64,000 nt of DNA, taken from assembly GCF_001552075.1 (NCBI RefSeq), contig NZ_BCQM01000006.1, positions 62,001-126,000 on the forward strand, read 5' to 3'. A model generated the notes under the pieces. That model had not been told where the DNA came from. It searched no databases and saw only the letters and a program-made list of their open reading frames with translations. Below are positions 1-64,000 of the stretch, piece by piece (positions within the stretch are counted from its first letter, which is position 1; every line of letters starts with the position of its first letter). Both the position numbers and the translations under genes were made by a program. This DNA is from Arthrobacter luteolus NBRC 107841. Its GTDB lineage: Bacteria; Actinomycetota; Actinomycetes; Actinomycetales; Micrococcaceae.

Positions 1-1131
1 CAGGATTTCCAGGACCGTGGTTTTTCCACTGCCGCTGGGTCCGGTCAGGGCGGCGATGCTGCCCTGGGGCACCGTGAGGTCCAGATCCTGAAGCACGGGT
101 TCAGCACGTCCCGGGTAGCGGACGGTGAGTCCCCGGACGTTTAGCCCGGGGCCGGCGGCGTTCCCCGCCGCGGCCGCGGGCGGGGTCAGCGGTTTGGTTT
201 CGGGAACGTCCAGAACGGCGTTGGTCCGCTTCAGGGCTTCCAGCCCGTCTTCGCTGGCGTGATGCGCGGTCCCGAGATCGCGCAGCGGCTGGTAGCACTC
301 GGGCGCCAGGATCAGTGCCAGCAGTCCCATTTCAAGCGGCATGTCCCCGTGGACCAGGCGGACGCCGATGAAAACGGCCACCACGGCTACGGAGATGGTG
401 GCAATGAGTTCCAGTGCCAGGGAAGACAGGAAGGCGACCCGCAGGGTCTCCAGTGTGGTTTTGCGGTACCGGTCTGCGACGTCGCGGAGCGCGCGGGTCT
501 GGGCGTTGGCGCGGCCCAGACCCACGAGCACCGGCAGACCCTTGGCCAGTTCCAGCATGTTGTCGGAGAGACGGTTCAAGGCGTCGATTGCCTTGGCGGT
601 CTTATCCCCGGTGTGCAGGCCGATCAGCACCATAAAAACAGGTACCAGCGGAACGGTCAGCACAATGACGACGGCGCTGATCCAGTCGGCGGCCAGGATG
701 CGTGCGCCCACCAGCAGCGGCACCACGGCGCAGGTAACCAGCGCCGGCAGGTACTTGGCGTAGTAGTTGTCCAGTCCGTCCAGGCCGCGGGTCAGGAGCA
801 CGCTGAGCGCACCGCTGCCCATCCCGGGAACCGTTCCGCCGTCGTCCAGCACCCGGTCGGTGAGCCGGCTGCGCAGTTCGTCCTTCACACCGGCGGCCGC
901 CCGCTGGGCCACCGTTTCCTGCGCCCACATGGCCAGGGAGCGCAGCAGCGCACCGGACACACCGGTCGCCGCGACATAGCCCCAGTCCGGGCCGCCGGCA
1001 GCCAGCCCGGCAATGCCAGCGGCGATGCCGGTGGCGAGCAGGACCAGTCCCACGGCTTTCACAGCTGCGAGCAGGCCCAGCAGGTAAAGGGCCCGGCGGC
1101 TGGTGGCGCTGACCGGAAGGACGGGTTTCAC
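1..1131 (-). CDS. cydD: CydD, thiol reductant ABC exporter subunit (partial, C-terminus outside window)
   Basis: This is the N-terminal 377 codons of an ABC exporter half-transporter; the rest lies left of base 1. CydDC exports cysteine or glutathione and is needed to assemble cytochrome bd. The translation has a membrane domain with the segment LAPECYQPLRDLGTAHHAS, typical of CydD, and then the ATPase domain with Walker A TGPSGSGKTT close to the window edge. I chose the GTG at 1131, which overlaps the cydB stop as GTGA, so the two genes are translationally coupled. Gene order cydA-cydB-cydD is standard. The reading was made by translating the complement by eye. Identity is certain at family level; the CydD rather than CydC assignment rests on position after cydB. 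Confidence 0.93.
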   Translation of the reverse strand, partial: MKPVLPVSATSRRALYLLGLLAAVKAVGLVLLATGIAAGIAGLAAGGPDWGYVAATGVSGALLRSLAMWAQETVAQRAAAGVKDELRSRLTDRVLDDGGTVPGMGSGALSVLLTRGLDGLDNYYAKYLPALVTCAVVPLLVGARILAADWISAVVIVLTVPLVPVFMVLIGLHTGDKTAKAIDALNRLSDNMLELAKGLPVLVGLGRANAQTRALRDVADRYRKTTLETLRVAFLSSLALELIATISVAVVAVFIGVRLVHGDMPLEMGLLALILAPECYQPLRDLGTAHHASEDGLEALKRTNAVLDVPETKPLTPPAAAAGNAAGPGLNVRGLTVRYPGRAEPVLQDLDLTVPQGSIAALTGPSGSGKTTVLEIL

Positions 1132-2144
1132 TGGGCGTTGATCCGGTGGACCGCCGGGATGGAGTCAGCCGAGACGCGCTTGCGGAACACCCAGTAGGTC
1201 CAGCCCTGGTAAAGAAGCACGATCGGCAGCCCGAACAGGGAGACCCAGCTCATGACCTGGAGGGTGTAGGGGCTGGAGGACGCGTTCTCGACGGTCAGGT
1301 TCCAGGCGGAATCCAGCGTGGACGGGAGGACCACCGGGTACATCGCCGCGAAGATTGATACGGCACCGGCCAGCAGGAACAGACCCAGGAACGTGAAGGT
1401 CAGGCCTTCCTTCTCAAGCTGCGCCATGCGCCAGGCGATAAGGACTGCCAGGACCGCGACGGCCAGCGGAATCATCGAGAGGAAGTCGCCGCTCAGCAGC
1501 TGCACACCGATTGCCCAGGCTGCCAGGGGCAGGATGCCCAGGGGCAGCCAGCGGACCAGGGCGCGCCGGGCACGGACCCGGATTTCGCCGTCGGTCTTGA
1601 GCATCAGGAAGGCGCAGGCATGAATCAGGCAGAAGCCGACGACGGCGAGGCCGCCCAGCACGGCCCACGGGGTCAGCCAGGCGAAGGCTCCGCCCACCCG
1701 GTCACCATTCTCATTCAGCGGCAGGCCAGTGGAGGTCAGGGCCAGGGCGGCGCCGACGCCGAAGGCGCTGACCAGGGAGCCCAGGGACATCGCCCAGTCC
1801 CAGCCGCCGCGCCAGCGGTCCGAATCCCGCTTGCCGCGGTATTCGATGGACACGGCACGGAAGATCAGGCCGAGCAGCACCAGGACCAGCGGGACGTAGA
1901 GCGCGGAGAACAGGGCTGCGTACCAGAACGGGAAGGCCGCGAACGTCATGGCGCCAACGGTGATCAGCCACACTTCGTTTCCGTCCCAGACCGGTCCGAT
2001 GGTGTTCAGCAGGACACGGCGTTCGCGTTCGTTGCGGGCAAAGAGCTTCATGAGCATGCCCACGCCCAGGTCGAAGCCTTCGAGGAAGAGGTAGCCGACC
2101 CACAGGAAGGCGATAACGATGAACCAGATTGTTGGAAGCGTCAT
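1128..2144 (-). CDS. cydB: Cytochrome bd ubiquinol oxidase subunit II
   Basis: CydB is the second integral membrane subunit of the bd-type terminal oxidase, which oxidises quinol and reduces oxygen with high affinity without pumping protons. The 338-residue protein has the family length and opens with the characteristic IWFIVIAFLWVGYLFLEGFD, followed by the conserved GPVWDGNEVWLI and a series of hydrophobic helices. The ATG at 2144 is preceded by GGAG at a good distance. It lies 18 nt downstream of the cydA stop and overlaps cydD by 4 nt, so cydA-cydB-cydD is one operon. Regulation is expected from the palindromes upstream of cydA. Confidence 0.97.
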   Translation of the reverse strand: MTLPTIWFIVIAFLWVGYLFLEGFDLGVGMLMKLFARNERERRVLLNTIGPVWDGNEVWLITVGAMTFAAFPFWYAALFSALYVPLVLVLLGLIFRAVSIEYRGKRDSDRWRGGWDWAMSLGSLVSAFGVGAALALTSTGLPLNENGDRVGGAFAWLTPWAVLGGLAVVGFCLIHACAFLMLKTDGEIRVRARRALVRWLPLGILPLAAWAIGVQLLSGDFLSMIPLAVAVLAVLIAWRMAQLEKEGLTFTFLGLFLLAGAVSIFAAMYPVVLPSTLDSAWNLTVENASSSPYTLQVMSWVSLFGLPIVLLYQGWTYWVFRKRVSADSIPAVHRINAQ

Positions 2145-2162
2145 TTTCTGTCTCCGGTGGCG

Positions 2163-3764
2163 CTAGTAGGCGAAATCAAGGACGTCATCGGACTTCCGTC
2201 CGCCCGGTTTGTCCGGAGTATCCTCCGAGTCCGGACCGTCGCCGGAGCCGCCGGCGTGGACCAGCTCAGGCATCGCTGAGGGAACACCGCCCCGGACGTA
2301 TTTGAAGAGCAGCCGCACCTCCACGACCAGCAGCGCCAGATAGACCACCGTGAAGGAGATGACCGAGAACATCAGCTCGGCACGGCTCACGCCCGGCGAG
2401 ACGGCGGCCGCGGTGAACATAAACACGTTGTCGATGCCGCTGAAACTGGGGTTGGGCACAACCACGAAGGGCTGGCGGCCCATTTCGGTGAAGATCCAGC
2501 CGGCACTGTTGGCGCCGAAGGGTGCAAGGATTCCGAACACGGCCAGGCGCATCAGCCACTTGGACTGCGGAACGGTTCCCTTGCGGGTGACCCAGAGGGC
2601 GACGGCGGCGGCCGCAGCCGCGATGGCACCGAAGCCGATCATGATCCGGAATCCCCAGTACGTCACGGCCATCACGGGGAGGTAGTTAATTTCAGCCCCG
2701 GCCTGCTCGCCGTACATCGGATCATCCGGCAGATGGGTGCCGTACTTCTCCTGGTACTCCGGGATCAGGGTGTTGACGCCGTCCACGGGAGTGTCGAAGT
2801 CTCCGTTGGCCAGGAAGGACAGCAGGCCCGGGACCTCGATCAGGGTCTTGACGTCTTCGCAGTTCTTCGCGCCGACGTCACCGACGGACAGGACGGAGAA
2901 CGCGGTTCCGTTATGGCAGGCGGCTTCAGCTGCAGCCATCTTCATGGGCTGCTGCTCGAACATCAGCTTGCCCTGCAGATCACCGGTGATCGCCGTGCCG
3001 GCAAACGCGACGACGGCGACGGCGGCACCAACCCGGAGGGCTTTGATCCAGACCGCATGGTCCGTCTTGTCGCGTCCGATGGCAGCGTTCTCGCCAACGA
3101 CAACGCGGCCGTTCTCATCGACAGTGTCGATTCCGTCGCGGCGCCGCTTCCACAGGTGGTACCAGGAGATGCCCAGCAGGAACCCGCCGGCGACTGCGAA
3201 GGCACCGGTAATGGTGTGCGGGAAGGCGACCAGCAGCGTGTTGTTGGTCAGGACTGCCCAGATGTCAGTCATCACGGCACGGCCGTCAACCAGTTCAACA
3301 CCAACCGGATGCTGCATCCAGGAGTTGGCCGCGAGGATGAAGTACGCGGACAGGGCGGAGGCGCCGGTGGCCAGCCAGATCGTGGCCAGGTGCAGCTTCT
3401 TGGGCAGTCTTTGCCAGCCAAAGATCCACAGCCCCAGGAACACCGATTCGGTGAAGAAGGCCAGCAGGGACTCAAGCGCCAGCGGGGCCCCGAAGACGTC
3501 GCCGACAAACCGGCTGTACTCGCTCCAGGCCATGCCGAACTGGAATTCCTGCACCAGGCCGGTGGCCACACCCATGATGAAGTTGATCAGGAAGAGTTTT
3601 CCCCAGAACTTGGTGAGGCGGAGGTACTCCTCCTTGCCGGTGCGGACCCAGGCGGTCTGCAGCGAGGCCACCACCAGGCCCAGGCCGATGGTCAGCGGAA
3701 CCATCAGGAAGTGATAAACGGTCGTGATACCGAATTGCCAGCGGGCAATCTCCAGTGCTTCCAC
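2163..3764 (-). CDS. cydA: Cytochrome bd ubiquinol oxidase subunit I
   Basis: CydA carries hemes b558, b595 and d and the quinol site of the bd oxidase in the cytoplasmic membrane. The 533-residue protein begins MEALEIARWQFGITTVYHF, with His18 as the expected heme ligand. FPHTITGAF holds the second His ligand and WIFTEMGRQPFVV the Met/Arg-Gln-Pro signature of the family. Start is GTG 3764, with AAGGAA seven bases upstream. The promoter region carries three TTCTAC-N5-GTAGAA palindromes shared with the divergent BlaI-type repressor. The oxidase is usually induced at low oxygen or under respiratory stress; the repression model here is an inference from the operator layout. Confidence 0.98.
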   Translation of the reverse strand: MEALEIARWQFGITTVYHFLMVPLTIGLGLVVASLQTAWVRTGKEEYLRLTKFWGKLFLINFIMGVATGLVQEFQFGMAWSEYSRFVGDVFGAPLALESLLAFFTESVFLGLWIFGWQRLPKKLHLATIWLATGASALSAYFILAANSWMQHPVGVELVDGRAVMTDIWAVLTNNTLLVAFPHTITGAFAVAGGFLLGISWYHLWKRRRDGIDTVDENGRVVVGENAAIGRDKTDHAVWIKALRVGAAVAVVAFAGTAITGDLQGKLMFEQQPMKMAAAEAACHNGTAFSVLSVGDVGAKNCEDVKTLIEVPGLLSFLANGDFDTPVDGVNTLIPEYQEKYGTHLPDDPMYGEQAGAEINYLPVMAVTYWGFRIMIGFGAIAAAAAAVALWVTRKGTVPQSKWLMRLAVFGILAPFGANSAGWIFTEMGRQPFVVVPNPSFSGIDNVFMFTAAAVSPGVSRAELMFSVISFTVVYLALLVVEVRLLFKYVRGGVPSAMPELVHAGGSGDGPDSEDTPDKPGGRKSDDVLDFAY

Positions 3765-3790
3765 GCGAGGATTCCTTCAGTTGAGGCAAG

Positions 3791-3807
3791 TTCTACAAGA
3801 CGTAGAA
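3791..3807. promoter_or_regulatory. Putative BlaI-type operator, copy 1 (cydA side)
   Basis: TTCTACAAGACGTAGAA, a perfect 6-bp inverted repeat around a 5-bp spacer, 26 bases upstream of the cydA start codon. BlaI/MecI/CopY repressors bind TAC/GTA dyads, and a member of that family is encoded just to the right. Assignment is by motif and position. Confidence 0.7.
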
Positions 3808-3815
3808 CAGTGTTC

Positions 3816-3832
3816 TTCTACAGATCGTAGAA
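3816..3832. promoter_or_regulatory. Putative BlaI-type operator, copy 2 (central)
   Basis: TTCTACAGATCGTAGAA, the same 6-5-6 palindrome with a different spacer. Its centre is 25 bp from that of copy 1 and 33 bp from that of copy 3. It sits between the cydA and repressor transcription units, so it could act on both. Confidence 0.7.
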
Positions 3833-3848
3833 CACTTCGGAGACTTAT

Positions 3849-3865
3849 TTCTACAAGACGTAGAG
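3849..3865. promoter_or_regulatory. Putative BlaI-type operator, copy 3 (repressor side)
   Basis: TTCTACAAGACGTAGAG, with one mismatch in the outermost base of the right arm and the same AAGAC spacer as copy 1. It is the copy nearest the repressor gene and could mediate autoregulation. Confidence 0.65.
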
Positions 3866-3993
3866 ACTAGTCCTGAAAAACGGTATTGTTAACCCCCTCG
3901 TCACAACTATCTGGGGCTGGCCTCGATGGACATCCAGCCCGGGGACACCCCCGGCCGGAACCAAGGACGGACCCAACGAAGAAGGAACGGAAC

Positions 3994-4365
3994 ATGGCGA
4001 CTCTCGGAGAGCTTGAGCGGGCAATGATGGACTTGCTGTGGGAGTCCCCCGAAGCAGCCACCGCGAATGAACTGCGGGAACAGCTCGCACAGAATGATGC
4101 CGGCCGCGCCGAAGCCAAGGGCCTCGCCGTCACCACGGTGCTGACCGTTCTGTCCCGGCTCGAGAAAAAGGGCCTGGTGGCCCGCGAACGGGACATCCGG
4201 CCGCACCGCTACCGCGCTGTGACGTCGCGCGCGGAGCACACTGCCGAACTCATGCACGAGGTGCTGGGGTCCGCGAACGATCGTGAGGCCGTCCTGGCCC
4301 GGTTTGTCGGCTCCGTTTCCGCCACCGAAGCCCAGACTCTGCGCAAGCTGCTGGAAGGCGCCTAG
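3994..4365 (+). CDS. BlaI/MecI/CopY family transcriptional repressor
   Basis: A 123-residue winged-helix repressor. The recognition helix region is TTVLTVLSRLEKKGLVARE, matching the BlaI/MecI pattern, followed by a wing and a C-terminal dimerisation helix. The open frame extends upstream to 3886, but the ATG at 3994 has AAGGA at 3982-3986 and starts directly at the family N-terminus (MATLGELERAMMDLLW), so that start is preferred. It is divergent from cydABD and is followed 21 bases later by an M56 peptidase, the classical BlaI-BlaR1 arrangement. Known BlaI proteins respond to beta-lactam signalling through cleavage; no beta-lactamase of the BlaC type is adjacent here. Control of cytochrome bd is therefore the likelier role. 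Confidence 0.9.
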   Translation: MATLGELERAMMDLLWESPEAATANELREQLAQNDAGRAEAKGLAVTTVLTVLSRLEKKGLVARERDIRPHRYRAVTSRAEHTAELMHEVLGSANDREAVLARFVGSVSATEAQTLRKLLEGA

Positions 4366-4386
4366 TCCGGCCGGACAGCGCGCCAT

Positions 4387-5355
4387 ATGTTCTGGGCCTC
4401 TTATTTCCTCGCCGGGCTGGCGATCATCCTCGCCTGGCCCGTGCCCGTAGTGCTTTCCCGCGCCAAATGGCCGGCGCGCTCCCCCTTCACCGCCATGGTG
4501 CTGTGGCAGGCGATCGCCCTTGCGGGCGGACTCTCCATGATCGGCGCGATGCTGACCTGGGGTCTTGAACCCATTGGCGACAATCTGGCGCAGGGCATCG
4601 CCGCACTCTGGGACATCCTGGTCCAGCGCCGGCCGGCCGAGACGCTGGGCCTGGTCCATGTTTTCGCCATCAGCGCGGCCCTGCTGCTCTCAGCCCACCT
4701 CGTCTTCACGCTGCTGCTGACGTTTTACCGGATCCAGACCGCCCGGCGGCGCCACCGGGACATGCTCAACCTGCTCAGTTCTCCTTCGCTGGACAAACCA
4801 GCAACCCTGGTTATCCCGCATCCGTCACCGGTGGCGTACTGCCTGCCGGGTGGTGCGCAGTCCGTGACGGTGCTGTCCGACGGGCTGATGGACATGCTCA
4901 CCGAGTCGGAACTGTCCGCCGTGATGACGCATGAAAAGGCGCATCTGAGCCAGCGCCACCACCTGCTGCTGTGGGCGTTTGCCGCGTGGCGGGCTGCGCT
5001 TCCCTGGCTTCCGACGTCCCAGCTGGCACAGCGGTCCGTCAACGAGCTGATCGAGATGCTCGCCGACGACGAAGCCCTGAAGAAGGTGGACCGGCAGACC
5101 CTCATCCGGGCCGTGGCCATCGTGGGATCGGGGTCCGGGTCAGAGTCCGCAGCCGGCGTCCCGGCTTCCGGCACCGCTGCGGTCAGCGGCGGCGGCAGCG
5201 CTGACGCCGGCGTCGGAATCGCCGGAAGGCTGAGCCGGCTGCTCACGCCGCAGCCTCCGCTGCCGCAGTGGGTCAGTGTGCTGATCCAGGCGTGCTCCGT
5301 GCTGCTCCTGGCGGTCCCTACCGTGCTCCTGTTTGCGCCCGGCCTGATTCACTGA
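4387..5355 (+). CDS. M56 family membrane metallopeptidase (BlaR1-like without sensor domain)
   Basis: A 322-residue membrane zinc protease of the BlaR1/MecR1 peptidase family. It has N-terminal hydrophobic helices (residues about 5-25, 38-62, 88-115), the zinc motif HEKAH at residues 182-186, a likely third ligand in NELIEML near 220-223, and a C-terminal helix near residues 295-318. It ends after that helix and has no penicillin-binding sensor domain, which in BlaR1 lies outside the membrane. It follows the BlaI-type repressor by 21 bases, so the natural inference is that it inactivates the repressor by cleavage in response to an unknown signal. A low-complexity Gly/Ser/Ala stretch at about 247-270 may be a flexible loop. 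Confidence 0.88.
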   Translation: MFWASYFLAGLAIILAWPVPVVLSRAKWPARSPFTAMVLWQAIALAGGLSMIGAMLTWGLEPIGDNLAQGIAALWDILVQRRPAETLGLVHVFAISAALLLSAHLVFTLLLTFYRIQTARRRHRDMLNLLSSPSLDKPATLVIPHPSPVAYCLPGGAQSVTVLSDGLMDMLTESELSAVMTHEKAHLSQRHHLLLWAFAAWRAALPWLPTSQLAQRSVNELIEMLADDEALKKVDRQTLIRAVAIVGSGSGSESAAGVPASGTAAVSGGGSADAGVGIAGRLSRLLTPQPPLPQWVSVLIQACSVLLLAVPTVLLFAPGLIH

Positions 5356-5380
5356 GCCGGCCCCCTGGCTGAACCGGCTC
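5354..5380. terminator. Possible terminator between convergent M56 and parE genes
   Basis: GAGCCGG and CCGGCTC form a 7-bp stem starting at the M56 stop codon. There is no clear T-run, so this is weak. Confidence 0.35.
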
Positions 5381-5406
5381 CCTTCCCGGGGCGGCCCTAG
5401 GAAACC

Positions 5407-7533
5407 CTAGGCGTCGATCCGGTCCCGGTCCAGCAGGGCGGCACCTGCGATGATGAAGTCCTTGCGGGGGGCTACGTCGCTGCCCATCAGCAGTTCAAAC
5501 GTGGCTTCGTCCACGTGCTGATTAGCTTCGGCTGCCTCGCTGAGGCGGATCCGGCGCAGCGTGCGGTGCCGCGGGTCCATGGTGGTTTCAGCCAGCTGGT
5601 CGGCGTCCATTTCACCCAGGCCCTTGTAGCGCTGGATGGGTTCCTTGTAGCGCTTGCCTTCCTTCTCCAGCCGGGACAGCAGCTGGTGCAGCTCTTTTTC
5701 GCTGTAGGTGTAGACCATCTCATTGGCCTTTGAACCGGAGTTGATTACCTCCACCCGGTGCAGCGGCGGGACGGCGGCATACACCCGGCCATCCTCTACC
5801 AGGGGCCGCATGTAGCGGAAGAACAGGGTAAGGAGCAGGGTGCGGATGTGCGCGCCGTCGACGTCTGCGTCGGTCATGAAAATCACCTTGCCGTAGCGGC
5901 GCGCATCAAGCTGGAAACTGCGTCCCGAGCCCGCGCCGACGACCTGGATCAAGGCAGCGCATTCGGCGTTGGAGAGCATGTCCGCCACGGAGGCCTTCTG
6001 CACGTTGAGGATCTTGCCGCGGATCGGCAGCAGCGCCTGGTAATCCGAGGAGCGTGCCATCTTGGCCGTACCCAGCGCCGAGTCACCTTCCACGATGAAC
6101 AGTTCCGAACGCTCCGGGTCATCGATGCGGCAGTCGGCCAGCTTGACCGGCATGGAGGACGTCTCCAGCGCGTTCTTGCGGCGCTGGGTCTCCTTGTGCA
6201 CGCGGGCGGAGATGCGGGACTTCATTTCCGAGACGACTTTTTCCAGCAGCTGGGCTGCCTGGGCCTTGTCTCCGCGGGCCGTGGAATTCAGCCGGGCAGT
6301 GATTTCCTTCTCGACGACTTTGGCCACGATGGCCCGGACGGCGGAGGTCCCGAGGATCTCCTTGGTCTGGCCTTCAAACTGGGGTTCGGCCAGCCGGACG
6401 GTGAGAACTGCGGTAAGGCCCGCGAAAACGTCGTCTTTCTCGATCTTGTCGCTGCCGGCCTTGAGCTTGCGTGCGTTGGCTTCGATCACCTTGCGGAAGG
6501 TCTTGAGGAGCGCCTGCTCGAAGCCGGCCTGGTGCGTGCCGCCCTTGGGCGTGGCAATGATGTTAACGAAGCTGCGCACGTTGGTTTCGTAGCCAATCCC
6601 CCAGCGCAGGGCAATGTCCACCTCGCAGTCGCGTTCCAGTTCGGTAATCTGACTGTGCCCCCGCTCGTCGAGGACCGGAACGGATTCCTTGAACTTGCCG
6701 GTGCCGTGCAGCCGCCAGATGTCCGTGACCGGTGCATCCGCAGCGAGGAAGTCAACAAACTCGGAGATGCCGCCGTCGTGGTGGAAAACCTCTTCGACGG
6801 GGCCGTCCTCCCCCGGAGTGCCGGGCAGCCGGCGTTCGTCGCGCAGCGTGATGCGCAGGCCGGGCACCAGGAAGGATGTCTGGCGGGCGCGCGCTTCGAG
6901 CTCCGGGTAGGAGAATTTTGCGTCGGGGGTGAAGATCTGCCGGTCGGCCCAGTACCGGATGCGGGTGCCGGTTACCCCGCGCTTGGCCTTCCCGACCACT
7001 TCCAGTTTGGAGCTCTCAAGGAAGGGCGTGAATTTTGCGTCCGGGGACGGCTTGGACCCGGTGTCGGCGAAAACGCCCGGCTCCCCGCGGCGGAAGGTCA
7101 TCTGGTAGGTCTTGCCTGCCCGGTCCACCTGGACATCGAGCCGGGAGGAGAGCGCATTAACAACTGATGCGCCGACGCCGTGCAGGCCGCCGGAGGCTGC
7201 GTAGGATCCGCCGCCGAATTTGCCGCCCGCGTGGAGCTTGGTGAACACAACCTCGACGCCGGAGAGGCCGGTCTTTGGCTCGATGTCCACCGGGATGCCG
7301 CGGCCGTCGTCGTGGATTTCCACGGAGTTATCCGCGTGCAGGATGATCCGGATGCTCTGGCCGTGGCCGGCGAGGGCCTCATCCACCGAGTTGTCGATGA
7401 TCTCCCAAAGGCAGTGCATCAGACCGCGGGAGTCGGTGGAGCCGATGTACATGCCGGGCCGTTTGCGCACGGCTTCCAGGCCCTCGAGCACGGAAAGGTG
7501 TCGGGCGTTGTACTCAGTATCCAGGGGAACCAC
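5407..7533 (-). CDS. parE: DNA topoisomerase IV subunit B
   Basis: ATPase subunit of a type IIA topoisomerase that decatenates sister chromosomes. The 708-residue protein opens with the GHKL fold (VLEGLEAVRKRPGMYIGST, IIDNSVDEALAG, GRGIPVD, GGLHGVGASVVNAL). It continues through the transducer domain to the TOPRIM motif EGDSALGTAK and the DADVDGAHIRTLLLTLFFR metal site. The sequence SRGLMHCLWEIIDNSVDEAL is of the ParE type rather than the GyrB type seen near dnaA. The second and third glycines of the usual EGDSAGG are replaced by LG. Start GTG 7533. Its position next to a DUF7455 protein and near sigA fits actinobacterial parE. No parC is in the window. Confidence 0.92.
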   Translation of the reverse strand: MVPLDTEYNARHLSVLEGLEAVRKRPGMYIGSTDSRGLMHCLWEIIDNSVDEALAGHGQSIRIILHADNSVEIHDDGRGIPVDIEPKTGLSGVEVVFTKLHAGGKFGGGSYAASGGLHGVGASVVNALSSRLDVQVDRAGKTYQMTFRRGEPGVFADTGSKPSPDAKFTPFLESSKLEVVGKAKRGVTGTRIRYWADRQIFTPDAKFSYPELEARARQTSFLVPGLRITLRDERRLPGTPGEDGPVEEVFHHDGGISEFVDFLAADAPVTDIWRLHGTGKFKESVPVLDERGHSQITELERDCEVDIALRWGIGYETNVRSFVNIIATPKGGTHQAGFEQALLKTFRKVIEANARKLKAGSDKIEKDDVFAGLTAVLTVRLAEPQFEGQTKEILGTSAVRAIVAKVVEKEITARLNSTARGDKAQAAQLLEKVVSEMKSRISARVHKETQRRKNALETSSMPVKLADCRIDDPERSELFIVEGDSALGTAKMARSSDYQALLPIRGKILNVQKASVADMLSNAECAALIQVVGAGSGRSFQLDARRYGKVIFMTDADVDGAHIRTLLLTLFFRYMRPLVEDGRVYAAVPPLHRVEVINSGSKANEMVYTYSEKELHQLLSRLEKEGKRYKEPIQRYKGLGEMDADQLAETTMDPRHRTLRRIRLSEAAEANQHVDEATFELLMGSDVAPRKDFIIAGAALLDRDRIDA

Positions 7534-7814
7534 GTGTGCTGAACTCCTCGGGCCGGGGCGCGGCCTGTTGTACGGCGGATAGCCTTGACGGCTTGGGAAC
7601 CGGCGGAAACCGGCCTCTCTCTAGGTTAATGCCCGGCGGTGACTCCGCCCGCCAGCGACTCAGCCGCCGGGGTTTTTCCCGGTGATGTCCGCGTCACTAC
7701 GGCCGGGCCCGCAGGGCAGGTTTCCTACGCGCAGAGCGAAAGACACGCCCTGATGGAAAGGCTTGCCGCGCAAAGGTGGTTATATGAAGTATCAACACCC
7801 TTAAGGAGGCACTC

Positions 7815-8036
7815 ATGACAGCAGCAGTTGCTACCCGTCATCTCAACACGCTGGACCGCTGTGACCGCTGCGGTGCACAGGCGTATGTTCGTGCGGTACT
7901 CGAATCCTCCGGTGGGGAACTGCTCTTCTGCGCTCATCATGCCCGTGCGGTGGAGGCCAATCTTCGGCCCCTGACGTCCGAGTGGCAGGATGAAAGCGCA
8001 CGGCTGCACCAGAAGGCCGGCGTTTCGGAAGAGTAA
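7815..8036 (+). CDS. DUF7455 small zinc-ribbon-like protein
   Basis: A 73-residue protein with a C-x2-C pair (CDRCG) and a later C-x2-H (FCAHHA), suggesting a small zinc-binding fold. It matches my memory of the DUF7455 family conserved in Actinobacteria between parE and sigA. The start ATG 7815 has a strong ribosome-binding site, AAGGAGG, at about 7802. It is followed by a strong terminator at 8061-8095, so it is probably transcribed alone. Function is unknown. Confidence 0.9.
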   Translation: MTAAVATRHLNTLDRCDRCGAQAYVRAVLESSGGELLFCAHHARAVEANLRPLTSEWQDESARLHQKAGVSEE

Positions 8037-8060
8037 TTCCGCACCGGCATTTCCAGACTT

Positions 8061-8095
8061 AACGAAGGCCCCTCCCGGCGGGAGGGGCCTTCGTT
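8061..8095. terminator. Strong intrinsic terminator after the DUF7455 gene
   Basis: Perfect 16-bp stem (8061-8076 with 8080-8095) around a 3-base loop, GC-rich in the middle, with a T-rich right flank (TTCGTTTTG). It can work in both directions. Confidence 0.9.
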
Positions 8096-8143
8096 TTGCC
8101 CGGATCTTTCTTTGCGCGGATACTTCAGTGCCCCGGCTCAGGG

Positions 8144-8171
8144 GTGTCCCGCAGCAGCTGCTGCGGGACAC
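8144..8171. repeat. Perfect 28-bp palindrome at the end of the racemase-MFS operon
   Basis: GTGTCCCGCAGCAG followed directly by its reverse complement, six bases beyond the racemase stop codon. It probably forms the 3' end of that minus-strand transcript. There is no T-run on the minus strand, so a protein-binding role cannot be excluded. Confidence 0.6.
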
Positions 8172-8177
8172 TCTTTG

Positions 8178-8906
8178 TTAACCCTCCGCGGACAGGTGCC
8201 CGTGGACCAGGTCCGGTTCCGGAGCCAGTTCCTGCAGGACCGCGCTGCAGGCGCTGGGAACCGGCTCGACGATCCGTGCCACGCCGGTCCGGCTGAGCCT
8301 GCGCGCCGTTTCACTGAGCGGGCCGCCGGCAATGATGACCGACTCGGCGCCGTCGTTCCGGCTGGACTCCCGGACTGCTGCTGCGAGTTCGAGGAACTGC
8401 TGCTCGGGGTCGGCAGCGAGAACCAGTGGCGCGGACCCGGTGAGCCGAACACCGGTAAACCACTGGCCGCAGCCGTGCTCCTCCACCAGGGCCGTCAGGG
8501 AACCGGCCAGCAGCGGGGTGCTGGTTGCCATGCCAAATGGGCGCCCTGCTCCGCAGGCTGACCGGATGGAGGCCTGGCCGATACCGATCACCGGGATGTC
8601 CAGCGCTTCGTCGAGCGCCCGCCTGCCCGGGTCGCCGATGGCAGCGACAACCACGGCCTTCACGTTCGGTGCGCCCGGCCCCTCCAGATAACGGAAGACA
8701 GCGTCCCGCACATGCTGTGCCGATTCTGCCAGCGCATCCGGATCAAGGATCATCCGCGGGCCGGCAGCGGCGGTCAGGGCAACCACTTCAATTCCCCGGG
8801 GCCCGAGGATGTCTGCGGCGATTCCAGCCATCAGGCTGGTCGTCGCCTGGTTGGTGTTGGGATTAACCAGGAGCACTTTGCCCCCTGTGGCAGGCCTAGT
8901 GCCCAT
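8178..8906 (-). CDS. Asp/Glu/hydantoin racemase-superfamily protein lacking both catalytic cysteines
   Basis: A 242-residue protein of the aspartate/glutamate/hydantoin racemase fold. The N-terminal signature is VLLVNPNTN. AAIGDPG occupies the first active-site position (residues 88-94) where catalytic members carry Cys (ACFGDPG type), and AGGPL at 193-197 occupies the second where members carry GCAG. Neither cysteine is present. The open frame runs up to 9044, but ATG 8906 has GGGAGGAG seven bases upstream and starts at the family N-terminus. It overlaps the MFS stop by 11 nt, so both are translated from one message. It may act on an imported amide, hydantoin or organic acid, as an isomerase with a different mechanism or a decarboxylase-like enzyme. 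The substrate cannot be read from sequence. Confidence 0.8.
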   Translation of the reverse strand: MGTRPATGGKVLLVNPNTNQATTSLMAGIAADILGPRGIEVVALTAAAGPRMILDPDALAESAQHVRDAVFRYLEGPGAPNVKAVVVAAIGDPGRRALDEALDIPVIGIGQASIRSACGAGRPFGMATSTPLLAGSLTALVEEHGCGQWFTGVRLTGSAPLVLAADPEQQFLELAAAVRESSRNDGAESVIIAGGPLSETARRLSRTGVARIVEPVPSACSAVLQELAPEPDLVHGHLSAEG

Positions 8907-10320
8907 AGATGGCTCCTCCCTCTTCATCAGCGTCCTCTTCCAGCGGCTGGCCGAACGTCTCCGGCGGGAACTGGACAGCGATCGCCAGAATAACGAACAG
9001 GCAGGCCAGAGCCGTAAACATGCCCATGAGTCCGGCAGTGTCAAAAATGACGCCGGAGATCAGGGGGAAAAGCCCGCCCGACAGCGAACCCGCCGCCAGG
9101 ATAATGGAGGTGCCGAAGCCACGGGTGCGGGTCGGGTACAGTTCCGGGGCAAACAGCCAGATGGTCGTATTGAGGATAATGACCGCAAAGTTGAAGACGG
9201 CGCCGAAGAGGACGACGAGGGAAATGTCTGTTGCCAGGAAGGCCATCGACAGCCCCGCCGCACACCCCAGGACCGCCGCACCGGTGAGCACTTTTTTGCG
9301 CGGGAGACGGCTGGCCATGTAGGCAGCGGCGCAGGCGCCCACGAGCGACCCGGACTGCATGATGAGGGTGAACCAGAGACTGGTGTTCACCTCATAGCCG
9401 CGGGACACCAAAATGGTGGGCATCAGGGTAAGCATGGAGATCTGGGCTGCGTAGGACATGCACACCGCGATGCACATCAGCACGGTCCGCCGCAGGAGGC
9501 GGCCCCGCAGCGCGTCCTTCCAATGGCCCTTGGACTCGGTGACAACAGGGTCCGGAAGAGCCGTGATGTAGGTGTCCGGATCATCGATCCGTCCGGCCAG
9601 TTTGTTCCGGGCCAGCCGGGTGATCACGAGGTTCGCTTCGTCGAGCCGCCCCTGGGAAGCCAGGAACCGGGGTGTTTCCGGAACATAGCGGCGGAAGAAC
9701 ATCACCAGGAGGGCCGGGATGAAGAGCAGGCCGAAGACCCACCGCCACTTGTCCGGGCCGTCGAAAAGCGTGAAGACGAGGATGCCGAAGGCCGGCGCCA
9801 GCATGTTGCCAAGGCCCGCGGCGGTCACGTTGATCAGGCCAACGGCCGTTCCACGGTGCTTTGCCGCGAAGAACTCGGCCATCATGATCACCGCGACTGC
9901 GATTTCACCACCCAGGCCGAATCCCACAATGAAGCGGCCGGCGGCAAGGACGGGGTAGTTCGGGGCCAGCGCACACAGCAGTGATCCCCCGGCGAAAATG
10001 ATCAGGTTGATCATCAGCATGTTCCGGCGGCCGTATTTGTCCATAATGAGGCCGGTAGCCAGCCGCCCCAAGGCCGTGGCTGTGAAGGTCATGGTGTTCA
10101 GGAATCCGATCTCACCTGCTCCCAGACCCCAGGACTCGCGCAGGACAGGGCCCGTGATACCCACAGCGTTCTGTTCCAGCGCATCAAAGAACACGCCCAG
10201 CAGAATCATCACCACGATCTGGCGGTGGGCCCCAGTGACGCCGATACGCTGGTAGGCGCCTTCTATCTGATGGCCGAGGCTGGTTTTCGAACTCCCAGCT
10301 TCCGCAACTTTCTCTTCCAA
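8896..10320 (-). CDS. MFS transporter, metabolite:proton symporter type
   Basis: A twelve-helix major facilitator protein of about 474 residues. The loop 2-3 motif is GLIMDKYGRRN, the helix 4-5 region is GRFIVGFGLGGEIAVAV, and the segment after helix 6 is RRYVPETPRFL, as in sugar/aromatic-acid:H+ symporters. ELYPTRTRGFGTS near helix 10-11 fits the same group. The open frame reaches GTG 10404, but TTG 10320 has AAAGGAG at a 6-base spacing while the GTG has no ribosome-binding site, so TTG is preferred. It is translationally coupled to the racemase-like gene, suggesting uptake and conversion of one compound. An inverted repeat upstream (10391-10416) may be its operator. Confidence 0.85.
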   Translation of the reverse strand: MEEKVAEAGSSKTSLGHQIEGAYQRIGVTGAHRQIVVMILLGVFFDALEQNAVGITGPVLRESWGLGAGEIGFLNTMTFTATALGRLATGLIMDKYGRRNMLMINLIIFAGGSLLCALAPNYPVLAAGRFIVGFGLGGEIAVAVIMMAEFFAAKHRGTAVGLINVTAAGLGNMLAPAFGILVFTLFDGPDKWRWVFGLLFIPALLVMFFRRYVPETPRFLASQGRLDEANLVITRLARNKLAGRIDDPDTYITALPDPVVTESKGHWKDALRGRLLRRTVLMCIAVCMSYAAQISMLTLMPTILVSRGYEVNTSLWFTLIMQSGSLVGACAAAYMASRLPRKKVLTGAAVLGCAAGLSMAFLATDISLVVLFGAVFNFAVIILNTTIWLFAPELYPTRTRGFGTSIILAAGSLSGGLFPLISGVIFDTAGLMGMFTALACLFVILAIAVQFPPETFGQPLEEDADEEGGAIYGH

Positions 10321-10390
10321 TGTCCGCTCCTTTGAGCTCAGCAGCCGGGCACTCACCTTTGAGTACGCAAAGTCGACTTCCACATCGTGG

Positions 10391-10416
10391 ATATTCCTTA
10401 TCACTGAGAGGAATAT
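10391..10416. promoter_or_regulatory. Inverted repeat upstream of the MFS gene, possible operator
   Basis: ATATTCC (10391-10397) and GGAATAT (10410-10416) are perfect 7-bp arms 12 bases apart, in a locally AT-rich patch upstream of the TTG start at 10320. No regulator gene is adjacent. Confidence 0.4.
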
Positions 10417-10545
10417 GTGAGCTAAGTTACATTAGAGCGGAGGGGTGTTCAACGGTTCCGGGGAATCGCTCTCCAGTAAGGCCTTTTCGGCGTCATGTTG
10501 GGGCGCGAAGACACAAACACCTGGGCAATGAACCGCCTCACGGCA

Positions 10546-10592
10546 CACAAAAGGGCCTGAGCCCGGTGTGTTACCGGATTCAGGCCCTTGTG
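10546..10592 (-). terminator. Terminator downstream of sigA
   Basis: AAGGGCCTGA (10551-10560) pairs with TCAGGCCCTT (10580-10589). Read on the minus strand, the stem is followed by TTTTGTG, so it should stop sigA transcription. Confidence 0.8.
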
Positions 10593-10603
10593 GGCTATGC
10601 CTG

Positions 10604-10654
10604 TTTAGCTGTGTCTTTTTGACTGTACCTATTTAGCTGTGTCTTTTTGACTGT
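10604..10654. repeat. 23-bp direct tandem repeat between the sigA terminator and sigA
   Basis: A 23-bp sequence beginning TTTAGCTGTGTCTTTTTGAC occurs at 10604-10626 and again at 10632-10654 (28-bp period). It is in the 3' untranslated part of the sigA message. A small hairpin (10653-10663 with 10669-10679) follows on the plus strand. Confidence 0.9.
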
Positions 10655-10687
10655 TGCTGCCGCGGCTGGCGGCAGCAACGGCCTGGC

Positions 10688-11944
10688 TTAGTCCAGGTAG
10701 TCGCGCAGGACCTGTGACCGTGACGGGTGGCGCAGCTTGGACATGGTCTTGGACTCGATCTGGCGGATCCGCTCGCGGGTCACGCCGTAAACCTTGCCGA
10801 TCTCGTCCAGGGTCTTGGGCTGACCGTCGGTGAGGCCGAAACGCATGGCCACAACGCCGGCTTCCCGCTCGGACAGGGTGTCCAGGACGGAATGCAGCTG
10901 TTCCTGCAGCAGCGTGAAGCTTACTGCGTCAGCCGGCACCACAGCTTCGGAGTCCTCGATCAGGTCGCCGAACTCCGAGTCGCCGTCCTCACCAAGCGGG
11001 GTGTGCAGCGAAATCGGCTCGCGGCCGTACTTCTGGACCTCAACAACCTTTTCCGGCGTCATGTCCAGTTCCAGTGCCAGTTCCTCGGGAGCCGGTTCGC
11101 GGCCGAGGTCCTGAAGCATCTGCCGCTGGACACGGGCAAGTTTGTTGATGACTTCAACCATGTGCACCGGGATACGGATGGTGCGTGCCTGGTCGGCCAT
11201 GGCGCGGGTGATCGCCTGACGGATCCACCAGGTGGCGTACGTCGAGAACTTGAAGCCCTTGGTGTAGTCGAACTTCTCCACCGCACGGATCAGGCCCAGG
11301 TTGCCTTCCTGGATCAGGTCCAGGAAGAGCATGCCGCGGCCGGTGTAGCGCTTGGCCAGGGACACGACGAGGCGCAGGTTCGCTTCAAGCAGGTGGTTCT
11401 TGGCGCGCTTGCCGTCGTGGATGATCTGCTGCAGATCCCGCTTCAGCTTGGGATCCATGTCCGGATCCGCCGCGATCTTCTCTTCGGCGTACAGGCCGGC
11501 CTCGATACGCAGTGCCAGATCAACTTCCTGCTCTGCGTTAAGCAGTGCCACCTTGCCGATCTGCTTCAGGTAATCCTTGACGGGGTCTGCCGTAGCGCCC
11601 GCGGACACCACCTGCTGGGCGGGGGCGTCGTCGTCGTCAGCGTCGGAGTAAACGAATCCGGATCCGGTGGGCGCAGCTTCAGGCGCGTCACCCTCGGCAG
11701 CATCGGTGTCCACGTCGGCGGGATCGACCTCAGTCTCTTCGGACTGGGCGTCGGCGTCCTCGGCTGCCTTCTTCGCTGCCGCGGTCTTGGCGGCGGCGGT
11801 CTTGGCCGGGGCCTTGCGGGCTGCCGGCTTGCGGGCTGGTTTGGCGGCCGTCTTGGTGGCTGCGGCTGCGGCTGCCTCGGCAACCTCGGGTGCGGCAGTC
11901 ACAGTGTCAGTCTCTTTGACAGCAGTTGTCTTTCTCGCGGACAC
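10688..11944 (-). CDS. sigA: Primary RNA polymerase sigma factor (RpoD/SigA)
   Basis: The vegetative sigma-70 factor, 418 residues. Region 1.2 begins at [12 protein letters not shown]. Regions 2.3-2.4 (core binding and -10 recognition) include [20 protein letters not shown], region 3 is [15 protein letters not shown], and region 4.2 (the -35 helix-turn-helix) is [19 protein letters not shown]. The first about 110 residues are an Ala/Lys-rich and then acidic low-complexity extension, usual for actinobacterial primary sigma factors. Start GTG 11944, with GAAAGG seven bases upstream. It lies beside parE and the DUF7455 gene, as in relatives. Confidence 0.97.
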
Positions 11945-12254
11945 AGAAAACCTTTCAATACGGCGGGCTGCGGCGCCACCATGGGGGCAACACCACTATG
12001 ACCCTGTCAAGTCCGTGCTAAAACCAAATGGTCGGTGCGCGGGATGCTTTCTATGAAAACGCACCGCGCCCGGTTCCTTATTCCCTCCGTTTGTCAACGG
12101 AAGGTGTGGAACGACACTTGATACACGAACCCAACCGGGTCTCGGTTCCCATTGTCGCATGTTTTCGGTCAACCACCAGCACACCGGCCGGCCCTGAGGA
12201 CACCGTGTCTGCCGGCAGAGAACGGGGGCTGAAAGGCGCGGATCAGCCCGGGGC
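11945..12254. other. 310-bp intergenic region upstream of sigA
   Basis: No convincing ORF was seen. It should contain the sigA promoter. TTGACA occurs on the minus strand near 12093-12098, but I could not pair it with a good -10 hexamer. Nothing else is recognisable. Confidence 0.5.
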
Positions 12255-13733
12255 CTAGCCTGTGCCGCCGCCCCGCCAGGCGGTCTGCGGAGACTGCGAC
12301 CATTCCGGAAGCTCACCCTGCATCACAAGGGCCTGCAGCAGCTGTGCCAGCCGGTAGCCCGGCTGGACGCGCAGGGCCCCCGACAGACAGAGATCTGCCC
12401 GGGAACTGCGTCCACGGGCCCACTCCAGCCAACCAAGCAGCGTCAGCACCGCTGCCGCCGATTCGCCGGACGCGGGCCCCAGCAGGGATGTGAGCGCCCC
12501 ATGTGCGCGGTCCAGGCTGTCCCAATCGGGGACCAGGCTCCCCCGGCCAATTAGGACATTGCGGAAGACGCTGCGGGCTTCCAGGGTTCCGGCCTGCGGC
12601 AGGCCGGAACCCTTCCCACCTCCGGCCTCCCCGCCTGCACCCCACCCTTCGAGGCCGAGCCAGTACCGTGCGCCGGCTGCCGCGGCCGGCAGACCCATGG
12701 CCGCCAGCACCAGCACCGCATCCCTGACCGGCTTGGATTCCAGGCTCGCCAGGAGCAAGCCGTCACGCTCCGGGGTGCGGTGCCCCCTGAAACACTCATG
12801 CCAGGCCTCGAGCGTCCGGATGAAATGTTCCGGCTGTGTCCATCTGCCTGCCAGGCGCCTCCGGCTGGCTGCCTGGCTCCTGGCAGTCACAGGATCGGAC
12901 GGGCCGCTGCCGGGGGAATTAATGCCCCGCAGCCCGGCATCAGCCTGCAGCGATGAGGCGTAGGCGCTGCCCCGGAAAACAAGTTCAGCGTTGAGCCGGC
13001 TTCCCGCGATCTGGTCAAGCGGAAAGCCCGGCCAGGGACAGCATTCCTGCGACGTGCAGAAGTAATCCCGCCAGTGACCGTTTCCGGACAGCCAGCCGTT
13101 CCGCAGCTCCAGCCCCCGCGACGCGAGGCCTTCACGAAGGCGGCCCACCAGTCCGTTGTAGGGCGGGGGCTCTCCGGCAGCCCAGGGCTGCTCCGTGTAC
13201 ACGATCACGAGGGCACCATCAGCCTCTTCGTCGCCGCTTAGGAGGCTGCAGATCCGGGCACAGTAGGCGGCTTCGAAGCCGGTGTCTGCGGTCCGCCGCC
13301 CGGTTTTTCCCCTGCGGGGGCCGGTGTTACGGCTTGGAAGATCGAGCCGCAGCGTGGCCCCGAGTCTGCGTCCGCGGAGGGCCAAAAGGACCAGCGATTC
13401 CTCCGGCGCGAAGCCCAGGCAGTGCGGCACGAACGCCAGGATGTCCTCCGGCGATCCCGCCGACAGCCCGGTGTTGCCGGTACTCCCGAACGGGTCCGGT
13501 CCGAAGGCCTCCGGCCCTGCGGCTGCGCCCGGCGGCTTCTCCGGGACGCTGCCGGCAGCAGAACCACCGGGAGAACCGGTGCCCGCACGGAGCGGCGCGC
13601 TGCCCGCTCCAGGAGGTACCCGCCGGCCGGCGTGATCGGAGGAGACGTGGTCTGAGGCGCCGTGATCGGCGGCGGAATAACCTGGTGCCGAGCTGTCCGC
13701 CAGGGGCTTTCCGGAGCTGTGTGGTTCGTTCAT
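12255..13733 (-). CDS. DUF4192 domain protein
   Basis: A protein of about 492 residues. After a low-complexity, probably disordered N-terminus of about 90 residues, the DUF4192 domain starts at SAGSPEDILAFVPHCLGF and contains ESLVLLALRGRRLGATLRLDLP. Middle and C-terminal parts contain RLREGLASRGLELRNGW, WRDYFCTSQECCPWPG and a helical end. DUF4192 proteins are widespread in Actinobacteria and have no known function. The open frame continues to 14270, but the extra part runs through a noncoding minisatellite, so ATG 13733 is the most upstream sensible start. A start nearer the domain, for example a GTG before PEKPPGAAAG, is also possible. Confidence 0.78.
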   Translation of the reverse strand: MNEPHSSGKPLADSSAPGYSAADHGASDHVSSDHAGRRVPPGAGSAPLRAGTGSPGGSAAGSVPEKPPGAAAGPEAFGPDPFGSTGNTGLSAGSPEDILAFVPHCLGFAPEESLVLLALRGRRLGATLRLDLPSRNTGPRRGKTGRRTADTGFEAAYCARICSLLSGDEEADGALVIVYTEQPWAAGEPPPYNGLVGRLREGLASRGLELRNGWLSGNGHWRDYFCTSQECCPWPGFPLDQIAGSRLNAELVFRGSAYASSLQADAGLRGINSPGSGPSDPVTARSQAASRRRLAGRWTQPEHFIRTLEAWHECFRGHRTPERDGLLLASLESKPVRDAVLVLAAMGLPAAAAGARYWLGLEGWGAGGEAGGGKGSGLPQAGTLEARSVFRNVLIGRGSLVPDWDSLDRAHGALTSLLGPASGESAAAVLTLLGWLEWARGRSSRADLCLSGALRVQPGYRLAQLLQALVMQGELPEWSQSPQTAWRGGGTG

Positions 13734-14100
13734 CCGGCAAGCCTGCGCTGCGCAGGAGCGCGCCGGACGGCGCCTGGACGCCGTTGTGGACGGGGTCCGG
13801 TCCCTGCCTCCGCCGACCTGCGATGTGGAGGAGCAGTGGATGTGGAGGAGCAGTGGATGTGGAGGAGCAGTGGATGTGGAGGTGCAGTGAATGTGGAGGA
13901 GCAGTGAATGTGGAGGAGCAGTGTTTGAAGAAGCCGTCTTTGAAGCAGCGGTGTTTTGGACGCCCGGGGCTTTGGAGGAGCCCTGTAGTGGAGGAGCCCT
14001 GTAGTGGAAGAGCAGTGCCGCTGGCGGACCGGGGCCGGGGCAGACGCCGTCGTCACATGCGGCCCGCCGGCGGGCGGGATGTGACGACGCGGCGGGCGGG
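13734..14100. other. 367-bp intergenic region dominated by degenerate repeats
   Basis: This stretch between the MFS stop and the DUF4192 start holds the 17-bp minisatellite at 13822-13923 and more degenerate copies to about 14020. The remainder is GC-rich without a recognisable promoter. The period is not a multiple of three, which argues against coding. Confidence 0.7.
13822..13923. repeat. Six tandem copies of a 17-bp minisatellite
   Basis: The unit is GATGTGGAGGAGCAGTG. Copies 1-3 (13822-13872) are identical. Copy 4 has one change (GGTGCAG), and copies 5-6 start with A instead of G. Downstream to about 14020 lie related segments: a 15-bp pair starting TTTGAAG at 13924 and 13939, and a 16-bp pair TGGAGGAGCCCTGTAG around 13973-14004. 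No spacers are present, so it is not a CRISPR array. Confidence 0.95.
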
Positions 14101-15459
14101 CTAGTCCCCGGCCGGAGTGTCCTGCCCGGCGCTCCCCCGGCTTTGGCGCTCGTCCCGCCGGCGCTGGCGTTCCCGGGCCAGGGCTTCCCGCAGCGGGGGA
14201 AGATGCAGACCCTCCCCTGCCATGCGCGTACGGACCATGCTGCGGCTCCGCAGGATTCCGGCAACACCAAGGCCCATCACACCAAACTGGACGGCGAGGG
14301 CTATGCGGAAGGAGGAGAGGTTGTACAGGTCACCGTTCGAAAAACCGCTGGAATACAGCAGGTCCAGGACCAGCCCGATCAGGTACATCGAGATCAGGGA
14401 CGCCAGGAACCCGCCAATGTTCACGATTCCGGTTGCCGTTCCCAGGCGGCTGCTCGGGTTGAAGGTCCGGGCGAAGTCAAAGCCGATCATGGACCCCGGC
14501 CCCCCAACTGCGAGCACGGCCACGAGAATCAGGAGCAGCCAGACCGGCGCCGGGCCGGGCCAGACCATCACCGCAAGCCAAGCTGCGGCCATGGCTCCGG
14601 CGATCAGCAGCACCATCAGGGAACGGCGCAGCGGATGCCGGCCCACCCAGGTTCCCAGCCAGGGTCCGCAGAGGATTGCCACGGTGACGAAGAACGTCAT
14701 CAGGAACGAGGCGGTGGCCGGGGTGACCTTCTCAGCGCTGACCAGGTACGGGTAGCCCCACATCATCACGAAGACCGTGCCGGGAAACTGGATGGTGAAG
14801 TGCGTCCAGAGACCCAGCCGGGTGCCGGGATGCCGCCAGGCCGCTGCGAGGGAGGAACCGCCGGCCTGCCCGGCAGCAGGCGCCGCGCTGCTGCCCGCGG
14901 GGCGGTTGCGGATCAGCGCGGCCGCAAGGACCAGGGCCAGCACAGACAGTGCTGCGGCGCTGATAAACGCGGTGTTCCAGCCAAAACTGCGCAGCACGAA
15001 GGCGAAGGGAATGGCACTGGCGATCTGCCCGAGCTGCCCGACGATGCCGGTCCACTGCGTCAGGATGGGCACTCTTGCCGCCGGGAACCAGGCCGGCAGC
15101 AGCCGGAGCACCGAGATGAAGGTCAGGGCGTCACCCGCGCCCACCAGGGAACGGCCCGCGATGCCGGCGGTAACGGAGTCCGCAACGGCGAGCTGAAACT
15201 GGCCGGCACACATTAGCGCCGCACCGGCCGCAATCAGCAGCCTTGGACCAAACCGGTCCACCAGCATGCCCACCGGGATCTGCAGGCCCGCATAAACCAG
15301 CAGCTGCACAACCGTGAAGACGGACAGCACCGAAGCAGTCGCCGAGAAACGTTCGGTTGCTTCAACTCCGGCGACGCCGAAGGCCGTGCGCTGGGTAACG
15401 GCCACCATGTACGCAAAAACACCGGCTCCCCAGACGAGCCAGGCTCCCTTATGCTTCAC
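14101..15459 (-). CDS. MFS transporter
   Basis: A 452-residue major facilitator protein with twelve predicted helices and an Arg-rich cytoplasmic tail. It starts MKHKGAWLVWGAGVFAYMVA. The signature loop 2-3 is GMLVDRFGPRLLI, and helix 4 contains GRSLVGAGDALTFISVLRL, as in the anion:cation/nitrate-like MFS branches. The substrate is not deducible. Start GTG 15459 has GGGGAGGG five bases upstream. It is 30 bases downstream of the PAC2 gene on the same strand, so they may be co-transcribed. Confidence 0.85.
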   Translation of the reverse strand: MKHKGAWLVWGAGVFAYMVAVTQRTAFGVAGVEATERFSATASVLSVFTVVQLLVYAGLQIPVGMLVDRFGPRLLIAAGAALMCAGQFQLAVADSVTAGIAGRSLVGAGDALTFISVLRLLPAWFPAARVPILTQWTGIVGQLGQIASAIPFAFVLRSFGWNTAFISAAALSVLALVLAAALIRNRPAGSSAAPAAGQAGGSSLAAAWRHPGTRLGLWTHFTIQFPGTVFVMMWGYPYLVSAEKVTPATASFLMTFFVTVAILCGPWLGTWVGRHPLRRSLMVLLIAGAMAAAWLAVMVWPGPAPVWLLLILVAVLAVGGPGSMIGFDFARTFNPSSRLGTATGIVNIGGFLASLISMYLIGLVLDLLYSSGFSNGDLYNLSSFRIALAVQFGVMGLGVAGILRSRSMVRTRMAGEGLHLPPLREALARERQRRRDERQSRGSAGQDTPAGD

Positions 15460-15489
15460 GCTGCCCTCCCCGCGGCAGCGCTGGGGCTG

Positions 15490-16572
15490 CTACCCGGCCG
15501 GGGGCGTCCCCGCTCCACCGGAACGTCCGGGATCTTCGTCCCTGCCGGGAAGCGCGGTGGGGCCATTCGGTTCAACAGTGTCCTCGTCCTTCGTTACCTG
15601 CTGCGGATCGGGCTCTTCCGCGGATTCCTGGCCCAGCGCATCAAGCAGCGCCTCTGTTTCTTCCTCGGCCTGTGGGCTCGCAAGGTAGGCCTCGACGGCG
15701 GCGCCCAGTTCTTCGGCGTCGGGCAGCTCGTCGTTGTCCTTGACCAGGAGCGAGCGGCGGGCGGTGCTGCCGGTGAACTCGTCGTAGCGGCTTTCGAGGG
15801 TTGCGACGACACCCCGCACCTCCGCCGACGCTTCAACCTGTTCTGCAATCTGCTTGCCAACCTCGCGGCCGGCCTCACGGAGCCGGTCGGTGGGCAGCAT
15901 CAGGTTGGCGGCGGCACCAAGGTATTCGAGCGCCGCCACGGCGGCTGGAGGAAACTCGGCGTCTGAAAGATAGTGCGGTACGTGCACCACGTGCCCGATG
16001 ACGTCAACGCCGGCTTCGGTGAGCCTCAGTTCGAGCAGATGCCCGACGGCGGCCTGAATCTGGGCGGTCGGCTTCCAGGAGCTGATTCCCTCGATCAGGT
16101 CCGGACGGTTGCCGTGGGCTGTCACGCCGATCGGCCGGGTGTGCGGCACCGGCATGGGCACGGAATGCACCCAGGCCACCAGCGAAACCTCCAGGGTTTC
16201 AACAATCCGCAAAACAGCGGCCGTGAACCGCTCCCACTGGAAGTCCGGTTCAAATCCGGTGAGGAAAAGAAATGGTTCCCCGAGCCCGTCATAAAAGCGG
16301 TGAAGCTCGATTCGGGGCGGCTCATAGCCGGTGAAGTGGTCTTCCACGAAAGTCAGCTGGGGGCGGCGCGCCCGGTAGTCAATGAGCTGGTCCGCATCGA
16401 ACGTCGCCACCAGCTCGTGCTCCAGGTTCTCGAACAGTTCGTCCCGCACCTGGCTTACTACGTGGCCTGCCTCGCCGAAACCGGTGAAACCGGCGATCAG
16501 CCGAAGGCCGCGCAGGTCAGCGGATGCGGCCAGTTCCGGGTTCAGGTTAAACAGGGTCAGCGGATCAAGCAT
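15490..16572 (-). CDS. PAC2 family protein
   Basis: A 360-residue protein of the PAC2 (proteasome assembly chaperone 2-like) family. The domain covers roughly residues 10-290, beginning with LRGLRLIAGFTGFGEAGHVVSQV, and includes VAWVHSVPMPVPHTRPIGVTA and VIGHVVHVPHYL. The last about 60 residues are acidic and probably disordered. The open frame continues to 16965, but ATG 16572 has AGGAAGG seven bases upstream and begins at the usual N-terminus. It is divergent from pepA, a common neighbour of this gene in Micrococcaceae. Bacterial PAC2 proteins are poorly characterised; a link to the proteasome is a family-level guess. Confidence 0.88.
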   Translation of the reverse strand: MLDPLTLFNLNPELAASADLRGLRLIAGFTGFGEAGHVVSQVRDELFENLEHELVATFDADQLIDYRARRPQLTFVEDHFTGYEPPRIELHRFYDGLGEPFLFLTGFEPDFQWERFTAAVLRIVETLEVSLVAWVHSVPMPVPHTRPIGVTAHGNRPDLIEGISSWKPTAQIQAAVGHLLELRLTEAGVDVIGHVVHVPHYLSDAEFPPAAVAALEYLGAAANLMLPTDRLREAGREVGKQIAEQVEASAEVRGVVATLESRYDEFTGSTARRSLLVKDNDELPDAEELGAAVEAYLASPQAEEETEALLDALGQESAEEPDPQQVTKDEDTVEPNGPTALPGRDEDPGRSGGAGTPPAG

Positions 16573-16786
16573 GGTCTTACCTTCCTGCAACTCGTCCCGT
16601 TTGGTCGGCGGGCGGCGCTCTACAAAACAAGCGCGGTGTTGTCTATCCCTTACTACAGGGTAAACGTCATCGGGGACCCGATTCATTCCGGACCGCCGTG
16701 CGGCATCGGCCTGCCGGGCTTCGGAGAGACTACGATCGGTAAAGCAGAGCGTTACCAAACAGACAAAAACGTGAGGATGAAGCTTC

Positions 16787-18313
16787 GTGAGCAAAGCCAG
16801 TGAGCCCGACCTGCAGGTGGTTTCCCGGGATGCGCGCAAGGTCGCAGCGCAGGCCCTGGTAGTGGGGGTTGGGCAAAGCCCGGATGGCCCCGTGCTGGTT
16901 GACAGTCCGCTTTCGCAGAAGGCGTCTTCCGCCCTCGCCGGCTCCTTTGCCCTGCTCGGGGTCACCGGCGCCCCGGACCAGGTTGTCCGGATCCCGGGCC
17001 TGCCGGAGCACGATGCCCAGATGCTGGTTCTCGCCGGGCTCGGACCGGTTTCGGCCGGCGAATCCCTGAGCCCGGAAACCCTCCGCCGCTCCGCCGGTTC
17101 CGCGGTGCGTCAGCTGGCCGGGACAAAGAGCGTGGTCCTGGCACTCCCGGCGGCCACCATCGAGGACGCAGCCGCCGTCGCGGAAGGCGCCCTGCTCGGC
17201 GCCTACAGCTTCACTGAGTACCGCAGCGCGCATGCCTCGAAGGCTCCCGCCCCGGTGTCCCTGATTACCGTTGTCACCTCAGCGGCAAATGACGCAGCCC
17301 TGAAACCGGCAGTTGAACGGGCGCGGATCCTGGGCCGGGCCGTCAACGCCACCCGTTCCCTGGTTAACCAGCCCCCCAGCCACCTCTACCCGGAGAGCTT
17401 CGCCGCGGCAGCCCGCGACGCGGCCAAATCCCTGCCGGTCAAAGTGACGGTGTGGGACGAGAAGAAGCTGGAACGCGAGGGCTTCGGCGGCATCCTTGGC
17501 GTCGGCAAGGGCTCAGCCCGCCCGCCCCGCCTGGTCAAAGTCGAATATGCCCCTGCCCGGGCCAAAGCAAAGCTGGCCCTGGTCGGCAAGGGCATCACCT
17601 TCGATACCGGCGGCATCTCGCTGAAACCGGCCGCCGGCATGCAGGCCATGAAATCGGACATGGGCGGCGCCGCCGTCGTCCTTAACGCCCTGCTGGCGGT
17701 TGCCGAACTGGGGCTGCCCGTAAAGGTGACAGCCTGGCTGTGCCTGGCCGAAAACATGCCTTCCGGAACGGCGCAGCGGCCCTCCGATGTGCTGACCACC
17801 TACGGCGGGCGCACCGTGGAGGTCCTCAATACCGACGCCGAAGGCCGTCTGGTGATGGCCGACGGCCTGGCTGCCGCCAGCGAGGAGGCGCCGGATGTCC
17901 TGATCGACGTCGCCACCCTGACCGGCGCCCAGATGGTCGCCCTGGGCAACCGCGTCTCCGCCGTGATGGGCGAAGACGGCGTCCGGGATGCGGTGAAAGC
18001 CGCAGCGGACCGCGCCGGTGAACTGTTCTGGCCGATGCCCCTTCCGGAGGAGCTGCGGGCCAGCCTGGATTCACAGACAGCGGACCTTGCGAACATCGGT
18101 GAACGCTTCGGCGGCATGATGACGGCAGCGGTCTTCCTGCGCGAGTTTGTCGGCGAAGTCGACGGCGTGAAGATCCCCTGGGCGCACCTGGATATCGCCG
18201 GGCCCGCATTCAACGAAAGCGCCCCCTACGGCTACACCCCGAAGGAAGGGACCGGCGTCGCCGTCCGCACCCTGGTTGCTTACGCCGAAGACGTGATCTC
18301 GCGCTCGGTATAA
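16787..18313 (+). CDS. pepA: Leucyl aminopeptidase (M17 family)
   Basis: A cytosolic dinuclear zinc/manganese aminopeptidase that removes N-terminal residues from peptides. The 508-residue protein has the M17 catalytic domain with the metal-binding segments VGKGITFDTGGISLK and AMKSDMGGAA and the signature NTDAEGRLVMADGL. The N-terminal regulatory domain is normal in length. Start is GTG 16787, with a GAGGA box upstream; the 214-bp gap to the PAC2 gene holds both promoters. Inverted repeats follow the stop codon. It contributes to peptide turnover along with the tricorn-type protease encoded further right. Confidence 0.95.
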   Translation: MSKASEPDLQVVSRDARKVAAQALVVGVGQSPDGPVLVDSPLSQKASSALAGSFALLGVTGAPDQVVRIPGLPEHDAQMLVLAGLGPVSAGESLSPETLRRSAGSAVRQLAGTKSVVLALPAATIEDAAAVAEGALLGAYSFTEYRSAHASKAPAPVSLITVVTSAANDAALKPAVERARILGRAVNATRSLVNQPPSHLYPESFAAAARDAAKSLPVKVTVWDEKKLEREGFGGILGVGKGSARPPRLVKVEYAPARAKAKLALVGKGITFDTGGISLKPAAGMQAMKSDMGGAAVVLNALLAVAELGLPVKVTAWLCLAENMPSGTAQRPSDVLTTYGGRTVEVLNTDAEGRLVMADGLAAASEEAPDVLIDVATLTGAQMVALGNRVSAVMGEDGVRDAVKAAADRAGELFWPMPLPEELRASLDSQTADLANIGERFGGMMTAAVFLREFVGEVDGVKIPWAHLDIAGPAFNESAPYGYTPKEGTGVAVRTLVAYAEDVISRSV

Positions 18314-18331
18314 CACCCATTAGTGTTACCT

Positions 18332-18358
18332 GCGCAACGTATTAGGCAATTGTTGCGC
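18332..18358 (+). terminator. Hairpin downstream of pepA
   Basis: GCGCAAC (18332-18338) pairs with GTTGCGC (18352-18358), followed by GTGTTTCTCC. A second small inverted repeat, TAACAC/GTGTTA, overlaps the pepA stop (18311-18328). It could be a terminator or an operator for lpd. Confidence 0.45.
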
Positions 18359-18506
18359 GTGTTTCTCCTAACAATCCCTATTCCGCTGCCATTGCCGAGT
18401 GGCTGAGGCACAAAGGGGGAGATAGTGTGAGACCTGATCACAACCGCCCAAATCACTAACCGACGCGCCCTAAGTGCGTCAACCGATTACGCGAGGGAGC
18501 GTCCAC

Positions 18507-19889
18507 GTGGCCGATAAGGCAACTGCGCAAGAATTCGACATCCTGATCCTCGGAGGGGGCAGCGGCGGATACGCCGCAGCCCTGCGATCCGTGGAACTGG
18601 GTTTTTCCGTTGGCCTCATCGAGAAGGGGAAGCTCGGCGGCACCTGCCTGCATAACGGCTGTATCCCGACCAAGGCCCTGCTGCACTCGGCTGAAATCGC
18701 CGAGAATGCAAAGACGGCGGAGAAATACGGGATCAAGGCCACGTTCGACTCCGTGGACATGAACGCAGTGAACTCCTACAAGGACAACATCATTGCCGGC
18801 AAGTTCCGCGGCCTGCAGGGCCTGATCAAGTCCAAGGGCGTCACCGTGATCGAGGGCGAAGGCCGTCTCACGAGTGAAAAGACCATTGAGGTGAACGGCG
18901 AAACCTACACGGGTTCCAACATCATCCTCGCCACCGGTTCCTACTCCCGCTCACTGCCGGGCCTGGAAATCGGCGGCCGTGTGCTGACGTCGGACCAGGC
19001 GCTGAACCTGGACTACGTCCCCAAGAGCGCCATCATCCTCGGCGGCGGCGTCATCGGCGTCGAATTTGCCTCCGTCTGGAACTCCTTCGGCGTGGACGTC
19101 ACCATCATCGAGGGCCTCCCCTCCCTGGTCCCCAACGAAGACGCGGCCATCATCAAGAACCTGGAGCGCGCCTACAAGAAGCGCGGCATCAAGTTCAACA
19201 CCGGCACCTTCTTCGACAAGGTCGAGCAGAACGACGACGGCGTCAAGGTCACCCTGGTGGACGGCAAGACCTTCGAAGCGGATCTGCTTCTGGTCGCCGT
19301 CGGCCGCGGTCCCGTCACCGCCAACCTGGGCTATGAAGAGGCCGGCCTCACCATGGACCGCGGCTTCGTTATCACCAACGACCGCCTGCACACCGGCGTC
19401 GGCAACGTCTACGCCGTCGGCGACATTGTTCCCGGCCTGCAGCTGGCGCACCGCGGTTTCCAGCAGGGCATCTTTGTGGCCGAGGAAATTGCCGGCCTGA
19501 AGCCCGTTGTGGTCGAAGACGTCAACATCCCGAAGGTCACGTACTGCGAGCCGGAAATCGCCTCGGTTGGCCTGACCGAGGCCAAGGCCAAGGAAAAGCT
19601 CGGTGCCGAGAACGTCCAGGTGCAGGAATACAACCTGGCCGGCAACGGCAAGACCTCGATTCTCGGCAGCTCCGGCCTGATCAAGATGGTGCGGGAGAAG
19701 GATGGCCCCATCATTGGTGTCCACATGATCGGCGGCCGCATCGGCGAGCAGATCGGTGAAGCACAGCTGATCGTGAACTGGGAAGCCTACCCGGAGGACC
19801 TGGCCGGCCTGCTCCACGCCCACCCCACCCAGAACGAAGCCCTCGGCGAGGCTGCCATGGCCCTTGCCGGCAAGCCGCTGCACGGCTGA
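18507..19889 (+). CDS. lpdA: Dihydrolipoyl dehydrogenase (E3)
   Basis: FAD- and NAD-dependent disulfide oxidoreductase that reoxidises dihydrolipoyl groups of 2-oxo acid dehydrogenase complexes. The 460-residue protein has the FAD-binding GGGSGGYAAAL, the redox disulfide in GGTCLHNGCIPTK (Cys47 and Cys52), the NAD fold GGGVIGVEFASVW, and the C-terminal HAHPTQNEALGE with the catalytic His-Glu. The frame is open from 18474, but GTG 18507 has GAGGGAG seven bases upstream and gives the normal N-terminus. It is followed by the E2 gene, with lipB and lipA 9 kb further on. A hairpin lies between it and the E2 gene. Confidence 0.96.
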   Translation: MADKATAQEFDILILGGGSGGYAAALRSVELGFSVGLIEKGKLGGTCLHNGCIPTKALLHSAEIAENAKTAEKYGIKATFDSVDMNAVNSYKDNIIAGKFRGLQGLIKSKGVTVIEGEGRLTSEKTIEVNGETYTGSNIILATGSYSRSLPGLEIGGRVLTSDQALNLDYVPKSAIILGGGVIGVEFASVWNSFGVDVTIIEGLPSLVPNEDAAIIKNLERAYKKRGIKFNTGTFFDKVEQNDDGVKVTLVDGKTFEADLLLVAVGRGPVTANLGYEEAGLTMDRGFVITNDRLHTGVGNVYAVGDIVPGLQLAHRGFQQGIFVAEEIAGLKPVVVEDVNIPKVTYCEPEIASVGLTEAKAKEKLGAENVQVQEYNLAGNGKTSILGSSGLIKMVREKDGPIIGVHMIGGRIGEQIGEAQLIVNWEAYPEDLAGLLHAHPTQNEALGEAAMALAGKPLHG

Positions 19890-19909
19890 CACACAGCAAG
19901 TATTCCCTG

Positions 19910-19940
19910 GTGCACCCGGCAGCATTGATGCCGGGTGCAC
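19910..19940 (+). terminator. Hairpin between lpdA and the E2 gene
   Basis: GTGCACCCGGC (19910-19920) and GCCGGGTGCAC (19930-19940) form an 11-bp stem with a 9-base loop. There is no T-run, so it may attenuate rather than fully stop transcription. Confidence 0.5.
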
Positions 19941-20009
19941 TAGGCTTCAAACCAACCAGCACCAGCGGCACGGCTGGTCAAAGAACTAACAAGGAGAAAC
20001 GGGGACACT

Positions 20010-21737
20010 ATGTCTGAAACCGTGAACTTACCCGCGCTCGGTGAGAGCGTCACCGAAGGCACCGTCACCCGCTGGCTGAAGCAGGTAGGCGATACCGTCG
20101 CCGTAGACGAGCCCCTGCTCGAAGTTTCCACCGACAAGGTCGATACCGAGATCCCCTCCCCCGTCGCCGGCGTTATTGAGGAAATCCTCGTCGCTGAAGA
20201 CGAGACCGCAGAGGTCGGCGAGGCACTCGTGCGCATCGGCGACGGGTCCGGCTCCTCCGATTCCTCCGACGCCCCGGCGGCGGAAGCTCCGGCTGAGGAA
20301 GCACCGGCTGAAGAGAAGGCTCCGGAAGCACCGGCGGAAGAGGAAGCTCCGGCACAGGAGTCAGGTTCCTCTGATTCCGGCGACAGCACTGACGTCACGC
20401 TGCCGGCACTCGGAGAGAGCGTCACCGAAGGCACCGTCACCCGCTGGCTGAAGGCCGTCGGCGACGACGTTGCCGTGGACGAACCGCTGCTTGAGGTCTC
20501 CACTGACAAGGTTGACACCGAGATCCCGTCCCCCGTTGCCGGCAAGCTGCTGGAGATCCGGGTGAACGAAGACGATACCGCCGAGGTTGGCTCCGTCCTG
20601 GCCGTCATCGGCTCCGGCGCGGCCGCACCGTCGAAGGCAGAGCCGAAGGAAGCCGAGCCGGTTGCGGCCGCGCCGTCGACCGAACGCGAAGAGCCGGTCG
20701 CCGAGCCGAAGCAGGCAGCTCCCAAGGAAGAAACCCCGAAGGCTGCACCCAAGGAAGCTCCCAAGCAGGAAGCTGCGAAGGAAGACGCTGCGGGATCCGA
20801 GGGTACCTACGTGACCCCGCTGGTCCGCAAGCTGGCCAACGAGCACGGCATCGACCTCTCCACCGTCAAGGGCAGCGGCGTAGCCGGCCGCATCCGCAAG
20901 CAGGATGTCCTGGCTGCCGCCGAGGCGAAGAAGGCTGAAGCACAGGCCCCGGCCGCCGCTTCCTCCTCCGCAAAGGCAGCCCCGGCCGCCAAGATCAGCG
21001 AGGAAAGCGCCAAGCTGCGCGGCACCACGGTCAAGGCTCCCCGGATCCGGCAGACCATTGCCCGCCGGATGGTCGAGTCCCTGGATACGTCGGCCCAGCT
21101 GACGCAGGTCCACGAAGTGGACATGACCCGCATCGCTGCCCTGCGCCAGCAGGCCAAGGCCGGATTCAAGGCGCAGAACGGCGCCAACCTGACCTTCCTG
21201 CCGTTCATCGCCAAGGCTGTCGTCGAGGCACTGAAGCAGCACCCGGTCCTCAACGCCGCCTACGATGCCGAGAAGCAGGAAATCACCTATCACGACGCCG
21301 AGCACCTGGCGATCGCGGTGGATACCGATAAGGGCCTGCTGGTTCCGGTCATCAACGATGCCGGAGACCTGAACATCGCCGGCCTTGCCAAGCGCATCGC
21401 CGATGTCGGGGCACGCACCCGCAACAACAAGATCGGCCCGGATGAACTGTCCGGGGGAACGTTCACCATCACCAACATCGGCAGCGTCGGAGCCCTCTTT
21501 GACACGCCGATCATCAACCAGCCCCAGGTCGGTATCCTGGGCACCGGTGCGATCGTCAAGCGTCCGGTGGTCCGCACCGATGCGGACGGCAATGACACCA
21601 TTGCCATCCGCTCGATGATGTACCTCTCCCTGACCTACGACCACCGCCTGGTGGACGGTGCCGACGCCGGCCGCTTCCTGCAGACCCTGCGGGCACGGCT
21701 GGAAGAAGGCAACTTCGAGGCTGATCTGGGCCTCTAA
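20010..21737 (+). CDS. sucB: 2-oxoglutarate/pyruvate dehydrogenase E2, dihydrolipoyllysine acyltransferase with two lipoyl domains
   Basis: E2 core enzyme, 575 residues, that transfers acyl groups from lipoamide to CoA. Two nearly identical lipoyl domains (about 3-78 and 127-202) carry the lipoylated Lys43 and Lys167 in [12 protein letters not shown]. They are joined by Ala/Glu/Pro-rich linkers. A peripheral subunit-binding domain, [17 protein letters not shown], follows at about 266-303, then the catalytic domain with HRLVDG at 545-550. In Actinobacteria a single E2 of this kind often serves the pyruvate complex, so sucB is a convention and aceF or dlaT would be equally fair. AAGGAG lies upstream of ATG 20010. 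LipB and LipA, encoded nearby, supply its cofactor. Confidence 0.93.
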
Positions 21738-21808
21738 GCCTGACACCGCCGGCGGGCGGCTCCTTCATGGGGCCGTCCGCCGCCGGCGTTAACCCGCCTT
21801 CCCAACTG

Positions 21809-21825
21809 TTCTACCCGTTGTAGAA
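21809..21825. promoter_or_regulatory. Fourth BlaI-type palindrome, upstream of the small membrane protein gene
   Basis: TTCTACCCGTTGTAGAA has the same 6-5-6 arms as the three copies at the cydA/repressor promoter, with a different spacer. The symmetry extends to 11-bp arms with one mismatch (AACTGTTCTAC versus GTAGAATAGTT). Its right arm contains TAGAAT, a possible -10 hexamer, so binding could block transcription. Confidence 0.7.
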
Positions 21826-21865
21826 TAGTTACCCCGCAAATTACGAACCTCTGACATAGTGTCGG

Positions 21866-21871
21866 TAAGAT
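21866..21871 (+). promoter_or_regulatory. Candidate -10 hexamer for leaderless transcription
   Basis: TAAGAT ends six bases before ATG 21878, with no ribosome-binding site in between. That would place the transcription start at or next to the initiation codon. Confidence 0.45.
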
Positions 21872-21877
21872 CGAAAT

Positions 21878-22225
21878 ATGGATTTCCTTCACAGCTTCCT
21901 TGTCTTCCTGCACATTCTTGGCGCTGCCATGGTTGTAGGCATCTGGATCGCACGGATCAAGAACCCGACCGTTATGCCCGGCCAGTTCCACGCCGCTCTG
22001 CTCCAGCTGGTCACCGGCCTGGCGCTGGTCGGACTGAACGAGATGGGCGACGGCGACGTCAACCACCTCAAGATCGGCGTCAAGCTCATCATCACCCTGG
22101 CCATCGCAGTACTCGCGTTCATCGGCCAGCGCAAGTACAAGAAGGACGAGCCGGTATCACGCACCCTGGCGAACAGCGTCGGCATCCTCGCCGTTGTGAA
22201 CATCGCCGTAGCCACCATGTGGTAA
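21878..22225 (+). CDS. Small four-helix membrane protein of unknown function
   Basis: A 115-residue, very hydrophobic protein with four predicted membrane helices (about 4-25, 37-53, 65-84, 96-114). Four histidines lie at or near helix ends: His5, His12 in helix 1, His38 and His63. Such placement occurs in heme, quinone or copper membrane proteins, but no known motif is complete. I do not recognise a characterised family; similar proteins occur in Arthrobacter by memory. Its promoter carries the same palindrome as cydA, so a role with the respiratory chain is a reasonable inference. It has its own terminator and seems monocistronic. Confidence 0.85.
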   Translation: MDFLHSFLVFLHILGAAMVVGIWIARIKNPTVMPGQFHAALLQLVTGLALVGLNEMGDGDVNHLKIGVKLIITLAIAVLAFIGQRKYKKDEPVSRTLANSVGILAVVNIAVATMW

Positions 22226-22263
22226 CAGCCGTTCCTCCGGGACCGCAGCAGCAGTCCTCAAGG

Positions 22264-22300
22264 TTCCTCCTCTCCGCCTTCGGAGGGGAGGAATTCTTTT
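22264..22300 (+). terminator. Terminator after the small membrane protein gene
   Basis: TTCCTCCTCTCCG (22264-22276) pairs with CGGAGGGGAGGAA (22281-22293), allowing one wobble, followed by TTCTTTTTAA. Confidence 0.85.
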
Positions 22301-22424
22301 TAAGCGGCCCCGCCGATGCGCAACCCGGGCTGGCCGGGGTCTGGCTCCTGCGTGGATGACCTGCAAGGATGGGCGGCAGCGCCGGCGTTGCCGGCCCCAG
22401 ACCATCCCATTCTGAGGAGCATCC

Positions 22425-22853
22425 ATGGCTACTGTCCGTTCAGCCCACACCGTCTGGCACGGCGATCTTTTCCACGGCAGGGGTGAAGTCACCCTCGATT
22501 CGTCCAACCTCGGCACCTACGACGTCACCTGGAAAGCGCGGGCGGAGGAAGCCGACGGGAGGACCAGCCCGGAGGAACTCATTGCAGCGGCACATTCGGC
22601 CTGTTTTTCCATGGCTTTCAGCAATGCCCTGGCGGAGGCCGGCAAGACTGCCGAACGCATCGAAACCTCCGCAGAGGTGACCTTCGTGCCCGGCACCGGC
22701 ATTACCGGCAGCCACCTGCGTGTCTCCGCGGCAGTCCCGGGCCTGACCGCCGAAGAATTCACCGACATCGCAGAGTCCGCTAAGACCGGCTGCCCCGTGT
22801 CACAGGCACTTGCCGGCGTCACCATCACTATGGAAGCTTCGCTGGAGTCCTAG
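22425..22853 (+). CDS. OsmC family peroxiredoxin
   Basis: A 142-residue OsmC-type thiol peroxidase, which reduces organic hydroperoxides. The two redox cysteines are in HSACFSM and KTGCPVSQ, the standard positions. The family N-terminus (WHGDLFHGRGEVTLDS) and the SPEELIAAAHSACF helix are present. Start ATG 22425 follows a TGAGGAG box. The gene is convergent with the tricorn-type protease, the two being separated by a strong bidirectional terminator. Confidence 0.93.
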   Translation: MATVRSAHTVWHGDLFHGRGEVTLDSSNLGTYDVTWKARAEEADGRTSPEELIAAAHSACFSMAFSNALAEAGKTAERIETSAEVTFVPGTGITGSHLRVSAAVPGLTAEEFTDIAESAKTGCPVSQALAGVTITMEASLES

Positions 22854-22874
22854 CACCCCGGCAGCTGCCCCAAC

Positions 22875-22915
22875 GGCAGAGGACCCCCTCCCGGTCCGGG
22901 AGGGGGTCCTCTGCC
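22875..22915. terminator. Bidirectional terminator between osmC and the tricorn-type gene
   Basis: A near-perfect 20-bp stem (22875-22894 with 22896-22915) sits between convergent genes. It is among the strongest hairpins in the window. Confidence 0.85.
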
Positions 22916-22929
22916 GCAGCAGGAGCGGG

Positions 22930-25900
22930 CTAGGAGTCCGCTGCGGTGTCCTGCGGACGCGGCGGCAGCGGAGCCGGGCGCAGGCTGGGATACCCCTCCC
23001 GCGCCGGTGGCTGGTCCGTCGGAAGCTCGGAGAGCATCTCCTTGAGAATTCCCACGCCGTGTTCGAGCTGCGGGTCCTCCCCCGCGGCGTAGGCGTGCGG
23101 CGGGTAAGGAACTTCGATGTCCGGCTCTACGCCGCGGTTCTCCACCCCAAAGCCGATACCACCGGTGAACCAGTACGCGTACCTTGGCTGCGTCACTCCG
23201 GTGCCGTCCGCCAGCGCGAACCTGCCGTCGATGCCGACGACGCCGCCCCACGTCCGGGTGCCGATCACCGGGCCGATGCCCCGCAGCTTCGCCACCTGGG
23301 TGACGATATCTCCATCTGACCCCGCGAACTCATCTGCCAGAAGGACGACCGGGCCCCGCGGCGACTGGGCGGGATACGTGCCCGGCTGCTCCCCGCGCGG
23401 AAGGCTCCAGGCGGTGACCTTGCGGCCGATCAGCTCCGCCACCAGCTGCGAGGTGTGTCCACCCCGGTTATGCCGGACGTCGATGATCAGGGCATCCTTC
23501 GCAGCTTCGCTGTCCAGATCCCGGTGCAGCTGGGCCCAGCCGCTGGCAACCATGTCCGGAATGTGGAGGTAACCGAATCTGCCCTCCGAGGCGCTCCGGA
23601 CCGCCCTGCGGTTCCCGTTGACCCAGTTCTGATAGCGCAGCCGCTCCTCGCTGCGCAGCGGCACCACGGCAATCCGGCGCTGCCCGGGGGCAGCTCCCTC
23701 CTCCGGGCGGACGACCGTAAGTTCGACGACCCGCCCGGCCGCGCCCACCAGGAGCGCAGCAGGGCCCTTGTCCGCCGGAACCGGCAGACCGTCCACAGCG
23801 GCAATAATATCTCCGGGCCGGACGTCGGCCCCCGGCGCGCTGAGCGGCGAGATGGCCTGGGGATCCGAGGACTCCGGGTCCAGGATCCGCACAACCTCCC
23901 AGCCTCCGGGACCCGGCCGCAAATCTGCGCCCAGGAATCCCTGTGCACCCGCTCCGGCCTCCGCCACGCCGGCCGGTGTGACGTACGCGTGCGAGGTCCC
24001 CAGCTCGCCGTGCAGTTCCCACAGCAGGTCAACCAGGTCGTCGTGGGACCCCAGATTCTCCACCAGCGGCCGGTAGCGTGCATGCACACCCTCCCAGTCA
24101 AGGCCACCCATGTCCGGGGTCCAGAAGAAGTCCCGCTGCAGCCGCCATGCTTCATCGAAGGCCTGTCCCCAGACCTTGACCGGTTCCAGCAGGACCCGGA
24201 TACGCGCCAGGTCCACGTCGGTGCTCTCGGCGGAGTCTTCGTCGGCGCGTGCAGCAGCGGGCACAGCCCGCAGGCGGTGTTCGTGCTGCAGCAGCACGGT
24301 GCTGCCATCCCCGCTGAGTTCATAGTCCCCCAGCGCCGGCACCAGCACGGAGACGTCCTTCTTCTCCAGATCGAAACGTTCCAGCCGTTTGCCCGGAGCC
24401 CGGTCCCCGGAGTTCGCCCGGCCGTCCCCGGTCACGCCGTAGACATCCTCGGCGAGCCAGAGCAGGGCGCCGTCTGCCGCCCGCAGCTTGGAGTAGCGCC
24501 CCTGTGGAACCGGCACGGCGATCAGGCGTTCCGCCAATCGTTCCTGGTCCACCCGCACCTCCACGGCAGATTCGCTGCCGGGGGCCGCCGGATCATCCGA
24601 TTCGACCGTATGTTCCGGTTCCGGCTTCTCCACGGCGTGGGCGGCAGGCCCGAACGGAGAGGGAGTCACCGCGGCCAGCGCCACCATAAAGGGTTTCGTG
24701 GATGTCGGGAACCCGAGATCAAAGCCGTGGGTGTCGTAGACCGGGTCAAAGCTCCGCTCCGAGAGGAAGGCAAGGAAGCGGCCGTCCGGCGTGAAGGAAG
24801 GACTGTGGTCGTGGAACCGTCCGTCCGTCACTTCCAGGGTGGCGGGCTCGGCCCCGGAGGTTTCCCGCAGCCGGATCCGGGCACGGGCGCCCTCGCCGAC
24901 CACGGGTTCGGCCCACGCGAGCCAGCGCGAGTCCGGGCTGAATGCCAGCTCGTCGACAGCGCCGTGTCCCTCGTCCGCGATGAGCGAGAGCTCGCGGGCG
25001 TCGACATCCAGGAGGTAGACCTGCCCCTTCTCTGTGGCTACGGCCACCAGTTTCCCGTCGGGGCTGGGAAGCAGTTCGGCCGTGCGGGTGGGAGCATCGA
25101 AGGCGATCCGGGACACTCCGGTCTCCATAGCCGTGTCCTGCGATGCCAGGACGGCTTCCGAGGCTCCGCCGCCGCTGACTGCACCGGCGCCGGTGTCTTC
25201 TGCAGCCGCCTGGCTGGTTTCGGTACCGGCGATTTCGGCCGCCGGCCCGCCAAGCGACCGGCCGGCCGCGGATACGGGCCTGGGCAGCTCCGGCTGCTCC
25301 TGAACAGCAGCAGGCAGATCAGGTGCCGCCGGTGCCGGGGCGTGACTGCCCGAAGGCAGGGAGGCGAAAACGTCCTTGATGAACAATGCCTCTTCGTTAC
25401 CCGGATCGGCGACGAAAACAGCGCGCCCACCCGGCAGCGGACGGCCCAGCCGCGCACGTACGCCTGCAGTTGCTTCGATGACGCGTGAAGGGCCGTCCTT
25501 GTGCGTGAGCCAGTGGAGCGTTCCGTGGCTTTCGACGACGCTGGACTTACCAGCGGCATCGGGCATGGCTGAGGCGAGGCTGCGGGCGGCGTTGAGCGGG
25601 CGGGGGCGGCGTCCGGTGCCTGCGGAGCCAAGACTGATATTCAGTCTTGCCGGTTCGGAGTCCAGATCTTCCATCAGCCACAGTTCACCCGCGGATTCGA
25701 AGATGATGCGGGTCCCGTCGCTGGACGGATGCCGCACATAGAAGTCCTGGAAATCGGTGTGGCGGCGGAGGCCGGTGCCCTGCGGCGTCACCGAATAGAT
25801 GTTGCCGTAGCCTTCGTGGTCGGAGAAGAACGCGATCCGGCCCTGCACCCACATCGGATAGGCCAGGTTGCCGTCCAGCTCCGGCACCAGGCGGGTGAAT

Positions 25901-26448
25901 TCGCCGTTTCCGTCGACGTCGATCCACAGCTTTCCGGCCGTTCCGCCGCGGTACCGCTTCCAGCGGGCCGGTTCCCGGCTAAGCACTGAACCGATGACCA
26001 CGGGGCGTTCGTCACCCAGCACCGGGCCCTCGGCGAGCGTGTCAAGGGGACCGTAGGGCAGGCGCACCGGCGCGGAGCCGTCCAGCGGCACCTCATAGGC
26101 CCACCGCAGCCTGAAATCCTCGAATTCGAACGGGCTCGTGGCAATGACTTTCCCGGCCGGACTGAATCCGCGCACGCGTGTGTTCTGGTTGCCCCAGAAC
26201 GTCAGCTGCCGGAAATCCCCTCCCTCGGTGTCAGCGGTGACCACTTCCGGGGCACCGCCCTGCACGACCGTCCAGGCAATCCGTGACCCGTCTGGGGAGA
26301 ACTTCGGGTTCCGGGCCGGCAGCTGAAGGGAGGAAACGCGCCAGGCCCGGCCGCCGGAAAGCGGGGCAACCCAGACGTCGTCCTCAGCCACAAACGCCAC
26401 GCGGTCGCCGTGGAGGTCGGGATAGCGGAGGTAAGGAGTTGAACTCAT
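22930..26448 (-). CDS. Tricorn-type S41 peptidase
   Basis: A 1172-residue homologue of the tricorn protease, which degrades peptides downstream of the proteasome. The N-terminal half carries WD40/beta-propeller repeats (SPDGSRIAWT, FSDHEGYGNIYS, FSPDSRWLAWAEP). Next come the C1 core with LGTSHAYV (catalytic His), a PDZ domain around PGDIIAAVDGLPV, and the C2 core with IIDVRHNRGGHTSQ and the nucleophile near Ser1044 in DEFAGSDGDIVTQ. It is about 100 residues longer than typical because of a Pro/Ala/Glu-rich insertion at residues 367-443 (25120-25350) between the propellers. No signal peptide, so cytosolic. The kinase-like gene ends ten bases upstream of its start, so the two are probably co-transcribed. 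Confidence 0.93.
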   Translation of the reverse strand: MSSTPYLRYPDLHGDRVAFVAEDDVWVAPLSGGRAWRVSSLQLPARNPKFSPDGSRIAWTVVQGGAPEVVTADTEGGDFRQLTFWGNQNTRVRGFSPAGKVIATSPFEFEDFRLRWAYEVPLDGSAPVRLPYGPLDTLAEGPVLGDERPVVIGSVLSREPARWKRYRGGTAGKLWIDVDGNGEFTRLVPELDGNLAYPMWVQGRIAFFSDHEGYGNIYSVTPQGTGLRRHTDFQDFYVRHPSSDGTRIIFESAGELWLMEDLDSEPARLNISLGSAGTGRRPRPLNAARSLASAMPDAAGKSSVVESHGTLHWLTHKDGPSRVIEATAGVRARLGRPLPGGRAVFVADPGNEEALFIKDVFASLPSGSHAPAPAAPDLPAAVQEQPELPRPVSAAGRSLGGPAAEIAGTETSQAAAEDTGAGAVSGGGASEAVLASQDTAMETGVSRIAFDAPTRTAELLPSPDGKLVAVATEKGQVYLLDVDARELSLIADEGHGAVDELAFSPDSRWLAWAEPVVGEGARARIRLRETSGAEPATLEVTDGRFHDHSPSFTPDGRFLAFLSERSFDPVYDTHGFDLGFPTSTKPFMVALAAVTPSPFGPAAHAVEKPEPEHTVESDDPAAPGSESAVEVRVDQERLAERLIAVPVPQGRYSKLRAADGALLWLAEDVYGVTGDGRANSGDRAPGKRLERFDLEKKDVSVLVPALGDYELSGDGSTVLLQHEHRLRAVPAAARADEDSAESTDVDLARIRVLLEPVKVWGQAFDEAWRLQRDFFWTPDMGGLDWEGVHARYRPLVENLGSHDDLVDLLWELHGELGTSHAYVTPAGVAEAGAGAQGFLGADLRPGPGGWEVVRILDPESSDPQAISPLSAPGADVRPGDIIAAVDGLPVPADKGPAALLVGAAGRVVELTVVRPEEGAAPGQRRIAVVPLRSEERLRYQNWVNGNRRAVRSASEGRFGYLHIPDMVASGWAQLHRDLDSEAAKDALIIDVRHNRGGHTSQLVAELIGRKVTAWSLPRGEQPGTYPAQSPRGPVVLLADEFAGSDGDIVTQVAKLRGIGPVIGTRTWGGVVGIDGRFALADGTGVTQPRYAYWFTGGIGFGVENRGVEPDIEVPYPPHAYAAGEDPQLEHGVGILKEMLSELPTDQPPAREGYPSLRPAPLPPRPQDTAADS

Positions 26449-26457
26449 ATCCCGATC

Positions 26458-28431
26458 CTATCTTTGTGCACCCCCGTCAGGCTCAAGCCCCGCCGCGGCA
26501 GGAAGCACCCTTGCGATCCTCCACCCCTGGCCGGTCCGCACGACTTCGAGGACAATTTCCTGCCGCCCGGCGGTCCCCGGTGCCGCCGTGGGGACGCCGT
26601 CTCCCCCCACCTGGGTGTAGGCCGAACTCTCGGTCGTGAGCGCTACCTGCTCCCGGGAATCCGGACCGCTGGAAGAGGTTCCAAGCCGCTCGGCCCGCAC
26701 TACCTCGACCGTGAGGCCAGCGAGCCGCTCGCCTCTGCTGTGGAGCAGCTCCACCCCGGCAAGGTCGGCCGTTTCCGCCGCGGAACCGGGCTGGTTGACC
26801 CAGCTGAGGATCACCGGATCACCCTCCGCAAAGGCCCGGGCCCGGAGGACCGACAATATCCGGACGGCCGCCACCGGGTCCTCCCCCGACAGTACGGACA
26901 GCTCTGCCTCCGCCGGTGAGCCGTTCTCCCCGATTCCCGCTGCCGCAGCGGCTCCCGCCGGGGCCTTGGAAGCACCCGTCCCACCGGCACTGCCTGGTAC
27001 ACCTGGGCTGAGTTCACCTGCTGGGGCGGGTTCACCAGCTGGGCTGTGTTCACCTGCTGGGGCGGGTTCACCAGCATCACCAGCTCCGGCGGGAGTGGGG
27101 TCAACACCTGGGCTGGGTTCACCGGCACCAACCGGGCTGCCGCCAGCCCCGAGGGCGCCCGGCAGTTCCACCTCACCTGCGGGCCGCAGAACTTCGGGTG
27201 CCAGGACCGCAACTCCGCCAAGACCTGTTGTCATGGCCACGAGGACGGCCGCTGCGCCCAGCCACCCCGGACTCCTGGCACGCCGCGCGCCGGCCCGGCG
27301 CCGGCGGTGCGGCTCCGCAGGTTCCGCCGGCCCGGAAGGCGCAGATCGCGGAAGCCCGCCCCGCCACCGGTCAGCTTCCTCCCACGGCGGTTTCCTGGCC
27401 CGGCGCCCTTTCCGTGCGAGGCGGCGCTTTCGGGGTTTCTTCCCCTGCTCCAAGATGCTCCGGCGGGTGCGCAGTTCGGGGCGGACACTTGGGTGCACTG
27501 CAGCCAGCAGATCGATCGGTTCAGCCGGTCTGGCCCGGAACACCTCCGCAGCGAATTTCTCCGCTGCCGGACGCTGCGCCGGGTCATCATCGAGGGCAGC
27601 ATCCAGCAGTGTCCGCAGCTCTGCTGCCAGTCGGGGCAGCAGCACCCGCAGCGGCGGCCGCAGCCCCGGCACCAGGGGACGGCCTGTCAGCATGAACCAT
27701 CCCAGCGCCCCGAGGGCGTAAACGTCTGCGTCAAGGGCAGCGCCGGCAACCTTGCCCTCCGTGCCTGGCAGCGGGGGCGGCGCGGTGAACCCCGGTGTCC
27801 CCACTCCGGCGTCGCGTCCTTCTCCGAGCATCCGGCTGGTGCCGAAGTCGGCCAGCAGGGGTTTGCCGTTCGCGGTAAACAACACGTTGCCGGGTGCCAC
27901 GTCGCCATGCGCGTTTCCCTCGGCATGCAGGCAGGCCAATGCACGTGCGACGGCCACCAGCACAGTAACGGTCTCACCCTCGCTCAGCGTTTTCCGGACG
28001 GCCACCAGACGGGCGAGACTGTCTCCGGGAGCGTACTCCAGCAGCAGCCCCGGACCGTCCGCAGTTGCCAGCAGCCCGTGGACGCCCAGGAGGTTCTCAT
28101 GCCTGAGCCTGGAGCGGATCGCCAGCTCCCGCCGCAGCTCAAACTCGTCGGTGTCCCCCGGGCTGTGCGGGATTTTGAGGGCGAAACGGGTACCTTCGGC
28201 CGGCCGTTCCGCCAGCCAGACCGCCGCCGCGCCGCCCTGGCCCAGGCATCTGCCGATCCGCCACCCGGGTTCCTGCACCGAAGGACGGCGCGCCGCGCTC
28301 ATGGACCCTGCGGCTTCTGCGGCTTCCATGGCTCCAGTGGCTTCTGCGGCATCGCCAGTGTCCGGCCGCGCTCCGGCGGGCAGGCGGATCTCCCTGCCTG
28401 CATCCTGGCTTTCCTGCCCTGCTCTTTCCAT
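26458..28431 (-). CDS. Atypical transmembrane serine/threonine kinase-like protein
   Basis: A 657-residue protein with an N-terminal kinase fold, a helix at about 389-411 and an extracytoplasmic C-terminus. The Gly-rich loop LGQGGAAAVW (63-72), Lys86 in FALKIP and the DFG motif (195-197) are present. The catalytic loop reads HGDVAPGN (175-182), so Gly replaces the Arg and Ala179 the conserved Lys of HRDLKPEN, although Asp177 and Asn182 remain. Residues about 320-385 are very basic. After the membrane helix come GEPAPAG-type repeats and a C-terminal domain of about 130 residues resembling an NTF2-like or sensor fold. It lies directly upstream of the tricorn-type gene. It may be a weak kinase, a pseudokinase or a receptor. 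Start ATG 28431 has no good ribosome-binding site; ATG at residue 44 is an alternative. Confidence 0.82.
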   Translation of the reverse strand: MERAGQESQDAGREIRLPAGARPDTGDAAEATGAMEAAEAAGSMSAARRPSVQEPGWRIGRCLGQGGAAAVWLAERPAEGTRFALKIPHSPGDTDEFELRRELAIRSRLRHENLLGVHGLLATADGPGLLLEYAPGDSLARLVAVRKTLSEGETVTVLVAVARALACLHAEGNAHGDVAPGNVLFTANGKPLLADFGTSRMLGEGRDAGVGTPGFTAPPPLPGTEGKVAGAALDADVYALGALGWFMLTGRPLVPGLRPPLRVLLPRLAAELRTLLDAALDDDPAQRPAAEKFAAEVFRARPAEPIDLLAAVHPSVRPELRTRRSILEQGKKPRKRRLARKGRRARKPPWEEADRWRGGLPRSAPSGPAEPAEPHRRRRAGARRARSPGWLGAAAVLVAMTTGLGGVAVLAPEVLRPAGEVELPGALGAGGSPVGAGEPSPGVDPTPAGAGDAGEPAPAGEHSPAGEPAPAGELSPGVPGSAGGTGASKAPAGAAAAAGIGENGSPAEAELSVLSGEDPVAAVRILSVLRARAFAEGDPVILSWVNQPGSAAETADLAGVELLHSRGERLAGLTVEVVRAERLGTSSSGPDSREQVALTTESSAYTQVGGDGVPTAAPGTAGRQEIVLEVVRTGQGWRIARVLPAAAGLEPDGGAQR

Positions 28432-28530
28432 GCCGACAGTTCTAGCGTGGACTGCTGATTCCTGCAGAAGTTATCCACAGCCAGCCATGCACGTGACGCG
28501 GCTCATAGCATTCCCGGGTGTGACAGGCGC

Positions 28531-28536
28531 TACGCT
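28531..28536 (+). promoter_or_regulatory. Candidate -10 hexamer for leaderless lipB
   Basis: TACGCT is followed by exactly six bases and ATG 28543. No ribosome-binding site is visible. Confidence 0.45.
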
Positions 28537-28542
28537 GACCCT

Positions 28543-29256
28543 ATGGAGTTGGAGTTTCAACGCGTTGGCTTTGCCCCGGATTATGTCGATTATCAGGACG
28601 GCTGGGATCTGCAGCGCAGCGTACACACTGAAGTGAGCGCCGGTACACGGCCCGGAACGGTCCTGATGCTGGAACATCTCGCCGTTTATACGGCAGGACG
28701 GCGGACCGAGGCACATGAGCGCCCCTTCGACGGCACCCCCGTTATCAACGTGGACCGCGGCGGCAAACTGACCTGGCACGGCCCCGGCCAGCTGGTGGGC
28801 TACCCCATCCTCCGCCTGCCCGATCCCGTCCTGGTGGTGGACTATGTTGCCGCCCTGGAGGACGCCCTGCTCACAGTGCTGGCAGGCTACGGGCTTCATG
28901 GCGAACGTGTCGAAGGACGCTCCGGCGTCTGGATCCGCGGGGACGGTACCCGCCAGGACCGGAAAATTGCCGCAGTCGGAATCCGGGTTGACCATGGGGT
29001 CACCATGCATGGATTCGCCTTGAACTGCAGCAATGACCTCAATCCCTACGCTCAAATCATCGCCTGCGGCATCACCGATGCCGGAACCACCTCCATCAGT
29101 GAGGAACTCGGCGCGCCGGTATCGCCGGCAGACATCGCGGACCGGGTGGAAATCGAGCTCCTCCGCACCCTCGGCGCCCTGGTGAACAAGCCGGGAGCAG
29201 CCCCCTCAGCCACAGCAGACACCGGCGCCGTCCGGAACGAAGGAGCCCTGAAGTGA
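28543..29256 (+). CDS. lipB: Lipoyl(octanoyl) transferase
   Basis: LipB moves octanoyl groups from acyl carrier protein to lipoyl domains of E2 and GcvH. The 237-residue protein contains the family signature [19 protein letters not shown], the lysine in KIAAVGIRV and the catalytic cysteine in IIACGI. The last 30 residues are a variable Ala/Pro tail. Its stop codon overlaps the lipA GTG as GTGA, so the two enzymes are made together. It lies 7 kb from its E2 substrate gene. Transcription may be leaderless. Confidence 0.97.
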
Positions 29257-30257
29257 CACTCGCCCCCGAAGGCCGCCGCCTCCTGCGGATTGAGCAGCGC
29301 AATGTCGCCGTGCCGGTGGAACGCAAACCTGATTGGATCAAGGCCAAGGTCAACATCGGCCCGGAGTATGTCCAGCTTAAGAACCAGGTCAAAAAGGAAG
29401 GGCTGCACACCGTCTGCGAAGAGGCTGGCTGTCCGAATATTTTCGAGTGCTGGGAAGACAAAGAAGCTACCTTCCTTATCGGGGGTTCCGAGTGCACCCG
29501 GCGCTGCGACTTCTGCCAGATTGATACCGGCAAGCCCTCGCCCGTGGACCGGATGGAGCCCTTCAAAGTGGCCCGGTCCGTCCAGTCGATGAACCTGCGC
29601 TATGCCACGGTCACCGGGGTGGCCCGCGACGATCTGGCAGACGAAGGCACCTGGCTCTACGCGGAAACCATCCGCCAGATTCACGCACTCAACCCGGGGA
29701 CCGGCGTCGAGATCCTGATCCCGGATTTCTCCGGCAAACCCGAGCACATCCAGGCGATCTGCGATGCATCGCCCGAGGTCTTTGCCCACAATGTGGAAAC
29801 GGTTCCCCGCCTGTTCAAGCGGATCCGCCCGGCCTTCCGTTATGAGCGTTCCCTGGACGTGATCACGCAGGGGCAGGCCCTGGGCATGGTGACCAAGTCC
29901 AACCTGATCCTGGGCATGGGCGAAACGCGTGAGGAGATCTCGGGTGCCCTGCGCGACCTGCGGGGCGCCGGCTGCGACCTGCTCACCATTACCCAGTACC
30001 TCCGGCCCAGTGAACGCCATCTGCCGGTGGACCGCTGGGTCAAGCCCGAGGAGTTCGTCGAGCTCAGCGACGAAGCCACAGAGCTCGGTTTCCTGGGTGT
30101 GATGAGCGGGCCGCTGGTCCGTTCTTCCTACCGCGCCGGCCGGCTCTGGGCCGGAGCCATGCGCAAGAAGGGGCGCGAGCTTCCGCCCAACCTGGCCCAC
30201 ATCGAGGATTCCGGCACGGCAGCCCAGGAAGCATCCTCCATCCTGGCCCGGCGCTGA
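29253..30257 (+). CDS. lipA: Lipoyl synthase
   Basis: Radical-SAM enzyme that inserts two sulfurs into protein-bound octanoyl groups. The 334-residue protein has the auxiliary cluster motif at Cys55, Cys60 and Cys66 ([12 protein letters not shown]), the radical-SAM motif at Cys81, Cys85 and Cys88 (CTRRCDFC), and the C-terminal RSSYRAG with the serine that ligates the auxiliary cluster. Start GTG 29253 overlaps lipB by 4 nt. Length is normal. It is followed after about 100 bases by a DUF4191 protein, a common neighbour in Actinobacteria. Confidence 0.98.
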
Positions 30258-30339
30258 CCTTCGTCTCCACACCAAATACCCGCTGCAATCCTCGCCGACT
30301 ACCCGAGTCACAGGGAGAAGATGCCGCGCCTTCATCACG

Positions 30340-30345
30340 TAGAAT
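30340..30345 (+). promoter_or_regulatory. Candidate -10 hexamer upstream of the DUF4191 gene
   Basis: TAGAAT lies nine bases before ATG 30355 with no ribosome-binding site between, so the message would be leaderless or nearly so. Confidence 0.45.
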
Positions 30346-30354
30346 TGACTTATT

Positions 30355-31107
30355 ATGGCCAACAGCACTGATTCCGACGCATCCAAGGGCGCCCGCCGCG
30401 GCCTCTTCTCCCGCAAACCGAAAGCGGAAAAGAAGAACAAGCAGCCCGGCCGCATGAAACAGATCGCCGATGTCTTCAAGATGACGCGGCGCAACGATCC
30501 CAGCGTGGTCTGGTGGATGGCAGGTGCATTCTTCGGCATCATCATCCTCGGTCTGGCCATCGGCTTCCTGATCGACAACTGGGTCACGATGCTCATCATC
30601 GCCATCCCGCTGGGTCTGCTGGCCGCTGTCTTCATCCTCTCGCGGCGTGCCGAACGCGCAGCTTTTTCACAGATTGAAGGCCAGCCCGGTGCGTCGGGTG
30701 CAGCCCTGAGCGTGCTGCGCCGCGGCTGGATCCTGGAAGAGCAGCCGGTTGCCGTCAGCCCGCGCACCCAGGATGCCGTGTTCCGCGCGATTGGCCGCCC
30801 GGGCATTGTGCTGGTCACCGAAGGCCCGTCCAACCGGGTGCGGACACTCGTGGACGGCGAACGCCGGAAGATGAACCGCATTGCGCCGAACGTTCCCATC
30901 CATGTCATCCAGACCGGCCGCGGCGAAGGCCAGGTCCCGCTCCAGCAGGTGGCCAAAAAGGTCCGGAAGCTGAAGAAGTCGCTGACCAAGCAGGAAGTCC
31001 AGGCCGTCAACAAGCGCCTGTCCGCCCTGGGCCAGCGCCTCCCCATCCCCAAGGGCATCGACCCCTACAAGGCCCGCCCTGACCGCAAGGCAGCACGCGG
31101 ACGCTAG
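30355..31107 (+). CDS. DUF4191 domain membrane protein
   Basis: A 250-residue protein with a basic N-terminus, two adjacent membrane helices (about 57-78 and 82-102) and a basic cytoplasmic C-terminal domain. The sequence between (SVVWWMAGAFF, LIDNWVTMLI) and the GWILEEQPVAVSPRTQDAVFR segment match DUF4191, a family found after lipA in most Actinobacteria. Its function is unknown; the lasting neighbourhood with lipoate synthesis is its only clue. A strong terminator follows. Confidence 0.93.
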   Translation: MANSTDSDASKGARRGLFSRKPKAEKKNKQPGRMKQIADVFKMTRRNDPSVVWWMAGAFFGIIILGLAIGFLIDNWVTMLIIAIPLGLLAAVFILSRRAERAAFSQIEGQPGASGAALSVLRRGWILEEQPVAVSPRTQDAVFRAIGRPGIVLVTEGPSNRVRTLVDGERRKMNRIAPNVPIHVIQTGRGEGQVPLQQVAKKVRKLKKSLTKQEVQAVNKRLSALGQRLPIPKGIDPYKARPDRKAARGR

Positions 31108-31140
31108 CCAGGATGCCGGCAGCGGACAGCTGAACATCGA

Positions 31141-31170
31141 AAAGGACCCTTCGTTGAAGGGTCCTTTTTC
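31141..31170 (+). terminator. Terminator after the DUF4191 gene
   Basis: AAAGGACCCTTC (31141-31152) pairs perfectly with GAAGGGTCCTTT (31156-31167) and runs into TTTTTC. Confidence 0.93.
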
Positions 31171-31248
31171 GTGGGCGGGACTCTGGGGCGGCTGGTAGTT
31201 GAAGCCTCCGTCAGGGGGCTCCCCCGCCACTTGGGACTCCTGCCGCGG

Positions 31249-31296
31249 CACAACGACAGGCGCAACGACAGGCGCAACGGCAGGCGCAACGGCAGC
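31249..31296. repeat. Four copies of a 12-bp tandem repeat
   Basis: Unit CGCAACGACAGG. Copies at 31249, 31261, 31273 and 31285 differ at one or two positions each. It lies between two terminators, so it is probably noncoding. Confidence 0.85.
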
Positions 31297-31384
31297 GAAG
31301 TCCCGTTCCATCCGATTTGCCGCACCCGGCTCGCACGGACCTGTGATCGCTGGAACTGCTGCCGGCCGGCACCCGAACATGCAA

Positions 31385-31414
31385 AGAGAGGACCCCTTAT
31401 TAGGGGCCCTCTCT
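31385..31414 (-). terminator. Terminator after the RDD gene
   Basis: Arms 31385-31397 and 31402-31414 form a 13-bp stem with one wobble on the minus strand, where it is followed by TTTGC. Confidence 0.75.
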
Positions 31415-31433
31415 GGTACGTACCTGTCGGTGG

Positions 31434-31883
31434 CTACCGGTTCCCGTGCTTTACCCGGACCAGGACGGTGTTCATGGCCTTGTCGTGGAGGCCGCGCTGG
31501 TCGGCGTCGAAAATCAGGGCCGGAATCACCAGGCAGATCAGAACGGACCGGACGACGCCGGCAAGGGGACCTGCGGCTGAACCGTCCACTTTTTGCACCT
31601 GGAGACTGAAAACCCGGTGCCCGATGCTGTAGCCGAGGAGGCTCACCAGAATGATCTGCTCCACGGCGAATACCAGCAGGTTTGCCGTTGCTGTTCCACC
31701 GAAGAACGCATAGGAGATGAGGGACGCCAGTGCCCAGTCGATGATGAGCGCGCCGAGCCGGGGACCTACCCGGGCAATGGATCCGGGACCTGTCCGGGGG
31801 CGGCCGAGCCGGCGGCCGGGCCAGTTTTCCTCATCGGACGGCGGGCCCTGGAGCCATGAACCTATGCTTCGTCTGTCAACCAC
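31434..31883 (-). CDS. RDD family membrane protein
   Basis: A 149-residue membrane protein of the RDD family. The domain begins RVGPRLGALIIDWALASL, has three hydrophobic segments (about 43-62, 66-88, 107-125) and ends with LHDKAMNTVLVRV, typical of the family. RDD proteins are of uncertain function; some act as ion exchangers. Start GTG 31883 lacks a ribosome-binding site but has TAGTCT six bases upstream, so it may be leaderless. It is divergent from glnA. Confidence 0.9.
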   Translation of the reverse strand: MVDRRSIGSWLQGPPSDEENWPGRRLGRPRTGPGSIARVGPRLGALIIDWALASLISYAFFGGTATANLLVFAVEQIILVSLLGYSIGHRVFSLQVQKVDGSAAGPLAGVVRSVLICLVIPALIFDADQRGLHDKAMNTVLVRVKHGNR

Positions 31884-31995
31884 GGTTTAAGACTACCGGC
31901 TGCGGCCGGTGCCCCGTCCCGCCGTCATGACTGCGGCTCCGGTGTGCTCCGGTGACCGGGCACACGCTAGGGTGGAGGAAAACGGCCCGGCGTAT

Positions 31996-32022
31996 GTAAC
32001 GTCGCGGAAACATTTGCGACAC
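31996..32022. promoter_or_regulatory. GlnR-like box upstream of glnA
   Basis: GTAAC-N6-GAAAC-N6-GACAC agrees with the actinobacterial GlnR consensus (gTnAc-n6-GaAAc repeated at 11-bp periods). It is 127-153 bases upstream of the glnA start. Whether this organism encodes GlnR cannot be seen in the window. Confidence 0.55.
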
Positions 32023-32148
32023 GGGCGGGTAATCGGGCCAGCCTAGAGTTACTGGAGTTACCGGATCAGCGGATTTTCCGCCCGGTGCCTGGACAGGTCC
32101 ACCGCCCGGGGCCTTGCCACCCAAACATTTATAAGGAGCATAGACACG

Positions 32149-33573
32149 ATGTTCAAGACTGCGGACGAGGTCCTCAAGTTCATCGCTGACGAAGATGTGA
32201 AGTTCGTCGACATCCGGTTCACCGACCTGCCCGGCGTACAGCAGCACTTCAATGTGCCGGCTAAGTCCGTTGACGCAGACTTCTTCATCCACGGCCAGCT
32301 CTTCGATGGTTCTTCCATCCGCGGTTTCCAGGGCATCGCCGAATCGGACATGCAGCTGATTCCCGATGTGACCACCGCGTTCCTGGATCCGTTCCGCATC
32401 GAGAAGACCCTCGCACTGAACTTCTCCATCGTGAACCCGCGCACCGGCGAACCCTACCTGCGCGATCCGCGCGGCGTCGCTGAGCGCGCCGAGGCCTACC
32501 TTGCCTCCACCGGTATTGCGGACACCGCCTTCTTTGCTCCTGAGGCGGAGTTCTTCATCTTCGACAACGTCCAGTACGAATCCGCTCCGCAGGGCAGCTT
32601 CTACAAGGTTGATTCCATCGAAGCACCGTGGAACAGCGGCCGCGAGGAAGAGGGCGGCAACCTGGGCAACAAGACCCCCTTCAAGGGCGGCTACTTCCCC
32701 GTCTCCCCCGTGGACAAGCAGGCTGACCTGCGCGATGCGATCTGCGTCGAGCTGGACAACGCCGGCCTTGAGGTTGAGCGGTCCCACCACGAGGTGGGCG
32801 GCGCCGGCCAGGCCGAAATCAACTACAAGTTCACCACGCTGACTCACGCAGCCGATGACCTGCAGAAGTTCAAGTACATCGTCAAGAACGTTGCCGATGC
32901 CTGGGGCAAGTCCGCCACCTTCATGCCGAAGCCGGTCTTCAACGACAACGGCTCGGGCATGCACTGCCACCAGTCGCTGTGGAACGGCGGCGAGCCGCTC
33001 TTCTATGACGAGAAGGGCTACGCCGGCCTGTCCGATCTGGCCCGCTGGTACATCGGCGGCCTGCTCAAGCATGCTTCCGCCGTCCTGGCCTTCACCAACC
33101 CGACGGTGAACTCCTACCGCCGCCTGGTCAAGGGCTTCGAAGCTCCGGTCAACATGGTTTACTCGCAGGGCAACCGCTCCGCCGGTATCCGTATCCCGAT
33201 CACGGGCTCCAACCCGAAGGCCAAGCGCATCGAGTTCCGCGCTCCGGACCCCTCCTCGAACCCGTACCTCGCCTTCGCTGCACAGCTGATGGCCGGCCTG
33301 GATGGCATCAAGAACCGCATCGAGCCGGCCGACCCGATCGACAAGGACCTCTACGAGCTCCCCGCCGAAGAGGCCAAGCACATCCAGAAGGCTCCGGGCT
33401 CCCTTGAGGAAGCCCTGCTGGCCCTGGAAGCCGACAACGAGTTCCTGCAGGCCGGCGGCGTGTTCACCCAGGACATGATCGATGCCTGGATCACGTACAA
33501 GCGCGAGCAGGAAATCTTCCCGCTGTCACTGCGCCCGAACCCCTTCGAGTTCGAGCTCTACTACGGCGTCTAA
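32149..33573 (+). CDS. glnA: Glutamine synthetase, type I (beta, adenylylatable)
   Basis: Main ammonium-assimilating enzyme, forming glutamine from glutamate, ammonia and ATP as a dodecamer. The 474-residue protein has the N-terminal DGSSIRGF, the ATP/metal motifs ([26 protein letters not shown]) and the adenylylation site at Tyr402 in DLYELPAEE. The GSI-beta insertion region is present. A GGAG box lies 11 bases before ATG 32149. The GlnR-like box upstream suggests nitrogen control of transcription. GlnE, 4 kb away, controls its activity by adenylylation. A strong terminator follows. Confidence 0.98.
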
Positions 33574-33605
33574 GCCTCCCCCCTCCGGCATTCAACGCCG
33601 GTATC

Positions 33606-33643
33606 AAGAAGGCCCGTGCAGCTCCTGCTGCACGGGCCTTCTT
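33606..33643 (+). terminator. Terminator after glnA
   Basis: A perfect 16-bp stem (33606-33621 with 33628-33643) with a 6-base loop; the right arm ends CTTCTT and runs into CATCC. Confidence 0.9.
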
Positions 33644-33698
33644 CATCCCGCACGGCTCTTCCGTTGACCAGAGCCGGGACCACGGGCAGGGTAGGGCC

Positions 33699-34829
33699 AT
33701 GTCTGAAACACGCAACGGCCTTCGGCAGGCCCTGCAGGCCCAGATCGGCTCCGGATGGTGTCCCGGTCTGGTGGCCGGCGTGCGGATCGGCGGCGGGACG
33801 GAAATCCTGGCGCTGGGCAGCTGCGGCTTTGAGGATTCCCAGCCACTGACCGCACAGACGCCGTTCCGGATCTCATCCCTGAGCAAGCTGGTGGGCGGTG
33901 CCCTGGCGCTGCGGCTGGTAGCGGACGGGGTGCTGGAACTGGACGACGACGTCGCCCGCTGGCTCCCCGAACTGGCAGGGCTGCAGGTGCTGACCTCCTC
34001 CGATGCTCCGCTTTCCAGCACCGTTCCGGCCCGCGGGCCGATCACCCTCCGCCAGCTGCTGACCTTCACCGCAGGCTTCGGAGTGGACTTCGGGCAGACT
34101 CCCTATTCGGCGGCAACCCGGGACTTCCTGTGGGGACCAAATCCTCCTGCGATGGATCCGGATACCTATCTGGCCCGCCTGGGCGCCCTTCCGCTGGCAG
34201 CCCAGCCGGGTGAGCGATGGATGTACCACGCGGGGGCCGATGTGCTCTCAGTCCTGCTCGCCAGGGCCGCAGGAAAATCAGTGGGTCAGCTGCTCGCCGA
34301 GCAGATCACCGGCCCGCTCGGCCTGACCGCAACCGGATTTCCTACCGGGCGTGAGCAGTTCCCCGACGTCTACGAGGTCACAGACACTGGGCTGGTGGAG
34401 GCGGAAGCCTACCGGGACGCGTTCGCGGCAGCACCGGCGTTCGAGTCGCTGGCCGGCGGCCTCATCTCCACGGTTCCCGATTATCTGACGTTCCTGACGG
34501 CGCTGGCCGACGGCGTCCTGCTCCCTTCCGGGCTGCGGGACGAGATGACCTCCGGCCAGCTGACAGACACCCAGCGCACCGGATTCACCGGAATGGCCGG
34601 ACCGGATGAGTCCTGGGGCTACCTGACAGCCGTCCAGACCGGCCCCGGAGAGCCGTGGTCCGAACCTGGAATGTGGGGATGGGCCGGGGGCTCCGGAACC
34701 TGTGCCGCTGTCTATCCGAACGGGGACCTCGGGGTCCTGTTCACCCAGCGTTTCCTCACCGGTCCCGCGGACGGTTTCGACTGGTTTTGGGAACCGTTCG
34801 GGGCTCTGCGCGCAGGCGGGAACCAGTAG
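33699..34829 (+). CDS. Serine hydrolase of the beta-lactamase (class C/esterase) family
   Basis: A 376-residue protein of the class C beta-lactamase/DD-peptidase/esterase fold. The nucleophile motif is SLSK in FRISSLSKLVGG. The second motif reads YHA in MYHAGADVLSVLL instead of the usual YxN, and the third region is WGGSGT near the C-terminus, where HTG or KTG would be expected. These changes are more usual in esterases than in true beta-lactamases. No signal peptide was seen, so it is probably cytosolic. It stands alone between the glnA terminator and a convergent hairpin. Confidence 0.87.
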   Translation: MSETRNGLRQALQAQIGSGWCPGLVAGVRIGGGTEILALGSCGFEDSQPLTAQTPFRISSLSKLVGGALALRLVADGVLELDDDVARWLPELAGLQVLTSSDAPLSSTVPARGPITLRQLLTFTAGFGVDFGQTPYSAATRDFLWGPNPPAMDPDTYLARLGALPLAAQPGERWMYHAGADVLSVLLARAAGKSVGQLLAEQITGPLGLTATGFPTGREQFPDVYEVTDTGLVEAEAYRDAFAAAPAFESLAGGLISTVPDYLTFLTALADGVLLPSGLRDEMTSGQLTDTQRTGFTGMAGPDESWGYLTAVQTGPGEPWSEPGMWGWAGGSGTCAAVYPNGDLGVLFTQRFLTGPADGFDWFWEPFGALRAGGNQ

Positions 34830-34851
34830 GCAGGAAGATCCGCAAACAGGA

Positions 34852-34904
34852 ACGACGGCGGTGCGGTGCCGGCCTGTTGAGACCGTCCACCGCACCGCCG
34901 TCGT
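34852..34904. terminator. Hairpin between convergent serine hydrolase and ABC ATPase genes
   Basis: ACGACGGCGGTGCGGTG (34852-34868) pairs with its complement at 34888-34904 across a 19-base loop. It probably terminates both transcripts. Confidence 0.7.
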
Positions 34905-34935
34905 GCGCTGTTGCTATTGCTGCTTCTGTGGAGTC

Positions 34936-35664
34936 CTAGAGGACCTTGGCCAGGAAGTCCTGCAGGCGCGGGGACTCAGGGCTGTCGAAGAGGGCTTCGG
35001 GAGCGTTTTCCTCCACGATGTGTCCGTCGGCCATAAAGATCACCCGGTCAGCGACTTCGCGGGCAAAGCCCATCTCATGGGTGACCACAACCATGGTCAT
35101 GCCTTCCTTGGCCAGGTCACGGATGACCTGCAGCACCTCGCCGACCATTTCCGGGTCCAGCGCGGACGTGGCTTCGTCGAACAACATCACATCCGGCTTC
35201 ATGGCCAGCGCGCGGGCGATCGCCACTCGCTGCTTCTGGCCGCCGGAGAGCTGCGCCGGGCGGGCATCCGCCTTGTCGGCGAGCCCCACACGTTCCAGCA
35301 GGGCGAGGGCATTCTTCCGCACTTCGGCCTTGGAACCCTTCTTCAGCTCCACGGGCGCAAGCATGATGTTCTGCAGGACGCTCATATGCGGGAAGAGGTT
35401 GAAGTGCTGGAACACCATCCCGATCTGCTGGCGGACCTTGTTGAGGTCAACCTTCGGATCGGTAAGGTCGAACCCGTCCACCACGACCTTGCCGGCGGTG
35501 ATGTCTTCGAGCTTGTTCAGGCAGCGCAGGAACGTGGACTTGCCGGAGCCGGACGGGCCGATCACGCACACGACTTCGCCCTCGGCGATGGACACGTCCA
35601 GGCCCTTGAGGACCTCGTTGGATCCGTAGGACTTGCGCAGTCCGATGGTTTGAATCTTGGTCAC
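34936..35664 (-). CDS. Polar amino acid ABC transporter, ATP-binding protein
   Basis: A 242-residue GlnQ/GltI-type ATPase. Walker A is GPSGSGKST, the signature [15 protein letters not shown], Walker [15 protein letters not shown] and the switch VVTHEMGFA. It is the energy subunit for the fused binding protein-permease encoded just upstream, which it overlaps by 4 nt (ATGA). High similarity to glutamine/glutamate importers suggests polar amino acid uptake. Its place in a block of glutamine metabolism genes supports that. Confidence 0.96.
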
Positions 35665-37133
35665 TTGTTGAACCTCTTATCCAGGACGTCCGCGAGCTTG
35701 GTCAGCAGCGTGATGACGATGAAGTACAGCGCCGCGACAATCAGCAGCACCTCGGCGGTACGGAAGTTCACCGCGTAGATTTGCTGTGCCTGGTAGGTCA
35801 GTTCGGCGAAGCCGATGACGGCAAGCAGCGAAGTGTCCTTCAGGGTGATGACGAACTGGTTGATGAACGAGGGCGTCATGATCTTGATGGCCTGCGGAAT
35901 GATGACCTTCTGCATGGTCTTTCCGTAGCCCAGGCCGAGGCTCCGGGCGGCTTCCATCTGGCCGGGATCCACGGACTGGATGCCGCCGCGGACGATTTCC
36001 GTCATGTAGGCGCCGGCGTTCAGGCTCAGCGTCAGCACACCGGCGGTCAGCACGTCGACCGGCTGGCCGATGAGCTGCGGGAGGCCGAAGTAGAAGAAGA
36101 AGGCCTGCACCAGCACCGGAGTGCCGCGGAAGATGCTCACGTAGGTGGTGGCAATACCGCGCAGCACCACCTTGGAGCTGACCTTGAAGAAGCCGAAGAT
36201 CACGCCGAGGATCAGCGCGAAGAACAGTGAGAGCGCCGTGGCCAGCAGGGTCAGGCCGAGGCCCTTGGCGAAGGCCGGAGCGTTGTCGGTGACCAGGGAC
36301 CAGAAACTGGAGTCGGCAGCGCCGGCGTCCAGGTAGCGGTCCATGATCTCTTCGTATTCGCCGCTTTCCTGCAGGTTGGCCAGCCCGGCGTTGAACGCTT
36401 CCCGCAGTTCCGGGTTGGTGCCGGCGTTAACGGCGAAGCCGTAGGAGGAACCGGCTTCCTTGTCGGTAACGGTCTTGAGGCCGTTGCCGGACTTGATGCC
36501 GTAGGCCAGTACGGGGTAGTCGTCGAAGACGGCGACAGAGGAGCCGGCCTTCACGTCGTCGTACATCTGCGCGGACTGGGCGAACGCAATCACGTCGAAG
36601 CCGTACTGGTCCTTGATGGACTCGGCAAAAGCCTGGCCTTCGGTACCGGTCTTGACGGCAACACGCTTGCCTTCGAGGTCCTCATAGCCGGAGACATCAT
36701 TGTTGTTCTCCGCTACTGCCATCTGGATGCCGGACTCGAAGTACGGGTCCGAGAAGTCGAAGACCTTCTGGCGTTCCTCCGTGATGGACATACCGGCGAT
36801 CACGCCGTCCACCTGGTTGGACTGCAGGGCCTGAAGTGCGGCGTCGAAGCCCAGCGAACGGATTTCGACGTCGAAGCCCTGGTCTTCCGCGATGGCGTTG
36901 ACGAGGTCCATGTCGATGCCCACGAGTTCGCCGTTTTCCCGGAACTCGAAGGGCGCGAACGTAGTATCGGTGCCGATGGTGTAGGTCTTACCCTCTACGC
37001 CGCCGGGCTCCTGCGTGGCCGCGAAGGCCCCTGAAGCAGGGATGCCCAGGAGCAGCGCCAAGGCCGCCAGCAGGCTGGTGAGGGGAACCGCGAGTGAGGC
37101 GGGGCCTTTCAGCGCCCGTTTGCCACTGTGCAA
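35661..37133 (-). CDS. Fused amino acid ABC transporter substrate-binding protein and permease
   Basis: A 490-residue single chain. A signal sequence (residues about 15-38, ending GAFAATQ) is followed by a family-3 binding domain (about 45-275, with [13 protein letters not shown] and [15 protein letters not shown]). The permease domain (about 285-490) has the EAA loop [18 protein letters not shown]. Fused forms are known from GlnP of Firmicutes but most actinobacterial systems use separate genes. Start TTG 37133 has AGGAG nine bases upstream and gives a proper signal peptide. The signal peptide, if cut, leaves the binding domain tethered outside by the permease. It is coupled to the ATPase gene. 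Polar amino acids are the likely substrate. Confidence 0.93.
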
Positions 37134-37234
37134 AGTAAACGTCTCCTAGCTAATGGTTCGCGGCGATGCGCAGCAAACGCCAGAAAAAACCTTACTAGGA
37201 ATGCGGGCACCCAAATTACCGCCGGGCCCGCTGC

Positions 37235-40200
37235 TCAGTCCTCTTCGACACCGTATCCGTAGAAATAGCGCTCAAAAACGCCGCGTGCGCGCCGCGTCAG
37301 CCGGAGATAATCTTCTTCCAAAACCCCGCCCTGACCTGCGGCGTAGCCGCACCAGCGGGCCACAGCCTCAAGTTCGCGGCGGGAAGATGGCAGCACATCG
37401 GCGTTTCGTCCACCGCGAATCACATTTGCGCAACGGATCCGGCTGGCCAGCAGCCAGCTCTCCCTCAGGATCTGCGTATCAGTGGCCGGCAGGAACCCTG
37501 CGTCGCCGATCGCGTCCAGCGCCGCAAGTGTCGCCGTGGTGCGCAGCGCCGGGTAGGAACGGGCATACCGCAGCTGCAGGAGCTGGACCAGCCACTCGAC
37601 GTCGCTGAGTCCGCCGCGGCCCAGCTTGATGTGCCGGGAGGGATCGGCCCCGCGCGGGAGCCGCTCAGACTCAACCCGGGCCTTGATCCGCCGGATCTCA
37701 CGCACATCAGCTGTATCCAGGGACTCCGGATAGCGGAGCGGGTCGATGAGCGAGATGAAGTCCTCGGCCAGCCGGTCATCCCCGGCCATGGGCCGGGCGC
37801 GGAGCAGGGCCTGGGCTTCCCAGGCCTGCGACCAGCGTTCGTAGTACCCGGCGTAGGAGTCGAGCGTGCGCACCAGCGGTCCCTGGCGTCCCTCGGGACG
37901 CAGCCCGGCGTCGAGCTCCAGCACCCGTTCGGCCAGGACCGCCGGCTGGCAGGGCTGCTGCAGCAGGGACGAAATCTGTCCGACGATCCGCTCCGCCTGC
38001 CGCTGGGCAGCCTGGGCATCCGCTCCGGGAAGGGGCCGGTGGACATACAGCACGTCGGCGTCGGACCCGTAGCCGATTTCCCGCCCGCCCTGGCGGCCCA
38101 TGGCCACCACCAGCATGTCGGTGAGCTGTTCCTCCGTGCCGTACACCTCGTTCTCCGCCGCGTGCAGCGTCCCCAGGACAGCGGCGCGGTCATTGTCCGC
38201 CAGGGCCCTGCCCACTTCCTCCTGGGAGAGCAGGCCGGCACTGTCGGCAAGGGCGATGCGGAGCATCTCCCGGCGGCGGATCAGCCGGATAAGACGCACC
38301 GCTTCCCCGGGCCGGGGGTGCCGGGACATCTTGGCGCGCATCTCCTGCCACAGGGAGTCGAATCCGACCGGCGCCAGGTCCTTGTCCGTACCCAGCCAGG
38401 CCGTGGACTCCGGGGAAACTTCCAGCAGGTCGGTGATGAACCGGCTCGAGGACAGAATCTGGCAGAGGCGTTCCCCCGCCGCCGAGGAGTCCCGCAGCAT
38501 CCCCAGGTACCAGTGGCTGTCCCCCAGTGATTCGCTCAGCCGCCGGAAGCCAAGCAGTCCGGCGTCCGGGTCAACGCCGTCGGCCAGCCAGCCGAGCAGC
38601 ACCGGCAGCAGCTGCCGCTGCAGGGCCGCCCGGCGGCTGATCCCCTTGGTCAGCGCCTCAATGTGCCGCATGGCGCCCTTGGGATCGGCATAACCAAGCG
38701 CAGCCAGGCGGGCCTGGGCGGCTTCGGGGGTGAGCCGGACTTCATCCTCGGAGAGGTTGGAGGCCGTATTTAGCAGCGGACGGTAAAAAATGCTCTCGTG
38801 CAGCCGGCGCACCAGCCGTTTGGTCCGCTGCCAGGTTTCCAGCAGCCGCTCCGCGCTGGGCCGCACCAGCTGCAGCGAACCCGCTGAGGACTTGGACAGC
38901 GCCCGCAGCGCGGAGGGAGCTTCCGGCATCAGATGGGTCCGGCGCATGTGCACCAGCTGGATGCGGTGCTCCAGCACCCGGAGGTAGCGGTAGGCGGCGT
39001 CGAGGTCCGCGGCGTCGCCCCGGCCGATGTAGCCGCCCTCGCTCAGCGCGGCGATCGCGGACGTGGTGGTCTGCACGCGCAGGGTTTCATCCACCCTGCC
39101 GTGGACCAGCTGGAGCAGCTGGACGGTGAACTCCACATCGCGCAGGCCGCCGGGACCCAGCTTGATCTGCCGCGCTTCCTCGTGGGACGGAATGTTCTCT
39201 GTCACCCGGCGGCGCATGGCCTGGACGGATTCGACAAAGTTCTCCCGCTCCGAGCTGGACCAGATCAGCGGTGCCACGGCGTCCTCGTAGCGCCGTCCCA
39301 GCTCCGGATCGCCGGCAACCGCACGGGCCTTGAGCAGGGCCTGGAACTCCCAGGTGTGCGCCCAGCGCTGGTAGTAGTGCAGGTGGGAGTCCAGGGTCCG
39401 GACCAGGGGCCCGTCCTTGCCCTCCGGCCGCAGGTTCGCATCCACGTCCCAGAGCCCGGGTTCCGGCGCCGAAGCGTTGATGACCCGGGAGATTCCCGCG
39501 GCCATTGCGGTGCCGATCCGGCTGGCCAGGGTTTCATCTAGGTCCGGCGCGTCGATCACATAGATAACGTCGACGTCGGAGATGTAGTTAAGTTCGCTGG
39601 CGCCGCATTTGCCCATGCCAATGACGGACAGGCGCACCGCCGAGACGTCGGCAGGTTCGAAGGATCCTGCAAGTTCGGCCCGCGAAACAGCCAGCGCGGC
39701 TTCCAGCGCGGCGCCGGCCAGGCCCGCGAGCTCCCGGCCCACGGCGGGCATAATGTCCTCCGGGGAGGCAGCACCCAGGTCCCGGACAGCCAGGTCCAGC
39801 AGGTGGCGGCGGTACCGTGTCCGCAGCTGGACATAGGCATCTGTCCCGGTCAGCCCAGCCACCGGGTTCGGGCCGGTACCGGCCCGGACAGACTCCAGCA
39901 GCGAGGCCCGCAGAGCCCGGGCCGGAACTTCCGGAGGCTCCGCGGAGAGTTCCGTATCCAGGAGATCCGCGTTCTCCGGATGCCGCATCACGAATTCGGC
40001 CAGGGCCTCGGAGGCCCCCAGTACCCGGAACAGGGCCTCGCTGCGGTCCGGCCCGGCGTTAACCAGGTCGCCCAGGGACGGAACCCGGCTCAGGAGCCGG
40101 ACCAGGGACTGCAGAGCCATATCCGGATTGGCCGCCCGGGTAAACCCGGCAAACAGCCTCTCCTGGTCGATCCCGGCGAGTTCAGGCGCACCAAGGAACC

Positions 40201-40258
40201 GTTCGCTTTTCTCCAGGTCGGTGAATCCGGCTGCGATCAGGCGTCTGGTCAGGCTCAT
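37235..40258 (-). CDS. glnE: Bifunctional glutamine synthetase adenylyltransferase/deadenylylase
   Basis: GlnE modifies the glutamine synthetase tyrosine according to nitrogen status. The 1007-residue protein has two nucleotidyltransferase domains: the N-terminal deadenylylase with GASELNYISDVDVIYV and the C-terminal adenylylase with REIGYGSDADVLYV. Each is followed by its helical domain (RQIKLGPGGLRDVEFTVQLL and RHIKLGRGGLSDVEWLVQLL). Length is usual for Actinobacteria. It follows the second glutamine synthetase gene by 13 bases on the same strand, the arrangement known from mycobacteria. Confidence 0.97.
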   Translation of the reverse strand: MSLTRRLIAAGFTDLEKSERFLGAPELAGIDQERLFAGFTRAANPDMALQSLVRLLSRVPSLGDLVNAGPDRSEALFRVLGASEALAEFVMRHPENADLLDTELSAEPPEVPARALRASLLESVRAGTGPNPVAGLTGTDAYVQLRTRYRRHLLDLAVRDLGAASPEDIMPAVGRELAGLAGAALEAALAVSRAELAGSFEPADVSAVRLSVIGMGKCGASELNYISDVDVIYVIDAPDLDETLASRIGTAMAAGISRVINASAPEPGLWDVDANLRPEGKDGPLVRTLDSHLHYYQRWAHTWEFQALLKARAVAGDPELGRRYEDAVAPLIWSSSERENFVESVQAMRRRVTENIPSHEEARQIKLGPGGLRDVEFTVQLLQLVHGRVDETLRVQTTTSAIAALSEGGYIGRGDAADLDAAYRYLRVLEHRIQLVHMRRTHLMPEAPSALRALSKSSAGSLQLVRPSAERLLETWQRTKRLVRRLHESIFYRPLLNTASNLSEDEVRLTPEAAQARLAALGYADPKGAMRHIEALTKGISRRAALQRQLLPVLLGWLADGVDPDAGLLGFRRLSESLGDSHWYLGMLRDSSAAGERLCQILSSSRFITDLLEVSPESTAWLGTDKDLAPVGFDSLWQEMRAKMSRHPRPGEAVRLIRLIRRREMLRIALADSAGLLSQEEVGRALADNDRAAVLGTLHAAENEVYGTEEQLTDMLVVAMGRQGGREIGYGSDADVLYVHRPLPGADAQAAQRQAERIVGQISSLLQQPCQPAVLAERVLELDAGLRPEGRQGPLVRTLDSYAGYYERWSQAWEAQALLRARPMAGDDRLAEDFISLIDPLRYPESLDTADVREIRRIKARVESERLPRGADPSRHIKLGRGGLSDVEWLVQLLQLRYARSYPALRTTATLAALDAIGDAGFLPATDTQILRESWLLASRIRCANVIRGGRNADVLPSSRRELEAVARWCGYAAGQGGVLEEDYLRLTRRARGVFERYFYGYGVEED

Positions 40259-40271
40259 GGCAGCGCTTTCG

Positions 40272-41612
40272 CTAGAGGATACTCAGGTTCTTCTTCAGCT
40301 CGAAGGCGGTGACCTGCTGCCGGTACTCGTTCCAGTCCGCCTGCTTGTTGCGCAGGAAGTTCTCGAACACCTGCTCGCCGAGGATGTCTGCCACCAGTTC
40401 CGAATCCTCCATCACGCGGATCGCGTCGTGGAGGCTGGAGGGCAGCGGCGCGTGTCCCATGGCGCGGCGTTCAGCGGCGCTCAGCGACTCGATGTCGTCT
40501 TCGGCACCCGGCGGCAGTTCGTAGCCTTCCTCGATCCCCTTCAGGCCCGCGCCGAGCAGCACGGCGTAGGACAGGTACGGGTTGGCCGCGGAATCAATGC
40601 CGCGGTATTCGATCCGTGCGGACTGTCCCTTACCGGGCTTGTACAGCGGTACACGCAGCAGGGCCGAGCGGTTGTTGTGTCCCCAGGACAGGTAGCTGGG
40701 AGCTTCACCGCCGCCCCAGAGACGCTTGTAGGAGTTCACGAACTGGTTGGTCACCGCCGTGAATTCCGGTGCGTGGCGAAGGATGCCGGCCATAAACTGG
40801 CGGGCTGTGGAGGACAGCTGGAACTCGGCTCCGGCTTCAAAGAAGGCATTGGAATCGCCCTCGAAGAGGGAGAAGTGCGTGTGCATCCCGGATCCGGGGT
40901 GGGCGGTGAACGGCTTGGGCATGAACGTCGCGTAGCAGTTGGTCATCAGCGCGACTTCCTTGACCACGGTCCGGAAGGTCATGATGTTGTCCGCCGTCTG
41001 CAGTGCGTCGGCGTAGCGCAGGTCGATCTCGTTCTGCCCGGGCCCGGCCTCATGATGGCTGAATTCCACCGAGATGCCAACGGCTTCCAGCATGGAAACG
41101 GCCGTGCGGCGGAAGTCCTGGGCCACGCCGCCGGGAACGTGGTCGAAGTAGCCTGCCTGGTCCACGGGAACGGGTTCGCCATCCGGTCCGGGCTGGTCCG
41201 ACTTCAGCAGGTAGAACTCAATCTCCGGATGGGTGTAGCAGGTGAAGCCCATGTCAGCGGCCTTGGCCAGCTGCCGCTTCAGGACGTTCCGGGGGTCCGC
41301 GGCGGAAGGCTGGCCGTCCGGGGTGAGGATGTCGCAGAACATCCGGGAGGTCTGCTCCTCGTCACCGCGCCAGGGCAGGATCTGGAAGGTGGAGGGATCC
41401 GGCTGGGCCAGCATGTCCGATTCGAAGACCCGGGCCAGGCCCTCGATCGAGGAACCGTCAAACCCCAGCCCTTCTTCGAAGGCGCCCTCCACTTCGGCCG
41501 GCGCCAGCGCCACGGATTTCATGGAACCCACGACGTCGGTAAACCACAGCCGGACGAACCGCACGTCGCGCTCTTCGATCGTTCGCAGAACGAATTCCTG
41601 CTGGCGGTTCAT
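40272..41612 (-). CDS. Glutamine synthetase, type I (second copy, GlnA2-like)
   Basis: A 446-residue glutamine synthetase. The N-terminus MNRQQEFVLRTIEERDVRFVRLWFTDVVG, FDGSSIEGF-type motif (FDGSSIEGLARVFESDM), HHEAGPGQNEID and FMPKPFTAHPGSGMH are present. It lacks the GSI-beta insertion and has YELPPGAEDDI where GlnA has its adenylylation tyrosine. This matches GlnA2 of mycobacteria, also next to glnE. Whether it makes glutamine or a gamma-glutamyl compound is open. Start ATG 41612 has AAAGAGG upstream. Confidence 0.92.
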   Translation of the reverse strand: MNRQQEFVLRTIEERDVRFVRLWFTDVVGSMKSVALAPAEVEGAFEEGLGFDGSSIEGLARVFESDMLAQPDPSTFQILPWRGDEEQTSRMFCDILTPDGQPSAADPRNVLKRQLAKAADMGFTCYTHPEIEFYLLKSDQPGPDGEPVPVDQAGYFDHVPGGVAQDFRRTAVSMLEAVGISVEFSHHEAGPGQNEIDLRYADALQTADNIMTFRTVVKEVALMTNCYATFMPKPFTAHPGSGMHTHFSLFEGDSNAFFEAGAEFQLSSTARQFMAGILRHAPEFTAVTNQFVNSYKRLWGGGEAPSYLSWGHNNRSALLRVPLYKPGKGQSARIEYRGIDSAANPYLSYAVLLGAGLKGIEEGYELPPGAEDDIESLSAAERRAMGHAPLPSSLHDAIRVMEDSELVADILGEQVFENFLRNKQADWNEYRQQVTAFELKKNLSIL

Positions 41613-41761
41613 GCCTTACCTCTTTCGCTGTGGTCGCTTTCGCGGATCTGAATTTACTCTACCCAGCCATGACCGGTTTTCCGGCCCAGGACGGTGGTGT
41701 GGCCGGACATTACGCGCGGCTTTGAACAGCTGGCGGGCCGTACGCCCGGCCCCAGGTTTAG

Positions 41762-41767
41762 TAGGCT
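41762..41767 (+). promoter_or_regulatory. Candidate -10 hexamer upstream of panB
   Basis: TAGGCT, then six bases (CAGAGG), then ATG 41774. The GAGG touches the start codon and is too close to serve as a normal ribosome-binding site, so the message may be leaderless. Confidence 0.4.
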
Positions 41768-41773
41768 CAGAGG

Positions 41774-42628
41774 ATGACCAGCGCTGAACAACCCAAACCG
41801 TACGGCACCCACACGGCCCAGACCCCTGTCCCGCCAAAGCGCGTGCGGATTTCCTACCTCCAGCAGCTCAAGGACAGCGGTGGAAAATTCGCCATGCTCA
41901 CCGCCTACGACCAGTACACGGCTGCGATCTTCGACGAAGCCGGTATAGAGACCCTGCTGATTGGCGATTCAGCGGCGAACAACGTGATGGGCCATGACAC
42001 GACGCTGCCGATCACGCTGGACGAGATGATCGTGTTTGCCAAGTCAGTCTCGGCCGGCGCCAGGCGTGCCCTGATCGTGTGCGACCTCCCCTTCGGGTCC
42101 TACGAGGTCTCCCCCGCCCAGGCCATCGAGTCCTCGGTCCGGCTGATGAAGGAAGCCGGCGTCCAGGCGGTCAAGATGGAAGGCGGCGCGCATTACGCCG
42201 GCCATGTCCGGGCGATGACTGCTGCCGGCATCCCGGTGATGGCGCACGTTGGCTTCACACCGCAGAGCGAACACGCCCTGGGCGGCTACAAAGTCCAGGG
42301 CCGCGGCTCAGCTGCGCAGGCCGTGGTGGATGACGCCACCGCCCTCGTGGAGGCCGGAGCGTTCTGTGTCCTGATGGAAATGGTCCCGGCCGAAGTGGCC
42401 GCCGCAGTGGACGCCGCCGTTCCGGTCCCGACCATCGGCATCGGCGCGGGCAGCGCAACAACCGGGCAGGTGCTGGTCTGGCAGGACATGGCCGGAATGG
42501 GCAGCGGCAAGGCCCCCCGCTTCGTGAAGGCCTACGCCGATGTCCGCTCGGTGCTCTCAGCTGCCGCCCGTGAATTTGCCGACGAGGTACGCAGCGGCAC
42601 CTTCCCCGGCCCGGAGCACAGCTTCTAG
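41774..42628 (+). CDS. panB: 3-methyl-2-oxobutanoate hydroxymethyltransferase
   Basis: First step of pantothenate synthesis: transfers a hydroxymethyl group from methylene-tetrahydrofolate to ketoisovalerate. The 284-residue protein has MLTAYDQYTAAIFDEAGIETLLIGDS with metal-binding Asp, GVQAVKMEGGAHY, MAHVGFTPQSEHALGGYKVQGR and MVPAEVAAAV, all family signatures. About 20 extra residues precede the usual start. No other pantothenate gene is adjacent. Confidence 0.97.
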   Translation: MTSAEQPKPYGTHTAQTPVPPKRVRISYLQQLKDSGGKFAMLTAYDQYTAAIFDEAGIETLLIGDSAANNVMGHDTTLPITLDEMIVFAKSVSAGARRALIVCDLPFGSYEVSPAQAIESSVRLMKEAGVQAVKMEGGAHYAGHVRAMTAAGIPVMAHVGFTPQSEHALGGYKVQGRGSAAQAVVDDATALVEAGAFCVLMEMVPAEVAAAVDAAVPVPTIGIGAGSATTGQVLVWQDMAGMGSGKAPRFVKAYADVRSVLSAAAREFADEVRSGTFPGPEHSF

Positions 42629-42638
42629 CCCGACCGGG

Positions 42639-42800
42639 TCAGTCTTCGTCCTTATCCCAGGCTTCGTTCCGGGCCTTGACCTTCTGCAGCGCCAGTTCGG
42701 CCTCTTCCCGCGTCGGGTAGGGGCCGATCAGCTTTGTCCAGTCCGACTGCGGGCCAACCTCGACTTCGTGGGTCTGCACGTTGAACCAGTACTCGGCCAT
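42639..42800 (-). CDS. Small SPOR-like protein
   Basis: A 53-residue protein, [16 protein letters not shown] and onward, with the core [16 protein letters not shown] resembling the SPOR/methionine-aminopeptidase-adjacent small proteins of Actinobacteria. The open frame begins at 42854, but ATG 42800 has AAGGAGG four bases upstream, so the shorter form is preferred. It lies between convergent panB and divergent map. Function unknown. Confidence 0.85.
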
Positions 42801-42891
42801 GGGCCCTCCTTCTGTTAGGCGCCCGCGCCCCGGATGGGCTGACAGACAGTGCACATTGTCCCGTCCATGCGGCGGCGCGAAGCGCTGGCGA

Positions 42892-42897
42892 TAAGAT
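42892..42897 (+). promoter_or_regulatory. Candidate -10 hexamer for leaderless map
   Basis: TAAGAT, seven bases before ATG 42905, with no ribosome-binding site. The same hexamer and layout occur before the gene at 21878. Confidence 0.45.
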
Positions 42898-42904
42898 CGA
42901 TACT

Positions 42905-43783
42905 ATGCCCCAGAATATTGCCACAGCACCTCTTGGACGCCTCCAGCCCGGAACGGTCGGCCCCCGCCGCCGCGTTCCGTCCTCGATCCCCCGTCCGGAG
43001 TATGTGGACAAGGACGCACCGGCGAAATTCACCGGATCCGAGGTGAAGACTGCGGAGACGATCGAAAAGATCCGCATTGCCAGCCGGATCGCCGCCCAGG
43101 CCATCGTGGAAGTCGGCAACCACATCCAGCCCGGCGTCACCACCGACGCGCTGGACGCCGTGGCCCATGAGTTCCTGCTGGACCACCGGGCATACCCCTC
43201 GACCCTGGGATACCGGCATTTTCCCAAGTCGATCTGCACCTCCGTCAACGAGGTGATCTGCCACGGCATCCCCGACACGACCGTGCTGCAGGACGGGGAC
43301 ATCGTCAACGTGGATATCACCGCCTACATCAACGGGGTCCACGGCGACACGAACTTCACCTTCCTGGTCGGCGACGTTGATGAAGAATCCCGGCTCCTGG
43401 TCGAGCGGACGGCCGAATCCCTCCGCCGCGCCATCAAGGCGGTTATGCCTGGCCGCGAAATCAACGTCATCGGCCGGGCGATCGAGTCCTACGCCAAGCG
43501 CTTCGGCTATGGCGTGGTGCGCGACTTCACCGGCCACGGCGTGGGCGAGGCCTTCCACACCGGCCTCATCATTCCGCACTACGACGCCGCGCCGGCCTAC
43601 AGCCGGCTCATCGAAACCGGGATGGTGTTTACCATTGAGCCTATGCTCACTCTCGGGACCGTTGAGTGGGACATGTGGGACGACAACTGGACCGTGCTCA
43701 CCAAGGACCGGAAGCGCACCGCACAGTTCGAACACACCCTGCTCGTCACAGACAGCGGTGCTGAAATCCTGACCCTGCCGTAG
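42905..43783 (+). CDS. map: Methionine aminopeptidase, type I with N-terminal extension
   Basis: Removes the initiator methionine from new proteins using two divalent metals. The 292-residue protein has a Pro-rich N-terminal extension of about 40 residues (containing [12 protein letters not shown]). The catalytic domain follows, with Asp ligands in [20 protein letters not shown], His in GHGVGEAFH and Glu in FTIEPML and QFEHTLL. The extension is typical of the actinobacterial MapB form, where it is thought to aid ribosome binding. ppgK follows 25 bases later on the same strand. Confidence 0.95.
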
Positions 43784-43808
43784 CGTTACGCCCTAGCACT
43801 GGAGAACC

Positions 43809-44606
43809 ATGGCCAAGAAGCATAAAACCAAGCACGACGCCGTCATCGGGATCGACATCGGCGGCACAGGAATCAAGGGCGGAATCGTCGATCTTGCCAA
43901 GGGCAAGCTCATCGGCGAACGTTTCCGGATTCCCACTCCGCAGCCGGCAACTCCCGAAGCAGTGGCGGGCGTCGTCGGCCAGATCGTTGCCGAGCTCTCC
44001 TCCCGCACGGACGGCCCCGGCAGCGACGTTCCGGTTGGCGTCACCTTTCCCGCGATCATCCAGCACGGCGTGGCCCGCTCGGCGGCCAACGTGGACAAGA
44101 GCTGGGTGGACACCGACGTCGATGCCCTGCTCACCAAGGCACTGAACCGCGAAGTGCAGGTTATGAACGACGCCGACGCCGCCGGCCTGGCTGAGGCCCG
44201 CTACGGGGCCGGCAAGGGCGTCCAGGGAACGGTCCTGGTTATCACGCTGGGCACCGGCATCGGATCGGCCCTGATCTCCAACGGCAACCTCGTGCCCAAT
44301 GCCGAACTCGGGCATCTGGAAATTGACGGCTATGACGCGGAGACGCGTGCCTCGGCTTCAGCCCGGGAGCGGGACGATATTTCCTGGGAAGAGTACTCCA
44401 AGCGCCTGCAGCGCTACTTCTCCCACGTGGAGTTCCTGTTCTCCCCGGACCTCTTCATCGTCGGCGGCGGCATCTCCAAGCGCAGCGAAGACTTCCTGCC
44501 GATGCTGGACCTGCGCACGCCGATGGTGACGGCCAACCTGAAAAACAACGCAGGCATTGTCGGAGCGGCGCTCCAGGCCGCCCTGCACTTCAAATACCTG
44601 AAGTAA
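43809..44606 (+). CDS. ppgK: Polyphosphate glucokinase
   Basis: Phosphorylates glucose using polyphosphate or ATP. The 265-residue ROK-family protein has the N-terminal phosphate loop GIDIGGTGIKGG, catalytic Asp in MNDADAAGLAEARYG, and GTGIGSALISNG. The polyphosphate-kinase-specific segments LGHLEIDGYDAETRASASARE are typical of PpgK in Actinobacteria. ATG 43809 has GGAG upstream. A hairpin and a 17-bp repeat array follow before the convergent nrdR. Confidence 0.95.
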   Translation: MAKKHKTKHDAVIGIDIGGTGIKGGIVDLAKGKLIGERFRIPTPQPATPEAVAGVVGQIVAELSSRTDGPGSDVPVGVTFPAIIQHGVARSAANVDKSWVDTDVDALLTKALNREVQVMNDADAAGLAEARYGAGKGVQGTVLVITLGTGIGSALISNGNLVPNAELGHLEIDGYDAETRASASARERDDISWEEYSKRLQRYFSHVEFLFSPDLFIVGGGISKRSEDFLPMLDLRTPMVTANLKNNAGIVGAALQAALHFKYLK

Positions 44607-44618
44607 CGCTCCCTGCGC

Positions 44619-44652
44619 ACCCCGGGCGCCGCACGGCGGCGGCCGGGGTTTA
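44619..44652 (+). terminator. Terminator after ppgK
   Basis: ACCCCGG (44619-44625) and CCGGGGT (44643-44649) with GC-rich inner pairing, followed by TTTA. Confidence 0.6.
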
Positions 44653-44736
44653 CTGCGCTGGCCCGACGACTGCGCTGGCCTGGTTACTGCGCCGGCTTGG
44701 TTACTGCGCTGGCCTGATTACAGAGCTGGCCTGATT
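44652..44736. repeat. Five tandem copies of a 17-bp repeat between ppgK and nrdR
   Basis: Unit ACTGCGCTGGCCTGGTT. Copies begin at 44652, 44669, 44686, 44703 and 44720, each with one to four differences, and a partial sixth begins at 44737. The array touches the nrdR stop codon (TAA at 44735-44737 on the minus strand). Confidence 0.92.
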
Positions 44737-45232
44737 ACTGAGCTGTGAGCGGGCGCTGGGCGCCGGCCGGAACGCTGCCCAGCCGCGCTGATTCGGCCCG
44801 CAGCGCCGCAATGGCAGCCTCGAAGTCCTCGAGTGACTCGAAGGACTGGTAGACGCTGGCGAACCGGAGGTAGGCCACCTGGTCCAGCTTCTGCAGCGGC
44901 TGCAGAATGGCCAGACCAACCTCATGCGCCTGGATCTCCGCCACACCGGAGGCGCGGATGGTCTCCTCGACTTCCTGGGCCAGCAGCGCCAGGTCATCCT
45001 CGCTCACCGGACGCCCCTGGCAGGCCTTGCGGGCACCGTTGATCACCTTGCTGCGGCTGAACGGTTCGGCCACCCCGGAACGTTTGATGACGCTGAGGCT
45101 GGTGGTCTCCACGGTGCTGAACCGCCGGCCGCACTCCGGGCATTGCCGGCGGCGGCGGATCGCGGAACCGTCATCGGCCAGGCGGCTGTCCACAACCCGG
45201 GAGTCAGCGTTCCGGCAGAACGGACAGTACAT
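44735..45232 (-). CDS. nrdR: Transcriptional repressor NrdR
   Basis: ATP/dATP-sensing repressor of ribonucleotide reductase genes. The 165-residue protein has the zinc ribbon with Cys pairs CPFC and CPEC ([34 protein letters not shown]) and the ATP-cone domain from about residue 50 ([18 protein letters not shown]). Its stop codon lies in the last full copy of a 17-bp repeat array. In many Actinobacteria nrdR is near lexA or nrdJ; here it is next to hisD. Confidence 0.96.
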
Positions 45233-45335
45233 TCCTCGGTCCTTTCAAGCGCAGGCGGCGGGGTGCTTCGCGCACCCCGTTCAAAAGCTGTCTTAGGGCT
45301 AATCTACAGCCGGCAGCGGGACGTTGCGGCGCACG

Positions 45336-46709
45336 CTACCCCGCGAAGCGGATACTCACCGCGTCGCCGTGGGCGGGCAGGTCCTCCGCACGGGAGAGCG
45401 CCACCACGTGACCGCTCACCTCACGCAGGGCTTCCCGGCTGTAGTCGATGACCTGGATGGCGCGCATAAACGTGGTGACGTTCAGGCCGGAGGAAAACGC
45501 CGCGGTTCCGGCGGTGGGGAGCACATGGTTGGAGCCGGAGCAGTAGTCGCCGAGGCTGACCGGGCTGTAACTGCCAACGAAGACCGCCCCGGCGCTGGTG
45601 ATCCGGGCGGCAGCCGCCGCGGCATCAGCAGTCTGGACTTCCAGGTGCTCGGCGCCGTAGGCGTTGCAGACCGCGATTCCGGCGTCCAGACCGTCCACCA
45701 GCACGACGGCGGACTGCCCTCCCGCCAGCGCCGTGCGCACCCGCTCCGAGTGTTTGGTTGCCGGAACCTGGACATCCAGTTCGGCCCGCACGGCTTCGGC
45801 CAGCTCCAGCGAATCGGTAACAAGGACGGAGGCTGCATTGGGATCGTGCTCGGCCTGGCTGATCAGGTCCGCGGCCACGAGCCGGGGATCGGCCGTGGCA
45901 TCGGCCAGCACGGCAATCTCGGTGGGACCAGCCTCGGCGTCGATGCCGACGACTCCCTTGACCAGCCGTTTGGCGGTCGCCACGAAAACGTTGCCGGGTC
46001 CGGTGACGACGTCGACCGGTTCCAGCGCCGGACCGCCGGCAGCTGCGGGGATGCCGTAGGCGAACGCCGCGATGGCCTGTGCACCGCCGACGGCGTAGAC
46101 CTCGTCGATGCCGAGAAGTTCCGCGGCCGCCAGGATGGTTGGGTGCGGCAGTCCGCCGAATTCCTTCTGGGGTGGAGAAGCCAGCGCCAGCGAGGCCACC
46201 CCGGCTGCCTGCGCGGGCACCACATTCATCACCACGGAGGACGGGTAGACGGCCAAGCCGCCCGGAACATACAGTCCCACCCGGCGAACCGGAACCCAGC
46301 GCTGGGTGACCGTGGCGCCGTCGGCAATGGCAACCTCTACGTCACCGGGACGCTGTGCCTCGGCGAACATCCGCGCCCGGCGGATGGACTCTTCCAGGCC
46401 GGCGCGTACCTCGGGGTCCAGGCCGTCCAGGGCAGCGCGCAGCGCCTCCCGCGGGACCAGCGGATGCAGCTGCTCAACGCCGTCGAACTTCGCCGCCAGG
46501 TCGGCCAGGGCGGCAAAGCCCCGGGTGCGGACGTCGCCAATGATCGCGGCCACTGCGTCAGCGGCTGCGTCAGTGGTGGTCTCGGCCCGCGGCATGGCCG
46601 CTTTCAGCTCTGCCGGGGAAAGCTCCCTGCCGCGCAGGTCGATAGTGCGCAGGGCCGAAAACGGCTGGTCGGAACGTACATCTGGGGTGGAGGAAGTCAC
46701 ATCTTCCAT
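45336..46709 (-). CDS. hisD: Histidinol dehydrogenase
   Basis: Catalyses the last two oxidations of histidine synthesis with NAD and zinc. The 457-residue protein contains [59 protein letters not shown] and [12 protein letters not shown], covering the NAD and zinc motifs. The frame is open to 46730 inside dnaE; ATG 46709 is preferred because it follows the dnaE stop by five bases with AGGT upstream. GTG 46700 is also possible. No other his gene is visible; the rest of the operon usually lies downstream of hisD, but here nrdR follows. Confidence 0.95.
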
Positions 46710-46714
46710 TCTAC

Positions 46715-49700
46715 CTAGCCATCGAGGCACGCCGGTCCCAGCAGGACTTTCAAGTCACCGAAGAGGGACGGCGTCGGATTGACGCGCATGTCCACGCCCA
46801 GCTTCATGACCTCCACGGTGCGGCTGCCGTTGAGCCTGATCTGCACCTCGGACGTTCCCGGATGGGTCCGCAGGACGTCGCCCAGCTGGGTGACCACGGT
46901 TTCGGTGGCCTTGTAGGTCGCCATCGAGATAACCACAGGTCCCGAATGCCCCTCGCTGAGGTCCGGAACGGTAAGTTCCTGCGCGTTCAGGGTTACGGCG
47001 CCGTCGTCCCGGCGCTGCAGCCGGCCGCGGACGACGACGATCAGGTCCTCCGCCAGCACGGCGGCGATCGGACCGTACACCTGGCCGAAGAACATCACTT
47101 CCATGGATCCGGCGAGGTCCTCGATTTCACAGCGGGCATATGCGTTGCCGCTGTTCTTCGCGATCCGGCGCTGGAGGGAGGTGATCATGCCCGCAATGGT
47201 GACGATGGCGCCGTCCTGCGGGCCTTCCTCCCCCACGATCGAGGTAATCGAGGAATCGGCGTGCTGGCTCAGGATGCCTTCCAGGCCCTGCAGCGGGTGG
47301 TCGGAAACGTAGAGCCCGAGCATGTCCCGTTCGAAGGACAGCTTGTCCTTTTTCTCCCATTCGGGCAGGTCCGGAATGTCGATGCTGATGGAGGCCTCGG
47401 GTTCGGCCTCGCCGATCCCGGCGAACAGATCGAACTGGCCCACGGCCTCGTTCCGTTTGAGCACCACCACGGAGTCGATGGCTTCTTCGTGAATCATCGC
47501 CAGCGGCCGCCGGGCGTGGCCCATGGAATCAAAGGCGCCAGCCTTGATCAGGGATTCGATGGTCCGCTTGTTGCAGACCACCGCCGGGACCTTCATCAGG
47601 AAGTCCTTGAAGTTGGTGTACGCGCCCTTCTCCTCACGGGCACCAACCATGGCATGGACCACGTTGGCGCCGACGTTGCGGATGGCGCCCATACCGAAGC
47701 GGATGTCCTTGCCGACAGGAGTGAAGTTCACAGAGGACTCGTTGACGTCCGGCGGCAGCACGGTGATGCCCATCTTCCGGCACTCGTTCAGGTACATGGC
47801 CAGTTTGTCCTTGTCATCACCCACAGAGGTGAGCAGGGCGGCCATGTACTCGGCCGGATAGACCGCTTTCAGGTAGGCAGTCCAGTAGGACACCACGCCG
47901 TACGCGGCGGAGTGGGCCTTGTTGAAGGCGTAGTCGGAGAAGGGCAGCAGGATGTCCCAGAGCGCCTTGATGGCGGCCTCGGAGTAGCCGCGGTCGATCA
48001 TTCCCTGGTGGAAACCCGCATACTGCTTGTCCAGCTCCGATTTTTTCTTCTTGCCCATGGCGCGGCGGAGGATATCTGCCTGGCCGAGGCTGAAGCCGGC
48101 CACCTTCTGGGCGATGGCCATCACCTGCTCCTGATACACAATCAGGCCGTAGGTGGTGTCCAGGATTTCCGCCAGCGGTTCCTCGAGCTCCGGATGGATC
48201 GGAGTGATTTCCTGCAGCCCGGTTTTGCGCAGCGCGTAGTTGGTGTGCGAGTTGGCACCCATGGGTCCGGGACGGTACAGGGCGATGACGGCGGAGATGT
48301 CTTCGAAGTTGTCCGGGCGCATGCTCTTGAGCAGCGACCGCATGGGCCCGCCGTCGAGCTGGAACACACCCAGGGTGTCGCCGCTGGCCAGCAGTTCGTA
48401 GGCTTCCTTCAAATCCAGCGGCAGGTCTTCCAGGACCAGGTCCTCGCCGCGGTTGGCCTTGATGTTCTCCACGGCGTCGGAGACGATGGTCAGGTTCCGC
48501 AGCCCGAGGAAGTCCATCTTGATCAGCCCCAGGCCTTCGCAGGTGGGGTAGTCAAACTGCGTGATGACCTGCCCGTCCTGTTCACGGCGCATGATCGGGA
48601 TGATGTCGATGAGCGGGTCCGAGGACATGATGACACCGGCGGCGTGCACGCCCCACTGGCGTTTCAGGCCTTCCAGGCCCAGCGCGGTTTCGAACACACG
48701 CTGGGAATCGGGATCGGTGCGCAGCAGCTCGCGCAGTTCCTCGGCCTCGCCGTACCGCTTGGCTTCCTTGTTGTGCACATCAGCCAGGGACAGGCCCTTG
48801 CCCATCACGTCCGGCGGCATGGCCTTGGTCAGGCGCTCACCGACGGAGAAGGGGTAGCCCATCACCCGGGAGGAGTCCTTCAGCGCCTGCTTGGCCTTGA
48901 TCGTGCCGTAGGTGACGATCATGGCCACGCGCTCGTCGCCGTACTTCTCGGTGACGTAGTGGATCACCTCTGAACGGCGCCGGTCATCGAAGTCGACGTC
49001 GAAGTCAGGCATGGAAACGCGGTCCGGGTTCAGGAACCGCTCAAAGATCAGGCCGTGCTGCAGCGGATCGATGTCGGTGATGCCCATGGCGTAGGCGGCC
49101 ATGGAACCGGCGCCGGAGCCGCGGCCCGGACCAACCCGGATGCCGTTCTTCTTGGCCCAGTTGATGAAGTCGGCCACCACCAGGAAGTAGCCCGGGAAGC
49201 CCATCTGGGCAATGATGCCGACTTCGTAGTCGGCACGCTTGCGGACGTCGTCGGAAATGCCGCCCGGGTAGCGGAACTGCAGGCCCTTTTCGACCTCCTT
49301 GACGAACCAGGACTCCTCGTTCTCGCCCTCGGGGGTCGGGAACCGCGGCATGTAGTTCGCTTTGGTGTTGAACTCGACGTCGCACCGCTCGGCGATCAGC
49401 AGTGTGTTGTCGCAGGCTTCCGGGTAGTCGCGGAACACGGCCCGCATTTCGGCCGGGGACTTGAGGTAGAACTCGTCGGCGTCGAACTTGAACCGCTTGG
49501 GGTCCGCAAGCGTGGAACCGGACTGCACGCACAGCAGGGCGGCGTGGGCCTTGGCATCCTCGGCATGCGTGTAGTGGAGGTCGTTCGTGGCCACCAGCGG
49601 CAGGTTCAGTTCGCGGGCCAGCTTGATCAGGTCCGCCTGGACGCTGCGTTCGATGTCCAGGCCATGGTCCATGAGCTCACAGAAGAAGTTCTCCGTGCCG

Positions 49701-50254
49701 AAAATGTCCCGGAAGTCGGAGGCAGCCTGCACGGCTTCCTTGTAGAGCCCCAGACGGAGCTTGGTCTGCACTTCACCCGAGGGGCAGCCGGTCGTGGCGA
49801 TCAGGCCCTTGCCGTAGGTCTGCAGCAGGTCCCGGTCCATGCGCGGCTTGTAGAGCTGGCCTTCCAGGGACGCCAGCGAGGACATGCGGAACAGGTTGTG
49901 CATGCCTTCGGTGGACTCAGCCCACATGGTCATGTGGGTGTAGGCACCCGCACCGGAGACGTCGTCGCGCCCGCCGCCGCCCCACTTCACGCGGGTCTTG
50001 TCCTGGCGGGCCGTGCCCGGTGTCAGGTAGGCCTCGACGCCGATGATCGGCTTGATGCCCGAGTTCCTGGCCTTGTTCCAGAAGTCGAAGGCACCGAAAA
50101 CGAACCCATGGTCAGTCGTCGCCAGCGCATTCATGCCCAGCTCATCAGCGTGGCTGAACAGGTCTGTCAGCCGCGCGGCACCGTCCAGCATGGAGTATTC
50201 GGTGTGGTTGTGAAGATGGACAAACGATTTCGACGAACTAGTTACTGAAGCCAC
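46715..50254 (-). CDS. dnaE: DNA polymerase III subunit alpha
   Basis: The replicative polymerase catalytic subunit, 1179 residues. The PHP domain starts with [16 protein letters not shown]. The polymerase active site includes [16 protein letters not shown] and [16 protein letters not shown] with the catalytic aspartates. Further on are the fingers ([15 protein letters not shown]), a helix-hairpin-helix region and the OB fold near [13 protein letters not shown]. It is of the DnaE1 type. Start GTG 50254 has only a close AGG in front, so the exact start is less sure. It lies between the pseudouridine synthase and hisD, a usual order in Micrococcaceae. Confidence 0.97.
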
Positions 50255-50284
50255 CTAACCATTCTAGGTGTCCCGCGGGGGCGC

Positions 50285-51220
50285 TTAGACGAGCCCGCTG
50301 TCCAGCGCGTCGAGGGCGTACTGCAGATCCTGGGGATATTCGCTGACGAACTCCACCCAGTTTCCGGTGCCTGGATGGGTAAACCCCAGTTTCCGGGCGT
50401 GCAGCCACTGCCGGGTGAGTCCGAGTTCGGCTGCGAGCCGGGGATCCGCACCGTAGGTAAGGTCACCTGCGCAGGGGTGCCGCAGGGCGGAGAAATGCAC
50501 GCGGATCTGGTGCGTGCGGCCGGTTTCCAGGTGCACTTCCACCAGGGAGGCCCGGCCGAAGGCCTCCAGGACCTTGTAATGCGTCACCGATGCGCGCCCG
50601 TCGTCCAGGACGGCGAACCGCCAGTCGTGGCCGGGGTGCCGGCCGATCGGTGCGTCGATCGTTCCTTCCAGCGGGTCCGGCAGGCCCTGGACCAGGGCGT
50701 GGTATTCCTTCTCCACGGTGCGGTCCCGGAAAGCCTGTTTCAGCAGGGTATAGGCGTGTTCGGTCTTGGCAACAACCATCACCCCGGAGGTACCGACGTC
50801 GAGCCGATGGACAATCCCCTGCCGTTCCCCTGCGCCGGAGGTCGAAATCCGGTAGCCGGCTGCGGCCAGGGCACCCACAACGGTGGGTCCGACCCAGCCC
50901 GGAGACGGGTGCGCGGCGACACCGACGGGCTTGTCGATGACAACGAAGTGCTCGTCGTCGGCAAGGATTTTGAGGTCCTCAACGGGTTCGACGACGACGG
51001 CCAGCGGGTCGGGGAGCTCCGGTACGTCCGCGGCTACCTCGTCACCGGCGTGCAGCCGGTCCGACTTAGCCACGGGTTTCCCCGAGCGGGTCAGCCAGCC
51101 TTCGCCGCACCAGGTGGCCGCGGTGGAGCGGGAGATGTCCAGCAGCTTGGCGAACACGGCGTCGGCCCGGCCGCCGTCGTGCTCCTCACTGATCGTGAAA
51201 CGGGAGTGGATCTCAGGCAT
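50285..51220 (-). CDS. rluD: RluA family pseudouridine synthase
   Basis: Isomerises uridine to pseudouridine in 23S rRNA. The 311-residue protein has an S4 RNA-binding domain (about 15-60, including [18 protein letters not shown]) and the catalytic domain with the nucleophilic Asp in [16 protein letters not shown]. The closing [15 protein letters not shown] is a family signature. The exact target site cannot be read, so rluD is a conventional name. Its ATG 51220 lies inside the end of lspA (8-nt overlap). Confidence 0.92.
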
Positions 51221-51782
51221 CTGCGTTGTCCTTGCCGGAGACGGCGCGGGTGCCGTCCATGTTGATGCCGCGCAGGGTGAGCAGGCAAACGAGGATCACG
51301 CCGGACACCACGCACATGTCCGCGATGTTGAAGATCGCGAAGTTCGGCAGAGCGATGAAATCGACCACGTGTCCCTGGCCGAAGGAGGGCTCACGGAACA
51401 GCCGGTCGGTGAGGTTTCCTGTGGCACCGGCAAGGACCAGGCCGAGGGCGATGGACCAGCCCACGGAGCGCAGACGGAACATCAGGTACACCAGGAATCC
51501 GGAGACCAGCACCATGATGATGGTGAAGATCCAGGTGTAGTCCGTGCCGATTGAGAAGGCAGCTCCCGGGTTGCGGATGAAGTGCCAGCGGAGCAGCGGT
51601 GGCAGGACATCCGTGACCTGGCCCTCGGTCATGGTGGAAACCACCCAGATTTTGGTCAGCTGGTCCAGGATCCAGGCGGCCAGCGCGATGCAGGCCATGA
51701 TCAGTGCGTAGCGGGTCAGCGCAGCTTTCGGGCGCGGCGGCGGCAATGGCTGCTCGGCGGGTGCGTCAGAGGAATCTGTCAT
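51213..51782 (-). CDS. lspA: Lipoprotein signal peptidase II
   Basis: Membrane aspartic protease that cleaves prolipoprotein signal peptides. The 189-residue protein has four helices and the catalytic aspartates in [12 protein letters not shown] and [12 protein letters not shown]. It also has [10 protein letters not shown], the third signature. The open frame starts at 51851, but ATG 51782 starts at a plausible cytosolic Pro-rich tail and has GAAAG upstream. It is upstream of the pseudouridine synthase, as in most bacteria. Confidence 0.95.
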
Positions 51783-51872
51783 GGTGCTTTCGGGGTCGGG
51801 CAGGCGGAAAATGCCGGCACTGAAGGTGCGTCGTGCGCAACGGTGGAACACTGCGCACTGGAACAGGTCAGG

Positions 51873-51900
51873 CCGGTGGCCGGGAAATCCCGGCCACCGG
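51873..51900. terminator. Hairpin between divIVA and lspA
   Basis: A perfect 12-bp stem (51873-51884 with 51889-51900) and AAAT loop, downstream of divIVA. There is no T-run on the minus strand. Confidence 0.5.
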
Positions 51901-51971
51901 CCCGCAATTCTGTTACCAGTCTAATCCTGATTCATATCCGTCCAGACGGACCGAACGAAGCGTGAAGCGCT

Positions 51972-52643
51972 TTACGCGTCCGCAGTCTCCGAGGCCACCG
52001 AGCCGCGGGAATCCAGATCGCGCAGCTGGCCTTCGATGTACGCCTTCAGGCGTGAACGGTAGTCACGCTCGAAGCCGCGCAGCTGCTCGACCTTGCGTTC
52101 CAGGAGAGCCTTCTGCTGTTCGAGCGAGCTGAGGATCTTCCGGCTCTTCTCCTGGGCTTCGGTCACGAGGCCGCTGGCTTCGATCTGAGCTTCGGCGATG
52201 ATCTTGTCCCGCTGCTCCACGCCGGCGCCGACGTAGTCGTCGTGCATCTTCTGGGCCATCGCGAGGATACCGGCAGCCGACTCGGCCGGGTTGGACACCG
52301 GAGCCGATTCCTGCTGGCGGGGAGCTTCAGCCTTGGGAGCCTCAACCTTGGGCTCCGGCTTGGCTTCGGGCTCAGGCTCGGGCTTCTTCTCTTCCTTGAC
52401 CGGCTGGGATACCTGCTCGGTCTTGGAAGCGGCGGAAACCGGTGCCGGGACCTGGGTGCCTGCAGGGGCGCCAGCCACTGCCTCGGCAAGCTGCCGGCGC
52501 AGGTCTTCGTTTTCGGCGTTCAGGCGACGGAGTTCGACGACGATCTCGTCGAGGAAGTCATCCACCTCATCCTGGTCGTAGCCTTCTCGGAACTTGGTCG
52601 GCTGGAACCGCTTGTTGACAACATCTTCTGGCGTCAGAGCCAT
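51972..52643 (-). CDS. divIVA: DivIVA/Wag31 cell-pole protein
   Basis: Organises polar growth and septation in Actinobacteria by binding curved membrane. The 223-residue protein starts MALTPEDVVNKRFQPTKFREGYDQDEVDDFLDEI, the membrane-binding N-terminal domain, followed by the first coiled coil. A Pro/Glu/Lys-rich linker covers about residues 75-115, then a long coiled coil (about 125-210). Length is short compared with Wag31 of mycobacteria. It lies in the division cluster after yggT and sepF, with its own AT-rich promoter region. Confidence 0.97.
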   Translation of the reverse strand: MALTPEDVVNKRFQPTKFREGYDQDEVDDFLDEIVVELRRLNAENEDLRRQLAEAVAGAPAGTQVPAPVSAASKTEQVSQPVKEEKKPEPEPEAKPEPKVEAPKAEAPRQQESAPVSNPAESAAGILAMAQKMHDDYVGAGVEQRDKIIAEAQIEASGLVTEAQEKSRKILSSLEQQKALLERKVEQLRGFERDYRSRLKAYIEGQLRDLDSRGSVASETADA

Positions 52644-52800
52644 CTGGTCACCTCATACTGGTTATAAGACTTGCCCGTGTTGACGGGTTGTCTAGGTACA
52701 GAATCTCGAACATAAAATCAGGGATCAATTCACTATATTTTTCACATTATATCTTTTGTGAACTGATGACGAACCGGGGCGTCCCCGGCACTGCTCGGCC
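52644..52800 (-). promoter_or_regulatory. AT-rich promoter region of divIVA
   Basis: This 157-bp gap is unusually AT-rich for the window (52720-52765). On the minus strand it holds a perfect TATAAT (near 52749-52754) in TTCACAAAAGATATAATGTG. No convincing -35 hexamer was found at 16-18 bp. TTCAC and GTGAA flank the -10 as an inverted repeat. Confidence 0.6.
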
Positions 52801-53088
52801 CTAGCTGGCCGCCACCACGATTTGCATGGCAATTCCGACCACGATAAAGAGCACCAGGAACGCAAGGTCAAGCGACACACCCCCCAGGCGGAGGGGCGGG
52901 ATAATCCTGCGCAGTGCCCGGACGGGCGGGTCCGTAGCGCCGTAGACAGCCGTGGCCAGCACGAGGGCCGGGCCCTTAGGCCGCCACTGGCGGGCGAACA
53001 TCTGCACCGCGTCGTAGACAATCCGCAGAATCAGGGCGAGCTGAAAAAGCATCAGCACCAGATACAGCAGGGCAAAAATAATACTCAC
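52801..53088 (-). CDS. YggT family membrane protein
   Basis: A 95-residue membrane protein with two YggT hydrophobic segments (about 3-25 and 68-92) around RLGGVSLDLAFLVLFIVVG and the conserved DPPVRALRRIIPP. YggT genes are part of the division cluster between sepF and divIVA in Gram-positive bacteria; the function is not clear. Start GTG 53088 has no strong ribosome-binding site. Confidence 0.9.
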   Translation of the reverse strand: MSIIFALLYLVLMLFQLALILRIVYDAVQMFARQWRPKGPALVLATAVYGATDPPVRALRRIIPPLRLGGVSLDLAFLVLFIVVGIAMQIVVAAS

Positions 53089-53153
53089 GCGTGTTTTCGT
53101 TTCCGCCGTAGGAGGTCAAGCTGTCCGCACGGTCCCAGGGACCGGGACGGCGG

Positions 53154-53687
53154 TCAGCTCTGGTTGAAGAAGGCCGACTGGGATTCGCTGACCTTCTTGT
53201 CGTCTCCCAGCACCTCGACGTAGGACGGCGAGAGCAGGAAGACCTTGTTGGTCACCCGTTCGATCGTACCGCGCAAACCAAAGACAAGTCCCGCGGAGAA
53301 GTCAACGAGGCGCTTGGCATCGGCCTCTCCCATGTCGGTGACGTTCATGATGACGGGGATTCCGTCGCGGAAGCTCTCGCCAATGAGCTTGGCGTCGTTG
53401 TAGGAACGGGGGTGAACAGTGGTAATCTGCCGCAATCCTGCCACGTCTTCCTTTGCCGATGAGGGGGCACGCTTGATGGGTGTAACGGGCGCACGGTATT
53501 CCTCTACCGCGGTGGAACGGGCCGGCTGTGCTGCGGCGGCCGGTTCACGGTCGCTGCGCTCGTCTTCCGGTGCCCGTTCCTCATCCCTGGCCGGAGCCTC
53601 CCGCACAGGCTTCTGCTCGTCCTCGTACAGCTCATCGCCGTCGGCGAGCCCAAGGTAGATCATCGTCCTGCGCATTGCGCCAGCCAT
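53154..53687 (-). CDS. sepF: Cell division protein SepF
   Basis: Anchors FtsZ to the membrane and aligns the septum. The 177-residue protein has an N-terminal amphipathic membrane helix ([12 protein letters not shown]), an acidic/Ala-rich linker (about 20-75), and the C-terminal SepF domain with [19 protein letters not shown] and [16 protein letters not shown]. Actinobacteria lack FtsA and rely on SepF. It follows yggS in the normal cluster order. Confidence 0.96.
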
Positions 53688-53787
53688 GGTTGCTCCTTCA
53701 GTCCTTCAGCGTCCCGCGTTGTCCAGTGTGGGCATTGTTTTCGCCTGTTTGCGGCGGCCCGCAAAATGGGACCCGCCATGCTTGACG

Positions 53788-54534
53788 CTACCGTACGGCG
53801 GGGCGGGGACCGAGAATATCGGACCCAATCCGCAGGTGTGTCGCGCCGTAGGCGACGGCGGTTTCCAGGTCCTGGCTCATACCCGCGGAGATGCCGGCTG
53901 CGCCGGGGTGGCGGGCGGTCAATTCGCGGGAGAGTTCCTGGAGCCGGCCGAAGGCTGCGGCGGGGTCCTCCCCCAGCGGAGCGACGGCCATCAGGCCCTT
54001 CAGCCGCAGTGCCGGCTCGCGCTCGACGGCAGCGGCAAGTTCAAGCATGTCCTGGGGCCTGGCACCCCCGCGCCCCGCGGCCTCGTCAGGCTGCGTGCGC
54101 AGGTCCATCTGCAGGAAGCAGTCCAGCGGTTCCCGCCCTTCCCTGCCTGCTTCCCGGCGCCTGGTGTCCTCGGCGGCCATCGCCTTTGCCAGGGCGGTGA
54201 TCAGGCCCGGACGGTCAACTGAGTGCACCGCCCGGGCGTACTTCACGACCGACTTGGCCTTGTTGGTCTGCAGCTGGCCGATGAAGTGCCAGTTCAGCCC
54301 GGATCCGGGGAGCTCAGCTGCCTTCGACTCGGCTTCCTGGGCCTTGTTTTCACCCACGTCGCGCACTCCCATTCCGGCCAGGAGCGCGGCGTCGGACGCC
54401 GGGAAGTATTTGGTGACCACGATCAGGCGGGGTTCCCCGCGCCCGGCGGCTGCCGCGGCGTCGGAAATCCGCCGGCGGACGGATGTCAGGCGGGCCTGGA
54501 GATCGGCGGCCCGGTCCGGAGTTGCGCTGCTCAT
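53788..54534 (-). CDS. YggS family pyridoxal phosphate-binding protein
   Basis: A PLP homeostasis protein of 248 residues (PLPBP/YggS). The PLP lysine is in LIVVTKYFPASD, and the family signatures NKAQEAESKA, WHFIGQLQTNKAK and MSQDLETAVAYGATHLRIG are present. It carries B6 and affects amino acid pools but has no known enzyme activity. ATG 54534 has AAGGAAG upstream. Position between pgeF and sepF is standard. Confidence 0.95.
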   Translation of the reverse strand: MSSATPDRAADLQARLTSVRRRISDAAAAAGRGEPRLIVVTKYFPASDAALLAGMGVRDVGENKAQEAESKAAELPGSGLNWHFIGQLQTNKAKSVVKYARAVHSVDRPGLITALAKAMAAEDTRRREAGREGREPLDCFLQMDLRTQPDEAAGRGGARPQDMLELAAAVEREPALRLKGLMAVAPLGEDPAAAFGRLQELSRELTARHPGAAGISAGMSQDLETAVAYGATHLRIGSDILGPRPAVR

Positions 54535-54624
54535 GTCTTCCTTGTGTTGCGTGTGCGGGTAATGCGTGTGCGGTCCGCCGGCGCCGCGGCGGAAGGTCTT
54601 CCGCGGCGGGCAGGCCCTGGACTG

Positions 54625-55353
54625 CTAGGTCGTTTGGGGGTGCCAGATCAGTCCGGCGAACCGGCCGGTGGGTGCATCCCGGCGGTGCGAGAAAAGGTCC
54701 GGTTCTTCCATGGTGCATCCGGGGAGCCGGACCGTGTCCACCCCGAGGCCCTGGAGCTGGGCCGCAGCGGCGGCCGGAAGGTCCAGCGCAGGAGTACCCC
54801 AGCTGGTCCGGGACGCGGCACCCGGGAGGTGGGCTGCGTCGGCGAGCATCGCTTCGGGGACCTCATAGCAGCGTCCACAGACGCTGGGGCCGATCCAGGC
54901 CGTCAGCTCTCCGGCTCCTGCGGCCCGCATGGCCTGGACGGTGTTGAGCAGGATCCCGCCGAGCAGCCCGGCACGCCCGGCATGGGCGGCGGCGGTTACC
55001 GGCGCACCGGCAGTGGAGGTCCCGGCAAGGACCACGGGCACGCAGTCGGCCACCATCACTGCCAGCGGGGCCGATCCGTCCGGACTGAGCAGGGCGTCAG
55101 CGACCGGGGGCGCTTCTTCCGGCCCCTCTTCCTGCGCCCCATCCAGGGCCGGGATCCGCGCGACGGTGGCGGAGTGGACCTGCTCCATGAACCTGAGGGA
55201 TCCAGGAAGGATCCCCATGTGCTTCTCCAGGGAGCGGCGGCGCTCACGGACGGCCCCCGGATCATCGCCTACATGCAGCGCGAGGTTGCCTGCGGGAGTG
55301 CCGGTGAATGCAACCCGAAGGCCGCCGGGGCCGTGCCCCTCCCACCAAAACAT
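54625..55353 (-). CDS. pgeF: Peptidoglycan editing factor PgeF / laccase-domain protein
   Basis: A multicopper-oxidase-like (DUF152) protein of about 242 residues, now known in other bacteria to edit peptidoglycan precursors or act as a purine nucleosidase. The metal ligands are His in HSATVARIPAL, Cys in VADCVPVVLAG and His in AAHAGRAGLLGG. The frame extends to TTG 55365, but the GAGG there abuts that codon; ATG 55353 starts at MFWWEGHG. It lies between ftsZ and yggS, its usual place. Confidence 0.9.
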   Translation of the reverse strand: MFWWEGHGPGGLRVAFTGTPAGNLALHVGDDPGAVRERRRSLEKHMGILPGSLRFMEQVHSATVARIPALDGAQEEGPEEAPPVADALLSPDGSAPLAVMVADCVPVVLAGTSTAGAPVTAAAHAGRAGLLGGILLNTVQAMRAAGAGELTAWIGPSVCGRCYEVPEAMLADAAHLPGAASRTSWGTPALDLPAAAAAQLQGLGVDTVRLPGCTMEEPDLFSHRRDAPTGRFAGLIWHPQTT

Positions 55354-55415
55354 TCGCTCAGACAACCTCGCGCCGATCTGCAGGTACTGCGTTCTGCTTT
55401 TACTTCAGCTGGTTC

Positions 55416-56585
55416 TTACTTCAGGAAGTCGGGAACATCCAGATCGTCCTGGCGTCCTGCACTCAGGTCGGGCTCGACGACGGCCGGAAGATCGATGTCG
55501 AATCCTGCGTCTGCGGGAATATCGCTCACCTGCGGGCGCTGGGCCCAGGCGGAGGTTCCGCCCGCAACACCGGCGGCCGCGGCAGCCGGAGGAGTCAGCG
55601 GTTCGGCCGGCTTGGCTGCGGACGGCTGGGACGTGACGTCCACCTGGTCGAAACCGGCGGCAATGACCGTGACGCGCGCTTCGTCGCCCAGGGCATCGTC
55701 AATGACGGCACCGAAGATGATGTTGGCTTCGGGGTGGGCGACTTCCTGGACCAGGCGGGCTGCCTCGTTGATCTCGAACAGGCCGAGGTCGGAACCGCCC
55801 TGGATCGACAGCAGGACACCGTGGGCACCGTCAATCGATGCCTCAAGCAGCGGCGAAGCAATGGCCAGTTCCGCGGCCTTGACGGCGCGGTCCTCTCCCC
55901 TGGCCGAGCCGATGCCCATGAGCGCCGATCCGGCACCCTGCATCACAGACTTGACGTCGGCGAAGTCGAGGTTGATCAGGCCCGGAGTGGTGATCAGGTC
56001 GGTGATGCCCTGGACGCCGGACAGCAGCACCTGGTCCGCCGAACGGAACGCGTCCAGCATGGATACGTTGCGGTCGCTGATCGAGAGCAGGCGGTCGTTG
56101 GGGATGACGATGAGGGTATCGACTTCGTCCCGCAGGGTGTCGATGCCCGATTCGGCCTGGTTGGAACGGCGGCGGCCTTCGAAGGTGAAGGGCCGGGTCA
56201 CAACGCCGATGGTCAGGGCACCCAGCGAGCGTGCGATGCGGGCCACCACGGGCGCTCCGCCGGTGCCGGTTCCGCCGCCTTCGCCTGCGGTCACGAAGAC
56301 CATGTCCGCACCGCGCAGCACCTCTTCGATTTCCTCGGCATGGTCCTCGGCAGCCTTGCGGCCAACTTCGGGATCCGCGCCGGCGCCGAGGCCGCGGGTC
56401 AGTTCACGTCCAACATCGAGCTTGACGTCGGCGTCGCTCATCAGCAGAGCCTGCGCATCAGTATTGATGGCAATGAACTCCACTCCGCGGAGTCCGACGT
56501 CGATCATTCGGTTTACGGCATTCACGCCACCGCCGCCGATGCCGACGACCTTGATGACGGCCAAGTAATTCTGCGGTGCTGCCAC
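55416..56585 (-). CDS. ftsZ: Cell division protein FtsZ
   Basis: The tubulin-like GTPase that forms the division ring. The protein of about 389 residues starts [20 protein letters not shown]. It has the GTP signature [12 protein letters not shown], the T7 loop residues near [13 protein letters not shown] and the C-terminal SepF-binding tail DLDVPDFLK. The frame is open to TTG 56615, but GTG 56585 starts at the family N-terminus with AAGGG nine bases upstream. Gene order murC-ftsQ-ftsZ is standard. Confidence 0.97.
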
Positions 56586-56668
56586 GTCCTGTGTCCCTTG
56601 TTCGAATCTGTGCAACTGATCAATGCGGCCGGGACTTCCCCAGCCAAAACCTTCAACCGAACAACCTT

Positions 56669-56700
56669 AACCCTCGAGTTGAGGGTTATAGTTATGTCAA
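56669..56700 (-). promoter_or_regulatory. Hairpin and TTGACA in the ftsZ leader region
   Basis: AACCCTC (56669-56675) and GAGGGTT (56681-56687) form a 7-bp stem. TTGACA occurs on the minus strand at 56695-56700. I could not place a matching -10, so the promoter is not fixed. A similar hairpin is familiar from ftsZ upstream regions of related genera by memory. Confidence 0.4.
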
Positions 56701-56804
56701 GTAATGCTCTATCCACGACGCTATGGGGCTGCGATAGCTTCCGCAATTACCGTCCCGCGCGTGTCGGTCAGAATCTTTTGCCGGTATTTCCCGGCGGTGT
56801 CCGG

Positions 56805-57965
56805 TCACCGGGTTACCGGCCGGTTCGGGGTGCTCACATCGAACACCTGGACCGGCGGATCCGTGGCCGGAACCAGCAGCAGGGCTTCCAGTGCCTTCGC
56901 TTTTGCCGCGTTGGCGTCCGAGCTGCCCCAGAATACCGTCTGGCCGTTGGCCAGCTTGAGTTCAACCGAGTCGAGGGTCTCTGCCGAGGCATGGTCCAGC
57001 TGCGCCAGCACACCCTGGGGCAGGGCCGCCAGCACCGCGGTCACCGTGGAGAAAACCTCGCTGTTGACCGCATCCGCGCCGCCATCGATCAGCGGCAGAG
57101 CCACCGCTCCCCGCTCCCCCACGGCTTTGAGCTGACGCCCGTCTTCATCGATGAGCAGGAACTCGCGGCCGTTCTGCAGCACGGCCACCGGCACGCGTTC
57201 GGTGATGGTGACCAGCAGGTCCGAGGGCGGCACCGCCGCCACCTCAACTTTTTCCACTTCCGGGCGGGCCGCCAGCAGTTCTCCGGCATCCGCATCGGAA
57301 ATGAGGGTCAGCGGGGTACCCAGCAACGGAGCAAGTGCCGCTTCGGCTTCTTCCACGGTCAGCAGTGAATTGCCCTGGACCTGGAGGTTCTTGACCTCCA
57401 GCGCCGGAGAGAAAAACAGCACCGCAAAGAGGGCAGCGAGCAGCGCGGCGGACACCCCGGTGCCGATCAGCACGTACCGGCGCCGTCGCCGTACCGGGGG
57501 TTCCGGGAAGGCCAGGATGCTGGCTTCGGCGGCGGATCCCTTGATCCCGTCCGCAGGGTCTGCCGGCTGACCTGCTGCGGCAGTGCCCCGGCTGCCGCCG
57601 GACCGGGCGGAGGGGGCCGCCGCCGGCTCCCAGTCCCGGGAGGCACCGATATCCCCGGAGGCCCCGTCCGCACCGGTTGTCCCGCGCGCCCCGGCTCCTG
57701 CGGCTGCCGCGCCGGGCCAGAGTTCGTGGATTTGGGCGCCTTCGCTGGGCAGAAGCTGCACCTTGGAGGAGTTCGCGGCGGAACGTGAACCGGCGGACGA
57801 AGCCGCTGGCTGCTGTGCCGGTGACTCCGGACCGGGACGGCCGGCAGTGGCGCTTCCCTCCAGGGAATCCGGGGAGGCCGCAGCCCTGCCCCGGCGGGCA
57901 GTTGAAGGCGGCCGGTGCTCTCCGCCCGCGCCGGCAGGAGGCTGTCTGGGCTTCCTACCTGCCAT
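56805..57965 (-). CDS. ftsQ: Cell division protein FtsQ
   Basis: A bitopic divisome protein of about 386 residues. The N-terminal about 165 residues are disordered, rich in Ala/Gly/Pro/Arg. A membrane helix follows (YVLIGTGVSAALLAALFAV), then the POTRA domain (VKNLQVQGNSLLTVEEAEAAL, MIS-type loop ISDADAGELLAARP) and the FtsQ beta domain. The frame is open to 58040 in murC, but ATG 57965 is preferred; it overlaps the murC stop by 11 nt. The cytoplasmic tail is much longer than that of E. coli FtsQ, as often in Actinobacteria. Confidence 0.93.
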   Translation of the reverse strand: MAGRKPRQPPAGAGGEHRPPSTARRGRAAASPDSLEGSATAGRPGPESPAQQPAASSAGSRSAANSSKVQLLPSEGAQIHELWPGAAAAGAGARGTTGADGASGDIGASRDWEPAAAPSARSGGSRGTAAAGQPADPADGIKGSAAEASILAFPEPPVRRRRRYVLIGTGVSAALLAALFAVLFFSPALEVKNLQVQGNSLLTVEEAEAALAPLLGTPLTLISDADAGELLAARPEVEKVEVAAVPPSDLLVTITERVPVAVLQNGREFLLIDEDGRQLKAVGERGAVALPLIDGGADAVNSEVFSTVTAVLAALPQGVLAQLDHASAETLDSVELKLANGQTVFWGSSDANAAKAKALEALLLVPATDPPVQVFDVSTPNRPVTR

Positions 57966-59376
57966 CGGCACCGCTTTCCGCTCCGTCACCGGCTGCGCTG
58001 AGTGCCTCAAGAATGACCGGCCCGTACTGGGTGACGTCACCGGCTCCGACGGTCAGGACAATGTCCCCTTCAACGGCACGGCCTGCGATGGCCCGCACTG
58101 CGGAGAGGGGATCCGGCGCGACTTCTCCGGGGGTGCTCAGCAGGTCGGTAATGAGCCCGCTGGAGACGCCGGGAATCGGATCTTCCCGGGCAGGGTAGAT
58201 CTCCAGCACCGTTACGGAGTCGGCCAGGTCCAAAGCGGCGGCAAACTCCGCGGCGAAGTTCCGGGTGCGGCTGAACAGGTGGGGCTGGAAGAGCACGTGC
58301 ACGGCGTTGTCCCCCGCTACCGCACGGGCTGCCTGCATGGCGGCGGCAACCTCGGTGGGGTGGTGGGCGTAGTCGTCAAAAACCCGGACACCGCGTGCTG
58401 TGCCCTTGGCTTCAAACCGGCGGGCGGCTCCGGTGAATGCGGCCAGCCCGTCCGCGGCGGTCTGGGGGTCAACCCCCAGGTCCAGTGCCACGGTAAAGGC
58501 GGCAGCCGCGTTGAGGATGTTGTGCCGGCCGGGAACCTGCAGCTGCAGCTGCTGCTCGAAGCCGCGGCCCGCGGCGGAGAAATGCAGTGTGCTGGAACTG
58601 GTCCGGCCGTCCGCGGTGGTGCCGCTGATCCGCACGTCCGCGTCCCTCGAGTAGCCGTAGGTCCTGGTCCGCGGGGGTGAGTTCCGCGCCAGCAGGTCCC
58701 GGACGCCCGGATCGTCGGCGCAGGCGACGAGCAGCCCGTCGGCCGGGAGCAGCTCCACGAATCTGTCGAAGGACGCGAAAACTGCCTCGGCGGTCCCGTA
58801 GTGGTCCAGGTGGTCGGCTTCGACGTTGGTCACCACGGTGATCTGCGGTGAGTAGTTCAGGAAGGATCCGTCGGACTCGTCCGCCTCGGCGACAAATACG
58901 CTGCCTGACCCGGCGGCGGCATTCACCCCCAGTGCTGCGACGTCCCCGCCGATGGCGAAAGAGGGGTCCAGGCCCGCTTCGCGCAGCAGGACGGTGATCA
59001 TCGCCGTCGTTGTGGTCTTGCCGTGGGTCCCTGCGACGGCCACCAGGTCCTGGCTGCCCATCGCTGCGGCGAGTGCCACTGAGCGGTGGATGATCCGCAG
59101 GCCCGCTGATTCGGCGGCGGCCAGCTCGGGGTTGTCAGGGCGGATGGCCGTGGAAACCACCACGGTGTCAACGTCCCGGACGTTGGCGGCGTCGTGCCCC
59201 ACCGAGACCCTGGCGCCCAAAGCTTCCAGGGCACGCAGCCCGGCTGAGTCCTTGGCGTCGGATCCGGAGACGGCCGTTCCGCGGCCCAGCATCACCCGAG
59301 CGACGGCGGACATTCCGGCGCCGCCGAGGCCGATGAAGTGGACGCGGCCCAGTGCCGGAAGGTCGATCGTGCTCAT
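57955..59376 (-). CDS. murC: UDP-N-acetylmuramate-L-alanine ligase
   Basis: Adds L-alanine to UDP-MurNAc, the first amino acid of the peptidoglycan stem. The 473-residue ligase has the N-terminal Rossmann motif [14 protein letters not shown], the ATP site [12 protein letters not shown], the metal/substrate residues [10 protein letters not shown] and HLDHYG, and the C-terminal [10 protein letters not shown]. The open frame goes on to 59520 in murG; ATG 59376 overlaps the murG stop as ATGA. Confidence 0.97.
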
Positions 59377-60482
59377 GCTTCTTTCCGTTCCGCTGCTTCC
59401 AGGATCAGCGCAGCCATCTGTGTATCGGCGTCCCGGATGCCCCGGGCGGCGGATGCGGCTGCCATGGTTGCCAGCGCCGCCGGATCCAGCAGCAGCGGTA
59501 TGAGCTTCTCCGAAATCCATTCGGGGGTGAACAGGGAGTCGCGGACCAGCAGGGCGCCTCCGGCCTCCACCAGCCCGGCGGCATTGAGCGCCTGTTCACC
59601 GTTGCCATGCGGCAGCGGCACCAGGACTGCGGGCAGCCCGACGGCGGAAATTTCGCTGACGGTTCCGGCACCGGAACGGGCCAGCAGCAGGTCTGCTGCC
59701 GCATAGGCCAGTTCCATCCCGTCCACATACTCCACCTGGCGGTAGAGGGGGGCGGTCAGGGCCTTGCCTTCGGCGTCCGCCGCAGCCTTGCCGCGGCCGG
59801 TCACGTGGAGGGTCTGGATTCCGGCCGCCGCGAGAGCCGGCAGGGCGGCGGTAATGGCAGCGTTGATGCTGGCGGCGCCGGAGGACCCGCCGGTCACCAC
59901 CAGGGTGGGCAGGTCCGGGTCCAGGCCAAGCGCGGAACGGGCGGTGCCGCGGGCGGCGGTCCGGTCCAGCTGGGAGATCTCCCGGCGCATGGGCATCCCC
60001 ACCCAGCGGGCACCGGGCAGCTTGGTCTCCTCGAAGGCCACCCCCACGACTTCGGCGTTCCGGGCGCCGACCCGGTTGGCCAGGCCGGGACGGGCATTGG
60101 CCTCGTGCACGATGATCGGGATCCGGCGCTTGCGGGCCGCGAGATAGACCGGAGTCGAGACGTAGCCGCCAACCCCTACGACGACGTCGGCCTGGGCCTC
60201 GTCCAGAATGTCGCCTGCCTGCCGCACTGCGCGCGCGAGCCTGGCCGGGAGCCGGGCAAGGTCGCCGCTGGGGCGGCGCGGCATGGGAACCCGGTCAATC
60301 ACGGCCAGCTCGTAGCCGGCCGCCGGAACCAGACGGGTCTCCATGCCGGAGGACGTGCCCACCACCTTTATGCGGACCTCGGGCCGCAACTGCCTAACGG
60401 CGTCGGCAATGGCCAGCAGCGGGCTGATGTGCCCTGCTGTGCCGCCTCCGGCGAGAACAACGGAAAGTGGGGACTGCGTCAT
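59373..60482 (-). CDS. murG: UDP-GlcNAc:lipid I N-acetylglucosaminyltransferase
   Basis: Makes lipid II from lipid I at the inner face of the membrane. The 369-residue GT-B enzyme has [20 protein letters not shown], the loop with [15 protein letters not shown], the donor-binding [10 protein letters not shown] and the membrane-proximal [22 protein letters not shown] 60482 overlaps the ftsW stop as ATGA, and its own stop overlaps murC in the same way. Confidence 0.98.
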
Positions 60483-61816
60483 GGAGCTGCGGGTTCCCTT
60501 TCAGGGATAGTGCGGGCAAAGGACAGGAGGACTCCAACGGCTGCCAGCGTGAAGGTCAGCGAGGACCCGCCGTAGGAGATGAACGGAAGCGGAACGCCGA
60601 TCACGGGAAACAGTCCGGTGACCATGGCGATGTTGACGAAGGCCTGGCCGATGATCCACACCAGGATGCAGCCGCAGACGATCCGGATGAACGGCTGGGT
60701 GTGGCGCATGGTCACCCGCACGGTGGCCACTGCAAGGATACCGAAGAGCGACAGGACCACCAGGGTGCCGAGCAGGCCGAACTCCTCGCCGATGATGGCG
60801 AAGATGAAGTCGTTGTGGGCTTCGGGGATCCACGTCCACTTCTGCCGGCTCTGGCCGATGCCAACGCCCAGCCAGCCGCCCGATGCCAGCGCGTACATGC
60901 CAGCGTTGGCCTGGTCGCAGAGCCCCGCGGAGCAATCGATCTGGAGCCACGCACTGATCCGGCTGGTGCGGTTTCCACTGATGGCGGACATCAGCAGGCC
61001 GCCGGCGCCGGCTGCCAGCGCCAGGAGGCCCAGGAGCTTCAGGCGCACACCGGCGAAAAAGAGGGCGGCGAGCATAATGGCGCCCATAATCAGCACGGTG
61101 CCGAGGTCGTGGCCGGCCATCACGAGCGCCACCAGGATGCCGGCGCCGGGAACGGCCGGAATCAGGGCATGGAGCGGCTGGTCGATGAGGCCTTTCTTGC
61201 GGGAGAGGACCATGGCCAGCCAGATCGCCATGGCCAGCTTGGCGGCCTCCGAGGGCTGTCCGGTAACCGGTCCGAAGGTCAGCCAGTTCTTGTTGCCGTT
61301 GACCTCTTCACCGACGATCAGCACCAGGACCAAGAGGAAGGCCGCACCGAGCAGCGCGGGCCAGGCGATGAAACGGTAGAAACGCGGTCCGAACTTGGAG
61401 AGCATGAGCATCGCCGCAACACCGATGGCAGCGAAAATCAGCTGCTTGACGAAAAGATCGAAGGTGCTGGCCGCATTCGCACCGGAACCGGCGGCCGCAG
61501 CAATCGCTTCCACGGAGGAGGCGGAGAGCACCATCATCAGCCCGATCACGGTCAGCGCCAGCGTCGATCCGAGGATCATGTAGTAGCTGGACCCGGTGGC
61601 CTTCGCGTCGCTGCCCTCCAGCAGGACCATAAACCGCTCCAGGTGGTCCTTGAGCCGCCGTTTTGGGGCCGGAGGAACGGTTTTGCCAGCTGCCTTCCCG
61701 GCGGCTGGCCCCGTACCTGATCTGGTGCCCGGTTTCGGGCCCGGTGTGGCTGCGGGGGCCGCCGGGCGTTTCCGCGCCGCCGGCTTCCGGGCCTTGCCCG
61801 TGGGCGTGGTCACCAT
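60479..61816 (-). CDS. ftsW: Peptidoglycan glycosyltransferase FtsW
   Basis: The SEDS-family septal glycan polymerase with about ten helices. The 445-residue protein has a basic, Pro/Ala-rich N-terminal tail of about 55 residues, then the SEDS core with [38 protein letters not shown] (catalytic Asp) and [22 protein letters not shown] 61816 directly abuts the murD stop. Position between murD and murG is standard. Confidence 0.97.
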
Positions 61817-63358
61817 CTACGGCTCCTTGGTGGTCTGCGCCTGTCCTTCCACGTAACCGCGGACAGCTTCGATGAAGGCCTCACCGCGGTGGGCATAGGA
61901 ACGGAACTGGTCCATGGACGCCGATGCCGGCGCCATCAGGACCGTGTCTCCGGCCTCCGCCGCGGCGGCCGCGGCCGCAACTGCTGCGGCCATGACTGCC
62001 TCGCCGGTGGGCGGGCCTTCTCTTCCAGTGTCCGCTCCCGCAGCGTCGATTACGGGAACGTCGGGGGCGTGTCGGGCCAAAGCGCCGCGCAGCTCACTCG
62101 AATCGGTCCCGATGAGCACGACGGCGCGGAGCCGGCCGCGGTGGGCCTGGATAAGGCCGTCATAATGCACGCCCTTGGAAAGCCCGCCGGCGATCCAGAC
62201 AACCGGCTGGAACGCTGCCAGGGAGGCTGCGGCCGCATGCGGGTTGGTGGCCTTTGAATCGTTGACCCACAGCACATCGTGAAGCTTGGCGACCGGCTCG
62301 ATCCGGTGGCCGCCGGGGGCATAGTTGCGCAGTCCGTCGCGGACGGCCACAGGTTCGACGCCGAACGCCCGGACCAGCGCGGCCGCCGCCAGGGCGTTGG
62401 CGGCCAGGTGGCGCGGCGTGTGGTCCCCGAGATCCCCGAGTGAGGCCAGTTCGGCGGCCGAATCGCGGCGCTGTTCGATGAACGCGCGGTCCACGAGCAG
62501 CCCCTCCACGATCCCGACCATGCTGATGGCAGGCATGCCGGTGGTGAAGCCCACGGCGCGGCAGCCTTCCACGACGTCAGCTTCCTCGACCATGTGCTCG
62601 GTTTCGGCCTGCTCGGCGTTGTAGATGCACGCAACCTGCGTGTTTTCGTAAACCTTGGCCTTGTCAGCCAGGTATGCCTCGTACCCTCCGTGCCAGTCCA
62701 CATGGTCTTCGGCCACGTTCAGGCAGACGCTCGCCAGCGGGGACATGGTGTGGGTCCAGTGCAGCTGGAAGCTGGAGAGCTCGACGGCGATTGCGTCCCA
62801 GCCCTGCGGGTCGCGGATGGCGTCGAGGATGGGCGTGCCGACGTTCCCGGCGGCGATGGCGCGGAGCCCGGCTGCGCGCAGCATGCTCTCCGTCATCGAG
62901 ACCGTGGTGGTTTTTCCGTTGGTGCCGGTGATCGCCAGCCAGGGAGCTGTCGGCCGTCCTTCACGGATCCTCACGCGCCAGGCCAGTTCGACGTCGCCCC
63001 AGACCGGCACGCCGGCGGCAGCGGCTTCGGCCAGCACCGGATGGGCCGGACTGAAGCCCGGGGAGGTCACCACCAGCTCGGCCTGCTCGCCCGCCACCAG
63101 CGGCAGGCTCTGCGCATGGTCCGGACCAAGCAGCACATCGTGGGCACCGACGATCCGCAGGGTGTCTGCCTTGCCGCGGTTCTCTTCGTTGTCACGGCCG
63201 TCAAACACCACCACCCGGGCGCCGAGCTCAATCAGCGTGTCTGCTGCGGAGAATCCGGAGAGGCCGATCCCGGCCACCACCACCCGCAGTCCCCGCCAGT
63301 CCGCATCCCAGGTGGTCAGCGGTGCGAGGCGGGGGGTCTCGGTGTAGGCAGTGCTCAT
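61817..63358 (-). CDS. murD: UDP-N-acetylmuramoylalanine-D-glutamate ligase
   Basis: Adds D-glutamate to UDP-MurNAc-L-Ala. The 513-residue ligase has [15 protein letters not shown], the ATP loop [13 protein letters not shown], the substrate residues [14 protein letters not shown], and the C-terminal [11 protein letters not shown] and WIAGGLSKG. The frame is open to 63373, but ATG 63358 is preferred; it overlaps the mraY stop as ATGA. Confidence 0.97.
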
Positions 63359-64000
63359 TGTCCGGCCACCCAATCGGCGTAGAAGAGTCCCAGGGCCAGT
63401 GCGACGCAGAGCCCGCCGATGATCCAGAAGCGGACCACCACCGTGACTTCCGCCCAGCCCTTGAGCTCGAAGTGGTGCTGCAGCGGCGCCATTTTGAAAA
63501 CGCGTTTACCGCCGCTGAGCTTGAAGTACCCCACCTGGATGATGACGGAGGCGGAGATGATGACGAACAGCCCGGCCAGGATGACCAGCAGCAGTTCGGT
63601 CCGCGACAGGATGGCGAAGGCCGCAATGGCGCCGCCGATCGCCAGCGACCCGGTGTCGCCCATGAAGATTTTTGCCGGGGAGGTGTTCCACCAGAGGAAA
63701 CCGATCAGCGCCCCGGCCATGGCACCCGCGAGCAGAGCCAGGTCCAGCGGGTCGCGGACTTCGTAGCAGACGCCCGCGTCGGCGGGGGCACCCAGGCAGC
63801 TCTGGTTGGACTGCCAGATGCCGATCAGGAAGTAGGCGCCGAAGACCAGCACCGAGGCGCCGGCGGCGAGGCCGTCCAGCCCGTCGGCAAGGTTCACGCC
63901 GTTGGTGGCCGCGGTGATGATGATGCTGGACCAGAGGATAAAGAGGATTGCACCGATGATGGTTCCCGCGAAGGCCAGGTCGATGGCGGTGTCGCGGACA
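63355..64000 (-). CDS. mraY: Phospho-N-acetylmuramoyl-pentapeptide transferase (partial, N-terminus outside window)
   Basis: MraY makes lipid I from UDP-MurNAc-pentapeptide and undecaprenyl phosphate. The C-terminal 214 codons are in the window and the frame stays open to base 64000. Visible motifs are [16 protein letters not shown], the cofactor region [12 protein letters not shown] and the C-terminal [26 protein letters not shown] with the HHF catalytic segment. An internal GTG at 63897 is not the start. Confidence 0.97.

Follow-up and report, generated by a model that had tools for sequence, protein, structure and literature searches.

A BlaI-type repressor and a membrane protease beside the cytochrome bd genes of Arthrobacter luteolus: a predicted respiratory and heme regulon

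In Arthrobacter luteolus NBRC 107841, the genes of cytochrome bd are divergent from the genes of a BlaI-type repressor and a membrane protease, proteins of the same kinds as those of the Staphylococcus aureus beta-lactam switch, and the question is what such a pair does beside a terminal oxidase. We analyzed a 64,000-nucleotide stretch of one contig (NZ_BCQM01000006.1, positions 62,001 to 126,000; hereafter the window), and its features are collected in Table 1 together with related sites from the rest of the genome. The labels L, G, g and f denote DNA stretches, genomes, genera and families of this analysis.

Table 1 Features of the window and further palindrome-bearing promoters of the A. 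luteolus genome
Feature	Position	Strand	Remarks
fused cydDC, first part	1..1131	-	1135-aa ORF continuing outside the window; two ABC transporter halves
cydB, cytochrome bd subunit II	1128..2144	-	PF02322, 341.9 bits
cydA, cytochrome bd subunit I	2163..3764	-	PF01654, 508.8 bits
putative operator 1	3791..3807	.	exact palindrome TTCTACAAGACGTAGAA; 27 bp from cydA GTG
putative operator 2	3816..3832	.	exact palindrome; start to start 25 bp from operator 1
putative operator 3	3849..3865	.	one mismatch, ends GTAGAG; nearest to blaI
blaI repressor	3994..4365	+	123 aa, no cysteine; PF03965, 77.2 bits
BlaI Phe104 codon	4303..4305	+	aligns with Phe102, BlaI/MecI cleavage site
M56/M48-like membrane zinc protease	4387..5355	+	322 aa, no penicillin-binding domain
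H182EKAH codons (zinc site)	4930..4944	+	His182, Glu183, His186 invariant in 24/24
E223xxxD227 codons (second zinc-site motif)	5053..5067	+	invariant in 24/24
fourth exact palindrome	21809..21825	.	
115-aa membrane protein	21878..22225	+	53 bp after fourth palindrome; no Pfam or NCBIfam family
hemQ-hemH	L001		palindrome with at most one mismatch
flavohemoglobin	L003		palindrome with at most one mismatch; NCBIfam NO-inducible flavohemoprotein 351 bits, below cut-off 432
Cg1360-family ATP-synthase-associated protein (atpI) before atpB	L004		palindrome with at most one mismatch
resA-ccdA	L005		palindrome with at most one mismatch
ctaE-qcrC-qcrA, divergent from trpD (by eye)	L007		palindrome with at most one mismatch
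sufR and ABC transporter pair (by eye)	L008		palindrome with at most one mismatch
sucC	L009		palindrome with at most one mismatch
small membrane proteins without family: 115 aa, 139 aa, 106 aa	window, L002, L006		palindrome with at most one mismatch

A first reading of this DNA from its letters (the sequence-only reading) had described three palindromes in a 229-bp divergent gap between cydABD and the repressor gene. The gap from the cydA GTG (3764) to the blaI ATG (3994) is indeed 229 bp long and carries three copies of the pattern TTCTAC-N5-GTAGAA, two of them exact and the third with one mismatch. The name cydABD holds in part: cydA and cydB are recognized by Pfam, whereas the supposed cydD is only the first part of a longer frame with two ABC halves. 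The part cut by the window edge scores 398 bits against TIGR02857 CydD, below the cut-off of 435, and CydD and CydC appear to be fused in one 1135-aa protein (window 1-1131; L010:4725-8132). When up to three mismatches were allowed, the pattern was matched 18 times in the window as compared with a shuffle mean of 5.07, and none of 100 shuffles reached 18; with zero or one mismatch, only the three gap palindromes and the fourth exact copy were found. A sigma-70-type scan of 3740-4020 detected no promoter, and a loose -35/-10 scan of 78 loci gave no common promoter position (best 9/78).

We then searched the whole genome (3.92 Mb), using the reversed pattern as a control and our own simple gene calling for intergenic status. 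With at most one mismatch there were 13 sites, six of them exact, against seven for the control, and all 13 were intergenic as compared with two of the seven control matches. A search with up to two mismatches showed no excess (77 sites versus 123 in the control) and was dropped, so that only sites with zero or one mismatch were used. Beyond the three at cydA/blaI, the sites fall at ten other promoters. The hemQ site lies 46 bp upstream of the probable ATG (L001:2928), the reference start probably being 42 bp too long. Sites before ctaB (L011) and ctaG (L012) of this genome were excluded for their two mismatches; elsewhere, ctaB in L211 and ctaG in L184 have exact sites before them. What the sequence-only reading saw beside cydA is thus the local part of a genome-wide set.

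It had also proposed aligning the intergenic region across relatives. Of the 30 best loci in the family, 26 have cydA adjoining blaI. Among the named loci we took the best 80 of 365, which are hence close relatives: the protease gene directly follows blaI in all 80, an HExxH motif is read in the protease of 78, and cydA is divergent from blaI in 78. The operators are kept in every one of these 78 divergent loci, each having at least two exact copies; three are exact in 55, and in seven more the third has one mismatch. The cyd-proximal pair is spaced 23-25 bp in 75 of the 78. One stretch labelled Sporosarcina beigongshangi (L138) has an Arthrobacter-like cydA-blaI-protease locus with a BlaI 79% identical, and this assembly is probably mislabelled or mixed.

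Two genera show what the individual operators may do. In g5 (G004, G035), blaI is away from cydA, with one operator staying at blaI and two at cydA. In g26 (G025, G053), no cydA was found; blaI and the protease are present, blaI has one operator, and the exact sites number five altogether. From these arrangements, the operator pair would serve cyd, the third would serve blaI, and the regulon would exceed cyd. Operator 3 is probably the autoregulatory site of blaI, because a blaI away from cydA retains a single operator; by sequence, then, a dyad operator is found at the repressor's own promoter, both in the gap palindromes and at the relocated blaI.

The sites accompany BlaI also when genomes are compared. 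A BlaI match is present in 108 of 120 Micrococcaceae genomes, in 104 of them a close one (E below 1e-20), and four g12 genomes match weakly (E 1.5e-10 to 6.5e-12). Of the 104 genomes with a close BlaI, 100 carry two or more exact copies of the palindrome (up to 15), as against none of the 16 others, and the reversed control gives 0-3 copies per genome; the 120 genomes are related, and hence these are not independent trials. The exceptions, with a close BlaI yet zero or one exact site, are G044 (1), G090 (0), G061 (1) and G103 (1). Two genera, g6 and g15, have members both with and without BlaI, and the sites come and go with it. A search for cydA covered 25 selected genomes, namely the 12 lacking a BlaI match, the four g12 genomes and nine more; 19 gave a match, of which one, a 28-residue fragment, was left out. 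Whereas cydA has a site with at most one mismatch within 300 bp in 11/11 genomes with BlaI, none of the seven full-length cydA genes of BlaI-less genomes has one, even with up to two mismatches. Each of the four g12 genomes has a single exact palindrome, 103-104 bp upstream of cydA, and blaI-protease elsewhere. In three of these four (L300-L302), the diverged pair, which lies far from cydA, was seen to have genes for a Dyp-type peroxidase and for a PCuAC copper chaperone nearby; the PCuAC gene was confirmed by Pfam in L300. Control of cytochrome bd by the blaI-protease pair, as the sequence-only reading had proposed, is a prediction that these comparisons support well, because pair and sites are present together and lost together, and because cydA keeps its operators where blaI has moved away.

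To describe the regulon in other genera, we used 60 stretches around exact sites from 12 genomes of 11 genera; left out were most genomes' cyd/blaI sites, one contig-edge site of G012 and the sites of G006 and G020. Without the four cyd/blaI stretches (L178, L182, L196, L229), and with L173 holding two, they make 57 promoter regions, and targets were identified in 53 (the other four are L177, L185, L190 and L192). Pfam confirmed 16 of the 57; the others were assigned by tblastn to A. luteolus proteins or by reading. A respiratory and heme set (heme, oxidase, cytochrome c, ATP synthase, SDH, copper delivery, flavohemoglobin) accounts for 33 of the 57: hemQ 10, hemA/hemE 2, flavohemoglobin 5, the resA operon 4, atpI 1, sdhC 1, and oxidase subunits, qcrC, ctaB, SURF1, CtaG and copper delivery together 10. 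The remainder comprises suf/ABC (4), isocitrate lyase (1), lactate dehydrogenase (1), Pyridox_ox_2 (4), universal stress (2), the 115-aa family (3) and the 139-aa family (5). Some assignments are weaker, namely sdhC in L187, which is 243 bp from the site with another gene nearer on the opposite side, L199, which was assigned via a DUF1775 neighbour, and L208 and L214, where the copper gene is second. Such targets suggest that this protease-linked repressor would control respiration and heme genes rather than antibiotic resistance.

Three kinds of target can be placed more exactly. In four genomes from other genera, an exact palindrome adjoins a gene for a Pyridox_ox_2 protein (PF12900; L188:1449-1937, L209:1532-1963, L218:2104-2577, L227:1995-2438). 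The 115-aa protein is also found behind a palindrome in L050, L062, L064, L206, L221 and L230, and relatives of it (45-51% over 64-75 residues) lie behind sites in two other families (L268:1671-2084; L296:2089-2424); it is a candidate for a new respiratory accessory protein. The 139-aa membrane protein (L002:2528-2947), which has no family, recurs as a palindrome target in L172, L180, L202, L203 and L223.

The repressor itself belongs to the BlaI/MecI family, as had been read, its PF03965 score of 77.2 bits being above the cut-off of 22.6, and it is the only PF03965 gene of the genome. It is 99% identical to the BlaI of Arthrobacter pullicola and A. gallicola, and its nearest solved structure is 2g9w, the BlaI of Mycobacterium tuberculosis (E 5.6e-18), followed by MecI and BlaI of S. 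aureus. According to the excerpts available of PMC9834060 (this and the other papers cited here are represented by excerpts), S. aureus BlaI is cleaved between Asn101 and Phe102. Phe104 of the A. luteolus protein pairs with MecI Phe102 and is invariant in 22/22 aligned repressors.

For the protease, labelled M56 in the sequence-only reading, Pfam M56 fails its cut-off (20.7 bits versus 31) and M48 passes (40.7 versus 20.3), but the best fold matches are BlaR1 chains. In a Foldseek search with the protease model (pLDDT 80.1), BlaR1 chains took ranks 1-4 with E values of 0.014-0.075 and low TM-scores of 0.20-0.36, followed by Ste24p and ZMPSTE24; a phmmer search of the protease against the PDB gave no match. 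With the M56 score below its cut-off, the family tie is looser than the label suggests. The protein has four hydrophobic segments, and its HExxH and ExxxD motifs lie between membrane helices, a pattern that PMC9834060, in the part seen, gives as the signature of BlaR1. Pfam found no penicillin-binding domain in its 322 residues, in agreement with the sequence-only reading. Judging from the model, residues 61-88 between the helices and the tail could be its outer part, and nothing else could. Three residues, invariant in 24/24, are candidates for sensing: Cys152 beside the zinc site, and Trp40-Gln41 in the second membrane helix. Cys152 as a redox switch is a lead only, because M48 proteases have a motif similar to that around it.

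Taken together, we think it likely that BlaI represses a respiratory regulon, that the protease cleaves BlaI on a signal and that respiratory capacity then rises. The binding, repression and cleavage that we infer would proceed as follows. Bound to TTCTAC-N5-GTAGAA dyads near start codons, at cydA/blaI and some ten further promoters, the repressor would block transcription of cydA, of its own gene and of the atp operon, ctaE-qcr, cytochrome c maturation, heme synthesis, flavohemoglobin, suf, sucC and the small membrane proteins. The protease, which lacks a penicillin-binding domain but carries the cytosolic zinc site of BlaR1, would receive its signal in the membrane or the cytosol and cut the repressor at or near Phe104. 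The respiratory set would then rise together, cytochrome bd foremost with its two or three operators. The signal is our guess: not beta-lactams, but most likely something that follows when electron transport is impaired, such as the redox or quinone state, NO, or a lack of heme or oxygen. The sequence-only reading had suggested cell-envelope or respiratory stress; of the two, a respiratory signal is favoured because the targets include the alternative oxidase, heme supply, NO removal and Fe-S repair.

The same set of targets could be handled differently. The bd branch and the bcc-aa3 branch, which are regulated oppositely in many bacteria, are both in the set, and this would suit a repressor that at some sites serves as activator or as dual regulator, with the regulon balanced and not switched on as a whole. 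We regard this as rather unlikely, as members of the BlaI family act as repressors and the sites are close to start codons (27-85 bp for the predicted operators at cydA).

A cell-wall switch as in S. aureus, in which the respiratory genes would be incidental and the protease would sense envelope damage via a partner, seems quite unlikely. The identified targets include no beta-lactamase or penicillin-binding protein (10 promoters here and 53 of 57 regions elsewhere, some identified by eye), and the protease is without the domain that would bind penicillin. What speaks for such a switch, apart from the shared kinds of protein, is that in M. tuberculosis BlaI controls blaC and that beta-lactam exposure raises blaR-blaI and cydAB together, as stated in the available part of PMC5473688.

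Several targets are related to copper (CopC in L194 and L208, PCuAC in L214, CtaG in L184), the g12 pair is near a PCuAC gene, and the best NCBIfam match of the repressor is CopY_TcrY, though far below the cut-off. A CopY-like metal sensor, with the repressor reading copper or heme and the protease as an accessory, is nevertheless very unlikely: CopY depends on a cysteine motif at its C-terminus, whereas the 123 residues of this repressor include no cysteine, and the copper genes are a minority that fits oxidase assembly. It is likewise very unlikely that the palindromes belong to another regulator, such as a redox repressor, with blaI as a mere neighbour, since BlaI-family proteins bind TAC/GTA dyads and, the four exceptional genomes with zero or one exact site aside, the sites track BlaI over 120 genomes and inside g6 and g15 and persist at blaI in genomes in which the pair is separate from cyd.

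Regulation of the respiratory set by a cleavable BlaI, the reading we prefer, has its closest known counterpart in M. tuberculosis, whose BlaI (Rv1846c) is paired with a BlaR (Rv1845c) that, like the A. luteolus protease, has no extracellular sensor domain (excerpts of PMC5473688). As far as the accessible text goes, this BlaI binds the cytochrome bd and ATP synthase promoters (PMC5473688, a 2017 paper, citing Sala 2009), it binds and represses at Rv1303, the leader of the atp operon (PMC12565901), and it is named as a regulator of that operon (PMC5874750); the parts seen of PMC8265638 and PMC11561320 add nothing on cyd. The predicted sites here are likewise at both the atp operon and cytochrome bd. 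In A. luteolus, as opposed to M. tuberculosis, the pair is divergent to cyd with two or three operators, and sites are also present at heme, cytochrome c, oxidase, flavohemoglobin and suf genes, with no beta-lactamase among the identified targets. With the BlaR1-BlaI and MecR1-MecI systems of S. aureus, the pair shares the membrane gluzincin with HExxH and ExxxD, the dyad operators, the gene pair and a Phe at the position aligned with the cleavage site, before which the repressor would be cut; it differs in the missing penicillin-binding sensor domain, in its targets and in the residue before Phe104, which is Arg and not Asn. The CopY copper repressors have the same Pfam family and DNA-binding fold, but A. 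luteolus BlaI is free of cysteines and is coupled to a protease. Like Rex, ArcA and ResD, each a single regulator over terminal oxidases and related genes, BlaI would serve as one regulator for such genes, though it is of another protein family, has another operator and would be released by proteolysis, not by a ligand or phosphorylation.

A broader idea, which we put forward tentatively and rate at somewhat below even, is that oxidative phosphorylation in Actinomycetes has a BlaI-M56 pair as its master regulator: a membrane protease with no outer sensor domain would read the respiratory chain from within the membrane and destroy the repressor that holds down cytochrome bd, bcc-aa3, heme synthesis and ATP synthase, and the mycobacterial control of beta-lactamase would have been added later to what had been a respiratory switch. 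The available part of PMC5473688 poses as unanswered how BlaR of mycobacteria, which has no domain for sensing beta-lactams, responds. If the older job of the pair is to watch respiration, that question could be tested in Arthrobacter, which is harmless and where the pair appears wired to cytochrome bd. A proteolytic membrane sensor would also join the known bacterial gauges of respiratory state, cytochrome bd of Arthrobacter and relatives would gain a named regulator, and the conserved operator would let the regulon be read from any genome of the group. A literature search (titles and abstract starts, with subscription journals thinly covered) gave, among the matches listed, no paper on a cyd-linked BlaI-M56 pair and none on a BlaI respiratory regulon outside mycobacteria.

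Beyond Micrococcaceae, a BlaI match is present in 180 of 296 genomes of the class, and among the next-best matches a cydA-like gene is beside blaI in 25 of 27 stretches. A palindrome lies between the two genes in 9/9 stretches of f4, in 14 of the 15 f24 stretches with a cydA-like gene, and in 0/1 of f6; f24 belongs to another order, and its cydA is 27-32% identical. Cytochrome bd was confirmed by Pfam in L233, L237, L250 and L273. In 20 further stretches of f24, Pfam recognized CopC (L260), flavohemoglobin (L265), uroporphyrinogen decarboxylase (L266) and cydA (L273), and L268 holds the relative of the 115-aa protein mentioned above. Counting the pattern over the class was rejected as a general test, as the counts were not above the control in most families, where control matches were as frequent. 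A variant dyad, TACTAC-N5-GTAGTA, occurs in other families: three copies lie between cydA and blaI-protease in L295 (f33), and one lies before cydA in L291 and L292 (f10), before the 115-aa relative in L296 (f23) and before a Rieske protein in L298. In g46 (five genomes, 11 stretches, L280-L290), no respiratory gene was recognised, the genes read by eye being MOSC, glyoxalase and small membrane proteins. There the variant dyad recurs before a gene that by eye is glyoxalase-like and between genes likewise taken for those of MOSC-like and small membrane proteins (L281, L282, L283, L288, L289, L290), and these sites perhaps mark another BlaI-family regulon.
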